Below are positions 1 through 52,980 of a stretch of 52,980 bases of DNA, one piece after another. Source of the stretch: Bacteroidales bacterium (GTDB lineage: Bacteria > Bacteroidota > Bacteroidia > Bacteroidales > VadinHA17); assembly GCA_025454795.1 (NCBI GenBank), contig JALONT010000021.1, positions 1 through 52,980 of the forward strand, read 5' to 3'. The translations under genes were made by a program, and so were the position numbers. The notes under the pieces were generated by a model, which saw nothing but the letters and a program-made list of their open reading frames with translations, did not search any database and was not told where the DNA came from. The number at the start of each line of letters is the position of its first letter. Positions within the stretch are counted from its first letter, which is position 1.

Positions 1-2
1 CG

Positions 3-2804
3 TATACTTTGAAAATATCAACAAATCCGAATTTAAGCGGTGCAACTAATTACAATACAGGTTCAAATTTGTCTTATGATGTTACAGGGCTTACTCTGGG
101 TGCAACCTATTACTGGGGGGTCTTCGCAACCAATGCAACCGGTACAACCTGGTGCGAGATAAGGAAATTCACAACAAGCTCAACACCTCCTCTTGCTGCA
201 GTACCCCAGACACTATGGGTCGAACTGAACCAGGAGAAAACCATAAAGCTGAATTATACAGGCGGCGATGCAAGTGCGAAGACCGCAATTATAACTTCCC
301 TGCCTTTACAGGGACAGCTATTCCAATACGACGCAGGGGTTAAGGGTGTTCAGATCACTTCTGCCCTGACAACAGTGACAGATACCGGCAGAAATGTTAT
401 TTATCTGGCAAATGGCACCACCGGAAATGGAGCCGGTAACTTCACCTTTAAAATACATGATGATACCGGAGATTCGCCTGAAAAACAAATTACTGTAAAT
501 GTCAGCCCTCCGGGAATTCCAAGCCTTCTTTATACAGCCAAAGGTACAGGTGTCGAGATGCAGTTCGACAGGATCATGGCCAATCCGGCCGGAAAGGAGA
601 ATCAGTTTACTGTTACTGTCGATGGAACTCCTGTCTCAGTAACCTCCTTAGCGCTTAAAGCAGGTGATCCGTATACAATTACTGCGGTCCTGCCAACACC
701 TCTTACCGGATCAGAAACGGTCACCATAGCATACACAGCAGGAGATGTCGCCTCAGCCCAGGGAGGATGGCTGGCTTCATTCACCCCACAGACTGTTTCT
801 CTTAAATCCCAGACCATCACCTTCACAATCAGTCTTTCCAAAAAATACAGTGACTCTCCCTTTACACTTTCTTCTTCAGCCACCAGCAGTCTTGGAATGA
901 CATATTCCAGCTCAAATCTTTCTGTTGTGACAATAAGCGGCAGTGTTGCAACATTTCATGCTGTCGGATCATCTGATATTACAGCACGACAGGCAGGGAA
1001 CGGAACCTGGGCTCCTGCAAAATATATCAGAACACTAACCGTTGCAAAGGGGGATCAGACAATAGCGTTCGGTGTTCTCTCCAATAAAACTTATGGAGAT
1101 GGAGATTATGCGATCTCCGCTATTGCGAGTTCCGGGTTGATCGTTAATTTCAACAGTACTAACACTGGTGTTGCTACTGTAGCGGGAATCATAGTTCATA
1201 TTGTCGGTGCTGGTACAACTGTAATAACTGCCTCACAACCAGGAAATTCCTTATGGAATTCTGCTCCCGATGTACCACAGACTCTTACTGTCAATAAGGC
1301 AGACCAGACGATAACGTTCAGCGTTCTCTCCGATAAAATTTTCGGTGATCCTGATTATTCGCTGTCCGCAAGTGCAAGTTCAGGTTTAAGTGTCAGCTAT
1401 TTAAGTGGAAGTCCCCTTGTTGCAACGATAACAGGAAACACCGTTCATATTGTCGGTGCTGGAACAACTGTAATTACAGCATCCCAGTCAGGAGATGCAA
1501 ACTATAATCCTGCTCCTGATGTACCACAGACTCTTACGGTAAATAAGGCAGACCAGACAATAGCGTTCAGCGCTCTCTCCGATAAAACTTTCGGTGATCC
1601 TGATTATTCGTTGACAGCAAGTGCAAGTTCCGGGTTAAGTGTTAGCTATTCGAGTGGAAATCCTCTTGTTGCAACTATAACAGGAAACTCCGTTCATATT
1701 GTTGCCCCGGGCACAGCTGTAATTACTGCGTCACAGCCGGGAGATGCAAACTATAATCCTGCACCTGATGTACTACAGACTCTTACGGTAAATAAGGCAG
1801 ACCAGACAATAGCGTTCAGCGTTCTCTCCGATAAAACTTTTGGTGATCCTGATTATTCGTTGACAGCAAGTGCAAGTTCCGGGTTAAGTGTTAGTTATTC
1901 GAGTGGAAATCCTCTTGTTGCAACTATAACAGGAAACTCCGTTCATATTGTTGCCCCGGGCACAGCTGTAATTACTGCATCACAAGCGGGAGATGCAAAC
2001 TATAATCCTGCTCCTGATGTGCCGCAGACTCTTACGGTAAATAAGGCAGACCAGACAATAGCGTTCAGCGCTCTCTCCGATAAAACTTATGGAGATGAAG
2101 ATTATATGATCTCCGCTATTGCGAGTTCAGGATTGAGTGTGAATTTTGGCAGTAGTAACAGTGGTGTTGCAACGGTAGCAGGGAACACAGTTCATATTGC
2201 TGGTGCAGGGACAACTATAATTACTGCATCACAGCCGGGAGATGCATACTATAATCCTGCGCCTGATGTTCCGCAAATGCTTACTGTTCATAAAATCTCC
2301 CAGACAATAATATTTACTGATGTCCCGGATAGTATACTGGTGAGCGATTCATTTACACTGGGAGCAACAACCACATCAGGTCTCACGGTTCTCTTCGAAA
2401 GTTCTGATAATAATCTTGCAACGATATCGGGGAGCCATGTTACGGGTGTCTCGAAAGGAACAGTACAGGTCCGTGCCTACAATGATGGTGATCAGAACTA
2501 TGAGGCTGCAGAGGCTTTTACTAATATCGAGGTATACTCGACACATAAAAATATAATGTATCTCTTTACCCCGAATACTGACGGGATCAACGATCACTGG
2601 GAGCTTCCGGAAATGCCGGAATGGGGGAATTGCGATGTAAAGGTCTATAACCGATGGGGAAAACTTGTATACGTTAATAAAAACTATAATAATGAATGGA
2701 ACGGCTTGTCAAACGGATATCCGTTGCTTGAAGGAGCGTATTATTTTGTGATTAAAACAAAGAATGCCGGTGTTGTGAAGGGGACGGTGAATATTGTGAG
2801 ATAG
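3..2804 (+). CDS. Large repeat adhesin with T9SS gliding-motility C-terminal domain (5' partial)
   Basis: The frame is open to the left window edge, so the true start lies outside; the first possible start inside (TTG at 9) falls within a fibronectin-III-like domain and is not credible. Using that TTG as residue 1, the order is: FN3-like (to about 57), a cadherin/Ig-like stretch (60-168), another Ig-like domain (170-265), seven MBG/Ig-like repeats of about 83 residues (266-845), and a C-terminal domain (about 850-931) with a FTPNxDGxND start and a VYNRWGxLVY motif. That end is typical of the gliding-motility-associated (CHU_C) domain, which directs export through the type IX secretion system. 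Inference: a secreted or surface-bound adhesin. The PorP/SprF gene 92 bp downstream fits, since such pairs are common in Bacteroidota. The ligand cannot be read from sequence. Confidence 0.9.
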   Translation, partial: YTLKISTNPNLSGATNYNTGSNLSYDVTGLTLGATYYWGVFATNATGTTWCEIRKFTTSSTPPLAAVPQTLWVELNQEKTIKLNYTGGDASAKTAIITSLPLQGQLFQYDAGVKGVQITSALTTVTDTGRNVIYLANGTTGNGAGNFTFKIHDDTGDSPEKQITVNVSPPGIPSLLYTAKGTGVEMQFDRIMANPAGKENQFTVTVDGTPVSVTSLALKAGDPYTITAVLPTPLTGSETVTIAYTAGDVASAQGGWLASFTPQTVSLKSQTITFTISLSKKYSDSPFTLSSSATSSLGMTYSSSNLSVVTISGSVATFHAVGSSDITARQAGNGTWAPAKYIRTLTVAKGDQTIAFGVLSNKTYGDGDYAISAIASSGLIVNFNSTNTGVATVAGIIVHIVGAGTTVITASQPGNSLWNSAPDVPQTLTVNKADQTITFSVLSDKIFGDPDYSLSASASSGLSVSYLSGSPLVATITGNTVHIVGAGTTVITASQSGDANYNPAPDVPQTLTVNKADQTIAFSALSDKTFGDPDYSLTASASSGLSVSYSSGNPLVATITGNSVHIVAPGTAVITASQPGDANYNPAPDVLQTLTVNKADQTIAFSVLSDKTFGDPDYSLTASASSGLSVSYSSGNPLVATITGNSVHIVAPGTAVITASQAGDANYNPAPDVPQTLTVNKADQTIAFSALSDKTYGDEDYMISAIASSGLSVNFGSSNSGVATVAGNTVHIAGAGTTIITASQPGDAYYNPAPDVPQMLTVHKISQTIIFTDVPDSILVSDSFTLGATTTSGLTVLFESSDNNLATISGSHVTGVSKGTVQVRAYNDGDQNYEAAEAFTNIEVYSTHKNIMYLFTPNTDGINDHWELPEMPEWGNCDVKVYNRWGKLVYVNKNYNNEWNGLSNGYPLLEGAYYFVIKTKNAGVVKGTVNIVR
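1050..2294 (+). repeat. Five in-frame 249-bp tandem repeats (MBG-type domains)
   Basis: Units begin at 1050, 1299, 1548, 1797 and 2046, each exactly 249 bp (83 codons) and each opening with codons for a DQTI motif. A diverged 246-bp unit precedes them (804-1049) and another diverged unit follows (from 2295). The units at 1548 and 1797 are almost identical in DNA, including silent positions, which points to recent duplication or gene conversion. Copy number may therefore vary between strains and is prone to collapse in short-read assembly. Confidence 0.93.
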
Positions 2805-2805
2805 C

Positions 2806-2887
2806 GACACATGGTACAAGACGCACGACACAAGGGAAGAAATCCGGTCACCGTGAGTCGTGAGTCGTGCACCTTGAGTCCTAAGTA
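2806..2887. repeat. Paired period-7 degenerate arrays (inverted)
   Basis: The adhesin-porP gap is almost entirely 7-bp units. The left arm from 2806 reads GACACAT, GGTACAA, GACGCAC, GACACAA. The right arm from 2853 reads GTGAGTC twice, then GTGCACC, TTGAGTC, CTAAGTA. The arms are partly complementary (GCACGAC at 2823-2829 against GTCGTGC at 2864-2870). The same ACGACAC/GTCGTGC core recurs at 4.5 kb. Confidence 0.75.
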
Positions 2888-2896
2888 TTAAAAGAA

Positions 2897-3820
2897 ATGA
2901 AGAGAATTTTAATCATATTAACGACAATTCTAACAGGGGCAGCAGCATACTCCCAGCAGTCTCCCTTATCCGAGAGTTACTTCCTCGACAGGTACACCCT
3001 TGCGCCGTCATACGCCGGGAACTTCAACAGCAGATACCTGTTCCTCGGGTACCGGAGCGACTGGACAGGCATTGGTGGCGGGCCAAAGACTTTAAGGTTT
3101 TCGTATAATGATCTGTTGCCCTTTATGTATAATGCCGGTTACGGCGGGAAGATCGTTTACGACAAGGCGGGGATATTCAGTCAGTTATATGTCATGGGCT
3201 CATATTCATATAATCTTCAGGTCTTTGATGAGCATCATGTGATGTTTGGACTTTCGATGGGATTATATCATAATACTCTCAACCTCCTCGATTATTATAA
3301 TGATCCGGGTTATAATATCGATCCTGCCCTGGTGCAGCAGGATATCAATTCGAAAGTTAAATTCATGAGCGATTTTTCGATCGTGTACACCTGGAAGGGG
3401 CTCGATGCAGGGGTTCTGTTCTCGAATATCAGCTTTGGCGATGCTGCCTATAAGGAGGTCGATCTTAAATATAATCCGTTGTCAAACTTTCAGTTTCACG
3501 CATCATATCTCTATCCTTTTGCCGAAGGTTGGGATCTTTCTCCCCTGGTTATCATCCGCGGAGGTAAATACATAAAAACACAGTTCGAGATTGCTTCGCA
3601 GGTTGTCTGGCAAAAACGTCTCATGGCGTCTATCGTTTTCCGCGATCCGGGGGTACTCGGATTCGGCTTCGGAGCCAATATTGATAAAGGCATCAAAGTT
3701 GCCTATAACTTTAACTTTGCCACTAATGTGGAGATGGGAGCATTTAATAATCATGAGATTACTCTCGGGATAAATATATTTGAATATATCTCGGAGAGGG
3801 ATGTTCCGATGGTGAAGTAA
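2897..3820 (+). CDS. PorP/SprF family type IX secretion system membrane protein
   Basis: 307 residues with a signal peptide of about 19 residues ending at AYSQQ. The family signature follows: an early segment with LAPSYAG and FLGYRSDWTGI, then alternating polar and aromatic strands typical of an outer-membrane beta-barrel. PorP/SprF proteins are outer-membrane partners of T9SS-exported proteins; in Flavobacterium SprF is needed for secretion of the SprB adhesin. Lying just downstream of a gene with a CHU_C-type domain, it is best read as the dedicated partner of that adhesin. The start at 2897 gives a normal signal peptide. Confidence is high for the family, lower for the specific pairing. 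Confidence 0.9.
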   Translation: MKRILIILTTILTGAAAYSQQSPLSESYFLDRYTLAPSYAGNFNSRYLFLGYRSDWTGIGGGPKTLRFSYNDLLPFMYNAGYGGKIVYDKAGIFSQLYVMGSYSYNLQVFDEHHVMFGLSMGLYHNTLNLLDYYNDPGYNIDPALVQQDINSKVKFMSDFSIVYTWKGLDAGVLFSNISFGDAAYKEVDLKYNPLSNFQFHASYLYPFAEGWDLSPLVIIRGGKYIKTQFEIASQVVWQKRLMASIVFRDPGVLGFGFGANIDKGIKVAYNFNFATNVEMGAFNNHEITLGINIFEYISERDVPMVK

Positions 3821-3822
3821 GT

Positions 3823-3877
3823 GGCGCAGGGGCTCAACGGTTCAGCGGCGCAGCGGTGTAGTGGCTTTACGGTTTTA
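3823..3877. repeat. Period-8 degenerate tandem array (GGCGCAGC type)
   Basis: Begins two bases after the porP/sprF stop. The octamers run GGCGCAGG, GGCTCAAC, GGTTCAGC, GGCGCAGC, GGTGTAGT, GGCTTTAC, GGTTTTA. Positions 1-2 (GG) and mostly 6 (A) are constant; the others vary. Related octamers occur at 6153-6200 (opposite strand), 10191-10214 and 46972-47027. Confidence 0.8.
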
Positions 3878-3887
3878 AGGAATGAAA

Positions 3888-4436
3888 TTAAACTTTTCGA
3901 AGAAAAGTCACCGGAATAGTAATCACAATATTCTGATCAAGCTTATCAATCCTGACTACAACCCTTTTCTTTCCTTTTACTTTTATCAGCTCTCCTGTCA
4001 ACCCGATCAGTGAGCCGCTGACCACCTCAACATTGTCGCCTTTGGCAATGGATTCGCCTGTTACTTCTATCTCAGCATCGCTGTTGATGAGAAGTTTTAA
4101 ATTATCTATCTGGTTTTGTGGTATTGCCACCGGTTGTCCTTCAAATGAGACGAACTTAACGACACCTGTTGTCCTGTATACAAGTGGAAATTCTTTCGGC
4201 TTCACCTTAACAAAAACATAAGAGCTAAGCAGCGGTTTCTCCACCAGCTTCTTTCTGTCACTCCACTTCCTGATAGTCTGTATAAGAGGAAGAAACGTTT
4301 CTATACCGCTTTCACCAAGACGGGTAAATACAAGCTTTTCAGCACGGGGATGGGTGTAGATTGCGTACCACTTTGGTGCGATCTGATTTTCCTTCAATAA
4401 GGGTTTTATTTCTTCCGGGGGAAGCGAGGGGGTCAT
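3888..4436 (-). CDS. UpxY-type NusG-like transcription antiterminator
   Basis: 182 residues from the ATG at 4436. The frame runs on upstream to 4625, but that extension translates heptameric repeat DNA and is rejected. The N-terminal NGN domain opens with KWYAIYTHPRAEK and contains FLPLIQTIRKWSDRKK and PLLSSYVFV; a C-terminal KOW-like segment follows, with GDNVEVVSGSLIGLTGEL. UpxY proteins are NusG paralogues that bind RNA polymerase and allow read-through of long polysaccharide operons in Bacteroides. No such operon is present here; the only sugar-nucleotide gene is the divergent UDP-glucuronate decarboxylase. It may act on a distant locus or on a short divergent unit. Confidence 0.87.
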   Translation of the reverse strand: MTPSLPPEEIKPLLKENQIAPKWYAIYTHPRAEKLVFTRLGESGIETFLPLIQTIRKWSDRKKLVEKPLLSSYVFVKVKPKEFPLVYRTTGVVKFVSFEGQPVAIPQNQIDNLKLLINSDAEIEVTGESIAKGDNVEVVSGSLIGLTGELIKVKGKKRVVVRIDKLDQNIVITIPVTFLRKV

Positions 4437-4500
4437 GAAAAATAGTTTTAAAATGAATCCAAAGATAATAAAATGACGAAAGGCACACAAGATAAGGGCA

Positions 4501-4621
4501 CACGACACACGACACACGACACAAGACACATGGCACAAGACACAAGGAGAAAAATCGTTTTTCTTGCGTCGTTTGTCGTGCGTCGTTTGTCGTGCGTCGT
4601 TTGTCGTGCGTCGTTTGCCGT
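4501..4621. repeat. Heptameric inverted arrays between divergent UpxY and UXS genes
   Basis: The left arm (4501-4542) is six 7-bp units: CACGACA three times, then CAAGACA, CATGGCA, CAAGACA. The right arm (4566-4621) is four 14-bp units GCGTCGTTTGTCGT, the last with one change; each is two heptamers complementary to the left-arm core. The arms can pair across a spacer of about 23 bp. They occupy the leader of the UpxY gene and the promoter side of the UXS gene, so they could affect expression. Two long frames translated from this block (4339-4767 minus, 4473-4658 plus) are repeat artefacts. Confidence 0.82.
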
Positions 4622-4640
4622 ACATCCTGAACTTTTTCTT

Positions 4641-4648
4641 TACATTTG
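4641..4648 (+). promoter_or_regulatory. Putative -7 promoter box (TACATTTG) for the UXS gene
   Basis: TACATTTG matches the Bacteroidota -7 consensus TAnnTTTG and lies 21 bp before the ATG at 4670. A TTTG at 4614-4617, inside the last repeat unit, lies upstream at longer-than-usual spacing. Inference from consensus only. Confidence 0.45.
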
Positions 4649-4669
4649 TAATAATTAAAAGCCTTTCGA

Positions 4670-5605
4670 ATGAAACGTATACTCGTCACCGGCGGAGCCG
4701 GATTTGTAGGATCCCACTTATGTGAACGGTTGCTGAGTGAAGGTAACGAAGTGATCTGCCTCGACAATTACTTTACCGGATCGAAGCAGAATATCATTCA
4801 TCTTCTCGACAATCATAATTTTGAGGTTATAAGGCACGACATCACTGCACCTGTATATTTGGAAGTCGATGAGATATATAATCTTGCCTGTCCGGCTTCT
4901 CCGGTATACTATCAGTATAACGGCATAAAAACTATCAAAACCTCCGTGATGGGAGCGATCAATACCCTTGGCCTGGCCAAAAGGACAAAGTCAAAAATCC
5001 TTCAGGCATCCACAAGTGAAATATATGGCGATCCTGACGTTCACCCTCAGCCGGAAACCTATTGGGGAAATGTTAATACCCTTGGGCCGCGGGCATGTTA
5101 TGATGAAGGAAAAAGATGTGCAGAGACACTCTTTATGAATTATCATGAACAGAACAAAGTAAGGATCAAGATCGCCAGAATCTTCAATACTTACGGCCCC
5201 CGCATGAATTCGAACGATGGAAGGGTGGTTTCAAACTTTATTGTTCAGGCTTTGAAGGGTGACGACATCACCATCTTCGGTGATGGCACGCATACACGCA
5301 GCTTTCAGTATATCGACGATCTCATTAACGGACTCATAAAGCTCATGGAAACACCCGATACTTTCACCGGCCCTGTAAATATCGGCAACCCAATTGAAGT
5401 CTCGGTAAGCGACCTTGCCAGGAAGATCATCAAGATGACCGGCTCAACATCGAAGCTGGTTTATCTTCCTCTCCCTGAGGATGATCCGAAACAAAGGAGA
5501 CCTGATATTACACTTGCAGAGAGTGTTCTTGGATGGCAGCCGGTGGTTGATCTGGAGAGTGGGCTTTCCAGTACTATAGAGTATTTTCGTTCGGTAATAT
5601 TGTGA
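4670..5605 (+). CDS. UDP-glucuronate decarboxylase (UDP-xylose synthase), SDR family
   Basis: 311 residues, usual for the soluble bacterial enzyme. The NAD-binding Rossmann motif [10 protein letters not shown] is at residues 7-16, a STSEIYGDP strand carries the catalytic Ser/Thr region, and the YxxxK pair is Y144/K148 in [17 protein letters not shown] and the RSFQYIDDL segment are typical of the UXS group rather than of GalE or RmlB. Expected reaction: oxidation and decarboxylation of UDP-glucuronate to UDP-xylose for glycan synthesis in the cytosol. It is divergent from the UpxY antiterminator. No glycosyltransferases or UDP-glucose dehydrogenase lie nearby. Confidence 0.88.
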
Positions 5606-5645
5606 GGGGGAAAGAAGGAGGGGGAGAAGAGGAGAGTGGGGGATA
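5606..5645. repeat. G/A-rich period-8 array, left arm flanking a four-helix-bundle gene
   Basis: Begins at the base after the UXS stop codon. The octamers are GGGGGAAA, GAAGGAGG, GGGAGAAG, AGGAGAGT, GGGGGATA. The reverse complement of the C/T-rich array at 6076-6107, on the other side of the four-helix-bundle gene, has the same character, so the gene lies between two inverted arms. Confidence 0.65.
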
Positions 5646-5653
5646 GAAGGATA

Positions 5654-6034
5654 TTATTTTTCAAAACTCCATTTGTCAGGATGGTTCATCATGTTTACCA
5701 GCATACCGATAATTTTTTCATATTCAATGAATAATCTACGCGATACATCTTCAGACAGATATCCGCATTCAAATGAATAATCCAACCACACTTGTGATTC
5801 TGCAGCCTCACCTTCTGAATCTGACAATTTTGAAATAAAAGCTTTCTCATATCTTCTTTTTCTGAAAGCTTCGGCCAGATTTGCGCATACAGATCTTGAA
5901 CATCGGCGAATCTGAGAGGTTAAAGCATATATTTCATCTTTTGGAAAACTTTTTGCCAGAACAAATATTTCCATAGATACTTTAAATGCTAATTGATATA
6001 CAATCAGCTCTTTGTGTGATTTAATAGCACTCAT
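5654..6034 (-). CDS. Four-helix-bundle protein, S23/23S rRNA intervening-sequence family (copy 1)
   Basis: 126 residues, the usual length. Family marks seen: SHKELIVYQLAFKVS at the start, the helix LTSQIRRCSRSVCANLAEAF, and the KLSDSEGEAAESQVWLDY segment before a last amphipathic helix. The family was first found encoded inside 23S rRNA intervening sequences in Leptospira and is scattered through Bacteroidota as stand-alone genes. Its fold resembles the Avd accessory protein of diversity-generating retroelements, and its biochemical role here is not established. No rRNA or reverse transcriptase is present. The gene sits between inverted period-8 arrays (5606-5645 and 6076-6107), as does the second copy at 10.3 kb. 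Confidence 0.88.
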   Translation of the reverse strand: MSAIKSHKELIVYQLAFKVSMEIFVLAKSFPKDEIYALTSQIRRCSRSVCANLAEAFRKRRYEKAFISKLSDSEGEAAESQVWLDYSFECGYLSEDVSRRLFIEYEKIIGMLVNMMNHPDKWSFEK

Positions 6035-6075
6035 GTTTTACTATTTTAGCAACTAGACACACAAATTTACAAAAT

Positions 6076-6107
6076 TCTCCCCATCCCCCCATCACACTTC
6101 CTTCCAT
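6076..6107. repeat. C/T-rich period-8 array, right arm flanking the four-helix-bundle gene
   Basis: Octamers TCTCCCCA, TCCCCCCA, TCACACTT, CCTTCCAT. Inverted relative to the G/A-rich array at 5606-5645. It ends directly at the A-tract that forms the tail of the terminator at 6108-6136. Confidence 0.65.
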
Positions 6108-6136
6108 AAAAAAAGCCGTCCCCTTTCTGAGACGGC
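6108..6136 (-). terminator. Rho-independent terminator of the DksA-like gene
   Basis: On the minus strand GCCGTC, a 10-base loop and GACGGC form a 6-bp GC-rich stem, followed by seven T residues. It lies about 65 bp after the stop of the DksA-like gene in the right orientation; the intervening DNA is the octamer array at 6153-6200. Confidence 0.8.
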
Positions 6137-6152
6137 CTCTGTTTTATAACCC

Positions 6153-6200
6153 CTTGCGCCACTGAGCCTCTACGCCGCTGCGCCTCTACACCCCTGCGCC
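6153..6200. repeat. Period-8 array of the GGCGCAGC type, minus orientation
   Basis: Six successive octamers on the plus strand: CTTGCGCC, ACTGAGCC, TCTACGCC, GCTGCGCC, TCTACACC, CCTGCGCC. All end in CC. The reverse complements match the GGCGCAGC/GGCGTAGA type at 3.8 and 47 kb. It abuts the stop codon of the DksA-like gene. Confidence 0.82.
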
Positions 6201-6201
6201 A

Positions 6202-6579
6202 TTATTTCTGCTTCATCTTCGCATCAATACACAAGGTAGCATGAGGAACTGCTCTCAGTCGTTCCTTTGAGATCAGTTTTCCTGTTTCACGGCAGATACC
6301 GTAGGTTTTGTTTTCGATCCTTACAAGTGCAGCCTGGAGGTGCTGAATGAATTTCTGCTGACGCTGTGCCAGTCTGCCAGCCTCTTCTTTAGATAAAGTG
6401 GTAGCTCCTTCTTCCAGAACCTTAAAGGTAGGAGAAGTATCCATGGTGTCGTTACTCTCTTCGTGAGTTATACTCGATTTGAGTATTTCGTAATCTTTTC
6501 TAGCCTTATCCAGCTTCGCCAGGATGATCTGCCTGAACTCCTCAAGTTCCTCATCCGAATATCTTGTCTTTTCAGCCAT
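6202..6579 (-). CDS. TraR/DksA-family transcriptional regulator with degenerate zinc finger
   Basis: 125 residues. The N-terminal half is a helical coiled-coil hairpin (about 8-90), and the C-terminal part has YGICRETGKLISKERL and ATLCIDAK. DksA proteins enter the RNA polymerase secondary channel and alter initiation, often with ppGpp. The canonical C4 finger is reduced to one Cys per pair (C in GICRETG and in ATLCIDA), so zinc binding is doubtful; this reduced form is common in Bacteroidota. A good -7 box (TACCTTTG) lies 24 bp upstream and a terminator follows, so it is probably monocistronic. Confidence 0.88.
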   Translation of the reverse strand: MAEKTRYSDEELEEFRQIILAKLDKARKDYEILKSSITHEESNDTMDTSPTFKVLEEGATTLSKEEAGRLAQRQQKFIQHLQAALVRIENKTYGICRETGKLISKERLRAVPHATLCIDAKMKQK

Positions 6580-6602
6580 AGCAAAACAATTTAATTACCG
6601 GG

Positions 6603-6610
6603 CAAAGGTA
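6603..6610 (-). promoter_or_regulatory. -7 promoter box (TACCTTTG) of the DksA-like gene
   Basis: A perfect match to TAnnTTTG on the minus strand, 23 bases before the ATG at 6579. A TTTG at 6626-6629 could act as the upstream element, although its spacing is shorter than usual. Confidence 0.6.
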
Positions 6611-6698
6611 CGGTTTTTTATATAACAAAAAAATAGGCCGGTATTTGGTTTTATGACAGCCCAGATATGCTGGGTAAACTCTGCTTCAAGATTAAGTG

Positions 6699-9600
6699 TT
6701 AATTATTCTTCGATATGACTATTTTGACAACCACCTCATCAATCTCAATTTCCTTCACCTCACTGCCTGCAAGCTTACTTGACAGTGTAACCGAGGTTGC
6801 CAGTGTCTGTGATCCTACATAGGCAGCATGTCGCTTTACGGCTTCTCTTACAAACTCATGATCTTCTATCTGTACGGTAATCTTATCTGTGACATCATAC
6901 CCGTTTTCCTTGCGGATATTCTGAATACGGTTCACAAATTCACGGGCAATACCTTCGTACCTGAGCTCATCGGTAACGGTAATGTCCAGTGCCACAGTAA
7001 GCCTGCCATCGTTGGCAACCTGCCATCCCGGGATATCCTCAGAGATTATCTCCACATCCTCGGAGGTAAGGATTACCTGCTGTCCGTTTATATTAATAGT
7101 ATAGGTGGCAGCAGCCTCAAATGATGATATATCCTGCTGCGAAAGTCCTGAAACAGCATTGCTTACCTCCTTCATCAGCTTCCCGAAACGCGGGCCTAGT
7201 GTCTTGAAGTTGGGCTTAATCTTTTTAACAAGGATTGAAGCCGTATCGTCGATATATTCGACATCCTTCACGTTCACCTCTGTAAGAACCAGGTCCTTAA
7301 CAGCTTCAAACTTTGTTTTGAACGATTTATCAGGAAGCGGGATCATGATCTTTGACAGCGGCTGCCGTACCTTTATGCTTACTTTTCTTCTCAGCCCCAG
7401 GATCATTGATGAAATCTTCTGAGCGATATCCATCCTCTCCTCGAGATCTTTATCGATCAAACTTTCATCATGCTCAGGGAACATGGCCAGATGAACTGAT
7501 TCTTCGGCATGTCTGCCGGTGGTTACATTAAGGTCACGGAAAAGCTGGTCCATATAGAACGGGGCTATTGGAGCCGCAAGCCTGCTCACAGTTTCCAGGC
7601 ACTGGAAAAGTGTCTGATAAGCAGCTATTTTATCCTGGTCATAATCGCCGCCCCAGTAGCGTTTCCTGTTAAGCCGGACGTACCAGTTGCTCAGATTCTC
7701 CGTGACAAAATCCTGGATAGCGCGGCCTGCGCGTGTAAGATCGTAATCCTCATAACATTTCCCGACCTCTTTTACAAGGGAATTAAGGAGCGATAGTATC
7801 CAGCGGTCAATTTCCGGTCTCATGTTTACCAGGATATCTCTTTCGGTAAACCTGAAATTATCAACGTTTGCATAAAGTGCAAAGAAAGAGTAAGTATTAT
7901 AAAGCGTTCCGAAGAACTTGCGCTTTACCTCATCAATTCCTGCAACATCAAACTTGAGGTTATCCCATGGCTGTGCATTGGTTATCATATACCAGCGCAA
8001 CGGATCGGAACCATATTCTTCGATGGTGTTGAAAGGATCTACAGCATTCCCCAGACGCTTCGACATCTTGTTGCCGTTCTTGTCGAGCACCAGTCCGTTG
8101 GAGATAATATTTCTAAATGCAACGGAATCGGATATCATTGTTGCTATGGCATGAAGGGTAAAGAACCAGCCTCTTGTCTGATCTACACCTTCGGCAATAT
8201 AATCGGCCGGGAACATGTCGGAGAAATTCTCTTTGTTCTCGAACGGATAATGAGCCTGGGAATAAGGCATGGCGCCTGAGTCGAACCATACATCAATAAG
8301 GTCAGGCTCGCGAAACATCTTCTTTCCTGAAGGACTTACAAGAATTATCTCGTCGACGAATGGGCGGTGAAGGTCGAATTTCTCATAGTTCTCCTGTGAA
8401 TTATCGCCTTCTGTAAATTTTGCCAGAGGATTCTTTTTCATGAATCCTGCCTTCATTGATCTTTCAATTTCTGCCTTCAGTTCAGATGCCGAACCGATAC
8501 ACACCTCCTCTTTACGATCTTCGGTGATCCAAATTGGAAGGGGTGTTCCCCAGAAGCGGGAGCGTGAGAGGTTCCAGTCGACCAGGTTCTCAAGCCATTT
8601 GCCGAACCTGCCGGAGCCTGTGGACTGAGGTTTCCAGTTTATGGTGTTGTTAAGCTCTATCAGTCGTTCGCGGAATGCCGTTGTGCGGATGAACCATGCA
8701 TCAAGAGGATAGTAGAGAACAGGTTTGTCGGTACGCCAGCAGTGCGGATAGCTGTGAATCTGCTTTTCGATCCTGAATACCTTGCCTGCCTGCTTAAGCA
8801 TCACGGCAATTTCAACGTCGAGTGTCTCGTCATCGGGAGCAAGGGTTATATCATATTCATTTTTTACGGGACGTCCCTGGAAATCCTTATATGTACTGAT
8901 ATTGACTCTCTCTTTAACGAATTTTTCATCGAGATCGGCGATTGGAACCATGTAGCCTCTTTTATCGACCATAGGACCCATGGAGCCGTCTATTCTCTTA
9001 GCCATCATCGGAGGAGCACCTTTTTCTTTGCCTATCTTGTAGTCGTCGGCACCAAAAGTAGGTGCAATGTGAACAATACCTGTACCATCTTCGGTGGTTA
9101 CGAAGTCGCCGGTAAGAATCCGGAATGCGCCTGAATCGGGTTTCATCCAGTCGATAAGCTGCTCATAATTAATCCCTTCGAGTTTATTTCCTGAAAACTC
9201 ACCAAGTACTTTGAACGGGATCTTTTTATCACCCGGTTTGTAATCCGAAAAGTGGAGTCCTGCATTTGCCTCAGGGAACATTGCATGGAGCAGATCTTTT
9301 GCGATGATGACAGTTATGGGTTCAGCGGAATAAGGGTTGAAGCTGCGCACCTTTATGTACTTTATCTCCTTCCCGACAGCCAGTGCTGTGTTTGAAGGGA
9401 GTGTCCATGGTGTTGTCGTCCATGCCATAATATGCAAAGCCGGAGTATCAAGATGATGAAACAGGAATTCGGATTTAGCATCACGTATCAGTTTGAAGAG
9501 GGCTATGCAGGTGGTGTCTTTAATATCGCGGTAGCAGCCGGGGAGGTTGAGTTCGTGGGAGCTCAGACCGGTACCTGCGGCAGGCGAATAAGGCTGGATG

Positions 9601-10136
9601 GTATAATCCTTGTATAGAACACCTTTATTAAAGAGCTGTTTCAGAAGCCACCAGAGTGTTTCGATATAACGATTGTCGTAGGTTACATATGGGTGATCCA
9701 TATTAACCCAATAGCCCATCTTACGGGTGAGATCTTCCCACTGGTCGGTATAGCGCATCACATCCTTTTTACATGCCTTGTTAAAGTCTATGATCGATAT
9801 TTTTGTTCCGATATCCTCCTTGGTGATCCCGAGTGCTTTTTCAACACCCAGTTCTATGGGAAGTCCGTGAGTATCCCATCCTGCTTTCCTCTTGACCTCG
9901 TAGCCGCACTGAGTCTTATAGCGACAGACAGCATCCTTAATTGTGCGTGCCATAACGTGATGTATTCCGGGTATGCCGTTTGCAGAAGGAGGACCTTCAT
10001 AGAAAACAAACTCGCCTTTGCCATTCAATTCACGGACGCTCTTGTGGAAAGTATTATTTTCATCCCAGATCTTCAGTATATCCTTATTAACCTTTGAGAG
10101 GTCGAGGTTTTTATATTCAGGAAAACGTTTTCCCAT
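6699..10136 (-). CDS. ileS: Isoleucyl-tRNA synthetase, eukaryote-like type 2, with GxHH active-site motif
   Basis: 1145 residues, longer than the E. coli type (about 940) and as expected for the eukaryote-like IleRS2 group. It charges tRNA-Ile in the cytosol. Seen: the N-terminal FYEGPPSANGIPG strand, the Rossmann signature at residues 57-60 reading GIHH instead of HxGH, GWDTHGLPIE, the CP1 editing domain (about 200-520), KMSKR at 690-694, a helical anticodon-binding domain and a long C-terminal extension. The swap of first and third signature residues (GxHH) is known in some IleRS2 enzymes and has been linked to very strong mupirocin resistance. The start at 10136 gives MGKRFPEY; a TATCTTTG box lies 32 bp upstream. 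Confidence 0.97.
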   Translation of the reverse strand: MGKRFPEYKNLDLSKVNKDILKIWDENNTFHKSVRELNGKGEFVFYEGPPSANGIPGIHHVMARTIKDAVCRYKTQCGYEVKRKAGWDTHGLPIELGVEKALGITKEDIGTKISIIDFNKACKKDVMRYTDQWEDLTRKMGYWVNMDHPYVTYDNRYIETLWWLLKQLFNKGVLYKDYTIQPYSPAAGTGLSSHELNLPGCYRDIKDTTCIALFKLIRDAKSEFLFHHLDTPALHIMAWTTTPWTLPSNTALAVGKEIKYIKVRSFNPYSAEPITVIIAKDLLHAMFPEANAGLHFSDYKPGDKKIPFKVLGEFSGNKLEGINYEQLIDWMKPDSGAFRILTGDFVTTEDGTGIVHIAPTFGADDYKIGKEKGAPPMMAKRIDGSMGPMVDKRGYMVPIADLDEKFVKERVNISTYKDFQGRPVKNEYDITLAPDDETLDVEIAVMLKQAGKVFRIEKQIHSYPHCWRTDKPVLYYPLDAWFIRTTAFRERLIELNNTINWKPQSTGSGRFGKWLENLVDWNLSRSRFWGTPLPIWITEDRKEEVCIGSASELKAEIERSMKAGFMKKNPLAKFTEGDNSQENYEKFDLHRPFVDEIILVSPSGKKMFREPDLIDVWFDSGAMPYSQAHYPFENKENFSDMFPADYIAEGVDQTRGWFFTLHAIATMISDSVAFRNIISNGLVLDKNGNKMSKRLGNAVDPFNTIEEYGSDPLRWYMITNAQPWDNLKFDVAGIDEVKRKFFGTLYNTYSFFALYANVDNFRFTERDILVNMRPEIDRWILSLLNSLVKEVGKCYEDYDLTRAGRAIQDFVTENLSNWYVRLNRKRYWGGDYDQDKIAAYQTLFQCLETVSRLAAPIAPFYMDQLFRDLNVTTGRHAEESVHLAMFPEHDESLIDKDLEERMDIAQKISSMILGLRRKVSIKVRQPLSKIMIPLPDKSFKTKFEAVKDLVLTEVNVKDVEYIDDTASILVKKIKPNFKTLGPRFGKLMKEVSNAVSGLSQQDISSFEAAATYTININGQQVILTSEDVEIISEDIPGWQVANDGRLTVALDITVTDELRYEGIAREFVNRIQNIRKENGYDVTDKITVQIEDHEFVREAVKRHAAYVGSQTLATSVTLSSKLAGSEVKEIEIDEVVVKIVISKNN

Positions 10137-10167
10137 GATAGGTATTAGTTGTGTTTATTTGAAGGCG

Positions 10168-10175
10168 CAAAGATA
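10168..10175 (-). promoter_or_regulatory. -7 promoter box (TATCTTTG) of ileS
   Basis: A perfect TAnnTTTG match on the minus strand, with a predicted start site about 25 bases before the ileS ATG. It lies beside GGCGCAAA-type repeat DNA. Confidence 0.5.
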
Positions 10176-10190
10176 ATAAAAAGGTACAAT

Positions 10191-10214
10191 GGCGCAAAGG
10201 CTAAATGGCGTAAA
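10191..10214. repeat. Short period-8 array (GGCGCAAA, GGCTAAAT, GGCGTAAA)
   Basis: Three octamers of the GGYNYARN type found at 3.8, 6.2 and 47 kb. It lies upstream of ileS and before the TCTTGCAG array. Confidence 0.6.
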
Positions 10215-10239
10215 GGGAATAAGAGGGGGAGTGAAATTG

Positions 10240-10287
10240 TCTTGCAGTCTTGCAGTCTTGCAGTCTTGTAGTCTTACAGTCTTGCAG
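10240..10287. repeat. Period-8 array TCTTGCAG x6, left arm flanking a four-helix-bundle gene
   Basis: Six consecutive octamers; four are exactly TCTTGCAG and two have one change (TCTTGTAG, TCTTACAG). The reverse complement of the array after the gene (GACTGCAG type, 10697-10738) gives CTGCAGTC, so the two arrays are imperfect inverted arms around the four-helix-bundle gene. Confidence 0.85.
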
Positions 10288-10301
10288 TTCACAAAATTTC
10301 G

Positions 10302-10309
10302 TAATTTAG
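10302..10309 (+). promoter_or_regulatory. Putative promoter box TAATTTAG, which bears on the start of the downstream gene
   Basis: TTTCGTAATTTAG occurs here and again at 17175-17187 before the alpha-2-macroglobulin gene. If it is a -7 box, transcription starts near 10316. That rules out the ATG at 10311 and favours the ATG at 10335. Confidence 0.4.
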
Positions 10310-10334
10310 TATGTCTAACTTAAATCGTGCTAAA

Positions 10335-10694
10335 ATGGGAACAATAAGAAATTTTGAGGATTTAGAAATATGGAAAATGGCCAGAGAATTGGTCAATCTG
10401 ATCTATTCTGATTTCAGAAATTGTCGTGATTTTACTTTTAAGAACCAAATCACTAGCGCAGGAATCTCTGTAATGAATAACATCTCTGAGGGTTTTTGCA
10501 GAAATAGTGATGCCGAATTCAGGCAATTCTTGAATATTTCCAAAGGTTCAGCTGGTGAAACTAAGAACATGTACTACATTGCTGAAGATCTGACATATAT
10601 AACAACTGAAACAGCATTTGATAGAAGAAACAGATGTCAGGGACTATTAAATGGAGCCAGTAGTCTAATGAAATATCTTAAATCCTGTAAATGA
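10335..10694 (+). CDS. Four-helix-bundle protein, S23/IVS family (copy 2)
   Basis: 119 residues from the ATG at 10335; an in-frame ATG at 10311 would add eight residues but lies one base after a possible -7 box. Family marks seen: FEDLEIWKMAREL, a helix with FKNQITSAGISVMNNISEGF, FRQFLNISKGSAGETKNMYY, and a C-terminal helix. It is clearly diverged from the copy at 5.65 kb (different subgroup), so the two are not a recent duplication. It is flanked by imperfect inverted period-8 arrays (10240-10287 and 10697-10738). Function is not established; the arrangement recalls genes carried by repeat elements. Confidence 0.88.
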   Translation: MGTIRNFEDLEIWKMARELVNLIYSDFRNCRDFTFKNQITSAGISVMNNISEGFCRNSDAEFRQFLNISKGSAGETKNMYYIAEDLTYITTETAFDRRNRCQGLLNGASSLMKYLKSCK

Positions 10695-10696
10695 AA

Positions 10697-10738
10697 GACT
10701 GCCAGACGGAGTGAAACGACCAGACTGCAGGACTGCAG
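10697..10738. repeat. Period-8 array (GACTGCAG type), right arm flanking the four-helix-bundle gene
   Basis: Octamers GACTGCCA, GACGGAGT, GAAACGAC, then after two bases GACTGCAG twice. The reverse complement of the last part matches the left arm at 15 of 17 positions. Confidence 0.72.
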
Positions 10739-10803
10739 GACCAAAATCTCCCTTTCCCCTTCATTCACTAATATTTAGTATTTTTATCCCAGATGAGAGT
10801 CTT

Positions 10804-11517
10804 ATGAAAAAACTAGTCATCCTCACCGGCGCAGGAATGAGCTCGGAGAGTGGTATCCGGACATTCAGGGATTCCGGCGGATTGTGGGAAGAATACGAAG
10901 TGACTGAAGTCGCAACACCCATGGCCTGGGCAAAGAACCGGGATCTTGTCCTGAGGTTTTATAATGAAAGACGAAGACAGCTTGCCGGGTGCAAACCTAA
11001 TGCCGGTCATACAGGTCTCGCTGCTCTTGAGAAACATTTTGATGTTCACATTATTACACAGAATGTGGATGACCTTCACGAGCGTGCCGGAAGCACAAAA
11101 GTGCTTCATCTTCATGGCGAGCTGACAAAAGCGAGAAGCACAGCAGATCCGTCACTGTTATATGATATCAGATACAATGATATTCAGCCCGGCGATAAAT
11201 GTGAAAAGGGAAGCCAGCTGCGTCCTCATATTGTCTGGTTTGGCGAGGCTGTACCGATGATGGATGAAGCGGTAAGGATCACCAAAACGGCGGATATATT
11301 TGTCGTAATCGGCTCTTCTCTGAATGTATACCCTGCAGCAGGATTGATTGAATATGCCCCCGGGGACGCCTCGCTGTGGCTCATTGATCCTAAAGATGTT
11401 TATGTGCCCGGAGGCAGGAAAACGGAGGTGATAAAGGCCGGGGCAGTGGAGGGAGTCGCTATTCTAAGGGAGAAATTGTTGAAGGGAGTTGAGAATAAAG
11501 AGGTGGAGGGAGGGTGA
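10804..11517 (+). CDS. NAD-dependent protein deacylase (sirtuin, class III CobB/SIRT5-like)
   Basis: 237 residues from the ATG at 10804; the longer frame to 10711 is repeat-derived. It removes acyl groups from lysines using NAD. Seen: GAGMSSESGI at the start, QNVDDLH with N87/D89 for NAD, the catalytic His at H104 in LHLHGEL, and WFGE. Y53 and R56 (FYNER) match the Tyr/Arg pair that binds succinyl and malonyl groups in CobB and SIRT5, so desuccinylase/demalonylase activity is likely. The zinc-ribbon cysteines are missing apart from one Cys, a state also seen in other Bacteroidota sirtuins. The last codons and the stop lie inside a G-rich octamer array. Confidence 0.92.
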   Translation: MKKLVILTGAGMSSESGIRTFRDSGGLWEEYEVTEVATPMAWAKNRDLVLRFYNERRRQLAGCKPNAGHTGLAALEKHFDVHIITQNVDDLHERAGSTKVLHLHGELTKARSTADPSLLYDIRYNDIQPGDKCEKGSQLRPHIVWFGEAVPMMDEAVRITKTADIFVVIGSSLNVYPAAGLIEYAPGDASLWLIDPKDVYVPGGRKTEVIKAGAVEGVAILREKLLKGVENKEVEGG

Positions 11518-11595
11518 TGGGGAGAGGGGGTGAATATTATATATTTTTGTGTCTAATTGCTATCTCCCATACTCCCCCTCACCCAATCTCCCCCT
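11501..11595. repeat. Paired inverted period-8 arrays without a gene between them
   Basis: Left arm 11501-11532: AGGTGGAG, GGAGGGTG, ATGGGGAG, AGGGGGTG. Right arm 11564-11595: CTCCCATA, CTCCCCCT, CACCCAAT, CTCCCCCT. About 31 bp lie between the arms. The arms resemble in composition and period those around the four-helix-bundle gene at 5.65 kb, so this looks like an empty version. The left arm includes the sirtuin stop codon. Confidence 0.78.
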
Positions 11596-11635
11596 CAATT
11601 TTTTACTATCTTTACCCATCGTTACTAACCAACTC

Positions 11636-12214
11636 ATGTATCCACAGAATAGAAAAATAATAGTTGCAGTGACCGGCGCCAGCGGTTCAATTTATGCACT
11701 GAAGCTCCTTGACAGACTGAAAGGCCTTAAAAATCCGCCATCTGAAATTGCAGTGATCTTTACTGATAATGCCCGTGGGATCCGGGAGTACGAAACAGGG
11801 AAGAAGTTTGTTGCAAAAGTCCCTGCGAAGATATATAATAATGATGATTTTTTTGTGCCATTCGCATCAGGTTCCTCAGACTTTGATACAATGATAATAT
11901 GCCCGGCATCGATGGGAATACTGGGTCGGATCGCAAACGGGACCTCCGACGATCTGATAACCCGCGCTGCCGATGTAATGCTGAAAGAGAGGAGAAGGCT
12001 TATTCTTGTTCCGAGGGAGACGCCATATAACCTTATCCACATCAGGAATATGGAGACAATTACTCTTGCCGGAGCTGTTGTTTGTCCGGCGACACCCTCG
12101 TTTTACAGTAAACCTCAGACAATAGATGATCTCGTAATGACAGTCGTCGACAGGATAATCTCTCTTGCCGGATTTGAGGTTGACACTTACCGGTGGATGG
12201 AAAATGACAGATAA
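11636..12214 (+). CDS. ubiX: Flavin prenyltransferase UbiX
   Basis: 192 residues from the ATG at 11636; the upstream frame to 11549 is repeat DNA. UbiX joins dimethylallyl phosphate to FMN to make prenylated FMN, the cofactor of UbiD-type decarboxylases. Seen: the flavoprotein start VAVTGASGSIYALKLL, the CPASMGILGRIANGTSDDLITRAADVMLKE core, and the LVPRETPYNLIHIRNM loop that contacts FMN and phosphate. No ubiD lies in the window. A TATCTTTAC string just before the ATG may be the promoter. The stop overlaps the next gene by 11 bases, suggesting translational coupling. Confidence 0.95.
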   Translation: MYPQNRKIIVAVTGASGSIYALKLLDRLKGLKNPPSEIAVIFTDNARGIREYETGKKFVAKVPAKIYNNDDFFVPFASGSSDFDTMIICPASMGILGRIANGTSDDLITRAADVMLKERRRLILVPRETPYNLIHIRNMETITLAGAVVCPATPSFYSKPQTIDDLVMTVVDRIISLAGFEVDTYRWMENDR

Positions 12215-12620
12215 AAGAATAGTAAGATTTTTCAGAAAGCATCATGTGCTTACCATTGCCACCACGGTTGAAAATGAACCATGGTGTGCAAATTGCTTTT
12301 ATGTTTACCTCGAAGAGGAGAATACTCTTGTTTTTACCACCGACCTGAAGACCCGTCACGGGCAGGAGTTTCTGAAGAACCCTGAAGTTGCAGGAAGTGT
12401 CGTCCTTGAAACCATGATTGTGGGAAAGATCAGGGGTATACAGTTCCGGGGGATAGTCTCGGAACCTGAAGGTGAACTGGCAGCTAAAGCAAAATGGGCA
12501 TATCTTAAACGGTTTCCTCCGGCAGCGTTAATGGATACCCGTCTCTGGGTGGTCATGCTGACACATATCAAGATGACAGATAACAGGTTGGGGTTTGGGA
12601 AAAAGCTGATCTGGCCATAG
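12204..12620 (+). CDS. YhbP-like (UPF0306) PNPOx-fold protein
   Basis: 138 residues from the ATG at 12204, which overlaps the end of ubiX by 11 bases. The N-terminal split-barrel strand is HHVLTIATTVENEPWCANCFYVY, and the C-terminus KMTDNRLGFGKKLIW closely matches the end of E. coli YhbP. Proteins of the pyridoxamine-phosphate-oxidase fold bind FMN or other flavins, but YhbP has no assigned reaction. The overlap with a flavin-modifying enzyme makes a flavin-linked role plausible; this is inference. A G-rich octamer array begins right after the stop. Confidence 0.85.
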   Translation: MTDKRIVRFFRKHHVLTIATTVENEPWCANCFYVYLEEENTLVFTTDLKTRHGQEFLKNPEVAGSVVLETMIVGKIRGIQFRGIVSEPEGELAAKAKWAYLKRFPPAALMDTRLWVVMLTHIKMTDNRLGFGKKLIWP

Positions 12621-12690
12621 TGGGAGGGCGAGAGGGCGAAAGGGCGGGAGAGCGTTCTTATTCTTGGGTCTTTTGTCTTTTATCTTCTTT
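12621..12690. repeat. Period-8 array followed by a period-7 array
   Basis: Octamers 12621-12652: TGGGAGGG, CGAGAGGG, CGAAAGGG, CGGGAGAG. Heptamers 12663-12690: CTTGGGT, CTTTTGT, CTTTTAT, CTTCTTT. The second array runs two bases into the stop codon of riboflavin synthase on the other strand. Confidence 0.7.
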
Positions 12691-13288
12691 ACTTCCCCAG
12701 CTGCTGCTTCACAATCCTTGAAATATACTTCCCAAGTATATCAAATTCAATATTTACAACTGTACCCTTTTTTATCTGATGAAAGTTGGTCACATCATAA
12801 GTAAACGGGATTATCGCCACCTGGAATGACTTTGCCTCTGAGTTCACAACTGTCAGGCTGACGCCATTGACTGAAACGGAACCTTTCTCTACTGTTAAAT
12901 AATCGTCCTGAAGAGGCTCATATTCAAAAGTATAGTACCAGCTTCCACCTGCTTCCCTAACTTCAGTGCACACTGCAGTCTGATCGACATGTCCCTGTAC
13001 CATATGTCCGTCGAGGCGACCATCCAGCTTCGCGCTGCGCTCAAGATTCACCTTATCTCCTTCTTTCAGCAAACCAAGATTCGATTTCTCAAGCGTCTCC
13101 CTGATGGCAGTTACGGTATAGGTATCCTTTTCTTTCTTCACAACGGTCAGACAAACCCCATTATGGGAGATGCTCTGGTCTATCTTCAACTCTTTCGTGA
13201 AAGAACATTTCATCGTTATGTGAAGATTATCTTTCTCTTTTTCGATCTTTACTACAGGAGCTGCTTCTTCTATAATTCCGGAAAACAT
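12689..13288 (-). CDS. ribE: Riboflavin synthase, alpha subunit
   Basis: 199 residues, usual for the enzyme. It dismutates two 6,7-dimethyl-8-ribityllumazines to riboflavin. Two lumazine-binding domains are visible: the first starts MFSGIIEE and has SISHNGVCLTVV and LDGHMVQGHVD; the second has GSVSVNGVSLTVV and a V-rich end. The MF(S/T)GI start supports the ATG at 13288. A TACATTTA string at 13314-13321 (minus strand) is a likely -7 box. No other rib genes and no FMN riboswitch were seen here. Confidence 0.96.
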   Translation of the reverse strand: MFSGIIEEAAPVVKIEKEKDNLHITMKCSFTKELKIDQSISHNGVCLTVVKKEKDTYTVTAIRETLEKSNLGLLKEGDKVNLERSAKLDGRLDGHMVQGHVDQTAVCTEVREAGGSWYYTFEYEPLQDDYLTVEKGSVSVNGVSLTVVNSEAKSFQVAIIPFTYDVTNFHQIKKGTVVNIEFDILGKYISRIVKQQLGK

Positions 13289-13351
13289 AAGTCTCTCTTT
13301 TTAAATTATGTTGTAAATGTAGGGACTTTTTGGATGAATGAGGAATGTCTT

Positions 13352-13552
13352 TTGAATCTTGACGCTCTACGGGCTGTCCTGCTCACTGCGGTCGCTGTCT
13401 TAACGGGCTTTGCCCTGTCTTGCTCACTTCATTCGCTGTCTTTGAAGTCTTTTAATTCAAAAGACAATGAAGCGTTATGACCAGGGCTGAGCGAAGCGAA
13501 AGACAGCCCGCCAGTCGGGCGGCAAGACAGCGAAGCGTCAAGACTTCAAGAC
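13352..13552. repeat. Imperfect palindromic repeat block between ribE and the rhodanese gene
   Basis: Shared words occur in opposite orientations: CTTGACGCT (13358-13366) against AGCGTCAAG (13535-13543), GGGCTGTC against GACAGCCC, and GAAGTCTT against AAGACTTC. CGCTGTCTT recurs on the left and AAGACAGCG on the right. Inside the right half a short GC palindrome (GCCCGCCAGTCGGGC, 13507-13521) breaks the pattern. Frames through it (12989-13480, 13477-13674) are artefacts. No gene is present. Confidence 0.65.
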
Positions 13553-13553
13553 C

Positions 13554-13982
13554 TCACAATAGTTTCAATTTCCTTTTACTTTTTCCTGGTCCCCTTACTA
13601 CCTTAAAACCATCCCGCCTCCACGCAGTAATTCCTCCTTCAAGTGAGTATAGCTTTCGGAATCCCTTATCATAAAAAAGATTTGCAACCCGCACGCTTCT
13701 GTAGTTATTGAGGCAATAGATAAAAAGGATGCAATTCTTATCAAGGGTGTCTGCTGTAAACTCGAGATTTCCTGAAGAGGGTATATTCACAGACCCTTTG
13801 ATCCTCTTCCTGGCAAACTCATGATACTCTCTTACATCAATCAACACCGCACTATCTGCCCTTAGATACTTCAGATGAAAATCATATGGCTCAATTGACT
13901 GGTATTTCAGGGAATCAGGAATTTGGGAGAATGCGGTTGCAAATATTACTAAACTAATTACTATTGCGGAAAGTCTCTTCAT
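13554..13982 (-). CDS. Exported rhodanese-like protein
   Basis: 142 residues from the ATG at 13982 (MKRLSAIVIS), which gives a clean signal peptide ending at AFSQ; the longer start at 14024 adds an unlikely leader. A single rhodanese domain follows: AVLIDVREYHEFARKRIKGSVNIP, then the active-site loop CLNNYR with the catalytic Cys at C90, then LEGGITAW. Such periplasmic single-domain rhodaneses carry persulfide sulfur or act in redox chemistry; the substrate is unknown. A basic C-terminal tail (SKRKLKLL) is present. No operon partner is visible. Confidence 0.85.
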   Translation of the reverse strand: MKRLSAIVISLVIFATAFSQIPDSLKYQSIEPYDFHLKYLRADSAVLIDVREYHEFARKRIKGSVNIPSSGNLEFTADTLDKNCILFIYCLNNYRSVRVANLFYDKGFRKLYSLEGGITAWRRDGFKVVRGPGKSKRKLKLL

Positions 13983-14040
13983 ACGGGCGAATTTCGGATA
14001 TAAAAGTAAAATAATTTCTTGCATTTCTTCATGCCTTTCT

Positions 14041-14111
14041 TAACCCACCCCCAACCCCTCCAGGGAGGGGAACATTGAACTATAAGTCCCCCCCTCGCCC
14101 ATTCGCCCATT
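14041..14111. repeat. C-rich repeats with short palindrome and octamers
   Basis: CCCCTCC-A-GGGAGGGG (14056-14070) is a short palindrome. CGCCCATT occurs twice in tandem (14096-14111). The block lies in the gap before dnaG and belongs to the G/C-rich octamer class. Confidence 0.5.
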
Positions 14112-14180
14112 CACCTTCTCTGTTTATATATAAACACGACCTACTAATTTAAATCTACATTTTCTGAATATCTTTATGCC

Positions 14181-16127
14181 ATGATCGACCGCCCCACCAT
14201 AGAACGAATTCTCGATGCCGCACAGATCGTGGACGTTATACAGGAATTTGTGCCTCTGAAGAAGCGTGGTGTTAACTACCTGGGTCTCTGTCCCTTTCAT
14301 AATGAAAAGACACCCTCATTTACGGTTTCACCATCGAAGGAGATCTTTAAATGTTTTGGCTGCGGCAAGGTCGGCAACTCGGTAAACTTCATTATGGAGC
14401 ATGAACACCTCACCTACCCTGAGGCGCTGAAATATCTTGCCAGGAAGTACCATATCGAGGTCGTTGAAAAGGAGCTTACCCCCGAGGAGGTTGAGAAACA
14501 AAATGAACGCGAGAGCCTGCTAGTCGTAACAGCTTACGCTGCAAGACAATTCACCGAAAACCTTTTCCAGACCGATGAAGGGATATCCGTGGGTCTCTCC
14601 TATTTCAGGGAAAGAGGTTTTAACCAGAATACCCTCAAAAAATTTGAGGTTGGATACAGCTTCGAAAAACGTGATGCCTTTTCCAGACGTGCCCTCGACG
14701 ATGGTTACAAGCAGGATTTCCTTTTAAAAACAGGCCTCTCGATACAGCATGAGGATCATATTTTCGACCGTTTCAGCGGAAGGGTGATGTTCCCTATCCA
14801 TTCACTGTCAGGACAGGTCCTGGGATTCGGAGGAAGGGTTCTGAGAACAGAGGCAAAGACAGCAAAATACCTCAATTCGCCTGAGTCGGAGATCTATCAC
14901 AAAAGCCGCATAGTTTACGGCATCTTCCAGGCCCGGAAGGCAATAACCCGGGATGATAAATGTTATCTCGTTGAGGGATATACCGACGTGATGTCATTGC
15001 ATGAGGCAAGTATCGAAAATGTAGTCGCCTCATCCGGGACATCACTGACACAGGAACAAGTAAGGCTCATTAAACGCTTCACCCCAAACATTACAATACT
15101 TTATGACGGCGATGCGGCAGGGATAAAAGCTTCCCTCAGGGGTATCGATATTGTCCTGGAAGAGGGGATGAATGTGAAGATCGTACTTCTTCCTGATGGT
15201 GAAGATCCAGATTCATATTCAAAAAAGTTAAGTAACGAAGAGTTTACAAAATACCTGAAGGAGAAAGAGACTGACTTTATACGCTTCAAGACGCAGCTGC
15301 TACTTGAAGAGGCTGCCAGCGATCCTGTAAAAAAGTCAAATCTTATCCGCGACATTGTCAGGTCTATTGCTGTGATCCCGGAAGCGATCACACGGACAGT
15401 ATATATAAAAGAGTGCAGCACCCAGCTTGAGATCCCGGAGAGTGTGCTCTATCATGAAGTCAACAAGATGCGGCAGGAACGCACCTTCCAGGACAGGAAC
15501 AAATATCCCGGTCCTGAAGATCTGCCCGTACCTCCTCCGGTGATAACAAGACCGGTAAGACAGGAAGCAATGACATCGGTCTCCGAAAGAGAGATAATAA
15601 GGCTCCTGCTGAAATACGGAAGTACGGAATTTGAAAGGCATGTGCGGGGTGAAGACATGAAGGAGGAGGTGATAACAGTTTCAGATTATATTGTAAGTGA
15701 GATAATTTCTGATGACCTTTTGTTTGATGATCCGGTCTATGCAAAGATCTTTGAGGAGTTCCGTTTTGCGACCAATCAGGGGACCTTTATTGAGGAGAAG
15801 CGGTTCGTTAAACATGAGGATCCTGCTATCTCCAGCCTTTCGGCCGATCTTCTTTCCGAACCTCATACTTTGAGCAAGATTTTTGCAAACAAGCAAACTT
15901 ATGTCGAGACTGAGGATATGAAGCTGAAGGATATTGTGCCGGATGCTATCCTGGTGTTCAAGGGCCATAAGATCAAGGTACGTCTGAAAGAAATTATGTT
16001 GCTGCTGGGTGATGCGGTTAAAGCCGGTGATGAGGAAAAAATCCTGACACTTCAGAAAAAGCACCAGGCTCTGAAACAGGCATTGAGGACAATATCCCAG
16101 AAACTTGGCGGAAGGATTCTTTTATAA
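14181..16127 (+). CDS. dnaG: DNA primase DnaG
   Basis: 648 residues. It makes RNA primers at the replication fork. The CHC2 zinc finger uses C37, H40, C58 and C61 (CPFHNEKTPSF, FKCFGCG). The catalytic core has the TOPRIM acidic residue E265 in EGYTDV and the DGDAAG motif at 309-314. The C-terminal third is helical and should bind the DnaB helicase. The ATG at 14181 gives the usual MIDRPTIERI start. A sigma/primase macromolecular operon (rpsU-dnaG-rpoD) is not present; an exported rhodanese lies upstream and a lipoprotein downstream. Confidence 0.97.
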   Translation: MIDRPTIERILDAAQIVDVIQEFVPLKKRGVNYLGLCPFHNEKTPSFTVSPSKEIFKCFGCGKVGNSVNFIMEHEHLTYPEALKYLARKYHIEVVEKELTPEEVEKQNERESLLVVTAYAARQFTENLFQTDEGISVGLSYFRERGFNQNTLKKFEVGYSFEKRDAFSRRALDDGYKQDFLLKTGLSIQHEDHIFDRFSGRVMFPIHSLSGQVLGFGGRVLRTEAKTAKYLNSPESEIYHKSRIVYGIFQARKAITRDDKCYLVEGYTDVMSLHEASIENVVASSGTSLTQEQVRLIKRFTPNITILYDGDAAGIKASLRGIDIVLEEGMNVKIVLLPDGEDPDSYSKKLSNEEFTKYLKEKETDFIRFKTQLLLEEAASDPVKKSNLIRDIVRSIAVIPEAITRTVYIKECSTQLEIPESVLYHEVNKMRQERTFQDRNKYPGPEDLPVPPPVITRPVRQEAMTSVSEREIIRLLLKYGSTEFERHVRGEDMKEEVITVSDYIVSEIISDDLLFDDPVYAKIFEEFRFATNQGTFIEEKRFVKHEDPAISSLSADLLSEPHTLSKIFANKQTYVETEDMKLKDIVPDAILVFKGHKIKVRLKEIMLLLGDAVKAGDEEKILTLQKKHQALKQALRTISQKLGGRILL

Positions 16128-16166
16128 GATTGTTTTTTACTAAATTTGAATTGTAAACATTAAACC

Positions 16167-17069
16167 ATGAAAAGTCGTCTCTTCTTTCTGCCTATCATCA
16201 TTACAGTAATTGCGATCTCTTGCAAACAAAAAACACCTGAAAAAGACACTTTTACTCCAAGTTTTTCGACACTGAGATCCGATTCATCCGGGACTTCGTA
16301 CCCGAATGCAAAGAAGGAAACATATTACGGGCTTCTTACTCCGGTCGAGATCTGCGTGATATTCAACAGGCTTGCTGTTCCTTACAGCAGCGCAATACTA
16401 AATCCAACATCAAACAGAGATCTCTATCTCAGCAATTCAAAAGCATCAATAAATACCGGGATCTACGGGGTTGACTTTGGATATCTGAAGATGTTCGGTA
16501 TCGGCCAGGAGGCCATTGATTACATGGTCACCATCAGGGATATAAGCAATAAACTCGGTATCCCGGATAACTTGCTGATGGAACCCTTAAAAAGAGTTCA
16601 GAACGACATATCAGACATTGATACCATAACCTCACTTATGGAGTCAGCATATACCGGTATTGAAGACCACCTGAGGCTGAGCGGAAGAGAGAGCACTGCA
16701 GGACTTATGGTGATGGGAGGCTGGGTTGAAGCGATGTATATAGCAACTCAGCTGGTTTATAATCCTGTCAATCCTGATCCTGAAGTGGTGCAGAAAATCT
16801 CCGAGCAGAAATATACTCTCACATCACTCCTGAGCTTCATGAAAAACTACTACGACGATCCTGTTGTTGTTTACTATACCAAAAAACTGAAATACCTGAA
16901 AAACTATTTCGATACCTTCGAAATATACTTCAAAAAAGGTGATCTTGAGATAGATACATTAAAACAGGTTCTCCGTTCCTCCGGGGCAAAGATGACTGTC
17001 TCCGTCGAAACCCTCAACAAGATCCGCGATTACGTGGCCAAGCTGAGAACAGAAATGGCGACTCCTTAA
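16167..17069 (+). CDS. Conserved hypothetical lipoprotein
   Basis: 300 residues. The N-terminus is a lipoprotein signal (MKSRLFFLPIIITVIAISC, Cys at 19), so it is probably anchored in the outer membrane or periplasm. The remainder is mostly alpha-helical with no Cys pairs, membrane spans or catalytic motif that I recognise; segments such as YGLLTPVEICVIFNRL and GLMVMGGWVEAMYIATQL look conserved in character. I do not assign a function. It lies 39 bp after dnaG and 148 bp before the alpha-2-macroglobulin gene, on the same strand. Confidence 0.75.
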   Translation: MKSRLFFLPIIITVIAISCKQKTPEKDTFTPSFSTLRSDSSGTSYPNAKKETYYGLLTPVEICVIFNRLAVPYSSAILNPTSNRDLYLSNSKASINTGIYGVDFGYLKMFGIGQEAIDYMVTIRDISNKLGIPDNLLMEPLKRVQNDISDIDTITSLMESAYTGIEDHLRLSGRESTAGLMVMGGWVEAMYIATQLVYNPVNPDPEVVQKISEQKYTLTSLLSFMKNYYDDPVVVYYTKKLKYLKNYFDTFEIYFKKGDLEIDTLKQVLRSSGAKMTVSVETLNKIRDYVAKLRTEMATP

Positions 17070-17083
17070 TAAGTATACCCCAC

Positions 17084-17139
17084 GTACTCACCCCCTTGTG
17101 TCCCCACCTGTCTCAGCGGGAGGGCCGGGGGGTGAGTAC
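17084..17139. repeat. 12-bp perfect inverted repeat, possible transcription terminator
   Basis: GTACTCACCCCC at 17084-17095 pairs with GGGGGTGAGTAC at 17128-17139 across 32 bases. It starts 15 bases after the lipoprotein stop. There is no T-tract, so it is not a classic rho-independent terminator. Confidence 0.6.
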
Positions 17140-17179
17140 ATGTGATTTAACTGGCAAACCCACATTCCATTTTTTTTCG

Positions 17180-17187
17180 TAATTTAG
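17180..17187 (+). promoter_or_regulatory. Putative promoter box TAATTTAG of the alpha-2-macroglobulin gene
   Basis: The string TTTCGTAATTTAG also precedes the four-helix-bundle gene at 10.3 kb. It would place the transcript start near 17194, which favours the ATG at 17218 over the one at 17197. Confidence 0.4.
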
Positions 17188-17217
17188 ATTCACTAAATGC
17201 GATATCAAATCTACATT

Positions 17218-20200
17218 ATGAAAACCAGGAAATCATTTCTGTCACTTTTAGCCATACTTTTCATAACCTCCTGCGGACCAAGAGACAAGACCCCACTGAA
17301 AGAAAAGCTTCAGAAACCCGTTGAAGTGACCAGGACAATTCTTCCTCTTGATAAAGGTTTCAGCGAATATATTACCGGATATACTTCCGGGATTATTCCT
17401 TCAAACTCGGTGATCGAAATAAGATTCACTCCTGAATTTGCTGCCAAGGCCAACAAACAGACACCAATGGGACTCTTTATGTTTGAACCTTTCATAAAAG
17501 GGAAGACGGAATGGACCGACGAGACAACCCTGGTCTTTAAACCTGCAAAACTGCTTGATCCTGGAAAGACATATACCGGAGAATTAAATCTTTATAAGCT
17601 GGGCGAAGTTAAGGAGCGTCTCCGGATGTTCCCGCTAAGATTGCAAACGCTCAAAAAAGACTTCAGTATAAGCACCGGCACCCTTGAGTGTCTGCCCGAC
17701 AATGCTTCCGCATTTGTTCTTAACGGCGAAATTGCCGCTTCGGATTTCATTGATCAGTCTGAAGTCGAAACGTATCTTGAAGCAAAAAGCGGAAGAAAAA
17801 AACTCCCGGTAAAATGGGACCACTCCGATAACCTTGTACACAAATTCACTGTTACAGATATCTCACGCACCGACAAACCACAAGAGCTTACCCTCTCGTG
17901 GGACGGCACGGGATCAGGGATCAGGCAGAAGGGCTCATCAGTTATCAGCATCCCTCCCACAGGCGAATTCAGCGTACTCGGAATAAAAACAGCAACAGGA
18001 GAAAACCAAAAGATAGATATCATCTTTTCAGATCCTGTTGATGTATCACAGGAACTGGATGGGCTGATATACTTCGAACCTTCAGCAGCAACAGTCGTAA
18101 CTGTCACCTCCAACATTGTTACGCTCATACCTTCAACACCGCTGAACAGAGTTCTTACTCTGAACGTCGACCATGCAATAAAGAACAACAGCGGAACAGC
18201 TCTTCTTTCAGCATTTTCAACACAACTTGATTTTACAGGAGTGAACCCGGGGATCATGCTTACCGGAAACGGAGTCATCCTGCCCTCTTCACAGAATCTT
18301 ATCTTCCCGTTCAAAGCTGCCAATCTGAAGGCTGTCGACCTGAAGATTATCAAGATATTTGAGAACAACCTGCCCTACTTCCTGCAGGAAAACGATTTAA
18401 ACACCGGCTATTATGTGCGGCCATTCGGTCGTCCGGTATATTCGGGACGGGTTGATCTGACTTCAGGTACAGCAACCGTTACCGGTTCGTGGAACCTTTA
18501 CACCATCGACCTTGCGGATTATATTGATGTTGAACCGGGTGTATTATACAAGGTGCAGCTCGGCATTAGAAAGTCCTATTCCCTCTACCAGTGTGATGTC
18601 AATGCAGAAGAAAGCAGGTATGAAGAGCTTCTGCAGCAGGCACAGGATATGAGCAGCGACCTGTGGGACGATAACCAGAATTATTATGAAAATTCTGAAG
18701 AGGGTATCTATTATTCCTTCGGCTTCGACTGGGAAGATCGTGATGATCCATGCAAAGAGGCTTATTACAATCCCGATAAAAACGTTTCGCGTAACATCCT
18801 TGCTTCAAATCTGGGACTGATGGCAAAGAGAGGTGAGGATAATATCCTTCATGTGATGGTGAATGACCTGCTGACGGCACTACCGGTAAGCGAGGTTTCC
18901 ATTGACGTCTATGATTTCCAGATGCAGCTGATAATCTCAGGCAATACAAACCAGGATGGATCTGCATCGCTTTTCTGCGGAAGAAAGCCATTCCTTATTA
19001 TTGCAAAAAAGGATAAGGACCGCAATTATCTTAAGACCAGCGATGGCGCTTCTCTCTCACTTAGCTCTTTCGATGTAGCTGGCAACAAGCCTGAAAACGG
19101 GATCAAAGCATTCATTTACGGAGAAAGAGATGTTTGGCGTCCGGGTGATTCCATTTTCCTCTCTCTCTTCATAAAAGATATGAAAAGTGATCTCCCTCCT
19201 GACCATCCTGTGCAGTTTGAACTCATCAACCCGCTCGAGCAAAGAGTTGACAACCAGATTCAGAAGATGCAGGGGAACAACCTGCTCGTATTCGCCACAA
19301 AAACAACAGGAGACGCCATTACCGGAAACTACCGTGCAGTGTTTAAAATCGGAGGTGCCACGTTCACAAAACGGGTAAGGATAGAGACGATCAAACCCAA
19401 CAGGCTGAAAATAAATTTCACCTTCCCCGAGGAAATACTCGGCGGTTCAGACAAAAGCGCAACAGGATCACTTAATGTAAAATGGCTTAACGGATCAGTT
19501 GCAAAAAACCTTAAAACTTCTGTCGAATATATTCTTAAGCATACAAAGACAGAATTTGAAAAGTATGGTCAGTATGTTTTTGATGACCCTGTAAGCAGTT
19601 TCTATTCTGAAACCGTTGACCTTTTTGATGACGTTATCGACGAAAACGGGAATGCGACAGTGAAGTTTGATCCTGGCAATGAGCTTAATGCTCCGGGAAT
19701 GCTTAGCGCTCTCTTTACAGTGAAGGTTCAGGAACAGGGAGGCGATGAAAGCATCTCCCAGACAACATATAAATATGCACCGTACCCGTTATTCGTTGGG
19801 ATCACCCTCCCCGGGCTGAAGGGGAAAAGCAGGATGCTCTTTACCGATGCGGACAATGAGGTAAAAGTTGTTACAGTTGATGAAAAAGGAAGACCGGTAA
19901 GATCGGAAGTTGAAATGACTGTTTACAAATTATCATACCGCTGGTGGTGGGAATCTGATGAAGAGAACCTGGCATATTACATTTCAAACCAGATATATAA
20001 GCCTGTTATCAGGCAGACAATAACAACCTCCGGTGGAGAAGGAAGCTTCACTTTCAATATAAATAAAAATGAATGGGGCCGTTACCTGATAAGGGCAACA
20101 ACACCGGCAGGACATTCAACCGGTAAGATGCTTCTTGTTGACTGGCCCTGGGAGTATGGTATGAAGGGTAACACCGAAGGAGCAACACTTCTTGCGATAA

Positions 20201-22788
20201 GTACTGACAAGGGTAAATATAACCCGGGGGATGAAATAAAATTATCGTTCCCATCACCGGAAAATGCAAGGGCAATAATAACGCTTGAGAATGCCACAGG
20301 CGTTCTTGACGAGATACGTGTACCCACAGAGAAATCAAATACGGAAGTACGCCTGAAGGCAACCCCGGAAATGGCTCCCAATGTTTATGCCTATATTACT
20401 GTGATCCAGCCGCACAGTCAGACAATCAATGACATGCCTGTAAGGCTTTATGGGATTGTACCGGTGATGGTTGAGGATCCGGGAACAAGGCTCACACCTC
20501 TGGTTGCTGTTGCCGATGAGATAAGGTCACAGAAACCTTTCGGGATAAAAGTGAGCGAGGAGAACCGCAGGGCGATGACATATACACTTGCAGTTGTCGA
20601 CGAAGGACTGCTCGATATCACAGGATTCAAAACACCTGATCCGTGGAATTATTTCTATGCCCGTGAAGCTTTGGGTGTTCAGACCTGGGATCTTTATGAT
20701 TTTGTACTTGGAGCATTCGGAGGTACACTTGAAAGGATCCTTGCTATTGGTGGTGATGAGGCTGTCGCTGACAGGACCGCAAACAAGGCACAGCGTTTTG
20801 TCCCTGTAGTTAAATTCCTTGGGCCTTTCAACCTTGCCCCCGGAAAAACGAATACACATACATTAACTCTCCCTCAGTATACAGGCTCTGTAAAGACGAT
20901 GGTTATTGCCGGCAATGGCAGGGCGTTCGGAGCTGCTGAAAAATCGGTTTTCGTGAAAGATCCTCTGATGGTGCTCGTTACAGCTCCCAGGGTGATTAGC
21001 CCCGGAGAGAAAGCTGCCCTTCCAGTTACCCTTTTTATTCAGAAAGACAATATAAGAGAGGTCACACTCAAGGCTGAAGGGAATGACCTGCTAAGATTTG
21101 AGGAAAACACGAAAAATATTTCAGCTTCAGGCATCGGAGAAAAAGAAACAGAATTTGCTTTCATATCGGGTGAAAAGACCGGTATCGGCAGGATCAAAGT
21201 AACAGCATCCGGTGGAGGAGAGAGTGCTGTCTATGAGCTTGAAATAGAGATAAGAAGTCCCAATCCTCCTGAAACAAGGGCAGAGCTGAAACTGCTGAAA
21301 CCGGGAGAAAAATGGGAAACATCATTTAAACCTTTCGGCATTGAAGGATCCAATTCAGCAAGTATCGAGTTCTCCGCTCTCCCATCAATAAATCTCGGGA
21401 AGAGACTCGATTATCTCCTTAATTATCCTCACGGATGTTCAGAGCAGATAACTTCGGCAGCTTTTTCGCAATTGTGGCTTACTGTATTATCAAATAATGA
21501 TGCTGCAATAGCAAAACAATCTGCAGCAAACATCAGGGAAGCAATCAGTAAGCTGATCTCAAGGCAGATGGCAAACGGAGGCATTGCCCTTTGGCCGGGA
21601 GCATATCAGCCCGATAACTGGGTTACTTCCTATGCCGGTCATTTCATGCTTGAGGCAGAACGGCTGGGGTATAATATCCCCTCGGGGTTTCGTCAGAAAT
21701 GGATAAATTATCAGAAGAAGGCGGTCCAGGAGTGGCGTTTCGACAACCGTTATAAATATAGTGCCAACGACCAGGCATACAGGCTCTTTACTCTGGCTCT
21801 GGCAGGACAGCCAGAAAAGGGCGCCATGAACAGGATGAGAGAGACACCCGGCATCCCACAGCTGGCACGCTGGTTTCTGGCTGCCGCCTTTGCAACAACC
21901 GGCAGGCCGGAGGCTGCAGGCGAACTGCTCGATGTAAGGAACACAGAAACAGAACAGGAATACTATTATTATTACTATGGAAGCCAGGTCAGGGACAAAT
22001 CAATAATCCTCTATACACTTACCCTCCTTAAGAACCAGGAGCAGGCTCTTCCGGTACTGAAAGAGATCTGTGACAACATCGGCAGGGATAGCTGGTATAG
22101 CACCCAGTCTCTGGCCTGGGGATTATTTTCATACATGAAATATGTTGAATCAATCCCCGGCGATAAAACCGGCGCAGTGAAAGTGAAGATAAATTTCAAC
22201 GGTGAGAAATCAGATCAGAACATTTCCGGGAAAGAGGTCTGGTCAAAAGATCTGAAAATAAGTTCCGGAATTAATACTGTTGTCGTTGAGAATAGCGGAG
22301 AGAACCCTGTTTATGTCACCCTTCTTAAAAAAGGAGTTCCTCTTCTCTCCGATGTAACAAGAGAAGAAAAAGGTCTTGCCATGAATGTTGAATATGTGAA
22401 TATGGACCTTAAACCGGTTGATCAGAAAAGTCTCGTACAGGGAACTGATTTTATGATGGTCGTCAAGGTGTCAAACAATTCATTCACAAAGGTTGATAAC
22501 ATTGCACTTACTACCATGGTACCATCTGGTTGGGAAATTCAGAATACCCGTCTTTTTGAAGCAGCTCGCGGTATTAAGGAGAGTACATTTGATTACCGGG
22601 ATTTCAGGGACGACCGGGTAAATACATATTTTGGTCTGAGTCATGGTGAAACGAAGACTTTTGTACTGATACTGAATGCAGCTTACAAAGGGGAGTATTT
22701 CCAGCCGGCACTCTGGTGTGAAGCAATGTATACCGAAAACTGCTATGCAAGGATCCCTGGCACGCAGGTCAAAGTAACCGGACAATAA
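17218..22788 (+). CDS. Alpha-2-macroglobulin family lipoprotein with intact thioester motif
   Basis: 1856 residues from the ATG at 17218, which gives a lipoprotein signal (LAILFITSC, Cys near residue 19); an ATG seven codons upstream is less likely. Bacterial alpha-2-macroglobulins trap proteases in the periplasm: cleavage of a bait region exposes a Cys-Gln thioester that bonds to the attacker. Seen: N-terminal MG domains, the MG2-like segment AFIYGERDVWRPGDSIFLSLF (about 630), the A2M segment with AVVDEGLLDITGF (about 1130), and the thioester CSEQ at 1407-1410 in PHGCSEQ, followed by the helical TED domain. It directly abuts pbpC, the same pairing known in E. coli (YfhM-PbpC), where the two are thought to defend and repair the envelope. 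Confidence 0.93.
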   Translation: MKTRKSFLSLLAILFITSCGPRDKTPLKEKLQKPVEVTRTILPLDKGFSEYITGYTSGIIPSNSVIEIRFTPEFAAKANKQTPMGLFMFEPFIKGKTEWTDETTLVFKPAKLLDPGKTYTGELNLYKLGEVKERLRMFPLRLQTLKKDFSISTGTLECLPDNASAFVLNGEIAASDFIDQSEVETYLEAKSGRKKLPVKWDHSDNLVHKFTVTDISRTDKPQELTLSWDGTGSGIRQKGSSVISIPPTGEFSVLGIKTATGENQKIDIIFSDPVDVSQELDGLIYFEPSAATVVTVTSNIVTLIPSTPLNRVLTLNVDHAIKNNSGTALLSAFSTQLDFTGVNPGIMLTGNGVILPSSQNLIFPFKAANLKAVDLKIIKIFENNLPYFLQENDLNTGYYVRPFGRPVYSGRVDLTSGTATVTGSWNLYTIDLADYIDVEPGVLYKVQLGIRKSYSLYQCDVNAEESRYEELLQQAQDMSSDLWDDNQNYYENSEEGIYYSFGFDWEDRDDPCKEAYYNPDKNVSRNILASNLGLMAKRGEDNILHVMVNDLLTALPVSEVSIDVYDFQMQLIISGNTNQDGSASLFCGRKPFLIIAKKDKDRNYLKTSDGASLSLSSFDVAGNKPENGIKAFIYGERDVWRPGDSIFLSLFIKDMKSDLPPDHPVQFELINPLEQRVDNQIQKMQGNNLLVFATKTTGDAITGNYRAVFKIGGATFTKRVRIETIKPNRLKINFTFPEEILGGSDKSATGSLNVKWLNGSVAKNLKTSVEYILKHTKTEFEKYGQYVFDDPVSSFYSETVDLFDDVIDENGNATVKFDPGNELNAPGMLSALFTVKVQEQGGDESISQTTYKYAPYPLFVGITLPGLKGKSRMLFTDADNEVKVVTVDEKGRPVRSEVEMTVYKLSYRWWWESDEENLAYYISNQIYKPVIRQTITTSGGEGSFTFNINKNEWGRYLIRATTPAGHSTGKMLLVDWPWEYGMKGNTEGATLLAISTDKGKYNPGDEIKLSFPSPENARAIITLENATGVLDEIRVPTEKSNTEVRLKATPEMAPNVYAYITVIQPHSQTINDMPVRLYGIVPVMVEDPGTRLTPLVAVADEIRSQKPFGIKVSEENRRAMTYTLAVVDEGLLDITGFKTPDPWNYFYAREALGVQTWDLYDFVLGAFGGTLERILAIGGDEAVADRTANKAQRFVPVVKFLGPFNLAPGKTNTHTLTLPQYTGSVKTMVIAGNGRAFGAAEKSVFVKDPLMVLVTAPRVISPGEKAALPVTLFIQKDNIREVTLKAEGNDLLRFEENTKNISASGIGEKETEFAFISGEKTGIGRIKVTASGGGESAVYELEIEIRSPNPPETRAELKLLKPGEKWETSFKPFGIEGSNSASIEFSALPSINLGKRLDYLLNYPHGCSEQITSAAFSQLWLTVLSNNDAAIAKQSAANIREAISKLISRQMANGGIALWPGAYQPDNWVTSYAGHFMLEAERLGYNIPSGFRQKWINYQKKAVQEWRFDNRYKYSANDQAYRLFTLALAGQPEKGAMNRMRETPGIPQLARWFLAAAFATTGRPEAAGELLDVRNTETEQEYYYYYYGSQVRDKSIILYTLTLLKNQEQALPVLKEICDNIGRDSWYSTQSLAWGLFSYMKYVESIPGDKTGAVKVKINFNGEKSDQNISGKEVWSKDLKISSGINTVVVENSGENPVYVTLLKKGVPLLSDVTREEKGLAMNVEYVNMDLKPVDQKSLVQGTDFMMVVKVSNNSFTKVDNIALTTMVPSGWEIQNTRLFEAARGIKESTFDYRDFRDDRVNTYFGLSHGETKTFVLILNAAYKGEYFQPALWCEAMYTENCYARIPGTQVKVTGQ

Positions 22789-25137
22789 TTGAACAGGAAG
22801 CTTAAGATATCGATCATAGCAGCCGGAGTATTGATTACTCCGGTTTTGCTTTCCCCTTTTCCTCGTTTCAGAACGCCGATGTCGACAGTTGTTGAGGCAA
22901 AAGACGGCAGCCTCCTCGGCGCCCGTATAGCCGATGACGGACAATGGAGATTTCCAGGGTTTGATTCAGTACCATATAAATTTGAAAAAGCTTTGCTCAC
23001 TTTTGAGGACCGGTATTTTTATTTACATCCGGGCATAAATCCGGTATCGGTAATCAGGGCGCTCAAAAGTAATATCAAAGCAGGTGAGATTGTGAGCGGG
23101 GGGAGCACCATCACCATGCAGGTTTCCAGGCTATCGCAGGGAAACAGGCCGCGAACATATCCGGAAAAGATCATTGAAATGCTCTCTGCTGTGAAGCTGG
23201 AGATCTTCCGTTCAAAGAAAGAAATTCTAACAATGTATACTGCCAATGCTCCTTTCGGAGGAAATATTGTCGGGCTGGAAGCTGCAACATGGCGTTATAC
23301 GGGGAAATCAGCTGCCGATATCACCTGGGCAGAGGCTGCTGCTCTTGCTGTATTGCCAAATTCCCCTGCACTTGTCTTTCCGGGAAAGAATCAGCAGGTA
23401 CTTAAATCGAGGCGTGATGCATTATTAAAAAAACTTTACGAAAGAGAATATTTCGATTCCATGACCCTGGTTCTGGCTCTCGACGAACCCCTTCCGGGAG
23501 AACCTAAACCGCTTCCTGTAAGAGCGCCTCATCTCACTGATTATTTCTTTAAGAATAATAAAGGGGAAATGATCAGGAGCACCATTGATCCTGAGATTCA
23601 GGGGCGTGCAACAAAGATAATCAATGCTCATCAGAAAGACCTGTCGGGGAATTTCATCAATAATTCAGCCTGTATTATTGTAAAAGTTGAAACAGGCGAA
23701 GTGCTGGCATATATCGGGAACAGCTCATCTGAAAAGCCTGAGGATAATGGGGGAGATGTCGATATAATTAGAGCACAGCGCAGCACCGGCAGCATCCTGA
23801 AACCGATCCTCTATGCCGGGATGCAGCAATCGGGGGATATTCTTCCAAACACGCTTATTGCTGATGTCCCGACAAGATTTCCGGGTTTCTCTCCGAAAAA
23901 TTTTGACCAGAGCTATAGCGGAGCAGTGCATGCCTCATCAGCCTTGTCGCAGTCTCTGAATATCCCTGCAGTAAAAATGCTCCGGAAATATACACCTGAA
24001 AGGTTTCTCGGCCTTCTCCGGAAGACAGGTTTTTCGACATTTGAAGAACCTGCCAATCACTACGGATTATCTCTTATTCTGGGAGGCGGCGAGACTACGC
24101 TGTGGGATCTTGCAGGTGCATATGCTTCTATTTCAAGAGTGCTTAACAATTACAATAAAGAATTCAAATACTTCCGGGAAGATTATCATCCGCCTTTACT
24201 CCTTTCTCCTTCAGATATAGAACCGAATAAAACTGAAGAAACGGATCCTTCACTTACCGCCTCATCCATCTGGCTCACCTATGAAGCTCTGAAAAAAGTT
24301 AACAGGCCGGAAGGTGAGGCCGGCTGGCAATATTTCTCCTCTTCCCCTGATCTTGCCTGGAAAACCGGAACCAGCTTTGGTTTCCGCGACGCCTGGGCAG
24401 TTGGAACAACTCCTGAATATGTTATCGGCGTATGGGCCGGTAATGCAGGCGGAGAAGGGCGTCCCGGGCTGACGGGAATAACCGCAGCAGCTCCTGTCCT
24501 TTTCGACCTGGTAAATATGATGGGCACTACCGGCTGGTTTGAGGAGCCTTCAGAAGAAATGACAATGATAAAAGTTTGCTCACTCAGCGGTTTCAGGGCA
24601 GGCCCCGACTGTCCTGAAACCGGGGAGGTAAATGCTTGTGTGAATGGTCTGAGAAGTGAAGCATGCCCATATCATAAAATAGTTCATCTTGACAAAAACA
24701 GGATGAGGCAGGTAAATGCAGATTGTTATCCTGCAGGTGATATCAGGAATGAACCATGGTTTATCCTGCCGCCGGCAATGGAATATTTCTACAGGCAGAA
24801 ACACCCGGAATACAGGGTACTTCCATCTCCGTCTCCGGGATGCCCGGGTGATAAAAGCATTCCTGCAATGGAGTTCATATATCCGTCTCCGGGAATTAAG
24901 ATATTCATCCCCCGCGATCAGACCGGTCTGCTTACAAGGGTGATACCGGAGATAGCACACAGGAATCCTTCAAAAAAGATCTTCTGGCATCTTGATGAAG
25001 AGTACATTGGGACTACAAGGTTCATCCACCAGGTCGAGATCCTGGCAGAAGCCGGGGAGCATGTGATAACAGTTGTCGATGAGGAAGGAAATTCGATAAA
25101 ATGTGATTTTACTATTGCCGGAACAAAAGGAGACTAA
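22789..25137 (+). CDS. pbpC: Penicillin-binding protein 1C (bifunctional peptidoglycan synthase)
   Basis: 782 residues starting with TTG at 22789, the base after the upstream stop, so the two genes are surely co-transcribed. A single N-terminal membrane span is followed by a GT51 transglycosylase domain (catalytic E73 in FEDRYFYLHPG; GGSTITMQ) and a transpeptidase domain with S335-x-x-K338 (SILK), SLN at 389-391 and KTGTS at 525-529. The C-terminal region with several Cys is the BiPBP_C domain of the PBP1C class. It polymerises and cross-links peptidoglycan. All catalytic motifs are intact. A TTG start and the lack of a spacer imply translational coupling at modest level. Confidence 0.95.
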   Translation: MNRKLKISIIAAGVLITPVLLSPFPRFRTPMSTVVEAKDGSLLGARIADDGQWRFPGFDSVPYKFEKALLTFEDRYFYLHPGINPVSVIRALKSNIKAGEIVSGGSTITMQVSRLSQGNRPRTYPEKIIEMLSAVKLEIFRSKKEILTMYTANAPFGGNIVGLEAATWRYTGKSAADITWAEAAALAVLPNSPALVFPGKNQQVLKSRRDALLKKLYEREYFDSMTLVLALDEPLPGEPKPLPVRAPHLTDYFFKNNKGEMIRSTIDPEIQGRATKIINAHQKDLSGNFINNSACIIVKVETGEVLAYIGNSSSEKPEDNGGDVDIIRAQRSTGSILKPILYAGMQQSGDILPNTLIADVPTRFPGFSPKNFDQSYSGAVHASSALSQSLNIPAVKMLRKYTPERFLGLLRKTGFSTFEEPANHYGLSLILGGGETTLWDLAGAYASISRVLNNYNKEFKYFREDYHPPLLLSPSDIEPNKTEETDPSLTASSIWLTYEALKKVNRPEGEAGWQYFSSSPDLAWKTGTSFGFRDAWAVGTTPEYVIGVWAGNAGGEGRPGLTGITAAAPVLFDLVNMMGTTGWFEEPSEEMTMIKVCSLSGFRAGPDCPETGEVNACVNGLRSEACPYHKIVHLDKNRMRQVNADCYPAGDIRNEPWFILPPAMEYFYRQKHPEYRVLPSPSPGCPGDKSIPAMEFIYPSPGIKIFIPRDQTGLLTRVIPEIAHRNPSKKIFWHLDEEYIGTTRFIHQVEILAEAGEHVITVVDEEGNSIKCDFTIAGTKGD

Positions 25138-25152
25138 GATTAATAGTTTTGG

Positions 25153-25241
25153 TTACACAGAGATCCACAGAGAAGACACAGAGAACCATAGAGGAATAAC
25201 TCTGTGTGCCTCTGTGTTAACTCCGGATTTCCTCTGTGTAA
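25153..25241. repeat. CACAGAG-type imperfect inverted repeat
   Basis: TTACACAGAG at 25153-25162 pairs with CTCTGTGTAA at 25232-25241. Inside, CACAGAG recurs on the left at 10-11 bp spacing and CTCTGTG recurs on the right. A frame through it (25103-25303) is an artefact. Similar CACAGAG repeats are common between genes in many bacterial genomes. Confidence 0.7.
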
Positions 25242-25299
25242 GTTATTATTTTATTATCAAAAACATTTTCATCTTTGATCTTATTTCTTTTCATAAATT

Positions 25300-25806
25300 A
25301 TGATTAAGCAAATATCTGATGAATGGTTTCCGGTTGTTGATGAAGACGGCAACGAAATATCCCGTGCTCCACGAAGTATTTGCCATGATGGGAAAAGCAT
25401 GCTTCTTCATCCTGTTGTTCACTTTCACCTTTTCAATGAAAAAGGAGAGTTATTCCTTCAGAAGCGTTCGAAGACAAAAGATCTTCTCCCCGGAAAATGG
25501 GATACTTCGGTTGGAGGGCATATCAGTCCCGGGGAACGGGTTGAGGAGGCACTTAGAAGAGAGTCGGAGGAGGAGCTTGGCATAAAGGATATTAGCTTTC
25601 AGCTTATTAAAAAATACATCTGGGAATCACAGCGTGAAAGAGAACTGGTATATTCATTCAGAGGCACTTCAGCAGATATCCCTTCAGTGAATCCGGATGA
25701 GATTGAGGAAGGGCGGTTCTGGAGCCTGGAGGAGATAAAAGATAGTCTCGGAAAAGAGATATTTACACCAAATTTTGAGAAGGAGTTTACTGGATTAGTG
25801 TCTTAA
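25300..25806 (+). CDS. Nudix hydrolase, YfcD/IPP-isomerase-like
   Basis: 168 residues. The Nudix box is complete: G73-x5-E79-x7-R87-E88-x-x-E91-E92-x-G94, the site that binds Mg and cleaves nucleoside-diphosphate-X bonds. The N-terminal EWFPVVDEDGNEISRAPRS and HPVVHFHLFNEKGELFLQKRS follow the layout of the YfcD and type-I isopentenyl-diphosphate-isomerase group. The catalytic Cys of true isomerases is not evident in the expected TSVGGH segment, so a hydrolase is more likely. The substrate is unknown. The next gene starts 43 bp downstream on the same strand. Confidence 0.88.
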   Translation: MIKQISDEWFPVVDEDGNEISRAPRSICHDGKSMLLHPVVHFHLFNEKGELFLQKRSKTKDLLPGKWDTSVGGHISPGERVEEALRRESEEELGIKDISFQLIKKYIWESQRERELVYSFRGTSADIPSVNPDEIEEGRFWSLEEIKDSLGKEIFTPNFEKEFTGLVS

Positions 25807-25849
25807 ATGGTAGAGAAATTCATAAATTTGATCCAAATACCCAGACTCC

Positions 25850-26092
25850 ATGAACAAACCTGTTAAGATCCTTGTATTCAATAACGAAATAGAGGCAACT
25901 CTGATGGAAGAGATCCTTATTGATAAGAATATACCCCATATTATACGTTCTTATCATGATGCTGTTTATGATGGTCTGTGGCAGACACGATCCGCCTGGG
26001 GTCACCTTGAGGCCCCTGAAGAGAACAGGGAGGAAATCCTTGAAATTTATCAGGAAATGTCGTTGCCTGAAAACCAGATTGATGACGTATAA
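25850..26092 (+). CDS. DUF2007-type small signal-transducing protein
   Basis: 80 residues. The alpha/beta pattern with VKILVFNNEIEATLMEEILIDKNIPHIIRS and WGHLEAPEENREEILEIYQEM is that of the DUF2007 (putative signal-transducing) family, small ferredoxin-like domains of unknown role in which two strands flank a helix. There is no membrane span or signal peptide, so it should be cytosolic. It lies close behind the Nudix gene and is convergent with the CorA-like gene, whose stop lies 25 bp away. Its job cannot be deduced. Confidence 0.75.
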   Translation: MNKPVKILVFNNEIEATLMEEILIDKNIPHIIRSYHDAVYDGLWQTRSAWGHLEAPEENREEILEIYQEMSLPENQIDDV

Positions 26093-26117
26093 GTAATAGT
26101 GCCTGTATTTGATATAA

Positions 26118-27140
26118 CTATTCTTCTTTCCTGTTTTCATTTCTTCTTTCGATCTGCCTGATAAGAATATAATTCAGTCCGGCTATTATACACATTCCTA
26201 AAAGGAACAGCGGATATGCTATTTTCCAGTTATCAGAACCTGTCATCATTGTCCACTCCGACATACCGCCAATACCTGCGATCAACGTCAGTGGCATAAA
26301 GATCGTTGCAATAAGAGTCAGGCGTCTGACAGAAGCATTTGTTTTGTTCGACATCTTCGTCATCTGGTTGTTAAGAAGAGAAGTATACAGCTCCATAAGG
26401 CTTGTGACAATTTCCCTGTTGGTCTCTGTAAGCTCGAAGAACTTTGCAAGGTGATCATAGATATCGCGGTAGTGGAAGATTGCTTTTTCAGGGACAAAAG
26501 GACAATCCATCCTGCAGACCTTTACAAGTATCTCACGTTCATGGAACAACCCCTTGCGCAGATTTACCAGGTATTTTTTCAGACGCATAAGATTAGTTGG
26601 AAGAAAGTCGGCCGGATTATTAAGAACCTCATCTTCAGCCTCCTCAAGTTCATCTTCAAGAGATTCAAATGCCTGCAGTTTTTCATCGACGATATAATCA
26701 AGAACCACATGCATCAGAAAAGCAGGACCTGCCTTAGCCAGAGAAGGATCGTTAGCAACTATTTTTTCAATATCATTCAGCGGTTTTCTACCTTCGGAAT
26801 TGATGCCGCTGACCGTTATCAGGAAGTTCTTCCCGATAAAAAGATCCACCTCATCAATATAAAGCTGTTTATTCTTATAGCTGAAGGAATTGAAAATAAT
26901 AAAGGTATTATTCGGAAAATGCTCAATCTTCGGGACCTGGCTGTTGTCGAGACAGTCTTCAACCGATAAAGGATGAACATCCATTGTATCGACAAGTGAA
27001 TGGAGCTCTTCTATCGACGGATTAAAAAAATTAAGCCAGATAAAACCTTCTTCCCGAAGAGCTTCCAGGGCCTCCTTTACGGATTTCACTCCGTAATACA
27101 AACCTTTCGTTGTAAAATGATAAAATCTTGATTCAGACAT
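26118..27140 (-). CDS. CorA-family divalent-cation transporter with GMS in place of GMN
   Basis: 340 residues from the ATG at 27140 (MSESRFYHF); the longer frame to 27200 adds an unlikely leader. A large cytosolic N-terminal domain with an acidic helix (LEDELEEAEDEV) precedes two C-terminal membrane helices, the CorA plan for a pentameric Mg/Co channel. The normally invariant GMN after the first helix is GMS here (residues 292-294 in IAGIGGMSEWTMMTG). The GMN loop forms the selectivity filter, so ion preference may differ. It ends in a basic tail (RQIERRNENRKEE). Upstream lies a direct repeat AGTGACTAAAGT (27220-27231 and 27236-27247). Confidence 0.9.
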   Translation of the reverse strand: MSESRFYHFTTKGLYYGVKSVKEALEALREEGFIWLNFFNPSIEELHSLVDTMDVHPLSVEDCLDNSQVPKIEHFPNNTFIIFNSFSYKNKQLYIDEVDLFIGKNFLITVSGINSEGRKPLNDIEKIVANDPSLAKAGPAFLMHVVLDYIVDEKLQAFESLEDELEEAEDEVLNNPADFLPTNLMRLKKYLVNLRKGLFHEREILVKVCRMDCPFVPEKAIFHYRDIYDHLAKFFELTETNREIVTSLMELYTSLLNNQMTKMSNKTNASVRRLTLIATIFMPLTLIAGIGGMSEWTMMTGSDNWKIAYPLFLLGMCIIAGLNYILIRQIERRNENRKEE

Positions 27141-27219
27141 AATAGATATTATTGTTAACGAAAATCCCTTTACAGAGATTTGCACTAAAATCGTAACCAA
27201 ATTACAATAAAAAATTTGA

Positions 27220-27247
27220 AGTGACTAAAGTTTGTAGTGACTAAAGT
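27220..27247. repeat. 12-bp direct repeat upstream of the CorA-like gene
   Basis: AGTGACTAAAGT occurs at 27220-27231 and 27236-27247, with a 16-bp period. It lies between the divergent CorA-like and P5C dehydrogenase genes and could be a regulator site or a short repeat remnant. Confidence 0.45.
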
Positions 27248-27300
27248 CAACATAATCCTTCTCTGATTGTTTCTGCATTATATTCTTATTTATAAAATTT

Positions 27301-28929
27301 ATGAACAACGCGATTTACAATTTCAGGGAACCGAAGAATGAACCAATACTGACTTACATGCCGGGAAGCCCTGAGCGTCAGAAACTTATTGATGAATTAA
27401 ATGCACAGTACCTCAAAACAACAGACATTCCGCTGATTATCGGCGGGAAAGAAGTGCGCACAGGGAAAACAGGAAAGGTAGTAATGCCTTCTGAACATGG
27501 GCATCTTCTGGCAACTTATCACATGGCCGGTGAGAAAGAAGTTGAAATGGCTGTACGGGCTGCCCTGGATGCAAAATGCGAATGGATGACTCTTTCGTGG
27601 ATGGAAAGGGCAGCAATAATGATTAAAGCAGCAGAGCTCATCTCGAAGAAGTATAGATTCCTGCTGAATGCCTCAACTATGCTTGGTCAGGGGAAGAATG
27701 TACATCAGGCAGAAATAGATTCTGCGTGCGAAGTAATTGATTACCTGAGGTTTAATGCCTATTTCGCTTCATTGATTTATAAAGAACAGCCTTTATCAGA
27801 TGATTTCAGTATTAATCGTCTTGAATACAGGCCCCTTGAAGGATTTATCTTCACTGTAACTCCTTTTAATTTTACGGCAATAGCTTCAAATCTGAATACC
27901 AGCGTCGCACTTATGGGCAATACAACTCTCTGGAAGCCTGCAACATCATCCCTCCTTTCAAACTATTACTTAATGAAGATCCTTCAGGAGGCAGGATTAC
28001 CCGACGGGGTAATTAATTTTGTACCCGGCCCCGGTTCTCTGATCAGCAGCGTTGTACTTAAACACAAGGAGCTTGCCGGGATACATTTCACAGGCTCAAA
28101 TGCCACACTCAACACACTATGGAAACAGGTTTCGGAAAATCTTCATATTTACAGGTCCTATCCTAAAATTGTCGGGGAGACAGGCGGAAAGGATTTTATC
28201 TTTGCCCACCTCTCGGCTGATCCTCTTGAACTGGCTTCTGCAATAGCCAGAGGCGCCTTTGAGTACCAGGGTCAAAAATGTTCTGCAGCATCCCGTGCAT
28301 ATATACCTATGTCTTTGTGGAAAGCCGCAAAAAATCACCTTATGACGATGCTCTCAGAAACAAAAACAGGTGGTGAAAGAGACTTTAAAAACGCAGTTAA
28401 TTCTGTCATCGATGAGGCTTCATTCGACCGGATCATGTCATATATTGACATAGCGCGCACATCACCCATGGCTGAGATAATTGCCGGCGGAAAAAGTGAT
28501 AAGTCGATAGGATACTTCATAGAACCAACTGTCATAGTTGTTTCGGACCCCCATTTTATCACTATGGAAGAAGAAATCTTCGGTCCTGTTATGACAATCT
28601 GTATTTATGAAGATGATAAATACGAAGAAACCCTGAAACTTTGTGATGAGACATCGCCTTACGCTCTTACAGGATCGATTTTCAGCAATGATAAGTATGC
28701 AATGATCAAGGCTTGCAGGATACTCCGTTATTCCGCGGGAAATTTCTATATAAATGATAAACCGACCGGAGCAATGGTCGGACAACAGCCATTTGGAGGG
28801 GCAAGAGCTTCCGGGACCAACGATAAGGCAGGAAGCCATCTTAATCTTATCCGGTGGGTCAGCCCGAGAACGATCAAAGAGACTCTTATCCCGGCAACAG
28901 GTTTCAGGTATCCTTTTATGGAAGAATAA
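27301..28929 (+). CDS. pruA: L-glutamate gamma-semialdehyde (1-pyrroline-5-carboxylate) dehydrogenase
   Basis: 542 residues, the stand-alone P5C dehydrogenase length. It oxidises glutamate semialdehyde to glutamate with NAD, the second step of proline breakdown. Seen: the N-terminal NEPILTYMPGSPER typical of this branch, the FNFTAIASNLN and FTGSNATL nucleotide-binding segments, E293 in VGETGGKDF and the catalytic Cys C327 in YQGQKCSAASR. A final dimerisation segment with QQPFGGARASGTNDKAG follows. The proline dehydrogenase partner (putB/prodh) is not in the window, so the pathway is split on the chromosome or lies beyond it. Confidence 0.95.
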   Translation: MNNAIYNFREPKNEPILTYMPGSPERQKLIDELNAQYLKTTDIPLIIGGKEVRTGKTGKVVMPSEHGHLLATYHMAGEKEVEMAVRAALDAKCEWMTLSWMERAAIMIKAAELISKKYRFLLNASTMLGQGKNVHQAEIDSACEVIDYLRFNAYFASLIYKEQPLSDDFSINRLEYRPLEGFIFTVTPFNFTAIASNLNTSVALMGNTTLWKPATSSLLSNYYLMKILQEAGLPDGVINFVPGPGSLISSVVLKHKELAGIHFTGSNATLNTLWKQVSENLHIYRSYPKIVGETGGKDFIFAHLSADPLELASAIARGAFEYQGQKCSAASRAYIPMSLWKAAKNHLMTMLSETKTGGERDFKNAVNSVIDEASFDRIMSYIDIARTSPMAEIIAGGKSDKSIGYFIEPTVIVVSDPHFITMEEEIFGPVMTICIYEDDKYEETLKLCDETSPYALTGSIFSNDKYAMIKACRILRYSAGNFYINDKPTGAMVGQQPFGGARASGTNDKAGSHLNLIRWVSPRTIKETLIPATGFRYPFMEE

Positions 28930-29031
28930 CACCGTTTCTGTACTTCCCTGCCGGATAGTCAGCATCTGATTTGATTTAGTCAGATAATTTTATAACTTTC
29001 GTGTTCTGATTATAAGCAGCCAGGGGTAATA

Positions 29032-29931
29032 ATGGGCAAAACTGAATTTCCAGAGGTAAAAAGATCTCTGTTTATACTTAATCCGTCTGCTGGCGTTCTG
29101 CCGGTTAACATTATAATTTCAAAAGAACTGCAACGCCGTAAGAACGATCTGTCATATTTCAAATCACTGAGCATCGATGAATCCGGCAGTCATATTAAAC
29201 AATCCTTTGATAAATTCGATATTTTTGTTGCTGCAGGAGGCGATGGTACAGTAAGAAGCGTTGCATCAGAACTCGTTGGAACAAATAAAGTCCTTGGAGT
29301 TCTGCCTATGGGTTCAGGGAATGGGTTTGCCAAAGAATTCGGATTCAGGGTAAATATCCCCTTACTTCTGAAAGATATCAAAAAGGCCGAGCATATTACT
29401 TCTGATGTCATTGAAATAAATGATATTCTTTGCCTTAATGTGTCCGGTATCGGTCTCGATAGTTTTGTTGCTCATTCGTTCGACAAACTTAAGACCCGTG
29501 GATTCTGGTCGTATGTGTGGGTCACTATAAAGAATTTTATCCGTCTTCGTCCATTTCATGTTAAGATCAATCTTGACAACCAGTCAATATCTGATGATCT
29601 TTATATGCTTACAGTTGCAAACACAAGACAGTTTGGGAACAACGCATTTATTGCTCCGGATGCCAGACCAAATGACGGTATCATTGATATCGTACTCTTA
29701 AGGCCATTCCCGAAGATCCTGGCTCCCTTATTCATTTTCAGGCTCTTCGCCGGAACAATGAAAGGATCCAGATACGTACAGTATATTAAAACTGACAAGC
29801 CGTTCTCAATTCAGACAGAGGAAACAAGATTTCATATCGACGGCGAGCCGGTTACTTTCTCAGGGGAAGTTCATGTCCGTATACGACGTGATGTGCTTTC
29901 TGTCCTGAAGACAAGACATAACAGACTATAG
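29032..29931 (+). CDS. Diacylglycerol-kinase-family lipid kinase
   Basis: 299 residues. The DAGK catalytic domain is clear: FILNPSAG near residue 14, the ATP-binding GGDGT at 69-73 and LPMGSGNGFAKEF at 91-103. The C-terminal beta-sandwich ends with FHIDGEP. Relatives such as DgkB, YegS and BmrU phosphorylate diacylglycerol, phosphatidylglycerol or sphingoid bases; in Bacteroidota a sphingolipid substrate is possible, but nothing here decides it. The protein is soluble or peripheral. A TAACTTTC string before the gene is a possible -7 box. Confidence 0.9.
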   Translation: MGKTEFPEVKRSLFILNPSAGVLPVNIIISKELQRRKNDLSYFKSLSIDESGSHIKQSFDKFDIFVAAGGDGTVRSVASELVGTNKVLGVLPMGSGNGFAKEFGFRVNIPLLLKDIKKAEHITSDVIEINDILCLNVSGIGLDSFVAHSFDKLKTRGFWSYVWVTIKNFIRLRPFHVKINLDNQSISDDLYMLTVANTRQFGNNAFIAPDARPNDGIIDIVLLRPFPKILAPLFIFRLFAGTMKGSRYVQYIKTDKPFSIQTEETRFHIDGEPVTFSGEVHVRIRRDVLSVLKTRHNRL

Positions 29932-30380
29932 ACCCCTGTTAATTTCCGGTATTAAATATTTTATGAGTATCGCCTATCAATAATAAATAAACCCATAAAA
30001 TTGGGAGATTCCTCACTAACGCTACTAATGACAACATTTTGTAACCGATTGGTTTATAATATGATGAGATTCCTCACTTCGTTCGGAATGACAAGGTCGA
30101 GTTTTATGGATTGGGGAAGGAAGCAGGAGCGTTTCGAACAAGATTTGAGACAGTTAGGAAAATTCCTGCGAAACGCTCCTGCTTCCTTCCCCCCTTAGAA
30201 ATATGAATACCCTGTCATTCCGAATGAAGCCAACCTGAATAAAGTGAAGGTTGGCGAAATGAGGAATCTTTTTGTAGTTTCTCGCAACCTGAAGAATCTC
30301 CTATTCTTTCCCAAAAAAACTGCTGATTCTCGCAGATATGCATTATTTTTAGAAAATAAATAATATATATCCGGGAAATC
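29932..30380. repeat. Gene-free 449-bp gap with nested inverted repeats
   Basis: No credible gene. A perfect 24-bp inverted repeat (30113-30136 with 30169-30192, 32-base loop; key word GCAGGAGCGTTTCG) lies inside an outer pair: GATTCCTCACTTCG and GGAATGACA at 30068-30093, against TGTCATTCCGAATGAAG and ATGAGGAATC at 30213-30268. The right outer arm is split by a small hairpin (CCAACCT at 30230-30236 with AGGTTGG at 30248-30254). A partial outer word (AGATTCCTCACT) also occurs at 30006-30017. The frame at 30001-30198 is a by-product of these repeats. Confidence 0.75.
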
Positions 30381-32837
30381 ATGAAAACATTTCAGGCAAA
30401 AACCAAATCATTAATTATCAGTAATATAATATTTCTTTGTTTCACAATATCTCTGCAGGCACAGACGCTCAGCGATATCGAATCTCATCGTGTCTCCCTG
30501 CCCAATGGATGGAATCTGACACCTGTGGGAAAAACGTTATCCCTGGGAGATCTGCCTCTTAATATAGCGGTCTCGCCATCCGGAAGCATGGCAGCTGTAA
30601 CCAATAACGGGCAGAGCACCCAAACCATTCAACTTATTGATATTAAGAAAGAAATTGTCCTCGATTCAATTACTATAGGGAAATCATGGCTTGGACTGGT
30701 ATTTTCAGCCGATAATAAATTCCTCTATGCATCCGGGGGTAATGACAATATTATATTAAAATATGCCATCATCAACAGACATCTTTTTGTTGATGATACA
30801 ATCCGCCTGGGGAAGCCCTGGCCTGAAAAAATATCTGTTGCCGGGTTGGCTCTTGATGACAAAAAAAATAAAATTTATGCCGTAACCAAAGAAGATAATT
30901 CTTTATATGTTGTCGACCTTCTTTCAAAAAAGATAACCACAAAGCAGACCCTCGGAGGAGAAGCATATACCTGCATTTTATCACCTGATAAACAAATACT
31001 TTACATTTCGTGCTGGGGCTGCGACCAGGTGATTCTTTTTGACACGGAGCTGCAGAAAATTACAGGTTCAATACAGGTCGGGGATAATCCAAATGATATG
31101 TGTCTTACCAAAAATGGCCAATTTCTTTTTGTAGCCAACGCCAACGATAACAACGTTTCGGTAATTGATACAAGGCAAAAGAAGGTGATTGAGACGCTCA
31201 ATTCTGCACTTTATCCTGATTCCCCAACCGGATCTACAACAAACAGTGTTGCCCTGAGCAAAGATGAGAAAACCCTTTTCATTGCAAATGCCGATAATAA
31301 TTGCCTGGCTGTATTTGATGTAAGCGCCCCCGGAACAAGCATAAGCAAAGGTTACATACCTTCAGGCTGGTATCCTACATGCGTGAGAACTGCAAAAAAT
31401 AAAATCCTGATAAGTAATGGTAAAGGTGTAACCTCACGCGCCAATCCTTATGGCCCAAATCCAAACCGGAAAGGTCAGGTTGTGGTTTACCAGGAAGGAG
31501 GAATAGAGCATAAAATAAAAGTCCAGTATATTGGCGGACTCTTCAGGGGAACTCTCAATATTCTGCCGGTTCCGGATGATAGCCAGATGGCTCAGTATTC
31601 AAAAGCTGTTTACAATAACACTCCTTACAACAAGAAAACAGAGCTGCTTTCTGAAGGTGCCGAAGGGAATCCCATCCCAAAGAAAATTGGTGACAAATCT
31701 CCGATTAAATACATTTTTTATATTATAAAGGAAAACCGTACATACGACCAGGTATTAGGCGATATGCCCGAAGGTAACGGTGATCCCGGCCTGGTGCTCT
31801 TTGGAGAAAAAATAACGCCTAATCAACATGCCCTTGCACGGGAATTTGTACTGCTTGATAATTTTTATGTCAATGGTGAAGTGAGCGCCGATGGTCATAA
31901 CTGGACCATGGGAGCTTATGCAACAGATTACCTGGAAAAGAACTGGCCAACCAGCTATGGAGGAAGAGGGGGATCATATCCCGGAGAAGGAGCCAGGGAG
32001 ATCGCAAATAATAAAAATGGATTTCTATGGGATTATTGCAAAAGGGCTGGTGTCAGCTACCGGACTTATGGCGAATTTATCGGAGATGATGGTTTTCCAA
32101 CTATCCCGGTTCTGAAAAATCATTTCTGTCCCTATTTTACACCCTGGGTTCAGTCAGTTCGTGATACGGTCCGTTTTCGTCAATGGAAACGCGATTTTGA
32201 TTCACTCCTGGCAGTAAATTCTGTTCCACAGCTCAGTACAATAAGATTTATTAATGATCATACTGAAGGACTGAAGCTGAATACGCCCACTCCTTTTGCA
32301 CATGTTGCAGATAATGATCTGGCTGTCGGTATGTTTGTTAACTATCTCAGCCATAGTCCAATCTGGAAAGAGAGTCTGGTAATTATTGTTGAAGATGATG
32401 CACAGAACGGACCTGACCATGTCGACGCTCACAGGAGTCTCGCATTTCTCGCCGGCGGTTATGTAAAAACGGGGTTTGTCGATCATACTGCATACACAAC
32501 TACTTCTCTTTTACGAACGATAGAGCTTATCCTCGGGCTTCCGCCAATGAGTCAGTACGATGCTGCTGCCAACTCTCTGTGGAGATGTTTCAATAATACA
32601 CCCGGTCATCAGCCGTTTATATCCAAACCAATCCATGTTGATCTGAATGATAAAAACCTTGCAGAGAATAAATGGCAACAGATAAGTGAAACGTTTGATT
32701 TTACTGCAGAAGACAAAATTAACGATGCCGAATTCAATGAAGTGATCTGGAAGGCAGTAAAAGGACTCGATTCTCCTTGTCCCCCGGCAGTTCGTTCAGC
32801 GTTTTTCATGCCGGATAACAGGAAAGACAAGGATTAA
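30381..32837 (+). CDS. Exported YncE-like beta-propeller fused to a phosphoesterase domain
   Basis: 818 residues with a signal peptide ending near SLQAQ (residue 28). Residues about 50-400 form YncE/cytochrome-D1-type propeller repeats with LYVVDLLSKK, NPNDMCLTKNGQFLFVANANDN and SVALSKDEKTLFIANADNN. Residues about 440-790 resemble the phospholipase-C/acid-phosphatase (alkaline-phosphatase-fold) group: IFYIIKENRTYDQVLG, VSADGHNWTMGAYATDY, and VIIVEDDAQNGPDHVDAHRS with metal-ligand Asp/His. Inference: a periplasmic or secreted phosphoesterase with a binding propeller; the substrate is unknown. It starts a same-strand run with DUF1080 and HlyD genes. Confidence 0.88.
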   Translation: MKTFQAKTKSLIISNIIFLCFTISLQAQTLSDIESHRVSLPNGWNLTPVGKTLSLGDLPLNIAVSPSGSMAAVTNNGQSTQTIQLIDIKKEIVLDSITIGKSWLGLVFSADNKFLYASGGNDNIILKYAIINRHLFVDDTIRLGKPWPEKISVAGLALDDKKNKIYAVTKEDNSLYVVDLLSKKITTKQTLGGEAYTCILSPDKQILYISCWGCDQVILFDTELQKITGSIQVGDNPNDMCLTKNGQFLFVANANDNNVSVIDTRQKKVIETLNSALYPDSPTGSTTNSVALSKDEKTLFIANADNNCLAVFDVSAPGTSISKGYIPSGWYPTCVRTAKNKILISNGKGVTSRANPYGPNPNRKGQVVVYQEGGIEHKIKVQYIGGLFRGTLNILPVPDDSQMAQYSKAVYNNTPYNKKTELLSEGAEGNPIPKKIGDKSPIKYIFYIIKENRTYDQVLGDMPEGNGDPGLVLFGEKITPNQHALAREFVLLDNFYVNGEVSADGHNWTMGAYATDYLEKNWPTSYGGRGGSYPGEGAREIANNKNGFLWDYCKRAGVSYRTYGEFIGDDGFPTIPVLKNHFCPYFTPWVQSVRDTVRFRQWKRDFDSLLAVNSVPQLSTIRFINDHTEGLKLNTPTPFAHVADNDLAVGMFVNYLSHSPIWKESLVIIVEDDAQNGPDHVDAHRSLAFLAGGYVKTGFVDHTAYTTTSLLRTIELILGLPPMSQYDAAANSLWRCFNNTPGHQPFISKPIHVDLNDKNLAENKWQQISETFDFTAEDKINDAEFNEVIWKAVKGLDSPCPPAVRSAFFMPDNRKDKD

Positions 32838-32895
32838 AAATGTACAAAGAGTTATTTTTAACTAATTTGCAGCCAATAAATAATTGCTACAAGCT

Positions 32896-33633
32896 ATGAA
32901 AAAACTGATTTTTATATTCCTTACCATTGCATTTACTCTGATAATAGCTATCCCTTCCTTCGGCCAGAAGCTTAACAGGTTGTCCGCAAAGGAGAAAAAG
33001 TCCGGCTGGGTATTATTATTCAACGGGAAGGATTTTAACGGATGGAGACAATGCAACGGCACTGAAATGCCTAAAAACTGGATTATTGAAGATGATGCAA
33101 TAAAAGTGTTTACCGGTGAAGGGAAAAAACCGGGACAGGGTTCAAACGGCGATATAATTTATGCTGTAAAAAAATTCAGTAACTTCGAATTATCAATAGA
33201 CTGGAAAACCTCCGAAATGGGGAACTCAGGTATTTTTTATAATGTCCGTGAAGTGCCCGGAAAACCGGTCTATTATGCTGCACCAGAGGTCCAGGTGCTT
33301 GACAACGAGAAAGCCACAGATAATAAAATTGCAAGTCATCTCGCCGGATCTCTCTACGACATGCTGCCTGCAGATCCCAAAACCGTTAAACCTGCAGGCC
33401 AGTGGAACAATATCATAATAAGCCTCAGGGATGGAAAAGTAATTCATATTCAAAACGGAGTAAAAGTAGTGGAATATACCCTTTGGACCCCTGAATGGGA
33501 TGAGATGGTTGCAAACAGTAAATTCAAGACTTTCCCGGGATTTATTGAAGGAATCGCAAAAGAGGGATATATAGGGCTCCAGGATCACGGTTATGCCATC
33601 TGGTTCAGGAATATTAAAATAAGGGAATTATAA
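32896..33633 (+). CDS. DUF1080 (3-keto-disaccharide hydrolase-type) secreted protein
   Basis: 245 residues from the ATG at 32896, which gives a signal peptide ending near SFGQ. The DUF1080 concanavalin-like domain is seen in GWVLLFNGKDFNGWRQCNG, IDWKTSEMGNSGIFYNVRE, PEVQVLDNEKATDN, GQWNNIIISLRDGKVIHIQNG, and a final GYIGLQDHGYAIWFRNIKIREL. Members are exported and some split 3-keto-glycosides, so a role in sugar scavenging is likely. It follows the propeller-phosphoesterase gene by 58 bp and precedes the HlyD gene by 33 bp. Confidence 0.9.
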   Translation: MKKLIFIFLTIAFTLIIAIPSFGQKLNRLSAKEKKSGWVLLFNGKDFNGWRQCNGTEMPKNWIIEDDAIKVFTGEGKKPGQGSNGDIIYAVKKFSNFELSIDWKTSEMGNSGIFYNVREVPGKPVYYAAPEVQVLDNEKATDNKIASHLAGSLYDMLPADPKTVKPAGQWNNIIISLRDGKVIHIQNGVKVVEYTLWTPEWDEMVANSKFKTFPGFIEGIAKEGYIGLQDHGYAIWFRNIKIREL

Positions 33634-33666
33634 GCATTCCGGCAGGCCGGATTTAAGTTTTTATTA

Positions 33667-34986
33667 ATGAAAAAGAATGCCATCATTACAGTTACTGTCA
33701 TCTGTGTTGCAATAGCAGCCCTGATAATATTCAGTAAACTGACTTCCAGGAAAACGGTTCAAAATAATTTTGCTGAAGCAAGGAAAGGGATTTTTGAAAT
33801 TACAGTGGCAAATGCAGGAGAGCTTGTTGCAGAGAGATCAATCGATATTAAAGGACCTGAGCTTGGACAAAGATCTGATCGTGGAGGTGGAAGGCAAGGT
33901 GGAGATTCCCGTGGTGGTCGTGGCAATGATATGCGTTTTATGGATTTCAAAATTCAGGATATAGTGCCGGAAGGAACTGTTGTTAAAGAAGGCGATTATA
34001 TAGCACAGCTTGACAAAACAAATTATGATAACACCTTAAAAGATGAGCTTGAAAGCCTGAAAACACAACAAGCCAGTCTTGAGATGAAAATACTGGATAC
34101 GGCAGTTGTCCTTACCAATCTCAGAGATGAAATAAAAAATCAAAGGTACCAGGTTGAAGAAGCTGTTATCAATCTTGAACAGTCAAAATATGAACCTCCT
34201 GCGACAATTCGGCAGGCCGAAACAAATCTGAACAGACAACAGCGGGCTCTTGAACAGAATATCAAAAATTATGAACTGATAAGAGCTAAAACCTTTGCCG
34301 AGATAAACCATGAGAAAATGCATCTTGACAGACAGGAACGGCTGGTATCTGATTTACAGGAATTCCTTGCAAAATTTACTGTAATAGCTCCTTCCCCCGG
34401 TATGGTTATTTATAAAAAAGACAGGAACGGGAACAAAAGAAAAATTGGATCATCCGTTAACCCTTTCGACCGGATTATCGCAACCCTTCCTGATCTTTCA
34501 ACAATGATCTCCAAAGTTTATGTTAACGAAATAGAAGTCAGCAAAGTAATGCCCGGCCAGAAAGTCATTGTTACTATTGATGCTTTCCCTCAGAAATCAT
34601 ATACCGGGAATGTGATCAGTGTCGGTAATATAGGTGAACAGCTGCCAAACTCCGATGCCAAAATGTTTGAAGTGCAAATCCGGATCGATGGTTCGGACCA
34701 GGATCTCAGACCCGCAATGACAACCTGGAATAAGATTATCCTCAAGACTATTGCTGATGCTGTTTATATACCCCTTGAATGTGTTCAGGCAGGGGCGGAC
34801 AGTATCCCTTTTGTTTATAAAAAGAATAAAACAAAACAGATTGTGGAGCTTGGTGAACAGGATGAAAAAAACGTTATCGTTAAACGGGGACTTGAGCCAG
34901 GAGCTAATATTTTTATTATTCCGCCGGAAGATCATGAGAATTTCAGGCTGGTAGGAGAAAATCTGATACCCGGTAAAAAAGAATGA
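33667..34986 (+). CDS. HlyD-family periplasmic adaptor with a Gly/Arg-rich insert
   Basis: 439 residues. One N-terminal membrane span (8-23) is followed by the lipoyl/barrel half, a long coiled-coil hairpin (about 120-240), and the return half with DLSTMISKVYVNEIEVSKVMPGQ. Such adaptors link an inner-membrane MacB-type ABC or RND pump to an outer-membrane channel. An unusual low-complexity insert of Gly, Arg and Asp (residues about 75-92, with RGGGRQGGDSRGGRG) breaks the first lipoyl segment. The expected transporter genes do not follow: the next gene is tRNA-Val. The adaptor is therefore an orphan or lost its partners. Confidence 0.88.
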   Translation: MKKNAIITVTVICVAIAALIIFSKLTSRKTVQNNFAEARKGIFEITVANAGELVAERSIDIKGPELGQRSDRGGGRQGGDSRGGRGNDMRFMDFKIQDIVPEGTVVKEGDYIAQLDKTNYDNTLKDELESLKTQQASLEMKILDTAVVLTNLRDEIKNQRYQVEEAVINLEQSKYEPPATIRQAETNLNRQQRALEQNIKNYELIRAKTFAEINHEKMHLDRQERLVSDLQEFLAKFTVIAPSPGMVIYKKDRNGNKRKIGSSVNPFDRIIATLPDLSTMISKVYVNEIEVSKVMPGQKVIVTIDAFPQKSYTGNVISVGNIGEQLPNSDAKMFEVQIRIDGSDQDLRPAMTTWNKIILKTIADAVYIPLECVQAGADSIPFVYKKNKTKQIVELGEQDEKNVIVKRGLEPGANIFIIPPEDHENFRLVGENLIPGKKE

Positions 34987-35066
34987 AAACAGGTGTTCGG
35001 TTTGTTCACTTATTTCAGACGTAATGATTCGATTCTGAGTTTTATTATTTTGAATTTTAATTTCAG

Positions 35067-35074
35067 TATTTTTG
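35067..35074 (+). promoter_or_regulatory. -7 promoter box (TATTTTTG) of tRNA-Val
   Basis: A perfect TAnnTTTG match 10 bases before the mature tRNA 5' end, with a TTTG upstream at 35049-35052. It gives a leader of only a few bases. Confidence 0.5.
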
Positions 35075-35084
35075 TGTCCGATAC

Positions 35085-35159
35085 GGGACGTTAGCTCAGT
35101 TGGTTCAGAGCGCTTGCTTGACAGGCAAGAGGTCACTGGTTCGATTCCAGTACGCCCCA
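35085..35159 (+). tRNA. tRNA-Val (anticodon GAC)
   Basis: 75 bases folding as a tRNA: acceptor GGGACGT/ACGCCCC, D-arm GCTC...GAGC, anticodon stem CTTGC/GCAAG around loop TTGACAG (anticodon GAC at 35119-35121), 5-base variable loop, T-arm ACTGG/CCAGT with loop TTCGATT, discriminator A. The CCA end is not encoded. The acceptor stem has one A4-C69 mismatch. A GIY-YIG gene begins 31 bases downstream, and a broken copy of most of this tRNA lies at 35440-35549 with the same 3' end. Confidence 0.93.
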
Positions 35160-35190
35160 CGGGTTTTTCGCTGTATAAAAGTAACCAGGC

Positions 35191-35436
35191 ATGTTTTATG
35201 TTTATGCTTTGTATTCCAATGAATACAAAAAAATCTATATTGGATTCACTTCTGATTTAGAAAAAAGATTGTTTTCTCATAACCATGGTTTAAAAAAAGG
35301 TTATACATCTAAATTTCGACCCTGGACAGTAGTTTATTCAGAAGAATTCAGCGACAAGCAGTCTGCTTTGAGGAGGGAGAGACAGCTGAAAACAGCTCAG
35401 GGACGCGAATTTATCAAATCATTGCTTCGGATTTAA
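35191..35436 (+). CDS. Small GIY-YIG nuclease-domain protein
   Basis: 81 residues, essentially one GIY-YIG domain. Seen: FYVYALYSNEYKKIYIGFT (the GIY...YIG strands), R26 in LEKRLFSHN, GYTSKFRPW, and E63 in ALRRERQLK, positions equivalent to the catalytic Arg and Glu. The family covers homing endonucleases and small stand-alone YhbQ-like proteins; Bacteroidota carry many of the latter, often near tRNA genes. The gene lies 31 bp after an intact tRNA-Val and four bases before a broken copy of the same tRNA, so it looks like the cargo of a tiny tRNA-associated insertion. It is probably co-transcribed with the tRNA. Confidence 0.88.
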   Translation: MFYVYALYSNEYKKIYIGFTSDLEKRLFSHNHGLKKGYTSKFRPWTVVYSEEFSDKQSALRRERQLKTAQGREFIKSLLRI

Positions 35437-35439
35437 AAC

Positions 35440-35549
35440 CAGTTGGTTCAGTCCGCCAGCCGGCGGATGACAGGCACTCGTCCGCCCATTGGCGGAAGAG
35501 GTCACTGGTGAGTTTATCCGCCTTCCGGCGGAATTCCAGTACGCCCCAC
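35440..35549 (+). pseudogene. Broken tRNA-Val copy interrupted by three 16-bp hairpins
   Basis: Four blocks match the intact tRNA in order: CAGTTGGTTCAG (35440-35451), GACAGGCA (35469-35476), AGAGGTCACTGGT (35497-35509) and ATTCCAGTACGCCCCAC (35533-35549). The 5' acceptor strand and the rest of the anticodon stem are missing. At each junction sits a perfect 6-bp-stem palindrome of form TCCGCC-N4-GGCGGA (35452-35467, 35481-35496, 35517-35532). The copy cannot make a functional tRNA. Confidence 0.85.
35452..35532. repeat. Three TCCGCC-N4-GGCGGA palindromes
   Basis: The loops differ (AGCC, CATT, TTCC) while the 6-bp stems are identical, which argues for selection or for a shared mobile origin. 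Units lie at 35452-35467, 35481-35496 and 35517-35532. I saw no other copy in the window; all three interrupt one tRNA remnant. Confidence 0.85.
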
Positions 35550-35564
35550 ACAGTTAATCCCTGT

Positions 35565-36149
35565 TTATTTCAGCATATTTTTGTTTGGATCGGTATTCCC
35601 TCCTGAGAAATAGGCAGCATCATATTTTGCCTGAGCTGCTTTAAGTGCAGCTTTTGAAGCCTTAAGCGGATCCTGGGCATTTTTCTTGATTGCTTTCCCT
35701 CTTTTAAGGTTAGCATTGCCTTTCGTCAATTTTTTTTTTGCATCCGTTAAACGATTGTCAAGAGTTTTGACATCTGATCTGTATTGAATATAGAGCGTTT
35801 TAAGATCTGTCCTGGCCCTGGTGGATTCTCCCTTATTTTTTGAAGTTGAAAGCTTAGCTAAAGGTTTTTGTTCAGCAGCATAGTCCTTATCAAGTTTCTT
35901 TCGCTCTGCTTCAATAATCCTGGTTTCTGTTTTTGATTCAACGATTAGCAGTTTCCCAGATTCAATCAGAGAATCTGCTACAGTCACCTTCTGTTCAATC
36001 AGAGCAACCCTGGCTTTAGCCTTAATGATGCCCATATTAAGGTTTCTTAATTCGGCTGCCTTTTTAAACGATTGAGCCTGGGTGAAAATTGTGGTTATAA
36101 GGAAAAGTGACAACATAACCAAAACTCGAGAATTAATAACAGTCTTCAT
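35565..36149 (-). CDS. Exported helical (coiled-coil) protein of unknown function
   Basis: 194 residues with a signal peptide ending near TQAQ (residue 26). The mature part is rich in Lys, Ala, Leu and Glu and predicted to be long helices (ALIEQKVTVADSLIESGKLL, then KKLTKGNANLKRGKAIKK), which suggests a periplasmic coiled coil. No enzymatic motif is visible. The stop lies 15 bases from the broken tRNA on the other strand. I do not recognise the family. Frame length, signal peptide and codon use support a real gene. Confidence 0.7.
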   Translation of the reverse strand: MKTVINSRVLVMLSLFLITTIFTQAQSFKKAAELRNLNMGIIKAKARVALIEQKVTVADSLIESGKLLIVESKTETRIIEAERKKLDKDYAAEQKPLAKLSTSKNKGESTRARTDLKTLYIQYRSDVKTLDNRLTDAKKKLTKGNANLKRGKAIKKNAQDPLKASKAALKAAQAKYDAAYFSGGNTDPNKNMLK

Positions 36150-36536
36150 GTGGGTAAAATTTGACTATAAATGTTTGCCCATTTTTATAAACGTTTAAAT
36201 CAACAAAGAATACCAAGATTCCATAATAAAATTATGAAATATAAATCAATTAACATAAATTTGATTTGCTGTCTTAAACGTTTATAAATAAGGATATTGT
36301 CCTTTATGAACTCTGATGCAAAAGCCGGCAGTTTTGACCACTTCTGGCCGGCCAGTCAACAATATTAGTATCTATCAATATATCAGAGATTTCACCCCGG
36401 CGCTGATGATCAAAAGAATCCAGCTGAAAGTGGCCAGGGTCACCGGCTTTCCCAACGGAGGCAGTACCTGCAAAAACCGTGACAACTTTGCCAGCCGTAG
36501 CTTTAGCGAAGGCTGGACAAATGAGCATTGTCCGTG
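36150..36536. other. 387-bp gene-free gap holding repeat remnants
   Basis: No credible gene. It contains copy A of an 87-bp repeat (36316-36402), then a short stretch with AGTGGCCAGGGTCACCGG and a palindrome CCAGCC-N14-GGCTGG (36491-36516). Frames at 36304-36528 (minus) and 36316-36540 (plus) run through these repeats; the minus frame encodes AFAKATAGK, a common artefact of such palindromes. The AT-rich part upstream (36150-36300) is probably the promoter region of the coiled-coil protein gene. Confidence 0.6.
36316..36402. repeat. 87-bp repeat, copy A
   Basis: Aligns without gaps to 38864-38950, with 69 of 87 identical positions by hand count and a fully conserved core GACCACTTCT. Both copies have the same orientation and bracket the toxin-antitoxin pair and the FISUMP gene. 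Words such as GACCACT and GGCCAGT recall the multiple terminal repeats of IS21-family elements, so an old insertion-sequence end is one explanation. Confidence 0.75.
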
Positions 36537-36956
36537 TTAGCTGCTGACCGTTTTTAAATAATCAACAGGAGTCATTACAGGGATTTCCGAGTTTTTATAA
36601 TCTTTTGTGTTTCTTGTTATCAAGACGTCAATTTTTTTATAGTCAAGGGCGCAATTATATTGAATACTATCCTCGAAGTCCTTAAATCCTGATGCGATTG
36701 CATTATTTATAGTTTGTTGGTCAACTTTTAAGATTGTCAGCAATCTTGAAATGCTATCTAGTTTGGTAATTACCTTGTTATGAGACTCAACCTTTCTGAG
36801 TACATAATATAAGTTACTGAAAGTTAAGGATGAAACATATCCTTTTATCTTCTTTTGTTCAATCAATGTAAATATGATTGCAGCTTCTCTGGAATGAGGT
36901 TTCCTGTCGATCAGAAAGTCAATAATAATGTCTGTGTCGATGAATAAGACAGCCAT
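36537..36956 (-). CDS. PIN-domain toxin (VapC-like)
   Basis: 139 residues. PIN-domain layout: LFIDTDIIIDFLIDRKP with D7, FEDSIQY with D96, and ITRNTKDY with D119, acidic residues that bind Mg and cut RNA. It follows the DUF6364 gene by one base, the classic toxin-antitoxin arrangement, so the predicted role is an RNase toxin held by the upstream antitoxin. Which RNA is cut cannot be told. Both genes lie between two 87-bp direct repeats, in keeping with horizontal movement. Confidence 0.9.
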   Translation of the reverse strand: MAVLFIDTDIIIDFLIDRKPHSREAAIIFTLIEQKKIKGYVSSLTFSNLYYVLRKVESHNKVITKLDSISRLLTILKVDQQTINNAIASGFKDFEDSIQYNCALDYKKIDVLITRNTKDYKNSEIPVMTPVDYLKTVSS

Positions 36957-36957
36957 G

Positions 36958-37206
36958 TTAGAGGTACTTTTTTATTAATGCGTTACCAAGTTCCTTTTTA
37001 TAGTCAAAATCAGCAGGTAATGCAACACTACCGAGTAATGATTTTACCCTGGGTGTGTATTCAGTATCCTCAATAGGAGTATTTTTAGTCAGGAGCATCA
37101 GGTAGTTTTCTACGAGGTCTGAAAGGCTTCTTCCTTTGTTTTTTGCATAGACTTTAGCCCTGCGAGCTACGTCCGTATTTATACTTAATGTTAATTTTGC
37201 GTCCAT
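36958..37206 (-). CDS. DUF6364 antitoxin of the PIN-domain pair
   Basis: 82 residues. The N-terminus KLTLSINTDVARRAKVYAKNKGRSLSDLVENYL is a ribbon-helix-helix-like DNA-binding segment with one strand and two helices. The C-terminal part (PADFDYKKELGNALIKKYL) should wrap the toxin. Such antitoxins neutralise the PIN RNase and repress their own operon. Two TACGTA palindromes, at 37209-37214 and 37233-37238, flank a TATATTTG -7 box just upstream and are the likely operator. Confidence 0.88.
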   Translation of the reverse strand: MDAKLTLSINTDVARRAKVYAKNKGRSLSDLVENYLMLLTKNTPIEDTEYTPRVKSLLGSVALPADFDYKKELGNALIKKYL

Positions 37207-37208
37207 GT

Positions 37209-37238
37209 TACGTACGAATTAATGAACAAATATACGTA
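37209..37238 (-). promoter_or_regulatory. Toxin-antitoxin promoter with paired TACGTA sites
   Basis: The minus-strand -7 box TATATTTG (37227-37234) matches TAnnTTTG. TACGTA palindromes at 37209-37214 and 37233-37238 are 24 bp apart and lie over and just after the predicted start of transcription, as expected for autorepression by a ribbon-helix-helix protein. Confidence 0.5.
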
Positions 37239-37392
37239 GATATTATTGTAATACCAGGGTTTCATAAAAAAATTTCTACTGTGCAGTCTCGCATTAATCA
37301 ATAGTGAGGGTTGCGATTTATGTTGTATACTTACAGCTTATGTATTCTGAAATGCAACATAATGAGAGCAACCCGAACACCTATTAACCTGG

Positions 37393-38727
37393 TTAATTAT
37401 CCTTCACACAGCGAACAGACCTGCCAAATGATGTCATGTCGGAGCTTCTGTAAACATTAATGGCAGAGTTGCTCAACCACCGGAACCAGACATAATCTTT
37501 AAAGTTCTCGGTTGAACTTAACCAGAAACCATTGGTTCCCATGGAAGTAGATGGTATTCCGGGGGCATGCTGCCCGCCTGCCAGAGCGGTGAAACCTGTT
37601 TCGTTTGTCGCACCTGTGTTGGGAGTGTTCCAATGTTCAGTACCGGTTTCCTTCAGCTTGCCACCAGCACTACTTTCACCATTCAGAAATGTTGTAAGTA
37701 TTGTCCACTCGGCATCACTTGGCAAATGCCAACCTATTGGACATATACCCTGAATGCCACTTGGGGAGGCAGCACTGCTTGCTGCTCCATTCATTGCTGC
37801 TGCCCACGTATATAGTGCACCATATAGATCAGCATTGTTTACATCATTATTATAATAGCAATATGCTGTATCTGTTGCTGTCAATTTACTCCATAAGCTA
37901 TCGGTGTTAATAAAAGGTATACTTGTACCATCAGTGTACTTCGTTGCTTTTATATTTTTTGCCATCCAAACCTGAGTGCTTATCTCAACCACAGGATAAT
38001 TGTTCCCATCTCCATCGGTACAGGCTATAAAATTAAATGTATTTATTGTATCAGATAAAGGGATATCTGTCATTACGGTGCTATAAATACCTGACGATCC
38101 AGTAAATTTTAATCTATCTCCATCAGTATATTGCATTGATGTATCAGATGACATACCTTTTGAATGAAAAGCATCTTCCTGGATTTTCGAAATGTCGCTC
38201 TTTTCTTGAGTTAGGGTTGTATTCTCATAAACCATTTTTGCAATACCGGGCTGAGAAGCTGTAGATAAAAATTTGCCACTGAGTGAATATCCACCAGATC
38301 TAATTGTTACAACATATAAACCATTACCAACAACTTGTATCCTGTATGTATGCTGACCCTCTGATAAGTATTCTTGAGTTTGAAGGATTTTTCGTCCTGA
38401 AATATCATACATATTGATTACTGCTGTTCCGTCTTCAGGCAGAACAAATTTCATCAGAGTAAAATCTTCCATTGGATTAGGATAAAAAGTAATTTTTCTG
38501 TCTGAATTTTTGTTTACTTGTTCAACTCCAGTTAAAGTATTTACCAAATGCAAAACATTGTTTCCGCTCATGCCCAGATATGTACCCTGAGTTAAATTTT
38601 CTACTATAACCGAATCTACGGTTGTACTTGCACCAGAACCTGCGAAACTGATGAGATAATCTTGTGCCTTTAAAATATCCACTGATACGAATAGCAGAAT
38701 CACAAAGGAAAAGATCTTTAATTTCAT
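37393..38727 (-). CDS. FISUMP-domain secreted protein with an internal T9SS-type sorting domain
   Basis: 444 residues from the ATG at 38727 (MKLKIFSFV), with a signal peptide ending near KAQ. Residues about 80-155 look like a T9SS type A C-terminal domain (FYPNPMED, INMYDISGRKIL, GNGLYVVTI). The C-terminal part (about 240-444) is a FISUMP domain, with VWMAKNIKATKYTDGT, YGALYTWAAAMNG, CPIGWHLPSDAEWTIL and a final GRSVRCVKDN. FISUMP modules occur in secreted proteins of Fibrobacter and Bacteroidota and resemble C-type-lectin-like folds; the function is unknown. A sorting-type domain in the middle instead of at the end is odd. Confidence 0.88.
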   Translation of the reverse strand: MKLKIFSFVILLFVSVDILKAQDYLISFAGSGASTTVDSVIVENLTQGTYLGMSGNNVLHLVNTLTGVEQVNKNSDRKITFYPNPMEDFTLMKFVLPEDGTAVINMYDISGRKILQTQEYLSEGQHTYRIQVVGNGLYVVTIRSGGYSLSGKFLSTASQPGIAKMVYENTTLTQEKSDISKIQEDAFHSKGMSSDTSMQYTDGDRLKFTGSSGIYSTVMTDIPLSDTINTFNFIACTDGDGNNYPVVEISTQVWMAKNIKATKYTDGTSIPFINTDSLWSKLTATDTAYCYYNNDVNNADLYGALYTWAAAMNGAASSAASPSGIQGICPIGWHLPSDAEWTILTTFLNGESSAGGKLKETGTEHWNTPNTGATNETGFTALAGGQHAPGIPSTSMGTNGFWLSSTENFKDYVWFRWLSNSAINVYRSSDMTSFGRSVRCVKDN

Positions 38728-38863
38728 TGTATGAGATTTTAGGTTTAGGGTCACCTCAATATTGAAGAGATTGTTTAATGTTAATAGTCTAAGCTTAATA
38801 AATCTAAGATATTACTATATTTTCTTTTTGTCAATTAAATTTGATAAAACGACTATTAATCAA

Positions 38864-38950
38864 ATGCAAAAGCTGGTATTTTTGACCACTTCTGACCGGT
38901 CAGTCCACCTTATTGATATTTATTAATAAATCTTAGATTTAACTCCGGTG
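38864..38950. repeat. 87-bp repeat, copy B
   Basis: Direct repeat of 36316-36402 at about 79% identity over 87 ungapped positions. It lies between the FISUMP promoter and the DUF5916 gene. Its right end overlaps the 11-bp inverted repeat arm ATCTTAGATTT. Confidence 0.75.
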
Positions 38951-38985
38951 AAGGATAGTAAAAAAATCAGGTGCTTCCTTGTTTC

Positions 38986-39013
38986 TTTTATCTTTTATCT
39001 TTTATCTTTTATC
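38986..39013. repeat. Heptamer array TTTTATC x4
   Basis: Four perfect tandem units upstream of the ATG at 39046. An open frame from 38971 translates the array into a hydrophobic leader, which is why the longer start is rejected. The same heptamer, inverted and less perfect, is in the signal-peptide codons of the gene ending at 46954. Confidence 0.85.
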
Positions 39014-39045
39014 TTTATATTTTAATCCGACCTCACTATCTTTCT

Positions 39046-41079
39046 ATGAGAGCTCTCTCCTCCTCCATTCTGACCGGCCTCATTCTTACCTTGTCAACCA
39101 CGGTATTGTACGCCCAGAAATCGGTGCCTGCTTTCTTCCTCAAATCTGCGCCACCTGTTGACGGCATATTTGAAAAGGAGATCTGGGCGGGCGCCGACAG
39201 TGCGTCCGGATTCATCCAGATGGAACCGCATCCCGGGGAAGCTGCCACTGAAGCAACATCAGCATGGTTCGGATTCGATGATAAAAATATTTATGCAGTC
39301 ATAAAATGCTACCAGGGAACGCCGGTGATAGCCAAAAACCAGAGTCGTGATGCCTTGTCAAAGAATGACGATGAGGTTGCACTGATAATAGACACATACA
39401 ATGATAACCGCACGGGTTACGGCTTCATTGTGAATCCCCTTGGTACACAGGTCGATTTCAGGATAAATGATGACGGTAACAATATCGACCTGAACTGGGA
39501 CACAGAATGGAAGTGCGAAGCAGCAGGGTTTAACGGCGGCTGGTGTGCGGAGATAATGATCCCCCTGAACAGTCTGAAATTCAAAAAGGGATCTGGCACA
39601 TGGGGTGTCAATTTCGGCAGGATAATCCGTTCAGGGTTCGAGACAGTCTACTGGACCGGCCCCCTTTCCCAGGATTTCAGGATATCGCAGGGCGGCAAGG
39701 TTACCGGACTTAACACTTCAGGCAAAAGAATGCAGCTGACCCTGTTTCCATATTTATCACTCTTTAAGACTTCAGGTGAAAAAATAAGTGCCGATGCGGG
39801 CGGCGATATAAAATGGCAGATAACACCAAATGCTTCACTCAACACAACTTTAAATCCCGATTTTGCGACTGTCGAAGCCGACCAGGTGCAAATAAACCTT
39901 ACCCGTTACGAGCTGAGCTATCCGGAGAAACGTCTTTTCTTCCAGGAAGGCAATGAAATGTACAACACCAGGTTCCAAACCTTTTATTCGCGCAGGATAC
40001 AGGATATTGATTTCGGTGAAAGGTTTAACGGGAAAATCGGAGGGTACCAGTTCAATGCGGTAAATGTAAGAACACCCAGAATGTCTGAGGATAATGCATA
40101 TTATTACTTTACCGCTGCCAGGATTAAACGTGACATTCTGAACTCATCCAGCATGGGTCTCACGATGGTTGATAAAAGCGGAGGTGATTCATACACCAGG
40201 TCATTGAGCCTTGATTATAATCTGAGCCCTGGCAAGACATGGCAGCTGACAGGCCAGTTTGTCGGAAGCGCACCCGGAGATTTCTGGTCTCACAGCGCTT
40301 GGTTCTTGCGGTTTGCAAGAGAGAATAATATATACCATTATCATATCAGGTATAATAATGTGGGCAGTAATTTCCGCGATAATGTAAACCAGACAGGCTT
40401 CATAACCGACGATGACCGCAGGGAGGTTGATGCTGAGGGGACATACAAATTCTGGATCAAGAATAAGATTTTCGAGTATATCAATATAGGATCGAACAAT
40501 AATATTTTCTGGAGTCAGACGGGAATCCTGCGAAGCTGGAAAACAGATAATTCATTAGACGTTTACTTCAGTAACCGGATAAGCGCCGGCTATATTTATA
40601 ATAATGAATACAAGCTCTTTGAAAAAGACTTTTATAACCACAGGCATGACTTCACTCTTGGTTACAATACGGAGGAATGGAGCCATGTTCAGACCGGCTT
40701 TTCAACCGGAAGGAATTTCGACAGGGATTTTTACCTGTACAGCGGAGGCTTCAGGGTGAAGCCGGTGAAAAATTTTTCGCTGGAATACAGTTCATCTTAC
40801 CTCCGTTTTGTGCCTGATCCCGACACAAGTTCCACGTTCATAAATGTGGTGACGGTCAATTATAATTTCACCAATGATATCTGGATCAAGTTATTTGCCC
40901 AGAACAGCACCAACAATGAAAGGATTTATGTATACGGCCTTTTCGGATGGCGTTTTAAACCGCCTTTCGGTGCACTCTATTTTATTTATTCCCACGACAG
41001 GTACCAGGTTCCGGAAAGTCCCTTCATATCAGATAGTTTCTTTCTGAAGATCACATTGCCGATAACTATACTTAAATAG
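39046..41079 (+). CDS. DUF5916 outer-membrane protein with CBM9-like N-terminal domain
   Basis: 677 residues from the ATG at 39046, giving a signal peptide ending near LYAQ. Residues about 30-190 form a carbohydrate-binding-family-9-like domain (PPVDGIFEKEIWAGADSASG, DDEVALIIDTYNDNRTGYGF, WDTEWKCEA, MIPLNSLKF). The rest is the DUF5916 segment, with LNPDFATVEADQVQINLTRYEL and YPEKRLFFQEG, followed by many aromatic strands that look like an outer-membrane barrel. The family is frequent in Bacteroidota and sometimes found near sugar or lipid metabolism genes; its biochemical role is not established. Confidence 0.88.
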   Translation: MRALSSSILTGLILTLSTTVLYAQKSVPAFFLKSAPPVDGIFEKEIWAGADSASGFIQMEPHPGEAATEATSAWFGFDDKNIYAVIKCYQGTPVIAKNQSRDALSKNDDEVALIIDTYNDNRTGYGFIVNPLGTQVDFRINDDGNNIDLNWDTEWKCEAAGFNGGWCAEIMIPLNSLKFKKGSGTWGVNFGRIIRSGFETVYWTGPLSQDFRISQGGKVTGLNTSGKRMQLTLFPYLSLFKTSGEKISADAGGDIKWQITPNASLNTTLNPDFATVEADQVQINLTRYELSYPEKRLFFQEGNEMYNTRFQTFYSRRIQDIDFGERFNGKIGGYQFNAVNVRTPRMSEDNAYYYFTAARIKRDILNSSSMGLTMVDKSGGDSYTRSLSLDYNLSPGKTWQLTGQFVGSAPGDFWSHSAWFLRFARENNIYHYHIRYNNVGSNFRDNVNQTGFITDDDRREVDAEGTYKFWIKNKIFEYINIGSNNNIFWSQTGILRSWKTDNSLDVYFSNRISAGYIYNNEYKLFEKDFYNHRHDFTLGYNTEEWSHVQTGFSTGRNFDRDFYLYSGGFRVKPVKNFSLEYSSSYLRFVPDPDTSSTFINVVTVNYNFTNDIWIKLFAQNSTNNERIYVYGLFGWRFKPPFGALYFIYSHDRYQVPESPFISDSFFLKITLPITILK

Positions 41080-41181
41080 ATTAAGGAAAGGTAATTTAAG
41101 TGCGAGGTACCAGGAATCAGTAAAGGGTATTATGCAGGCTGCACCTTGTAAAATAAATTTATGCTGCAGATTCTAAAAATC

Positions 41182-42885
41182 TCATTTCCCAATAATAATT
41201 TTTTTAATTCTGGTTTGGTCCATATAAACATAAATTCCATCATGCCATATTTGATCTTGTGAATTTAGTACCGCATCCCCATTCAAATCAGTGTATTTTA
41301 TTCCTCCCACATAAGCTCCGGGTTGTGGTGCAGATTCATCTATGTCTGCCTGACTATGGAATACACCCCCTATTATGTAGCCATCTTTTATATTACTTAA
41401 ATTCCCTTTCTCTACAATCAGAAAATATCCTGCCGGAGCTGGTAAACCAAAAAATGTTGCAATTCCATTAAGGTCAGAAGTCGCAGTAAAATCAGGCAAA
41501 TTGTTATCAAAAGAAGATTGGCTGGCATAAAGTTTTACATTTGCATCTGGAGCTGTATCCAATGTATCATTTTCCAAAGTCCATGTTGTCGCATCCTTAA
41601 TTGTCAGTATAATTTGAATTTGAGGATCTGTAATAAAAGTCATGTCATTTCCATAAGTGGTCCCGCCTGAACTTACCGCTTTAACCCTGAAATAATATTT
41701 CGTACCTCCTGATAAGCTTGTTATTTCTGCACTTACATTTGTTGCATTCACTCCAGATACAACGTCAGGAGTAGCAGTTATTACCGATCCATAATTAATG
41801 GTCGGTCCATATTCAAATGATACTGATGTTTGTAAATTGGTTGCATTCACCGATCCGTTCAGTTTTGCAGTTGTTACAGTGACAGATGTTGCTGCTTCTG
41901 TAGTCGCTTCCGGATACTGCTTTGTTAGAAAAGTAAGATCGGTACCAATAGCCGTTCCCCCTGAGTTAACTGCTATTATTCTGAAATGATAGGTTGTGCC
42001 TGGTATTAATCCGTTTAATACAGCATTTACGTTTGCCGGACTATTCCCTGTTAACGGACTCTGAACTGACGTAATTGTTGAGCCGTATAATGCAGTAAGA
42101 CCATAATCGAAAGTTACCGTCGTAACGCTTCCTTTTGCATTTACTGTAGCATTTAAAACAGCGGCGGTATTTGTAATTGATGTTGCCCCTGCTGTAGATG
42201 CCTCAGGTTGTTGTTGTGTTGTAAAAGTCCACAAATAATCATTCTCAATTGGTACTCCTGTTAAGCTTTTAGCACCAGTAGTTATTGTAGCAGTATAAGT
42301 AATCCCTGCAGTAAGATTACTTGTGGGGGTAAATTGTGCAGTAGTCCCTGAATAATTTACCGAACCAGGGAAAGATGTTGCTCCTTGCTTAATGGTAAAG
42401 CTTGCTGTTGTGATTGTTGAAGGATCCATCGATTGACTGAAAGTCACGCTGATTACTTTGTTTATCGAAACATTATCAGAACCATTTGCCGGATCTGTTG
42501 AGATCACAGCAGGGTAAATGTTGGTCGTAAAACTTATTTCCTTACCATAAACTGTTACTTTTCCTCTGCTTATGTATGCTTTAATGTAATATTTTGTGCC
42601 TGCCTCGAGATCAGATAACGAACTTAAAAATTTTCCTGCTTTTGGCATACTAAGTTCTGTTTTTGAATCAGCTACAGTTACCTCGGGTATTTTGCCATAA
42701 CAATGTCCATACTGAGTAGCTCCATCTCCAAGGTCAAGAATCTCCCCGGAAGCTTCTGCTGTATTTGCAAGGATTTTAGTCACAGTGCCAGTAGTAACCA
42801 GCATCTGCTTTTCAAGCTTCTTACATGAATGAATGATTAGAAAATCCAAAAGCAAGAATGACAGGATTAATATTTTGGTATTCAT
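41182..42885 (-). CDS. Ig-like/FN3-like repeat lipoprotein
   Basis: 567 residues from the ATG at 42885, which gives a lipoprotein signal (LLLDFLIIHSCKK, Cys near 22). It has an N-terminal FN3-like repeat, an SbsA/Ig_5-like domain (STDPANGSDNVSINKVISVTFSQSMDPSTI), two more FN3-like repeats with AGTTYHFRIIAV- and GTKYYFRVKAV-type strands, and a C-terminal domain with TATSDLNGIATFFGLPAPAGY and a dockerin-like DLNGDAVLNSQDQ. The start at 42912 is possible but places the Cys further in. Inference: a surface lipoprotein for adhesion or binding. No sorting domain was found, consistent with lipid anchoring. Confidence 0.8.
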   Translation of the reverse strand: MNTKILILSFLLLDFLIIHSCKKLEKQMLVTTGTVTKILANTAEASGEILDLGDGATQYGHCYGKIPEVTVADSKTELSMPKAGKFLSSLSDLEAGTKYYIKAYISRGKVTVYGKEISFTTNIYPAVISTDPANGSDNVSINKVISVTFSQSMDPSTITTASFTIKQGATSFPGSVNYSGTTAQFTPTSNLTAGITYTATITTGAKSLTGVPIENDYLWTFTTQQQPEASTAGATSITNTAAVLNATVNAKGSVTTVTFDYGLTALYGSTITSVQSPLTGNSPANVNAVLNGLIPGTTYHFRIIAVNSGGTAIGTDLTFLTKQYPEATTEAATSVTVTTAKLNGSVNATNLQTSVSFEYGPTINYGSVITATPDVVSGVNATNVSAEITSLSGGTKYYFRVKAVSSGGTTYGNDMTFITDPQIQIILTIKDATTWTLENDTLDTAPDANVKLYASQSSFDNNLPDFTATSDLNGIATFFGLPAPAGYFLIVEKGNLSNIKDGYIIGGVFHSQADIDESAPQPGAYVGGIKYTDLNGDAVLNSQDQIWHDGIYVYMDQTRIKKIIIGK

Positions 42886-43039
42886 AGCCGATAATATACG
42901 CTTAATATTCAAAGTTACATTATGTTTAATTCCAAGTCAATTTTATTTTTACCACCCACCCAGGCTCCATTTTCAGGATGAACTGGTGAATGGTTTAAGT
43001 ACGATTGGTATTAAGTGGTTCTGGAGATTTTAAATTGAA

Positions 43040-43074
43040 GCTGGCAGTTTGCAAAAAGCAGTTGGCAGCAGGTA
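43040..43074. repeat. Period-7 degenerate array (GCTGGCA type)
   Basis: Heptamers GCTGGCA, GTTTGCA, AAAAGCA, GTTGGCA, GCAGGTA. The first four end in GCA. It lies in the gap between the Ig-like lipoprotein and the MBL-fold gene, where no gene is seen. Confidence 0.6.
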
Positions 43075-43118
43075 TAGTGCAAAAGAGCATTGACTCTATC
43101 TCTTGTGTGAATATTTCT

Positions 43119-43838
43119 TCAATCAATCTTTATTGCCCCATTATGCCCGGTCAGAATATATTTAAATGATCCGGGAGCAGGCAATAGTTTTAATGATTCT
43201 ATCTGTTGTGGAGTATCCATGTTGAATTTTTCAACGAAATGGTCATATTCACCGTTTGTCACAGTCAGATTATCGCCTGTTAAAAGATAGTCATTGCCAA
43301 TTAAATAGCATGATGATCCTGGCGTGTGCCCAGGAGTATATAATATCTTTATTTTCAGTCCATCAATAGTCAGTGAATCGTTACTGTTCAGCAGCATATA
43401 TTGACCGTATTTCCAGATTGGTTTTGAATACTTAGTTTTTCCGGTTGTTCCGTTTATCATCTGTTCCTCATTACGGTGCATATAGATGGCTGCATTTTTA
43501 AATAAACCGATAGCACCGATATGATCCCCGTCCGTATGTGTTAAAAGGATTGTAGTGATCTTTCCGGGATCGATCCCGATCTTGTCCATTTCCATTTTAA
43601 AGTTTTTGTCTCCTATCCCTGCATCAATCATCAAATAGCCCTGTTCTCCTTTAAATATATAGGAATTTACAAACTTGTCCTTGATGCACCAGACCGTGTC
43701 GTTTATTATACCTGTTTCAGCAGGAGTCATAGCTTTCGTTGCTTTTAAAAAGTTGATTAAATAGGCAGCAGCACCTATAATTATTAATATCAGGAGGATT
43801 GCCACACCCCAAAGGCTTATTTTTAGTGTTTTATTCAT
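43119..43838 (-). CDS. Membrane-anchored MBL-fold metallo-hydrolase
   Basis: 239 residues. One N-terminal membrane span (about 10-30) and then a metallo-beta-lactamase fold: YLMIDAGIGD, the metal site H101-T-D103-G-D105-H106, a further His in YTPGHTPGSSCYLIG, the metal-bridging Asp in LLTGDNL, and a final ILTGHNG. The Asp in place of the second His (HxDxDH) is known in some members. Such enzymes hydrolyse thioesters, lactones, phosphodiesters or beta-lactams; the substrate is not predictable. The active site probably faces the periplasm. It is 92 bp from the SiaC-like gene on the same strand. Confidence 0.88.
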   Translation of the reverse strand: MNKTLKISLWGVAILLILIIIGAAAYLINFLKATKAMTPAETGIINDTVWCIKDKFVNSYIFKGEQGYLMIDAGIGDKNFKMEMDKIGIDPGKITTILLTHTDGDHIGAIGLFKNAAIYMHRNEEQMINGTTGKTKYSKPIWKYGQYMLLNSNDSLTIDGLKIKILYTPGHTPGSSCYLIGNDYLLTGDNLTVTNGEYDHFVEKFNMDTPQQIESLKLLPAPGSFKYILTGHNGAIKID

Positions 43839-43930
43839 GATGAATATTTTTATATGCCAGGATAAGAAACAGGGAGCAATTGATTTGGGTCGTTAAATAC
43901 AGTTAATTCAGTATATTTAACGGCCAACCA

Positions 43931-44344
43931 TCAATCCTGTGACTTTTTATTATAACTATTTACATCATCAGTCAAAATAAATTCAATGGGGATATTAAAA
44001 GTTGATGAGATATATTTAGCCCTTTCCAGTAAATCATCATCATCTTCTTCAATATACCATTTAATGACGAGTTTCTTAGATTGCTGACTAACCTGTGAAA
44101 GTTTCCTGAGGAAAGAAGATATGATAATTGAATTATAGCTATTCATATACTCTAATGCAATAGTGACCTCAGTTGACTCGGCAGGACTGAGAAGGTAAGC
44201 ATCAATCCACATCATTATTTGTTTAGGAAGGTCTGTTTCATATTCCTCAATGGCCCGTCCTTTTATCTCAATAATCCCCCTGGGATTAAGAAGAATCTCA
44301 GGAGTGTTGTTTGTAGGCAGAATATATACTTTTTCTTTTTTCAT
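43931..44344 (-). CDS. SiaC-family (DUF1987) regulatory phosphoprotein
   Basis: 137 residues. DUF1987 layout: TPEILLNPRGIIEIKGRAIEE at the start, VTIALEYMNSYNS, then KLVIKWYIEEDDDDLLERAKYIS. In Pseudomonas, SiaC binds and activates the diguanylate cyclase SiaD and is switched by kinase SiaB and phosphatase SiaA acting on a Thr in the EYxN(T/S) loop; the matching residue here is S69. No SiaA, SiaB or cyclase genes are present, so it is an orphan in this window. No membrane span or signal is present, so it is cytosolic. Confidence 0.87.
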   Translation of the reverse strand: MKKEKVYILPTNNTPEILLNPRGIIEIKGRAIEEYETDLPKQIMMWIDAYLLSPAESTEVTIALEYMNSYNSIIISSFLRKLSQVSQQSKKLVIKWYIEEDDDDLLERAKYISSTFNIPIEFILTDDVNSYNKKSQD

Positions 44345-44566
44345 TTCTTCAGTTTATGATATTGTTTCTCTACACGATATTACATGAATTAATCCTGAAA
44401 TCCCTGAACATCAAATTTCAGAAATATACTTCACTTGACCAAACTATTAATTAAATCTATAACCGGCCATATTCCTGCAGTGCTTTTTATTATGCGGAAG
44501 GAAAGAGAATCCTTATTATAATGAATTGCGAATCAAAGAAAGCAACCTGAACGCCTAATTAACTTT

Positions 44567-46954
44567 CTATAAATTTACTTGTACTGTCCGATTGGCTATC
44601 AAGCTGTTAACAAGGGCTTTGAGCTCATCAATTTCTTTTTGCTGGGATTCAATCTGGTTCTGTTGCTCTTTTATAGCCTCAACAAAGAGGGCTGAAGTCT
44701 GAGAGTAATTAATCCCTTTCAATCCATCCACAGGGTTGGTGAAAACAATCTCGGGTACAATTGGCTCAACTTCCTGGGCTATCATTCCTATTTGCCGGAT
44801 TTTTGAAGAATCATTTCTCCATGTAAAACTTACTCCCCTTAAATGATTAATCCGATCAAGAGCATCTGTGATTTGACATATATTTTCTTTCCTTCGAACA
44901 TCTGATGTTGCCGTTGTTAGTGTCCCATCAGCCATAATATTCAGATTATTTCCAAAAGTTCCTGAGCTGACACCTCTAAAGCGGGCATTACCATTCACAT
45001 CGAGTAATTGAGTGGGTGAAGCATGACCAATTGCTATGTTACCGTTTTTAAGTACTACAAGTGCATCGCATCTTAAAGTACTGCTTGTTCCATTACCTAT
45101 AACAAATAATCTGTCTGAATCATTCCATCCTGTTAAGGATATCGGTGTATAGGTTGTATTAAACCTTCCGATTACGGTTTCATAGCCGGACGCTGCCGTT
45201 GTATTGTTACCTAATGTGGTAGAACTGGTTCCATTTGCTTTCGTATTATATCCCATTGCAACCGAGTATTGACCTGAAGCTATTGTACCATTTCCTGCAG
45301 CAAATGAAAATTCTCCATTTGCAAATGTACCGTCACCCATTGCTACTGAGGCATATCCATTTGAATTTGCCCAGGAACCCATTGCAACAGAACGATCTCC
45401 GATTGCATTTGATGGTCCAAGCGCAACCGAAGTGTATCCCTTTGCGTATGAGGATGAACCTAACGCTGTAGAATATTGACCGATTGCTTTTGAATCTGTT
45501 CCTATTGCAATGGAATACCTGCCTTTTGAATATGCGATATATCCTAAAGCCGTTGAAAATTGTCCATTTGAAGATGTCAGGTAGCCAATAGCAGTTGAAA
45601 ATCCTCCCCTGGATGTATCTGCAAGTCCTAAAGCAAATGATCCATCTCCAATTGACCTTGATCCCTGTCCGATTGCAAAGGAATAATTTCCCAAAGCTCT
45701 TGCTACCTCTGTCGGATTTCCATCATTATCAACTCCTGCACTACCAAATGCAAAACTTCTATACCCGCTTGCATTTGCACCTCTTCCCAGGGCATAACTT
45801 TCAGTATTCATTGCTTTTGCATCTTCTCCTAAAGCAAATGAATTTATTTTTTCGGCAACAGCATTTTTACCGATTGCCGTTGAGTAATCTCCCCTGGCAA
45901 TTGCCTTATAACCCAGTGCCTGAGAATACTTACCTTTTGCTTTTGATTCAAAACCCGAAGCAAATGAGTTTACCCCTACACTGTCTTTATTCTCAATTAG
46001 TACCTTCCCTGTCATAAAAGCATTCTTTTGCGGGTACCAGAGTATCCTGTTCTGTGATGGTTTGATAATGCCTGTTGTATCAATTGCAACATTAAAAAAG
46101 TTCTGAATTCCATTTTTTGACATATCATAGCTGCCCACAGCAAAGCCTCCCTTTTTGCCTTTTGTCAGAGGATTATTGTCAATATATATCCTCACACTGT
46201 CTTCACTTACATCAAGATAATTCTGAACTTCTACTCCTTTCGACATGTCATACCCTCCAACCGCAAAACCACCTTTTTTTGCTTTGGTCAATGGATTGCT
46301 GTCAAGATACATCCTGATGCTGTCCTTCGAAACCACTAGATATTTCTGTGATTCAGCTTTCCCTTCGCCAAAGCTGCCTACGGCAAAGCCTCCTTTTTTA
46401 CCTTTAGCTCCATCTGCTACATATACTCTTACTCCTTCAGGATAAACAGCAAAAACAGTCTGTCCAATCTTGTTTTTAACCTCAAATAATGTCGAGTCGA
46501 CTGATGACTCCGATCCCCTGATACCAAGTCTTTCTATCGGTCCCTCCACATCTTTTGCAACAAGTGAATAAGGTACCGACAATATTTGGGCAGTACCCAT
46601 TTCTGTCACTGTCCCGACAGGGTATTCAACAGTCGTTTTCAGGTAAAGAGGCTGTGCTTTCCAGTCGATCAGATCGAATGAGGCAACGGTACCTGAAACA
46701 TTTGTACCTGATCCTACAGCAAAGGATATCATGCCAGACGGATTTGAAGTAACATCATGATACTCTTCCCAGATCACGGTCCCTCCTGGAAGAGCTGTCT
46801 TTATTGCAACTGTCACCTTTAGTGGCTTGTCCTTGAGAACTTCACCAGCAGTATTTCGGACTATAGCCTGGTAGTTAAAGCCCTGAGGGATTTGCGAAGA
46901 CAAAAGATAAAAGATAAAAAATAAAAGAATGGTAAGGGAGAGTTTTGACTTCAT
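44567..46954 (-). CDS. YadA-head-like repeat protein with S74 intramolecular-chaperone C-terminus
   Basis: 795 residues with a signal peptide (about 1-20). Order: a Bacteroidota N-terminal domain (about 24-150), three tandem copies of a segment with KKGGFAVGSYDMSK (about 180-290), many 14-16-residue YadA/Hep_Hag head repeats (about 335-600; SxALG and SxAIG turns), and a C-terminal S74 peptidase domain. The S74 motif SDVRRKENI begins at S684 with a Lys downstream, as in phage tailspike chaperone domains that self-cleave. A final coiled coil (EQQNQIESQQKEIDELKALV) should trimerise it. Inference: a trimeric surface fibre. The signal-peptide codons contain a 7-bp tandem array (46902-46929). Confidence 0.88.
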   Translation of the reverse strand: MKSKLSLTILLFFIFYLLSSQIPQGFNYQAIVRNTAGEVLKDKPLKVTVAIKTALPGGTVIWEEYHDVTSNPSGMISFAVGSGTNVSGTVASFDLIDWKAQPLYLKTTVEYPVGTVTEMGTAQILSVPYSLVAKDVEGPIERLGIRGSESSVDSTLFEVKNKIGQTVFAVYPEGVRVYVADGAKGKKGGFAVGSFGEGKAESQKYLVVSKDSIRMYLDSNPLTKAKKGGFAVGGYDMSKGVEVQNYLDVSEDSVRIYIDNNPLTKGKKGGFAVGSYDMSKNGIQNFFNVAIDTTGIIKPSQNRILWYPQKNAFMTGKVLIENKDSVGVNSFASGFESKAKGKYSQALGYKAIARGDYSTAIGKNAVAEKINSFALGEDAKAMNTESYALGRGANASGYRSFAFGSAGVDNDGNPTEVARALGNYSFAIGQGSRSIGDGSFALGLADTSRGGFSTAIGYLTSSNGQFSTALGYIAYSKGRYSIAIGTDSKAIGQYSTALGSSSYAKGYTSVALGPSNAIGDRSVAMGSWANSNGYASVAMGDGTFANGEFSFAAGNGTIASGQYSVAMGYNTKANGTSSTTLGNNTTAASGYETVIGRFNTTYTPISLTGWNDSDRLFVIGNGTSSTLRCDALVVLKNGNIAIGHASPTQLLDVNGNARFRGVSSGTFGNNLNIMADGTLTTATSDVRRKENICQITDALDRINHLRGVSFTWRNDSSKIRQIGMIAQEVEPIVPEIVFTNPVDGLKGINYSQTSALFVEAIKEQQNQIESQQKEIDELKALVNSLIANRTVQVNL
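46902..46929. repeat. Heptamer array AAAAGAT inside the signal-peptide codons
   Basis: Four units: AAAAGAT twice, AAAAAAT, AAAAGAA. On the coding strand they encode the hydrophobic core of the signal peptide (residues about 9-18 of the YadA-like protein). The unit is 7 bp, so gain or loss of one unit shifts the reading frame. Confidence 0.75.
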
Positions 46955-46971
46955 GGTATGAAAGGTTTAAA

Positions 46972-47027
46972 GGCGCAGGGGCTTAGCGGCGCAGCGGCGC
47001 AGTGGCTTAGCGACGAAGCAGCGCAAT
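46972..47027. repeat. Period-8 array, seven octamers of the GGCGCAGC type
   Basis: Units in order: GGCGCAGG, GGCTTAGC, GGCGCAGC, GGCGCAGT, GGCTTAGC, GACGAAGC, AGCGCAAT. It begins 17 bp upstream of the start of the YadA-like gene. Several units are identical to those in the arrays at 3.8 and 6.2 kb. Confidence 0.87.
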
Positions 47028-47163
47028 GGCCTTAAGAGACCCGGCCTGTGGTTAAAAAAAAAGAAACTAATAAGAAAGTTAGGACAAAATTGAATGCAAG
47101 TCAAGTTTTTTTAACAAGCAGATATAAAAAATTGGGAAATAGCCTGAAATGGCGTTTAGTAAC

Positions 47164-48546
47164 TTATTTAATAATTATTTTTTCAAAGTATTTTTTGTTG
47201 GACTTATCAGTAGCAATAATAAAATAGATGCCTTCTGAAAATCCTGAAACGTCTATAGGAGTTTTGGCTGTATTAATCCATATTTCCCCATTCATATCAA
47301 TCAATTTGACATTCTGAACATCAATGCCAATATTTAACAAGTCAGTCACAGGATTAGGATAACAAACGGTTATTTTCTCCTTCTTTATAGTATTAGCAAA
47401 AGTTGGAATCAGAGCACTTACTTTACCATCTTTATCTGTTTTAATTAACAAAACATCGTCTGAATTATTTCTGTCCGGATTATCAGAATAGTAGCCGGTA
47501 ATTAAATATCCGCTATCCGGAGTAAGTATCAAATCATTTGCAAAGCAATCAAAATCATCAAAGTTTCTATTCCATACTGTATCACCAAGTGAATTAATTT
47601 TTGTTAATCTGATGTACGTACCATAACCCTCATTTATTATTATGTTGCTAACAAAAATCATAGATGAATCCTTATTCTCAACTACCTTCGTAATACAATC
47701 ATCTATTTCATCCTGATGATATAGCTTTGTCCAGATTGTATCACCATTTTGTTTCGTTTTTATTAAAAATCCGGTTGATCTGTTTGAGGGTAAATAATAA
47801 CCACCTGTTAGAATAATCGAAGAATCTATTGTTTCAAATGCATATTTTACCCGGGCATTATTATTAGTATAATAAGTTTTTGTCCAAAGTGTGTCACCAT
47901 TCTGATTTAATTTTATGAGGCCATATTTTTCTGAATAATCTTCTTTAATAATTCTACCGGATAGTATATAATTATTGCCCTTTGTTTGATTTAAAGAAAG
48001 GAATCCAAGTGTTTCATATTTCTTTATCCATAGACTATCCCCCAGATCATTAACCTTAAGAATAAATCCATAACTTGGTGGACCCCAAATCTGCCCTGTC
48101 AATAAAAATTCATTATCATTTGTTTTTGTTAAGGAAGACATGCTTATATTGAAGCCGGTTATATATTTTCTATACCAAATAGTCCTGGAATCTTTATTAA
48201 TCATATGTAAGTATACCCCCTCTCCTCCATCAATATATCCGGCTAAAATTAAACTTGTATCGTTATATTCTTGTATTCTACATCCATTTCTATTGGAAGA
48301 TAAATGCGGAAAATACTTTGTAAAAATTGTGTCCCCATTGAATTTTGTGTTAATCAGATATGATGAGGTCCTGGTTGGCAATAATGAATAAGTATCTCCA
48401 TAAACATAAATATTTGAATCCCTGTCGATAATTGAAGAATTTCCATAATCGCCTTCATTTCCACCATATGTTTTTATAAATGTTTTTTGTCCATATGCCT
48501 GGAAAGTCATACTTACCAAAAGAAACTTCAGTAATGTTTTTTTCAT
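47164..48546 (-). CDS. Secreted beta-propeller-like protein with T9SS type A sorting domain
   Basis: 460 residues with a signal peptide ending near QAYGQ (residue 20). The body has about seven repeats of 45-50 residues with aromatic and Gly-rich turns (TYGGNEGDYGNSSIIDRDSNIYVYGDTYS; NSLGDTVWNRNF; TDKDGKVSALIP), suggesting a propeller. The last 65 residues begin CYPNPVTDLLNIG and end KKYFEKIIIK, the T9SS type A C-terminal domain that is cleaved on secretion. The YPNP start and the GIYFIIATD strand are diagnostic. The ligand is unknown. It lies alone between the YadA-like gene and the M48 protease. Confidence 0.9.
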   Translation of the reverse strand: MKKTLLKFLLVSMTFQAYGQKTFIKTYGGNEGDYGNSSIIDRDSNIYVYGDTYSLLPTRTSSYLINTKFNGDTIFTKYFPHLSSNRNGCRIQEYNDTSLILAGYIDGGEGVYLHMINKDSRTIWYRKYITGFNISMSSLTKTNDNEFLLTGQIWGPPSYGFILKVNDLGDSLWIKKYETLGFLSLNQTKGNNYILSGRIIKEDYSEKYGLIKLNQNGDTLWTKTYYTNNNARVKYAFETIDSSIILTGGYYLPSNRSTGFLIKTKQNGDTIWTKLYHQDEIDDCITKVVENKDSSMIFVSNIIINEGYGTYIRLTKINSLGDTVWNRNFDDFDCFANDLILTPDSGYLITGYYSDNPDRNNSDDVLLIKTDKDGKVSALIPTFANTIKKEKITVCYPNPVTDLLNIGIDVQNVKLIDMNGEIWINTAKTPIDVSGFSEGIYFIIATDKSNKKYFEKIIIK

Positions 48547-48681
48547 ATCTGGTACTTCAGTGTTGGTTAATTAAGTTATATGAAAGTTGTTTTTAGTAAT
48601 CGCAGATAACTTATTAGTGTTTTGTACATGATCTTTAACACATGTTCATCGTATGCTGCAGCCAAAATTAAAGTTCTCCTA

Positions 48682-50148
48682 TTATTCGCCAACGATCTTT
48701 ATAAGCTTGCCGGCCTGTACTTTGTCTGTAAGCTCCATATTATTCAATAAAGCAAGTTCGGCTTTCTTTGTCTCCGGAATTCCATAATAGGTAAATGCAT
48801 CAGCAAGAGTGCCGGTACTTTGAACTGCTTTAACATGGAGTCGTATTGGTTTTACATTTATTTTTGAAGCATCAGTCAGTTTGGAAAAGCTTTTCATTGA
48901 TGATTCAAGCGTACCACTTAAGGTATTAAAATCAGCTTCCGCAGATACCCCATGAAAAACATAGATCATGTTATCATAACTTATGAAATAAGAAAGCACC
49001 TCATTGGTTGACTCTGCGCCTGTTGACTGGTCCTTTGTAACCTGTTTGCTAAGCGTCACAATGGCGGGCATTCCGTTGACTGTTGATTTATTACTGTTCT
49101 GGAGTGTGAGACCAATTTGTGCCAAAGTAGTGTCTGCGGCTGCCTGTAAAGTTTTTTGCCTGGAAAGGGTAAAGAGCATTAATGCCTTACCGTCTGTCGG
49201 TGAAATAGCAACCTGAAGCGGAGTGTTTTCCAGCTTCCATCCTGAAGGAAAAGAGAACTTAAATTTAAGTTCCGGGTGATAAAATATATTCCCTTCAACA
49301 TAACCCTGTTTCGGATCCTCCCCATATACAATCCCGTCGATCAGTTTAAGATAACTATCCTGATTAACTTTATATTCAGGAAGATTTAGTCTGGTTTGCC
49401 ACTCTGTAGCTTTTTCATTCACAGCATTATACCTGTCCCCCGGATCAGGATGTGTTGAAAGAAAAGTAGGAACACCACCTTCACTGCTGGACATATTCAT
49501 TTTATTCAGTACCTGAAAAAAATCTGCCATTTTGTGGGCGTCATAACCTATTTTTGATGAATATTCAACTCCCAGACGATCAGCTTCCCGTTCATCGGTT
49601 CTGCTAAAACTTAAGAACAACAGTTGCATTCCCTGCATTGCAGTCTCAGCATATTGTGCGAATTTTTCTGATGCTATCATTCCACCTATTAAAACCAGCT
49701 GTCCCAATGTTTGTTTGGATTGCCGGCTTACTGAATGGCGGGCTGTAACATGTCCCATCTCATGACCAATCACTCCTGCCAGTTCTGCTTCATTATTCAG
49801 CTGGGCCAGAATACCCCGGGTCAGATAAATATATCCTCCGGGAACAGCAAAGGCATTTACTACCGGTGAATCTACAACCTTGACATGGTATTCAAGATTA
49901 GGCCGATGACAGATAACAGCCATTTCTTTGCCCTTTGCCTGTACAAAAGCCTGCATACCGGCATCCTGGTATTCTCCGAAAGTGGCCATTACCTGGGGAT
50001 CATACGAGATCCCAAGCTGAATTTCCTGAGCTTCTGACATCAGCATAATTTGCCTTTTGCCAGTAACCGGATTGACTGCACATGAAATTACAATCAAAAC
50101 AACAGACACCAGTAATGTAACTTCACATAGAATGTTTAGTCGTTTCAT
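48682..50148 (-). CDS. M48-family metalloprotease lipoprotein
   Basis: 488 residues with a lipoprotein signal (VSVVLIVISC, Cys near 23). The zinc motif is H129-E-M-G-H133 in AGVIGHEMGHVTARHSVSRQ, and the third ligand lies in READRLGVEYSSKIGYD. The mature start NPVTGKRQIMLMSEAQEIQLG is typical of the BepA/Loi-type M48C periplasmic proteases, which act in outer-membrane protein quality control. The region after about 290 is an extra domain (FSFPSGWKLENTP onward), and a LysM-like tail (KAELALLNNMELTDKVQAGKLIKIV) closes it. Confidence 0.92.
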   Translation of the reverse strand: MKRLNILCEVTLLVSVVLIVISCAVNPVTGKRQIMLMSEAQEIQLGISYDPQVMATFGEYQDAGMQAFVQAKGKEMAVICHRPNLEYHVKVVDSPVVNAFAVPGGYIYLTRGILAQLNNEAELAGVIGHEMGHVTARHSVSRQSKQTLGQLVLIGGMIASEKFAQYAETAMQGMQLLFLSFSRTDEREADRLGVEYSSKIGYDAHKMADFFQVLNKMNMSSSEGGVPTFLSTHPDPGDRYNAVNEKATEWQTRLNLPEYKVNQDSYLKLIDGIVYGEDPKQGYVEGNIFYHPELKFKFSFPSGWKLENTPLQVAISPTDGKALMLFTLSRQKTLQAAADTTLAQIGLTLQNSNKSTVNGMPAIVTLSKQVTKDQSTGAESTNEVLSYFISYDNMIYVFHGVSAEADFNTLSGTLESSMKSFSKLTDASKINVKPIRLHVKAVQSTGTLADAFTYYGIPETKKAELALLNNMELTDKVQAGKLIKIVGE

Positions 50149-50207
50149 TTCTATTGGTTTTTAGTAATTACATTGTTGTTCTTATAATACTGGTATGTTT
50201 CATTGTT

Positions 50208-51335
50208 TTATGAGAAATCAAATCCTGAAATATACGCTGGTGCATCATAAAAATGATCCTTTTCCTCCTCAGAGAAATTAATGAATTTTGTATAAACCAA
50301 TCCCGGTTTTGCATTAAGCATCCTGTTCAATGCCCCCATTTTTACTTCAGTTCTTAACTTGTCAAAGAGTTCGCTGCGGTCATCAAGCCAGGTAAGTCCG
50401 GTATGGAAACTCTCTGCGGCACATGCTGATTCAAAAAGATCTGCAAGGTCCGTCTCTCTTCCTTTTCTGCAGTAGATGGCATCAAAAACAAGATATTTGA
50501 ATTCGCCCGGCCTGAATAATCTGCGGAAATATGGAGTTCCCGGAAGCACTTTCATCATTACCCAGCCCCAGATTCCCGGAATATCATATACTTTATAAGA
50601 TGAAGGTATTGTACAAACTCCTGCAATGATCTCATCTCCCTCTTTCAGAACATAATACCGGTCATCATGAAAAGCATATTCCGGTGTGAAAAAAGAGTAG
50701 TTGCGGTAATACTCCTTCAGAAGGTCATTCATTTTTGCTTTTTCTGAAGCAGCTAGTTTTACTACCCTGGGATCGGGTTTAGGAGAGAAACGGCTGAAAG
50801 CAACGGTCAGAAAGGATCTTATATATTCATATCCTGCCCGGGTTACAAGGTTTTTTGATCTTTCATTCATGCTTTCAATAAAAGCATACATTATATGTTT
50901 ATTATTTTCAAAAACCTCCGGCAGACCGAGCATGTGAGGCTTGCTGAAAATCTCCAGGGTTTTTTTCTTAAAAGTGTCATCTGACTCCGGCTTTATCACT
51001 GCTTTCTCGCGTCTCCTCCAGTTAATATCTGACTGGTATGTTGATTGAAAGGCAAGATACCTTATGTATGTTGAAGGACACCTCAATGCTCCCTGCCCGG
51101 AAGTCCTGAAGCAGGCGCCGACCGTTCCGGTAATCCTGTTTTTTTTGTAAAGAGAGACAAATCTTATCTGGTCTTTGTAAGCAGCTATGCGGGGAGCAAT
51201 ATTCTGAAGAGAAAACCTTAATCCGCCTTCCGAACCCTGCACTGCATGATTCAGAATATCGAGGATCCCCTCAGTGGCATGATCGGTAACTTTTACTTCA
51301 AGTCCGTGAAAATCAAGTATTGTCTTTTCAAACAT
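50208..51335 (-). CDS. GNAT-like acyltransferase-type protein of unknown function
   Basis: 375 residues from the ATG at 51335; a TTG at 51374 would overlap the DUF4197 gene and is rejected. There is no signal peptide. The middle and C-terminal part show strands and helices of the acyl-CoA N-acyltransferase fold (IMYAFIESMNERSKNLVTRAGYEYI; YYVLKEGDEIIAGVCTI), similar to double-GNAT proteins of Bacteroidota. No catalytic residue can be fixed with confidence. It may transfer an acyl group to an amine or lipid. It is separated by 16 bases from the DUF4197 gene, so the two are probably co-transcribed. Confidence 0.65.
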   Translation of the reverse strand: MFEKTILDFHGLEVKVTDHATEGILDILNHAVQGSEGGLRFSLQNIAPRIAAYKDQIRFVSLYKKNRITGTVGACFRTSGQGALRCPSTYIRYLAFQSTYQSDINWRRREKAVIKPESDDTFKKKTLEIFSKPHMLGLPEVFENNKHIMYAFIESMNERSKNLVTRAGYEYIRSFLTVAFSRFSPKPDPRVVKLAASEKAKMNDLLKEYYRNYSFFTPEYAFHDDRYYVLKEGDEIIAGVCTIPSSYKVYDIPGIWGWVMMKVLPGTPYFRRLFRPGEFKYLVFDAIYCRKGRETDLADLFESACAAESFHTGLTWLDDRSELFDKLRTEVKMGALNRMLNAKPGLVYTKFINFSEEEKDHFYDAPAYISGFDFS

Positions 51336-51351
51336 GACGGTATTCAGGTGA

Positions 51352-52113
51352 TTAATTTGAAGCCGGAGTGTCAAGACTCCCGAAAACTCTCTTGAGCAGC
51401 GGAGTGACCCTTGCGGAAACCTCTTTTCTTATTTTCAACTCCTCAATCTCAACTTTAGAAAACATACCTGCAAGGGCTTTGTTTGTCAGGTAATCATCTA
51501 AATCAGTATTCACAGGCTTCAGGTTTATAAGTTTCCCGGCAATGGAGTTGGCAACTGTATTCCACCTTGATGTGAGGGTCTGCCAGGAATCTTTTGTCGA
51601 AATTGTACCAACTATGTCCTTTTCCGTAGAAGCTTGTATTTTCGGCTTATACAATGCATACAATTCATTGTAAGTTGTGTTTTTCAGGTATGTTGTTGCG
51701 GCATTATCAGTTCCTTTAAGAATCCCGAAAGCATCCTGAATTGACATTTTGGTAATGCTGCTGACAAATATTGGAGCAACCTCTTTTGCTGCATCTTCTG
51801 CAGCTCTGTTTATTCTCAGAATAACATCCTGGACAAGTTGTTCGCCACCTGGTATTTTAGAGATATTATCTATTATAGTTTTTGCTTCGTCCGGAAGAAG
51901 AATCTTTATTGCAGCATCGCCGAAATATCCGTTTTCAAGTGAGAGTTTTTCCGCTGATTTCTTTGCCCCTGTTGAAAGAGCCTCCCTGAGTCCGCTGATT
52001 ACTTCGCTTTCTGTAAGAGGAAGGGTCCCTGTAGTCTGGAGCAGGCTCAGAAATTCAGCACAGCCGCAAAAGATCACCAACAGTGCAATCAAAGAAATTG
52101 TTCTTGCTTTCAT
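51352..52113 (-). CDS. DUF4197 lipoprotein
   Basis: 253 residues with a lipoprotein signal (LIALLVIFCGC). The mature part is helical and matches the DUF4197 family: LTESEVISGLREALSTGAKKSAEKLS, then GYFGDAAIKILLPDEAK, and a closing segment with NKALAGMFSKVEIEELKIRKEV. The family is common in proteobacteria and Bacteroidota, and its function is unknown. The N-terminal helices resemble pore- or carrier-like bundles, which is weak evidence. The gene is 16 bp upstream of the GNAT-like gene in the direction of transcription. Confidence 0.88.
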   Translation of the reverse strand: MKARTISLIALLVIFCGCAEFLSLLQTTGTLPLTESEVISGLREALSTGAKKSAEKLSLENGYFGDAAIKILLPDEAKTIIDNISKIPGGEQLVQDVILRINRAAEDAAKEVAPIFVSSITKMSIQDAFGILKGTDNAATTYLKNTTYNELYALYKPKIQASTEKDIVGTISTKDSWQTLTSRWNTVANSIAGKLINLKPVNTDLDDYLTNKALAGMFSKVEIEELKIRKEVSARVTPLLKRVFGSLDTPASN

Positions 52114-52195
52114 TATCTCATAATTTTAGAAATCCAATGCAAGATACAAATAATGGAGTATGTTGAAAAAAATACCCCCGGGGAAATGGATCATA

Positions 52196-52867
52196 TCATA
52201 AAAAACCGGGAAGCAGAGCATTTGAGATCACCAGGTCTTCGGGATTTGTTATTTTTATGTTTTCCCTGTTCCCCTCAACGAGATTGATCTTTATGCCTGT
52301 TTTCTCAAGCACAGTTGCATCATCGGTAAATTCTGGCATGTAATCCTGCTGATATGCTTTTTTGATCAGTCCTGCATTGAAAACCTGGGGTGTCTGTACC
52401 TGTTTGACATGCAGTCTGTTAATTGGTGTATTTCCAGTCTCGGTAACCATTCTTAATGTATCCGATGGGGATGTAACGGGTATTGCATTGCCCAGCTTTT
52501 CTGCTGTTTCAAAACATCTTTTAATCGTATCAGGACTGACAAACGGTCTCACCCCGTCGTGAATTGCCACAAGACCCGGTTCTTTCACAAATTCTAATCC
52601 GTTCCTGACGGAGAAAAATCGGGCTTTACCGCCCTTGACAAGTGTATGAGGAATATTAAACGAATATTTCTTCTGAAGTTCTGCCCAAAAGAGGAGCTGG
52701 TTCTCAGGGAGGACAGTAATTATTTCTATAGATTCGTCAAATGCCTTGAATCTTTCAAGGGTATGCATCAATACTGGCCGCCCGGCAAGTTCAAGATACT
52801 GTTTGGGAATCCCGGCAGCCATTCTTTTGCCGCTACCGCCCGCAACTATAACAGCATACAGTTTCAT
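52196..52867 (-). CDS. ispD: 2-C-methyl-D-erythritol 4-phosphate cytidylyltransferase
   Basis: 223 residues. It transfers CMP from CTP to methylerythritol phosphate, the third step of the MEP isoprenoid pathway. Seen: the nucleotide-binding start IVAGGSGKRMAAGIPKQYLELAGRPVLMHTLE, LVKGGKARFFSVRNGL, VAIHDGVRPFVSPD, LHVKQVQTPQVFN, and the final ITNPEDLVISNALL. IspF and other MEP genes are not in view; the 113 bases between the start and the window edge show no gene. The ATG at 52867 is the first of the conserved start. Confidence 0.95.
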   Translation of the reverse strand: MKLYAVIVAGGSGKRMAAGIPKQYLELAGRPVLMHTLERFKAFDESIEIITVLPENQLLFWAELQKKYSFNIPHTLVKGGKARFFSVRNGLEFVKEPGLVAIHDGVRPFVSPDTIKRCFETAEKLGNAIPVTSPSDTLRMVTETGNTPINRLHVKQVQTPQVFNAGLIKKAYQQDYMPEFTDDATVLEKTGIKINLVEGNRENIKITNPEDLVISNALLPGFL

Positions 52868-52980
52868 TTCATGGTAACTAATTAGTTGATCCTTATTAAT
52901 ACACGTTTTTCATTAATTCGTTAGCGTTGGATATTTACCGGAACCAAAATAAGTCTCTGGCAAATCCAGCCAAAAATTAA

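Follow-up and report, generated by a model that had tools for sequence, protein, structure and literature searches.

A one-gene GIY-YIG nuclease unit associated with split tRNA genes in Bacteroidota: a probable homing-type cassette

The window analyzed here, a 52,980-nucleotide stretch of DNA from a Bacteroidales bacterium, contains an intact tRNA-Val(GAC) gene, a gene encoding a small GIY-YIG nuclease and a displaced, hairpin-scarred copy of the same tRNA. In related genomes, we observed genes of this nuclease family in association with tRNA genes and on a common strand with them, together with polarized remnants of the same tRNA, nuclease-free sites, tandem arrays and conserved active-site residues. 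We consider it fairly probable that the locus represents a minimal homing-type cassette formed around a free-standing small GIY-YIG nuclease, with a tRNA gene as its target, where both the cleavage and the mobility are inferred. The arrangement is widespread and apparently undescribed.

The tRNA-Val locus of the window and its nuclease

The following features were assigned in the window.

33667–34986, plus strand: HlyD-type gene, a flanking marker also present at L128 and L134, which lack the nuclease
35085–35160, plus strand: intact tRNA-Val(GAC) gene (ARAGORN; Rfam RF00005, 66.4 bits, 35085–35159)
35161–35190, plus strand: spacer between tRNA and nuclease gene, containing TCGCTG
35191–35436, plus strand: gene for the 81-aa GIY-YIG nuclease (PF01541, E 1.4e-19)
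about 35440–35549, plus strand: displaced hairpin-scarred tRNA-Val copy, nt 13–76 (gapped local alignment)
35452–35467, no strand: palindrome 1, TCCGCCAGCCGGCGGA, replacing approximately tRNA nt 25–34 (by eye)
35481–35496, no strand: palindrome 2, within the displaced copy
35517–35532, no strand: palindrome 3, within the displaced copy

The order of intact tRNA-Val, GIY-YIG gene and tRNA-Val copy, proposed by a sequence-only reading of this DNA, was confirmed by ARAGORN, Rfam, PF01541 and the alignment score, and no other of the 30 loci typed, from the 37 tRNA loci in this genome, is a Val(GAC). The spacing of 31 bp between tRNA and nuclease gene holds for the tRNA end given by Rfam and not for that of ARAGORN (30 bp), and the copy begins three bases past the nuclease stop codon rather than four, as had been stated. 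By eye, TCGCTG occupies the same spacer position in several other Val(GAC) cassettes.

The displaced copy aligned with tRNA-Val at a gapped local score of 38.8, while shuffles of the region (n = 2000) reached 21.2 at most, which rules out a chance tRNA likeness of the region downstream of the nuclease gene. The best other tRNA from the 30 loci scored 15.5. The copy had been described as running from the D-loop to the 3′ end; it does span nt 13–76, but it is also interrupted by three perfect TCCGCC(N4)GGCGGA palindromes and not only truncated. As the same reading held, the unit is a lone gene without an integrase, since the window has no room for a further gene between tRNA, nuclease and remnant.

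The protein meets the requirements for GIY-YIG superfamily membership (PF01541, 70.6 bits against a cut-off of 22.6). Residues Y16, G18, R26, H30, N31, E63 and K67 were invariant in a 12-row alignment, and we take Y16, G18, R26, H30 and E63 to be catalytic. The whole 81-aa protein corresponds to the catalytic domain, with no DNA-binding module beyond it. The closest solved sequences were the UPF0213 protein BH0048 (E 7.4e-12) and then Slx1 (E 3e-5), with I-TevI weaker; a fold search with the AlphaFold model (pLDDT 95) gave the same order, UPF0213 before Slx1, and only its match to UPF0213 fell below E 0.001 (solved structures of UPF0213 or Slx1 type: PDB 1zg2, 1ywl, 6seh and 7cq2). Although UPF0213 and Slx1 nucleases are thus closest in sequence and fold, no link of those proteins to a tRNA cassette was found in this analysis. 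Slx1 works with Slx4 on branched DNA. In the accessible part of one source, it is described as a structure-selective nuclease of a family that includes E. coli YhbQ (PMC7017083). We infer that a nuclease recognizing DNA structure could dispense with a DNA-binding module of its own and still attack many tRNA genes. With regard to a possible phage origin of the nuclease, a tblastn search against phages returned 17 records, mostly Rhizobium and Listeria phages, all below 60% identity.

Farther along the window, a PIN-domain gene preceded by a small gene (36537–37206, minus strand) is likely a toxin–antitoxin pair, and an ORF at 36304–36528 presumably represents a translated palindromic repeat, judging by its motif.

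Distribution beside tRNA genes, far-side remnants and nuclease-free sites

A search of 60 related genomes with the window protein gave 115 hits in 41 genomes, from which 93 (E up to 1.7e-6) were examined and the 22 weaker ones omitted. An ARAGORN tRNA lay within 300 bp of 41/93 genes and within 100 bp of 31/93, and 43 of the 44 tRNA neighbours within 300 bp were on the strand of the GIY-YIG gene. The chance expectation is 0.6–1% per gene, assuming 40 tRNAs in 3.5 Mb, and a control with PIN genes from the same 60-genome draw placed 0/29 within 300 bp of a tRNA. The neighbouring tRNAs included many isotypes, and the suggestion to look for the same GIY-YIG family beside other tRNA genes was answered by a strong enrichment. 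It should be noted that 30/93 genes lay within 400 bp of a contig end. A sister GIY-YIG clade of 28 rows had no same-strand tRNA within 300 bp.

Profile searches extended the association to the phylum: 27/29 best-per-genome loci lay within 100 bp of a same-strand tRNA, and 52/66 named loci had a tRNA at most 300 bp away, with 52/52 on the same strand and four of these loci overlapping or lying between units. Since most of the proteins behind the profiles A1 and A2 are tRNA-adjacent, these rates, like the phylum hits and arrays given below, describe that clade and not all GIY-YIG genes; the 93-gene set, obtained with the window protein, is less biased. The locus sets overlap (L268 = G002:C337, L271 = G015:C272 and L277 = G081:C44, among others). 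In the phylum sample, 104/296 genomes had a hit at E up to 1e-20. The named hosts were mostly Bacteroidota, along with Chlorobiota, Cloacimonadota, a few Patescibacteria and one Kuenenia bin; the genomes are mostly draft assemblies, many of them metagenome bins, and binning errors may affect the named taxa.

A protein tree of the 93 genes was built on 83 columns and left many forks unresolved. On this tree, the isotype of the adjacent tRNA changed 16 times over 39 labelled rows, against a shuffled mean of 26.6 and a minimum of 23 (n = 200). The clustering was unchanged with one row per genome and isotype, and on all 21 labels, including the unlabelled group, 30 changes were counted against a shuffled mean of 41.5. 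Clusters were formed by Lys, Arg(CCT)-downstream and Val(GAC) (5 rows), but not by the two-row groups Met, Asn and Pro(TGG)-upstream. The clustering is therefore uneven, and it could also reflect plain inheritance.

Of 42 tRNA-neighboured GIY-YIG genes, 36 had a further, broken copy of that tRNA within 1 kb. Because tRNAs resemble each other, controls with other isotypes reached up to 9/15 at one locus in this test. When the piece was sought across the nuclease gene within 400 bp, it was present in 26/35 evaluable pairs, compared with 27/422 trials with other isotypes, and absent in the remaining 9/35; the wider sets gave 20/27 and 31/43. For the polarity of the far-side pieces, 267 GIY-YIG items from all sets were pooled, 99 of which had a piece at z ≥ 5. 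These items are not independent, as the sets overlap, and the number having a neighbouring tRNA is not given. Where the nuclease gene lies downstream of the intact tRNA (class U), 63/77 pieces reach the tRNA 3′ end (14/77 fall short of it) and 7 begin at the 5′ end; where it lies upstream (class D), 22/22 begin at the 5′ end and one reaches the 3′ end. The exact break point within the tRNA varies. Such polarity would be expected if the nuclease gene sat within a tRNA gene of which one half had been made up to a whole tRNA.

The far-side pieces usually carry a G+C-rich hairpin. Perfect stems of this type, 6 bp or longer, were present in 23/28 far-side remnants of the 93-gene set, in 16/560 same-locus windows and in 25/560 shuffles; for stems of at least 7 bp, the counts were 11/28, 0/560 and 4/560, respectively. 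A few of these stems, e.g., in G033, are probably terminators, and no such stem was found in remnant G027:C426. The position of palindrome 1 recurs in Val(GAC) copies of several relatives and species. The TCCGCC(N4)GGCGGA palindrome itself is dispersed, with 49 sites in the genome of the window (G000, 3.29 Mb), where a reversed-pattern control gave 0, and 489 in the 58 genus genomes searched (0 to 58 per genome). Its count correlated with the number of GIY-YIG genes over the 58 genomes (Spearman 0.44, p 6e-4; per Mb 0.35, p 0.008), without correction for kinship, and genome size also correlated with palindromes (0.30). That the nuclease is required to maintain the palindromes was not supported: genome G023 has 14 of them and no GIY-YIG hit.

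The genome of the window carries two further GIY-YIG genes. For the second (36% identical), the match ends 18 bp before an intact tRNA-Pro(TGG), and on its other side lies a broken 5′ piece of tRNA-Pro(TGG), which is palindrome-split too. The third (L003, G000:C22), which belongs to the 28-row sister clade, has no tRNA; copies of another repeat, of about 95 bp (at about 1171–1265 and 1901–1994), were seen by eye on both flanks, and TCCGCC..GGCGGA palindromes adjoin them. A broken copy of the same tRNA was found nearby at 9/30 tRNA loci read (of 37) in this genome, and two of the nine hold a GIY-YIG gene. Most of the copies inspected sit directly 5′ of the intact gene; they bear hairpins, and several end at the T-loop GTTC (by eye). 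At L034, L042, L048 and L049 of the same genome, broken tRNA copies show, by eye, double hairpins around a GAGGATCCTC-like centre in the D-loop.

Occupied and empty alleles of one site, which the sequence-only reading had proposed to seek in relatives, were found both for the window (against L128, one flank) and for G081 (contig C44 against L138, both flanks). At L128 (G035), tRNA-Val comes after the HlyD neighbour of the window (67.6% DNA identity), and neither a broken copy nor a GIY-YIG gene is present. The same HlyD gene at L134 (G011) precedes a palindrome-bearing broken copy, with 37 bp identical to window positions 35440–35476, and an intact tRNA-Val, again without the nuclease. Both loci have only the HlyD flank in common with the window. 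For G081:C44 and L138 (G081:C94), both flanks are colinear (82% and 85%), and 594 bp, comprising two broken copies, the intact tRNA and the GIY-YIG gene, replace 51 bp of L138. Homology resumes at nt 9 of the native tRNA and continues some 650 bp beyond; as it runs from the tRNA into the flank, the displaced piece is the native one. L138 and G081:C44 belong to the same bin and so may be two strains or two loci. L139 (G029) has the same flanks, with a palindrome-bearing remnant before the tRNA.

Among 44 Val(GAC) loci, taken from best hits, chosen regions and GIY-YIG hits and therefore not a random draw, the nuclease is patchy (8/44). A broken copy accompanied 7/8 loci with the nuclease and 6/36 without it (Fisher p 3e-4); remnants at L127 and L139, seen by eye, fell below the threshold and were scored as loci without a broken copy. 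The genus has two tRNA-Val(GAC) types, GGGACGT.. and GGGTTGT.. (L007, L166/L214, L198–L216). In G013 and G001, which are occupied or formerly occupied, the type of the intact tRNA differs from that of the remnants, which on sequence grounds suggests a putative allele replacement; in G013, the entire intact tRNA differs, not just one half. At L200 (G066:C88), a short stretch after tRNA-Val resembles, by eye, a decayed GIY-YIG start that tblastn did not detect.

Tandem arrays of 2–5 units with a fixed period of about 295–450 bp were also found, including in single-contig genomes. In 18/20 arrays, selected for being tandem, a same-strand tRNA (Asp, Ser, Leu, Arg, Met, Val, Ala or Pro) lay within 70 bp; of the other two, one is at a contig start, and the other (L265, in a single-contig genome) had no tRNA in the 2 kb read. 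In the nine arrays inspected, each unit consists, by eye, only of the nuclease gene and a hairpin-bearing tRNA fragment. In the named strain Pedobacter psychrophilus (L274), two units accompany tRNA-Met, and a palindrome of this kind is present there too.

Proposed mechanism and alternative explanations

Based on the above results, among them the excess of broken copies at Val(GAC) loci with the nuclease and the isotype clustering on the protein tree, and on the SegB and mORF precedents discussed below, we suggest the following pathway for the cassette, in which the cutting of the tRNA gene, its copying by recombination and the part played by the hairpins are inferred. The nuclease would cut an uninterrupted tRNA gene, and repair by recombination from a cassette-bearing copy would place the nuclease gene and a spare tRNA half inside it. 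From the spare half and the native half that remains, a single intact tRNA, possibly a hybrid, would result, and the second native half would be stranded beyond the nuclease gene. Depending on the orientation, the product would be either intact tRNA, nuclease and displaced 3′ half (class U, as in the window) or displaced 5′ half, nuclease and intact tRNA (class D). Tandem arrays may arise by repeated insertion at the same site or by recombination, and the displaced halves may acquire hairpins that wreck them. The hybrid origin of the intact tRNA was judged by eye, and only in G081. The initial suggestion of an element that enters at a tRNA gene and restores it is supported by the nuclease-free sites and by the enrichment beside tRNAs, and the hairpin scars have to be added to it. 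Its alternative, an ancestral tRNA/GIY-YIG/tRNA tandem that lost one tRNA, fits less well because the far-side remnants are markedly polarized and the G081 remnant lies within the native flank.

Several observations count against a homing cassette. Since the protein has no DNA-binding module, the choice of target is unexplained. The intact tRNA-Val genes of G000 and G033 are 100% identical to those of G034, G074, G065 and G006, whose Val(GAC) loci have no nuclease, so that a target within the tRNA would remain open to cleavage. Loci without the nuclease can have broken copies as well: such copies were found at 7/28 tRNA loci of the window's genome that lack a GIY-YIG gene and in G004, where they lie beside tRNA-Val(TAC) and no GIY-YIG hit was obtained. 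Further points against are the wholly different intact tRNA of G013, the 9/35 pairs without a far-side piece, the 14/77 class U pieces that stop short of the 3′ end, the common bin of L138 and G081:C44 and the uneven isotype clustering.

A bolder version, which we regard as unlikely but worth stating, is that a bare Slx1-like GIY-YIG protein reads hairpin or cloverleaf DNA and not a sequence, splits and rebuilds essential tRNA genes in both orientations and for almost every isotype, and spreads the dispersed TCC..GGA palindromes as non-autonomous passengers, which would make it a distinct class of minimal mobile element of bacterial chromosomes. On this view, broken tRNA copies with no nuclease gene would represent relatives of the element that lack it.

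The broken copies at the 7/28 nuclease-free loci speak for ordinary tandem duplication by slippage or recombination, with decay of the spare tRNA and the small GIY-YIG gene as a trapped passenger. Tandem broken copies without a GIY-YIG gene were also seen, and arrays can expand by recombination between repeats. However, duplication alone does not account for one gene family enriched beside tRNAs in many genera and nearly always on the same strand, for the polarity of the remnants, for the lack of same-strand tRNAs within 300 bp in the 28-row sister clade, or for the PIN control (0/29), and we find this explanation doubtful.

It is considerably harder to maintain that the nuclease has been domesticated to serve tRNA gene dosage, repair or regulation, with the hairpin copies as regulatory parts and not scars. 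The recurrence of hairpins in displaced copies (23/28 against 16/560 same-locus windows) and their constant position within the Val(GAC) copies from several species would agree with such a role, but the nuclease occurs at only 8 of the 44 non-randomly drawn Val(GAC) loci, the copy in G033 has two stop codons, and relatives have nuclease-free sites. A remnant of an integrase-type genomic island using the tRNA as attachment site can practically be rejected: a tRNA with a displaced 3′ piece is presumably the usual island footprint, but the loci read hold one-gene units of a few hundred bp that leave 5′ as well as 3′ pieces (class D), unlike 3′-end integration as we understand it, and neither the window nor the inspected arrays, which hold the nuclease unit only, have room for an additional gene, such as an integrase, between tRNA, nuclease and remnant.

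Relation to known elements

The cassette proposed here fits best as a variant of the homing-endonuclease elements, like which it would work, and its membership rests on the inferred cleavage. Group I introns with GIY-YIG endonucleases occur in tRNA anticodon loops, and the present arrangement resembles them in having a nuclease gene within a tRNA gene near the anticodon. Unlike in those, no intron was seen here; the split tRNA is dead, and the intact one stands apart from it as a complete copy.

The closest phage counterpart is SegB, a free-standing GIY-YIG homing endonuclease of phages T4 and T6 (PMC13096335, PMC2988022, both available in part). In T6, SegB amplifies a tRNA together with its own gene, which the accessible text ascribes to recombination between the tRNA 5′ region and the segB 3′ region (PMC13096335). 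Judging by the same excerpts, the likeness covers a free-standing GIY-YIG protein, a location beside tRNA genes of many isotypes and tandem arrays of tRNA segment plus nuclease gene (PMC13096335). SegB-type repeats are indeed present here, but the repeated tRNA is partial in the bacterial arrays inspected and, as far as the available text goes, full-length in T6. Further, SegB is a phage protein, and the survey took in phage and archaeal-virus proteins (PMC13096335, in the portion at hand); the window protein is the catalytic domain only; and the available portions of the SegB sources describe neither hairpin-scarred tRNA halves nor a split chromosomal tRNA gene. The arrays represent a natural chromosomal parallel to the nuclease-driven tRNA amplification in phage T6. 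Through this parallel, whether a homing nuclease sets tRNA gene dosage becomes a testable question, e.g., in Pedobacter psychrophilus.

A second parallel is provided by the mORFs of fungal mitochondria, reported for Allomyces atp6 and Glomus atp6, atp9, cox2 and nad3, where the Glomus atp9 case is GIY-YIG (PMC3630166, available in part). As there, an endonuclease gene in the target gene would supply a replacement end, and the native end would be pushed beyond it. A displacement of this type would agree with the polarity over 99 far-side loci and with the G081 piece in the native flank; the hybrid origin of the completed tRNA would rest on inspection by eye in G081 alone. In contrast, the mORFs hit mitochondrial protein genes and not bacterial tRNA genes, and in the accessible part of that paper only the carboxy-terminal end is replaced, while the cassette occurs in both orientations, and no hairpin scars or tandem arrays are described (PMC3630166).

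Among the open-access papers listed in our searches, judged by title and start of abstract, we found no account of chromosomal GIY-YIG genes inside tRNA genes; subscription papers and preprints lay outside this coverage. Large islands are known to settle at tRNA genes. In the present case, a unit with a single gene seems to reside within tRNA genes and to rewrite them; if so, tRNA gene evolution would partly be a by-product of selfish nucleases. The cassette may also explain contig breaks at such loci and GIY-YIG frames running into tRNAs. At the C24 gene of the window's genome (L002), the reading frame continues 13 codons beyond the match into the next tRNA gene, and such an overrun is a source of odd annotated C-termini.
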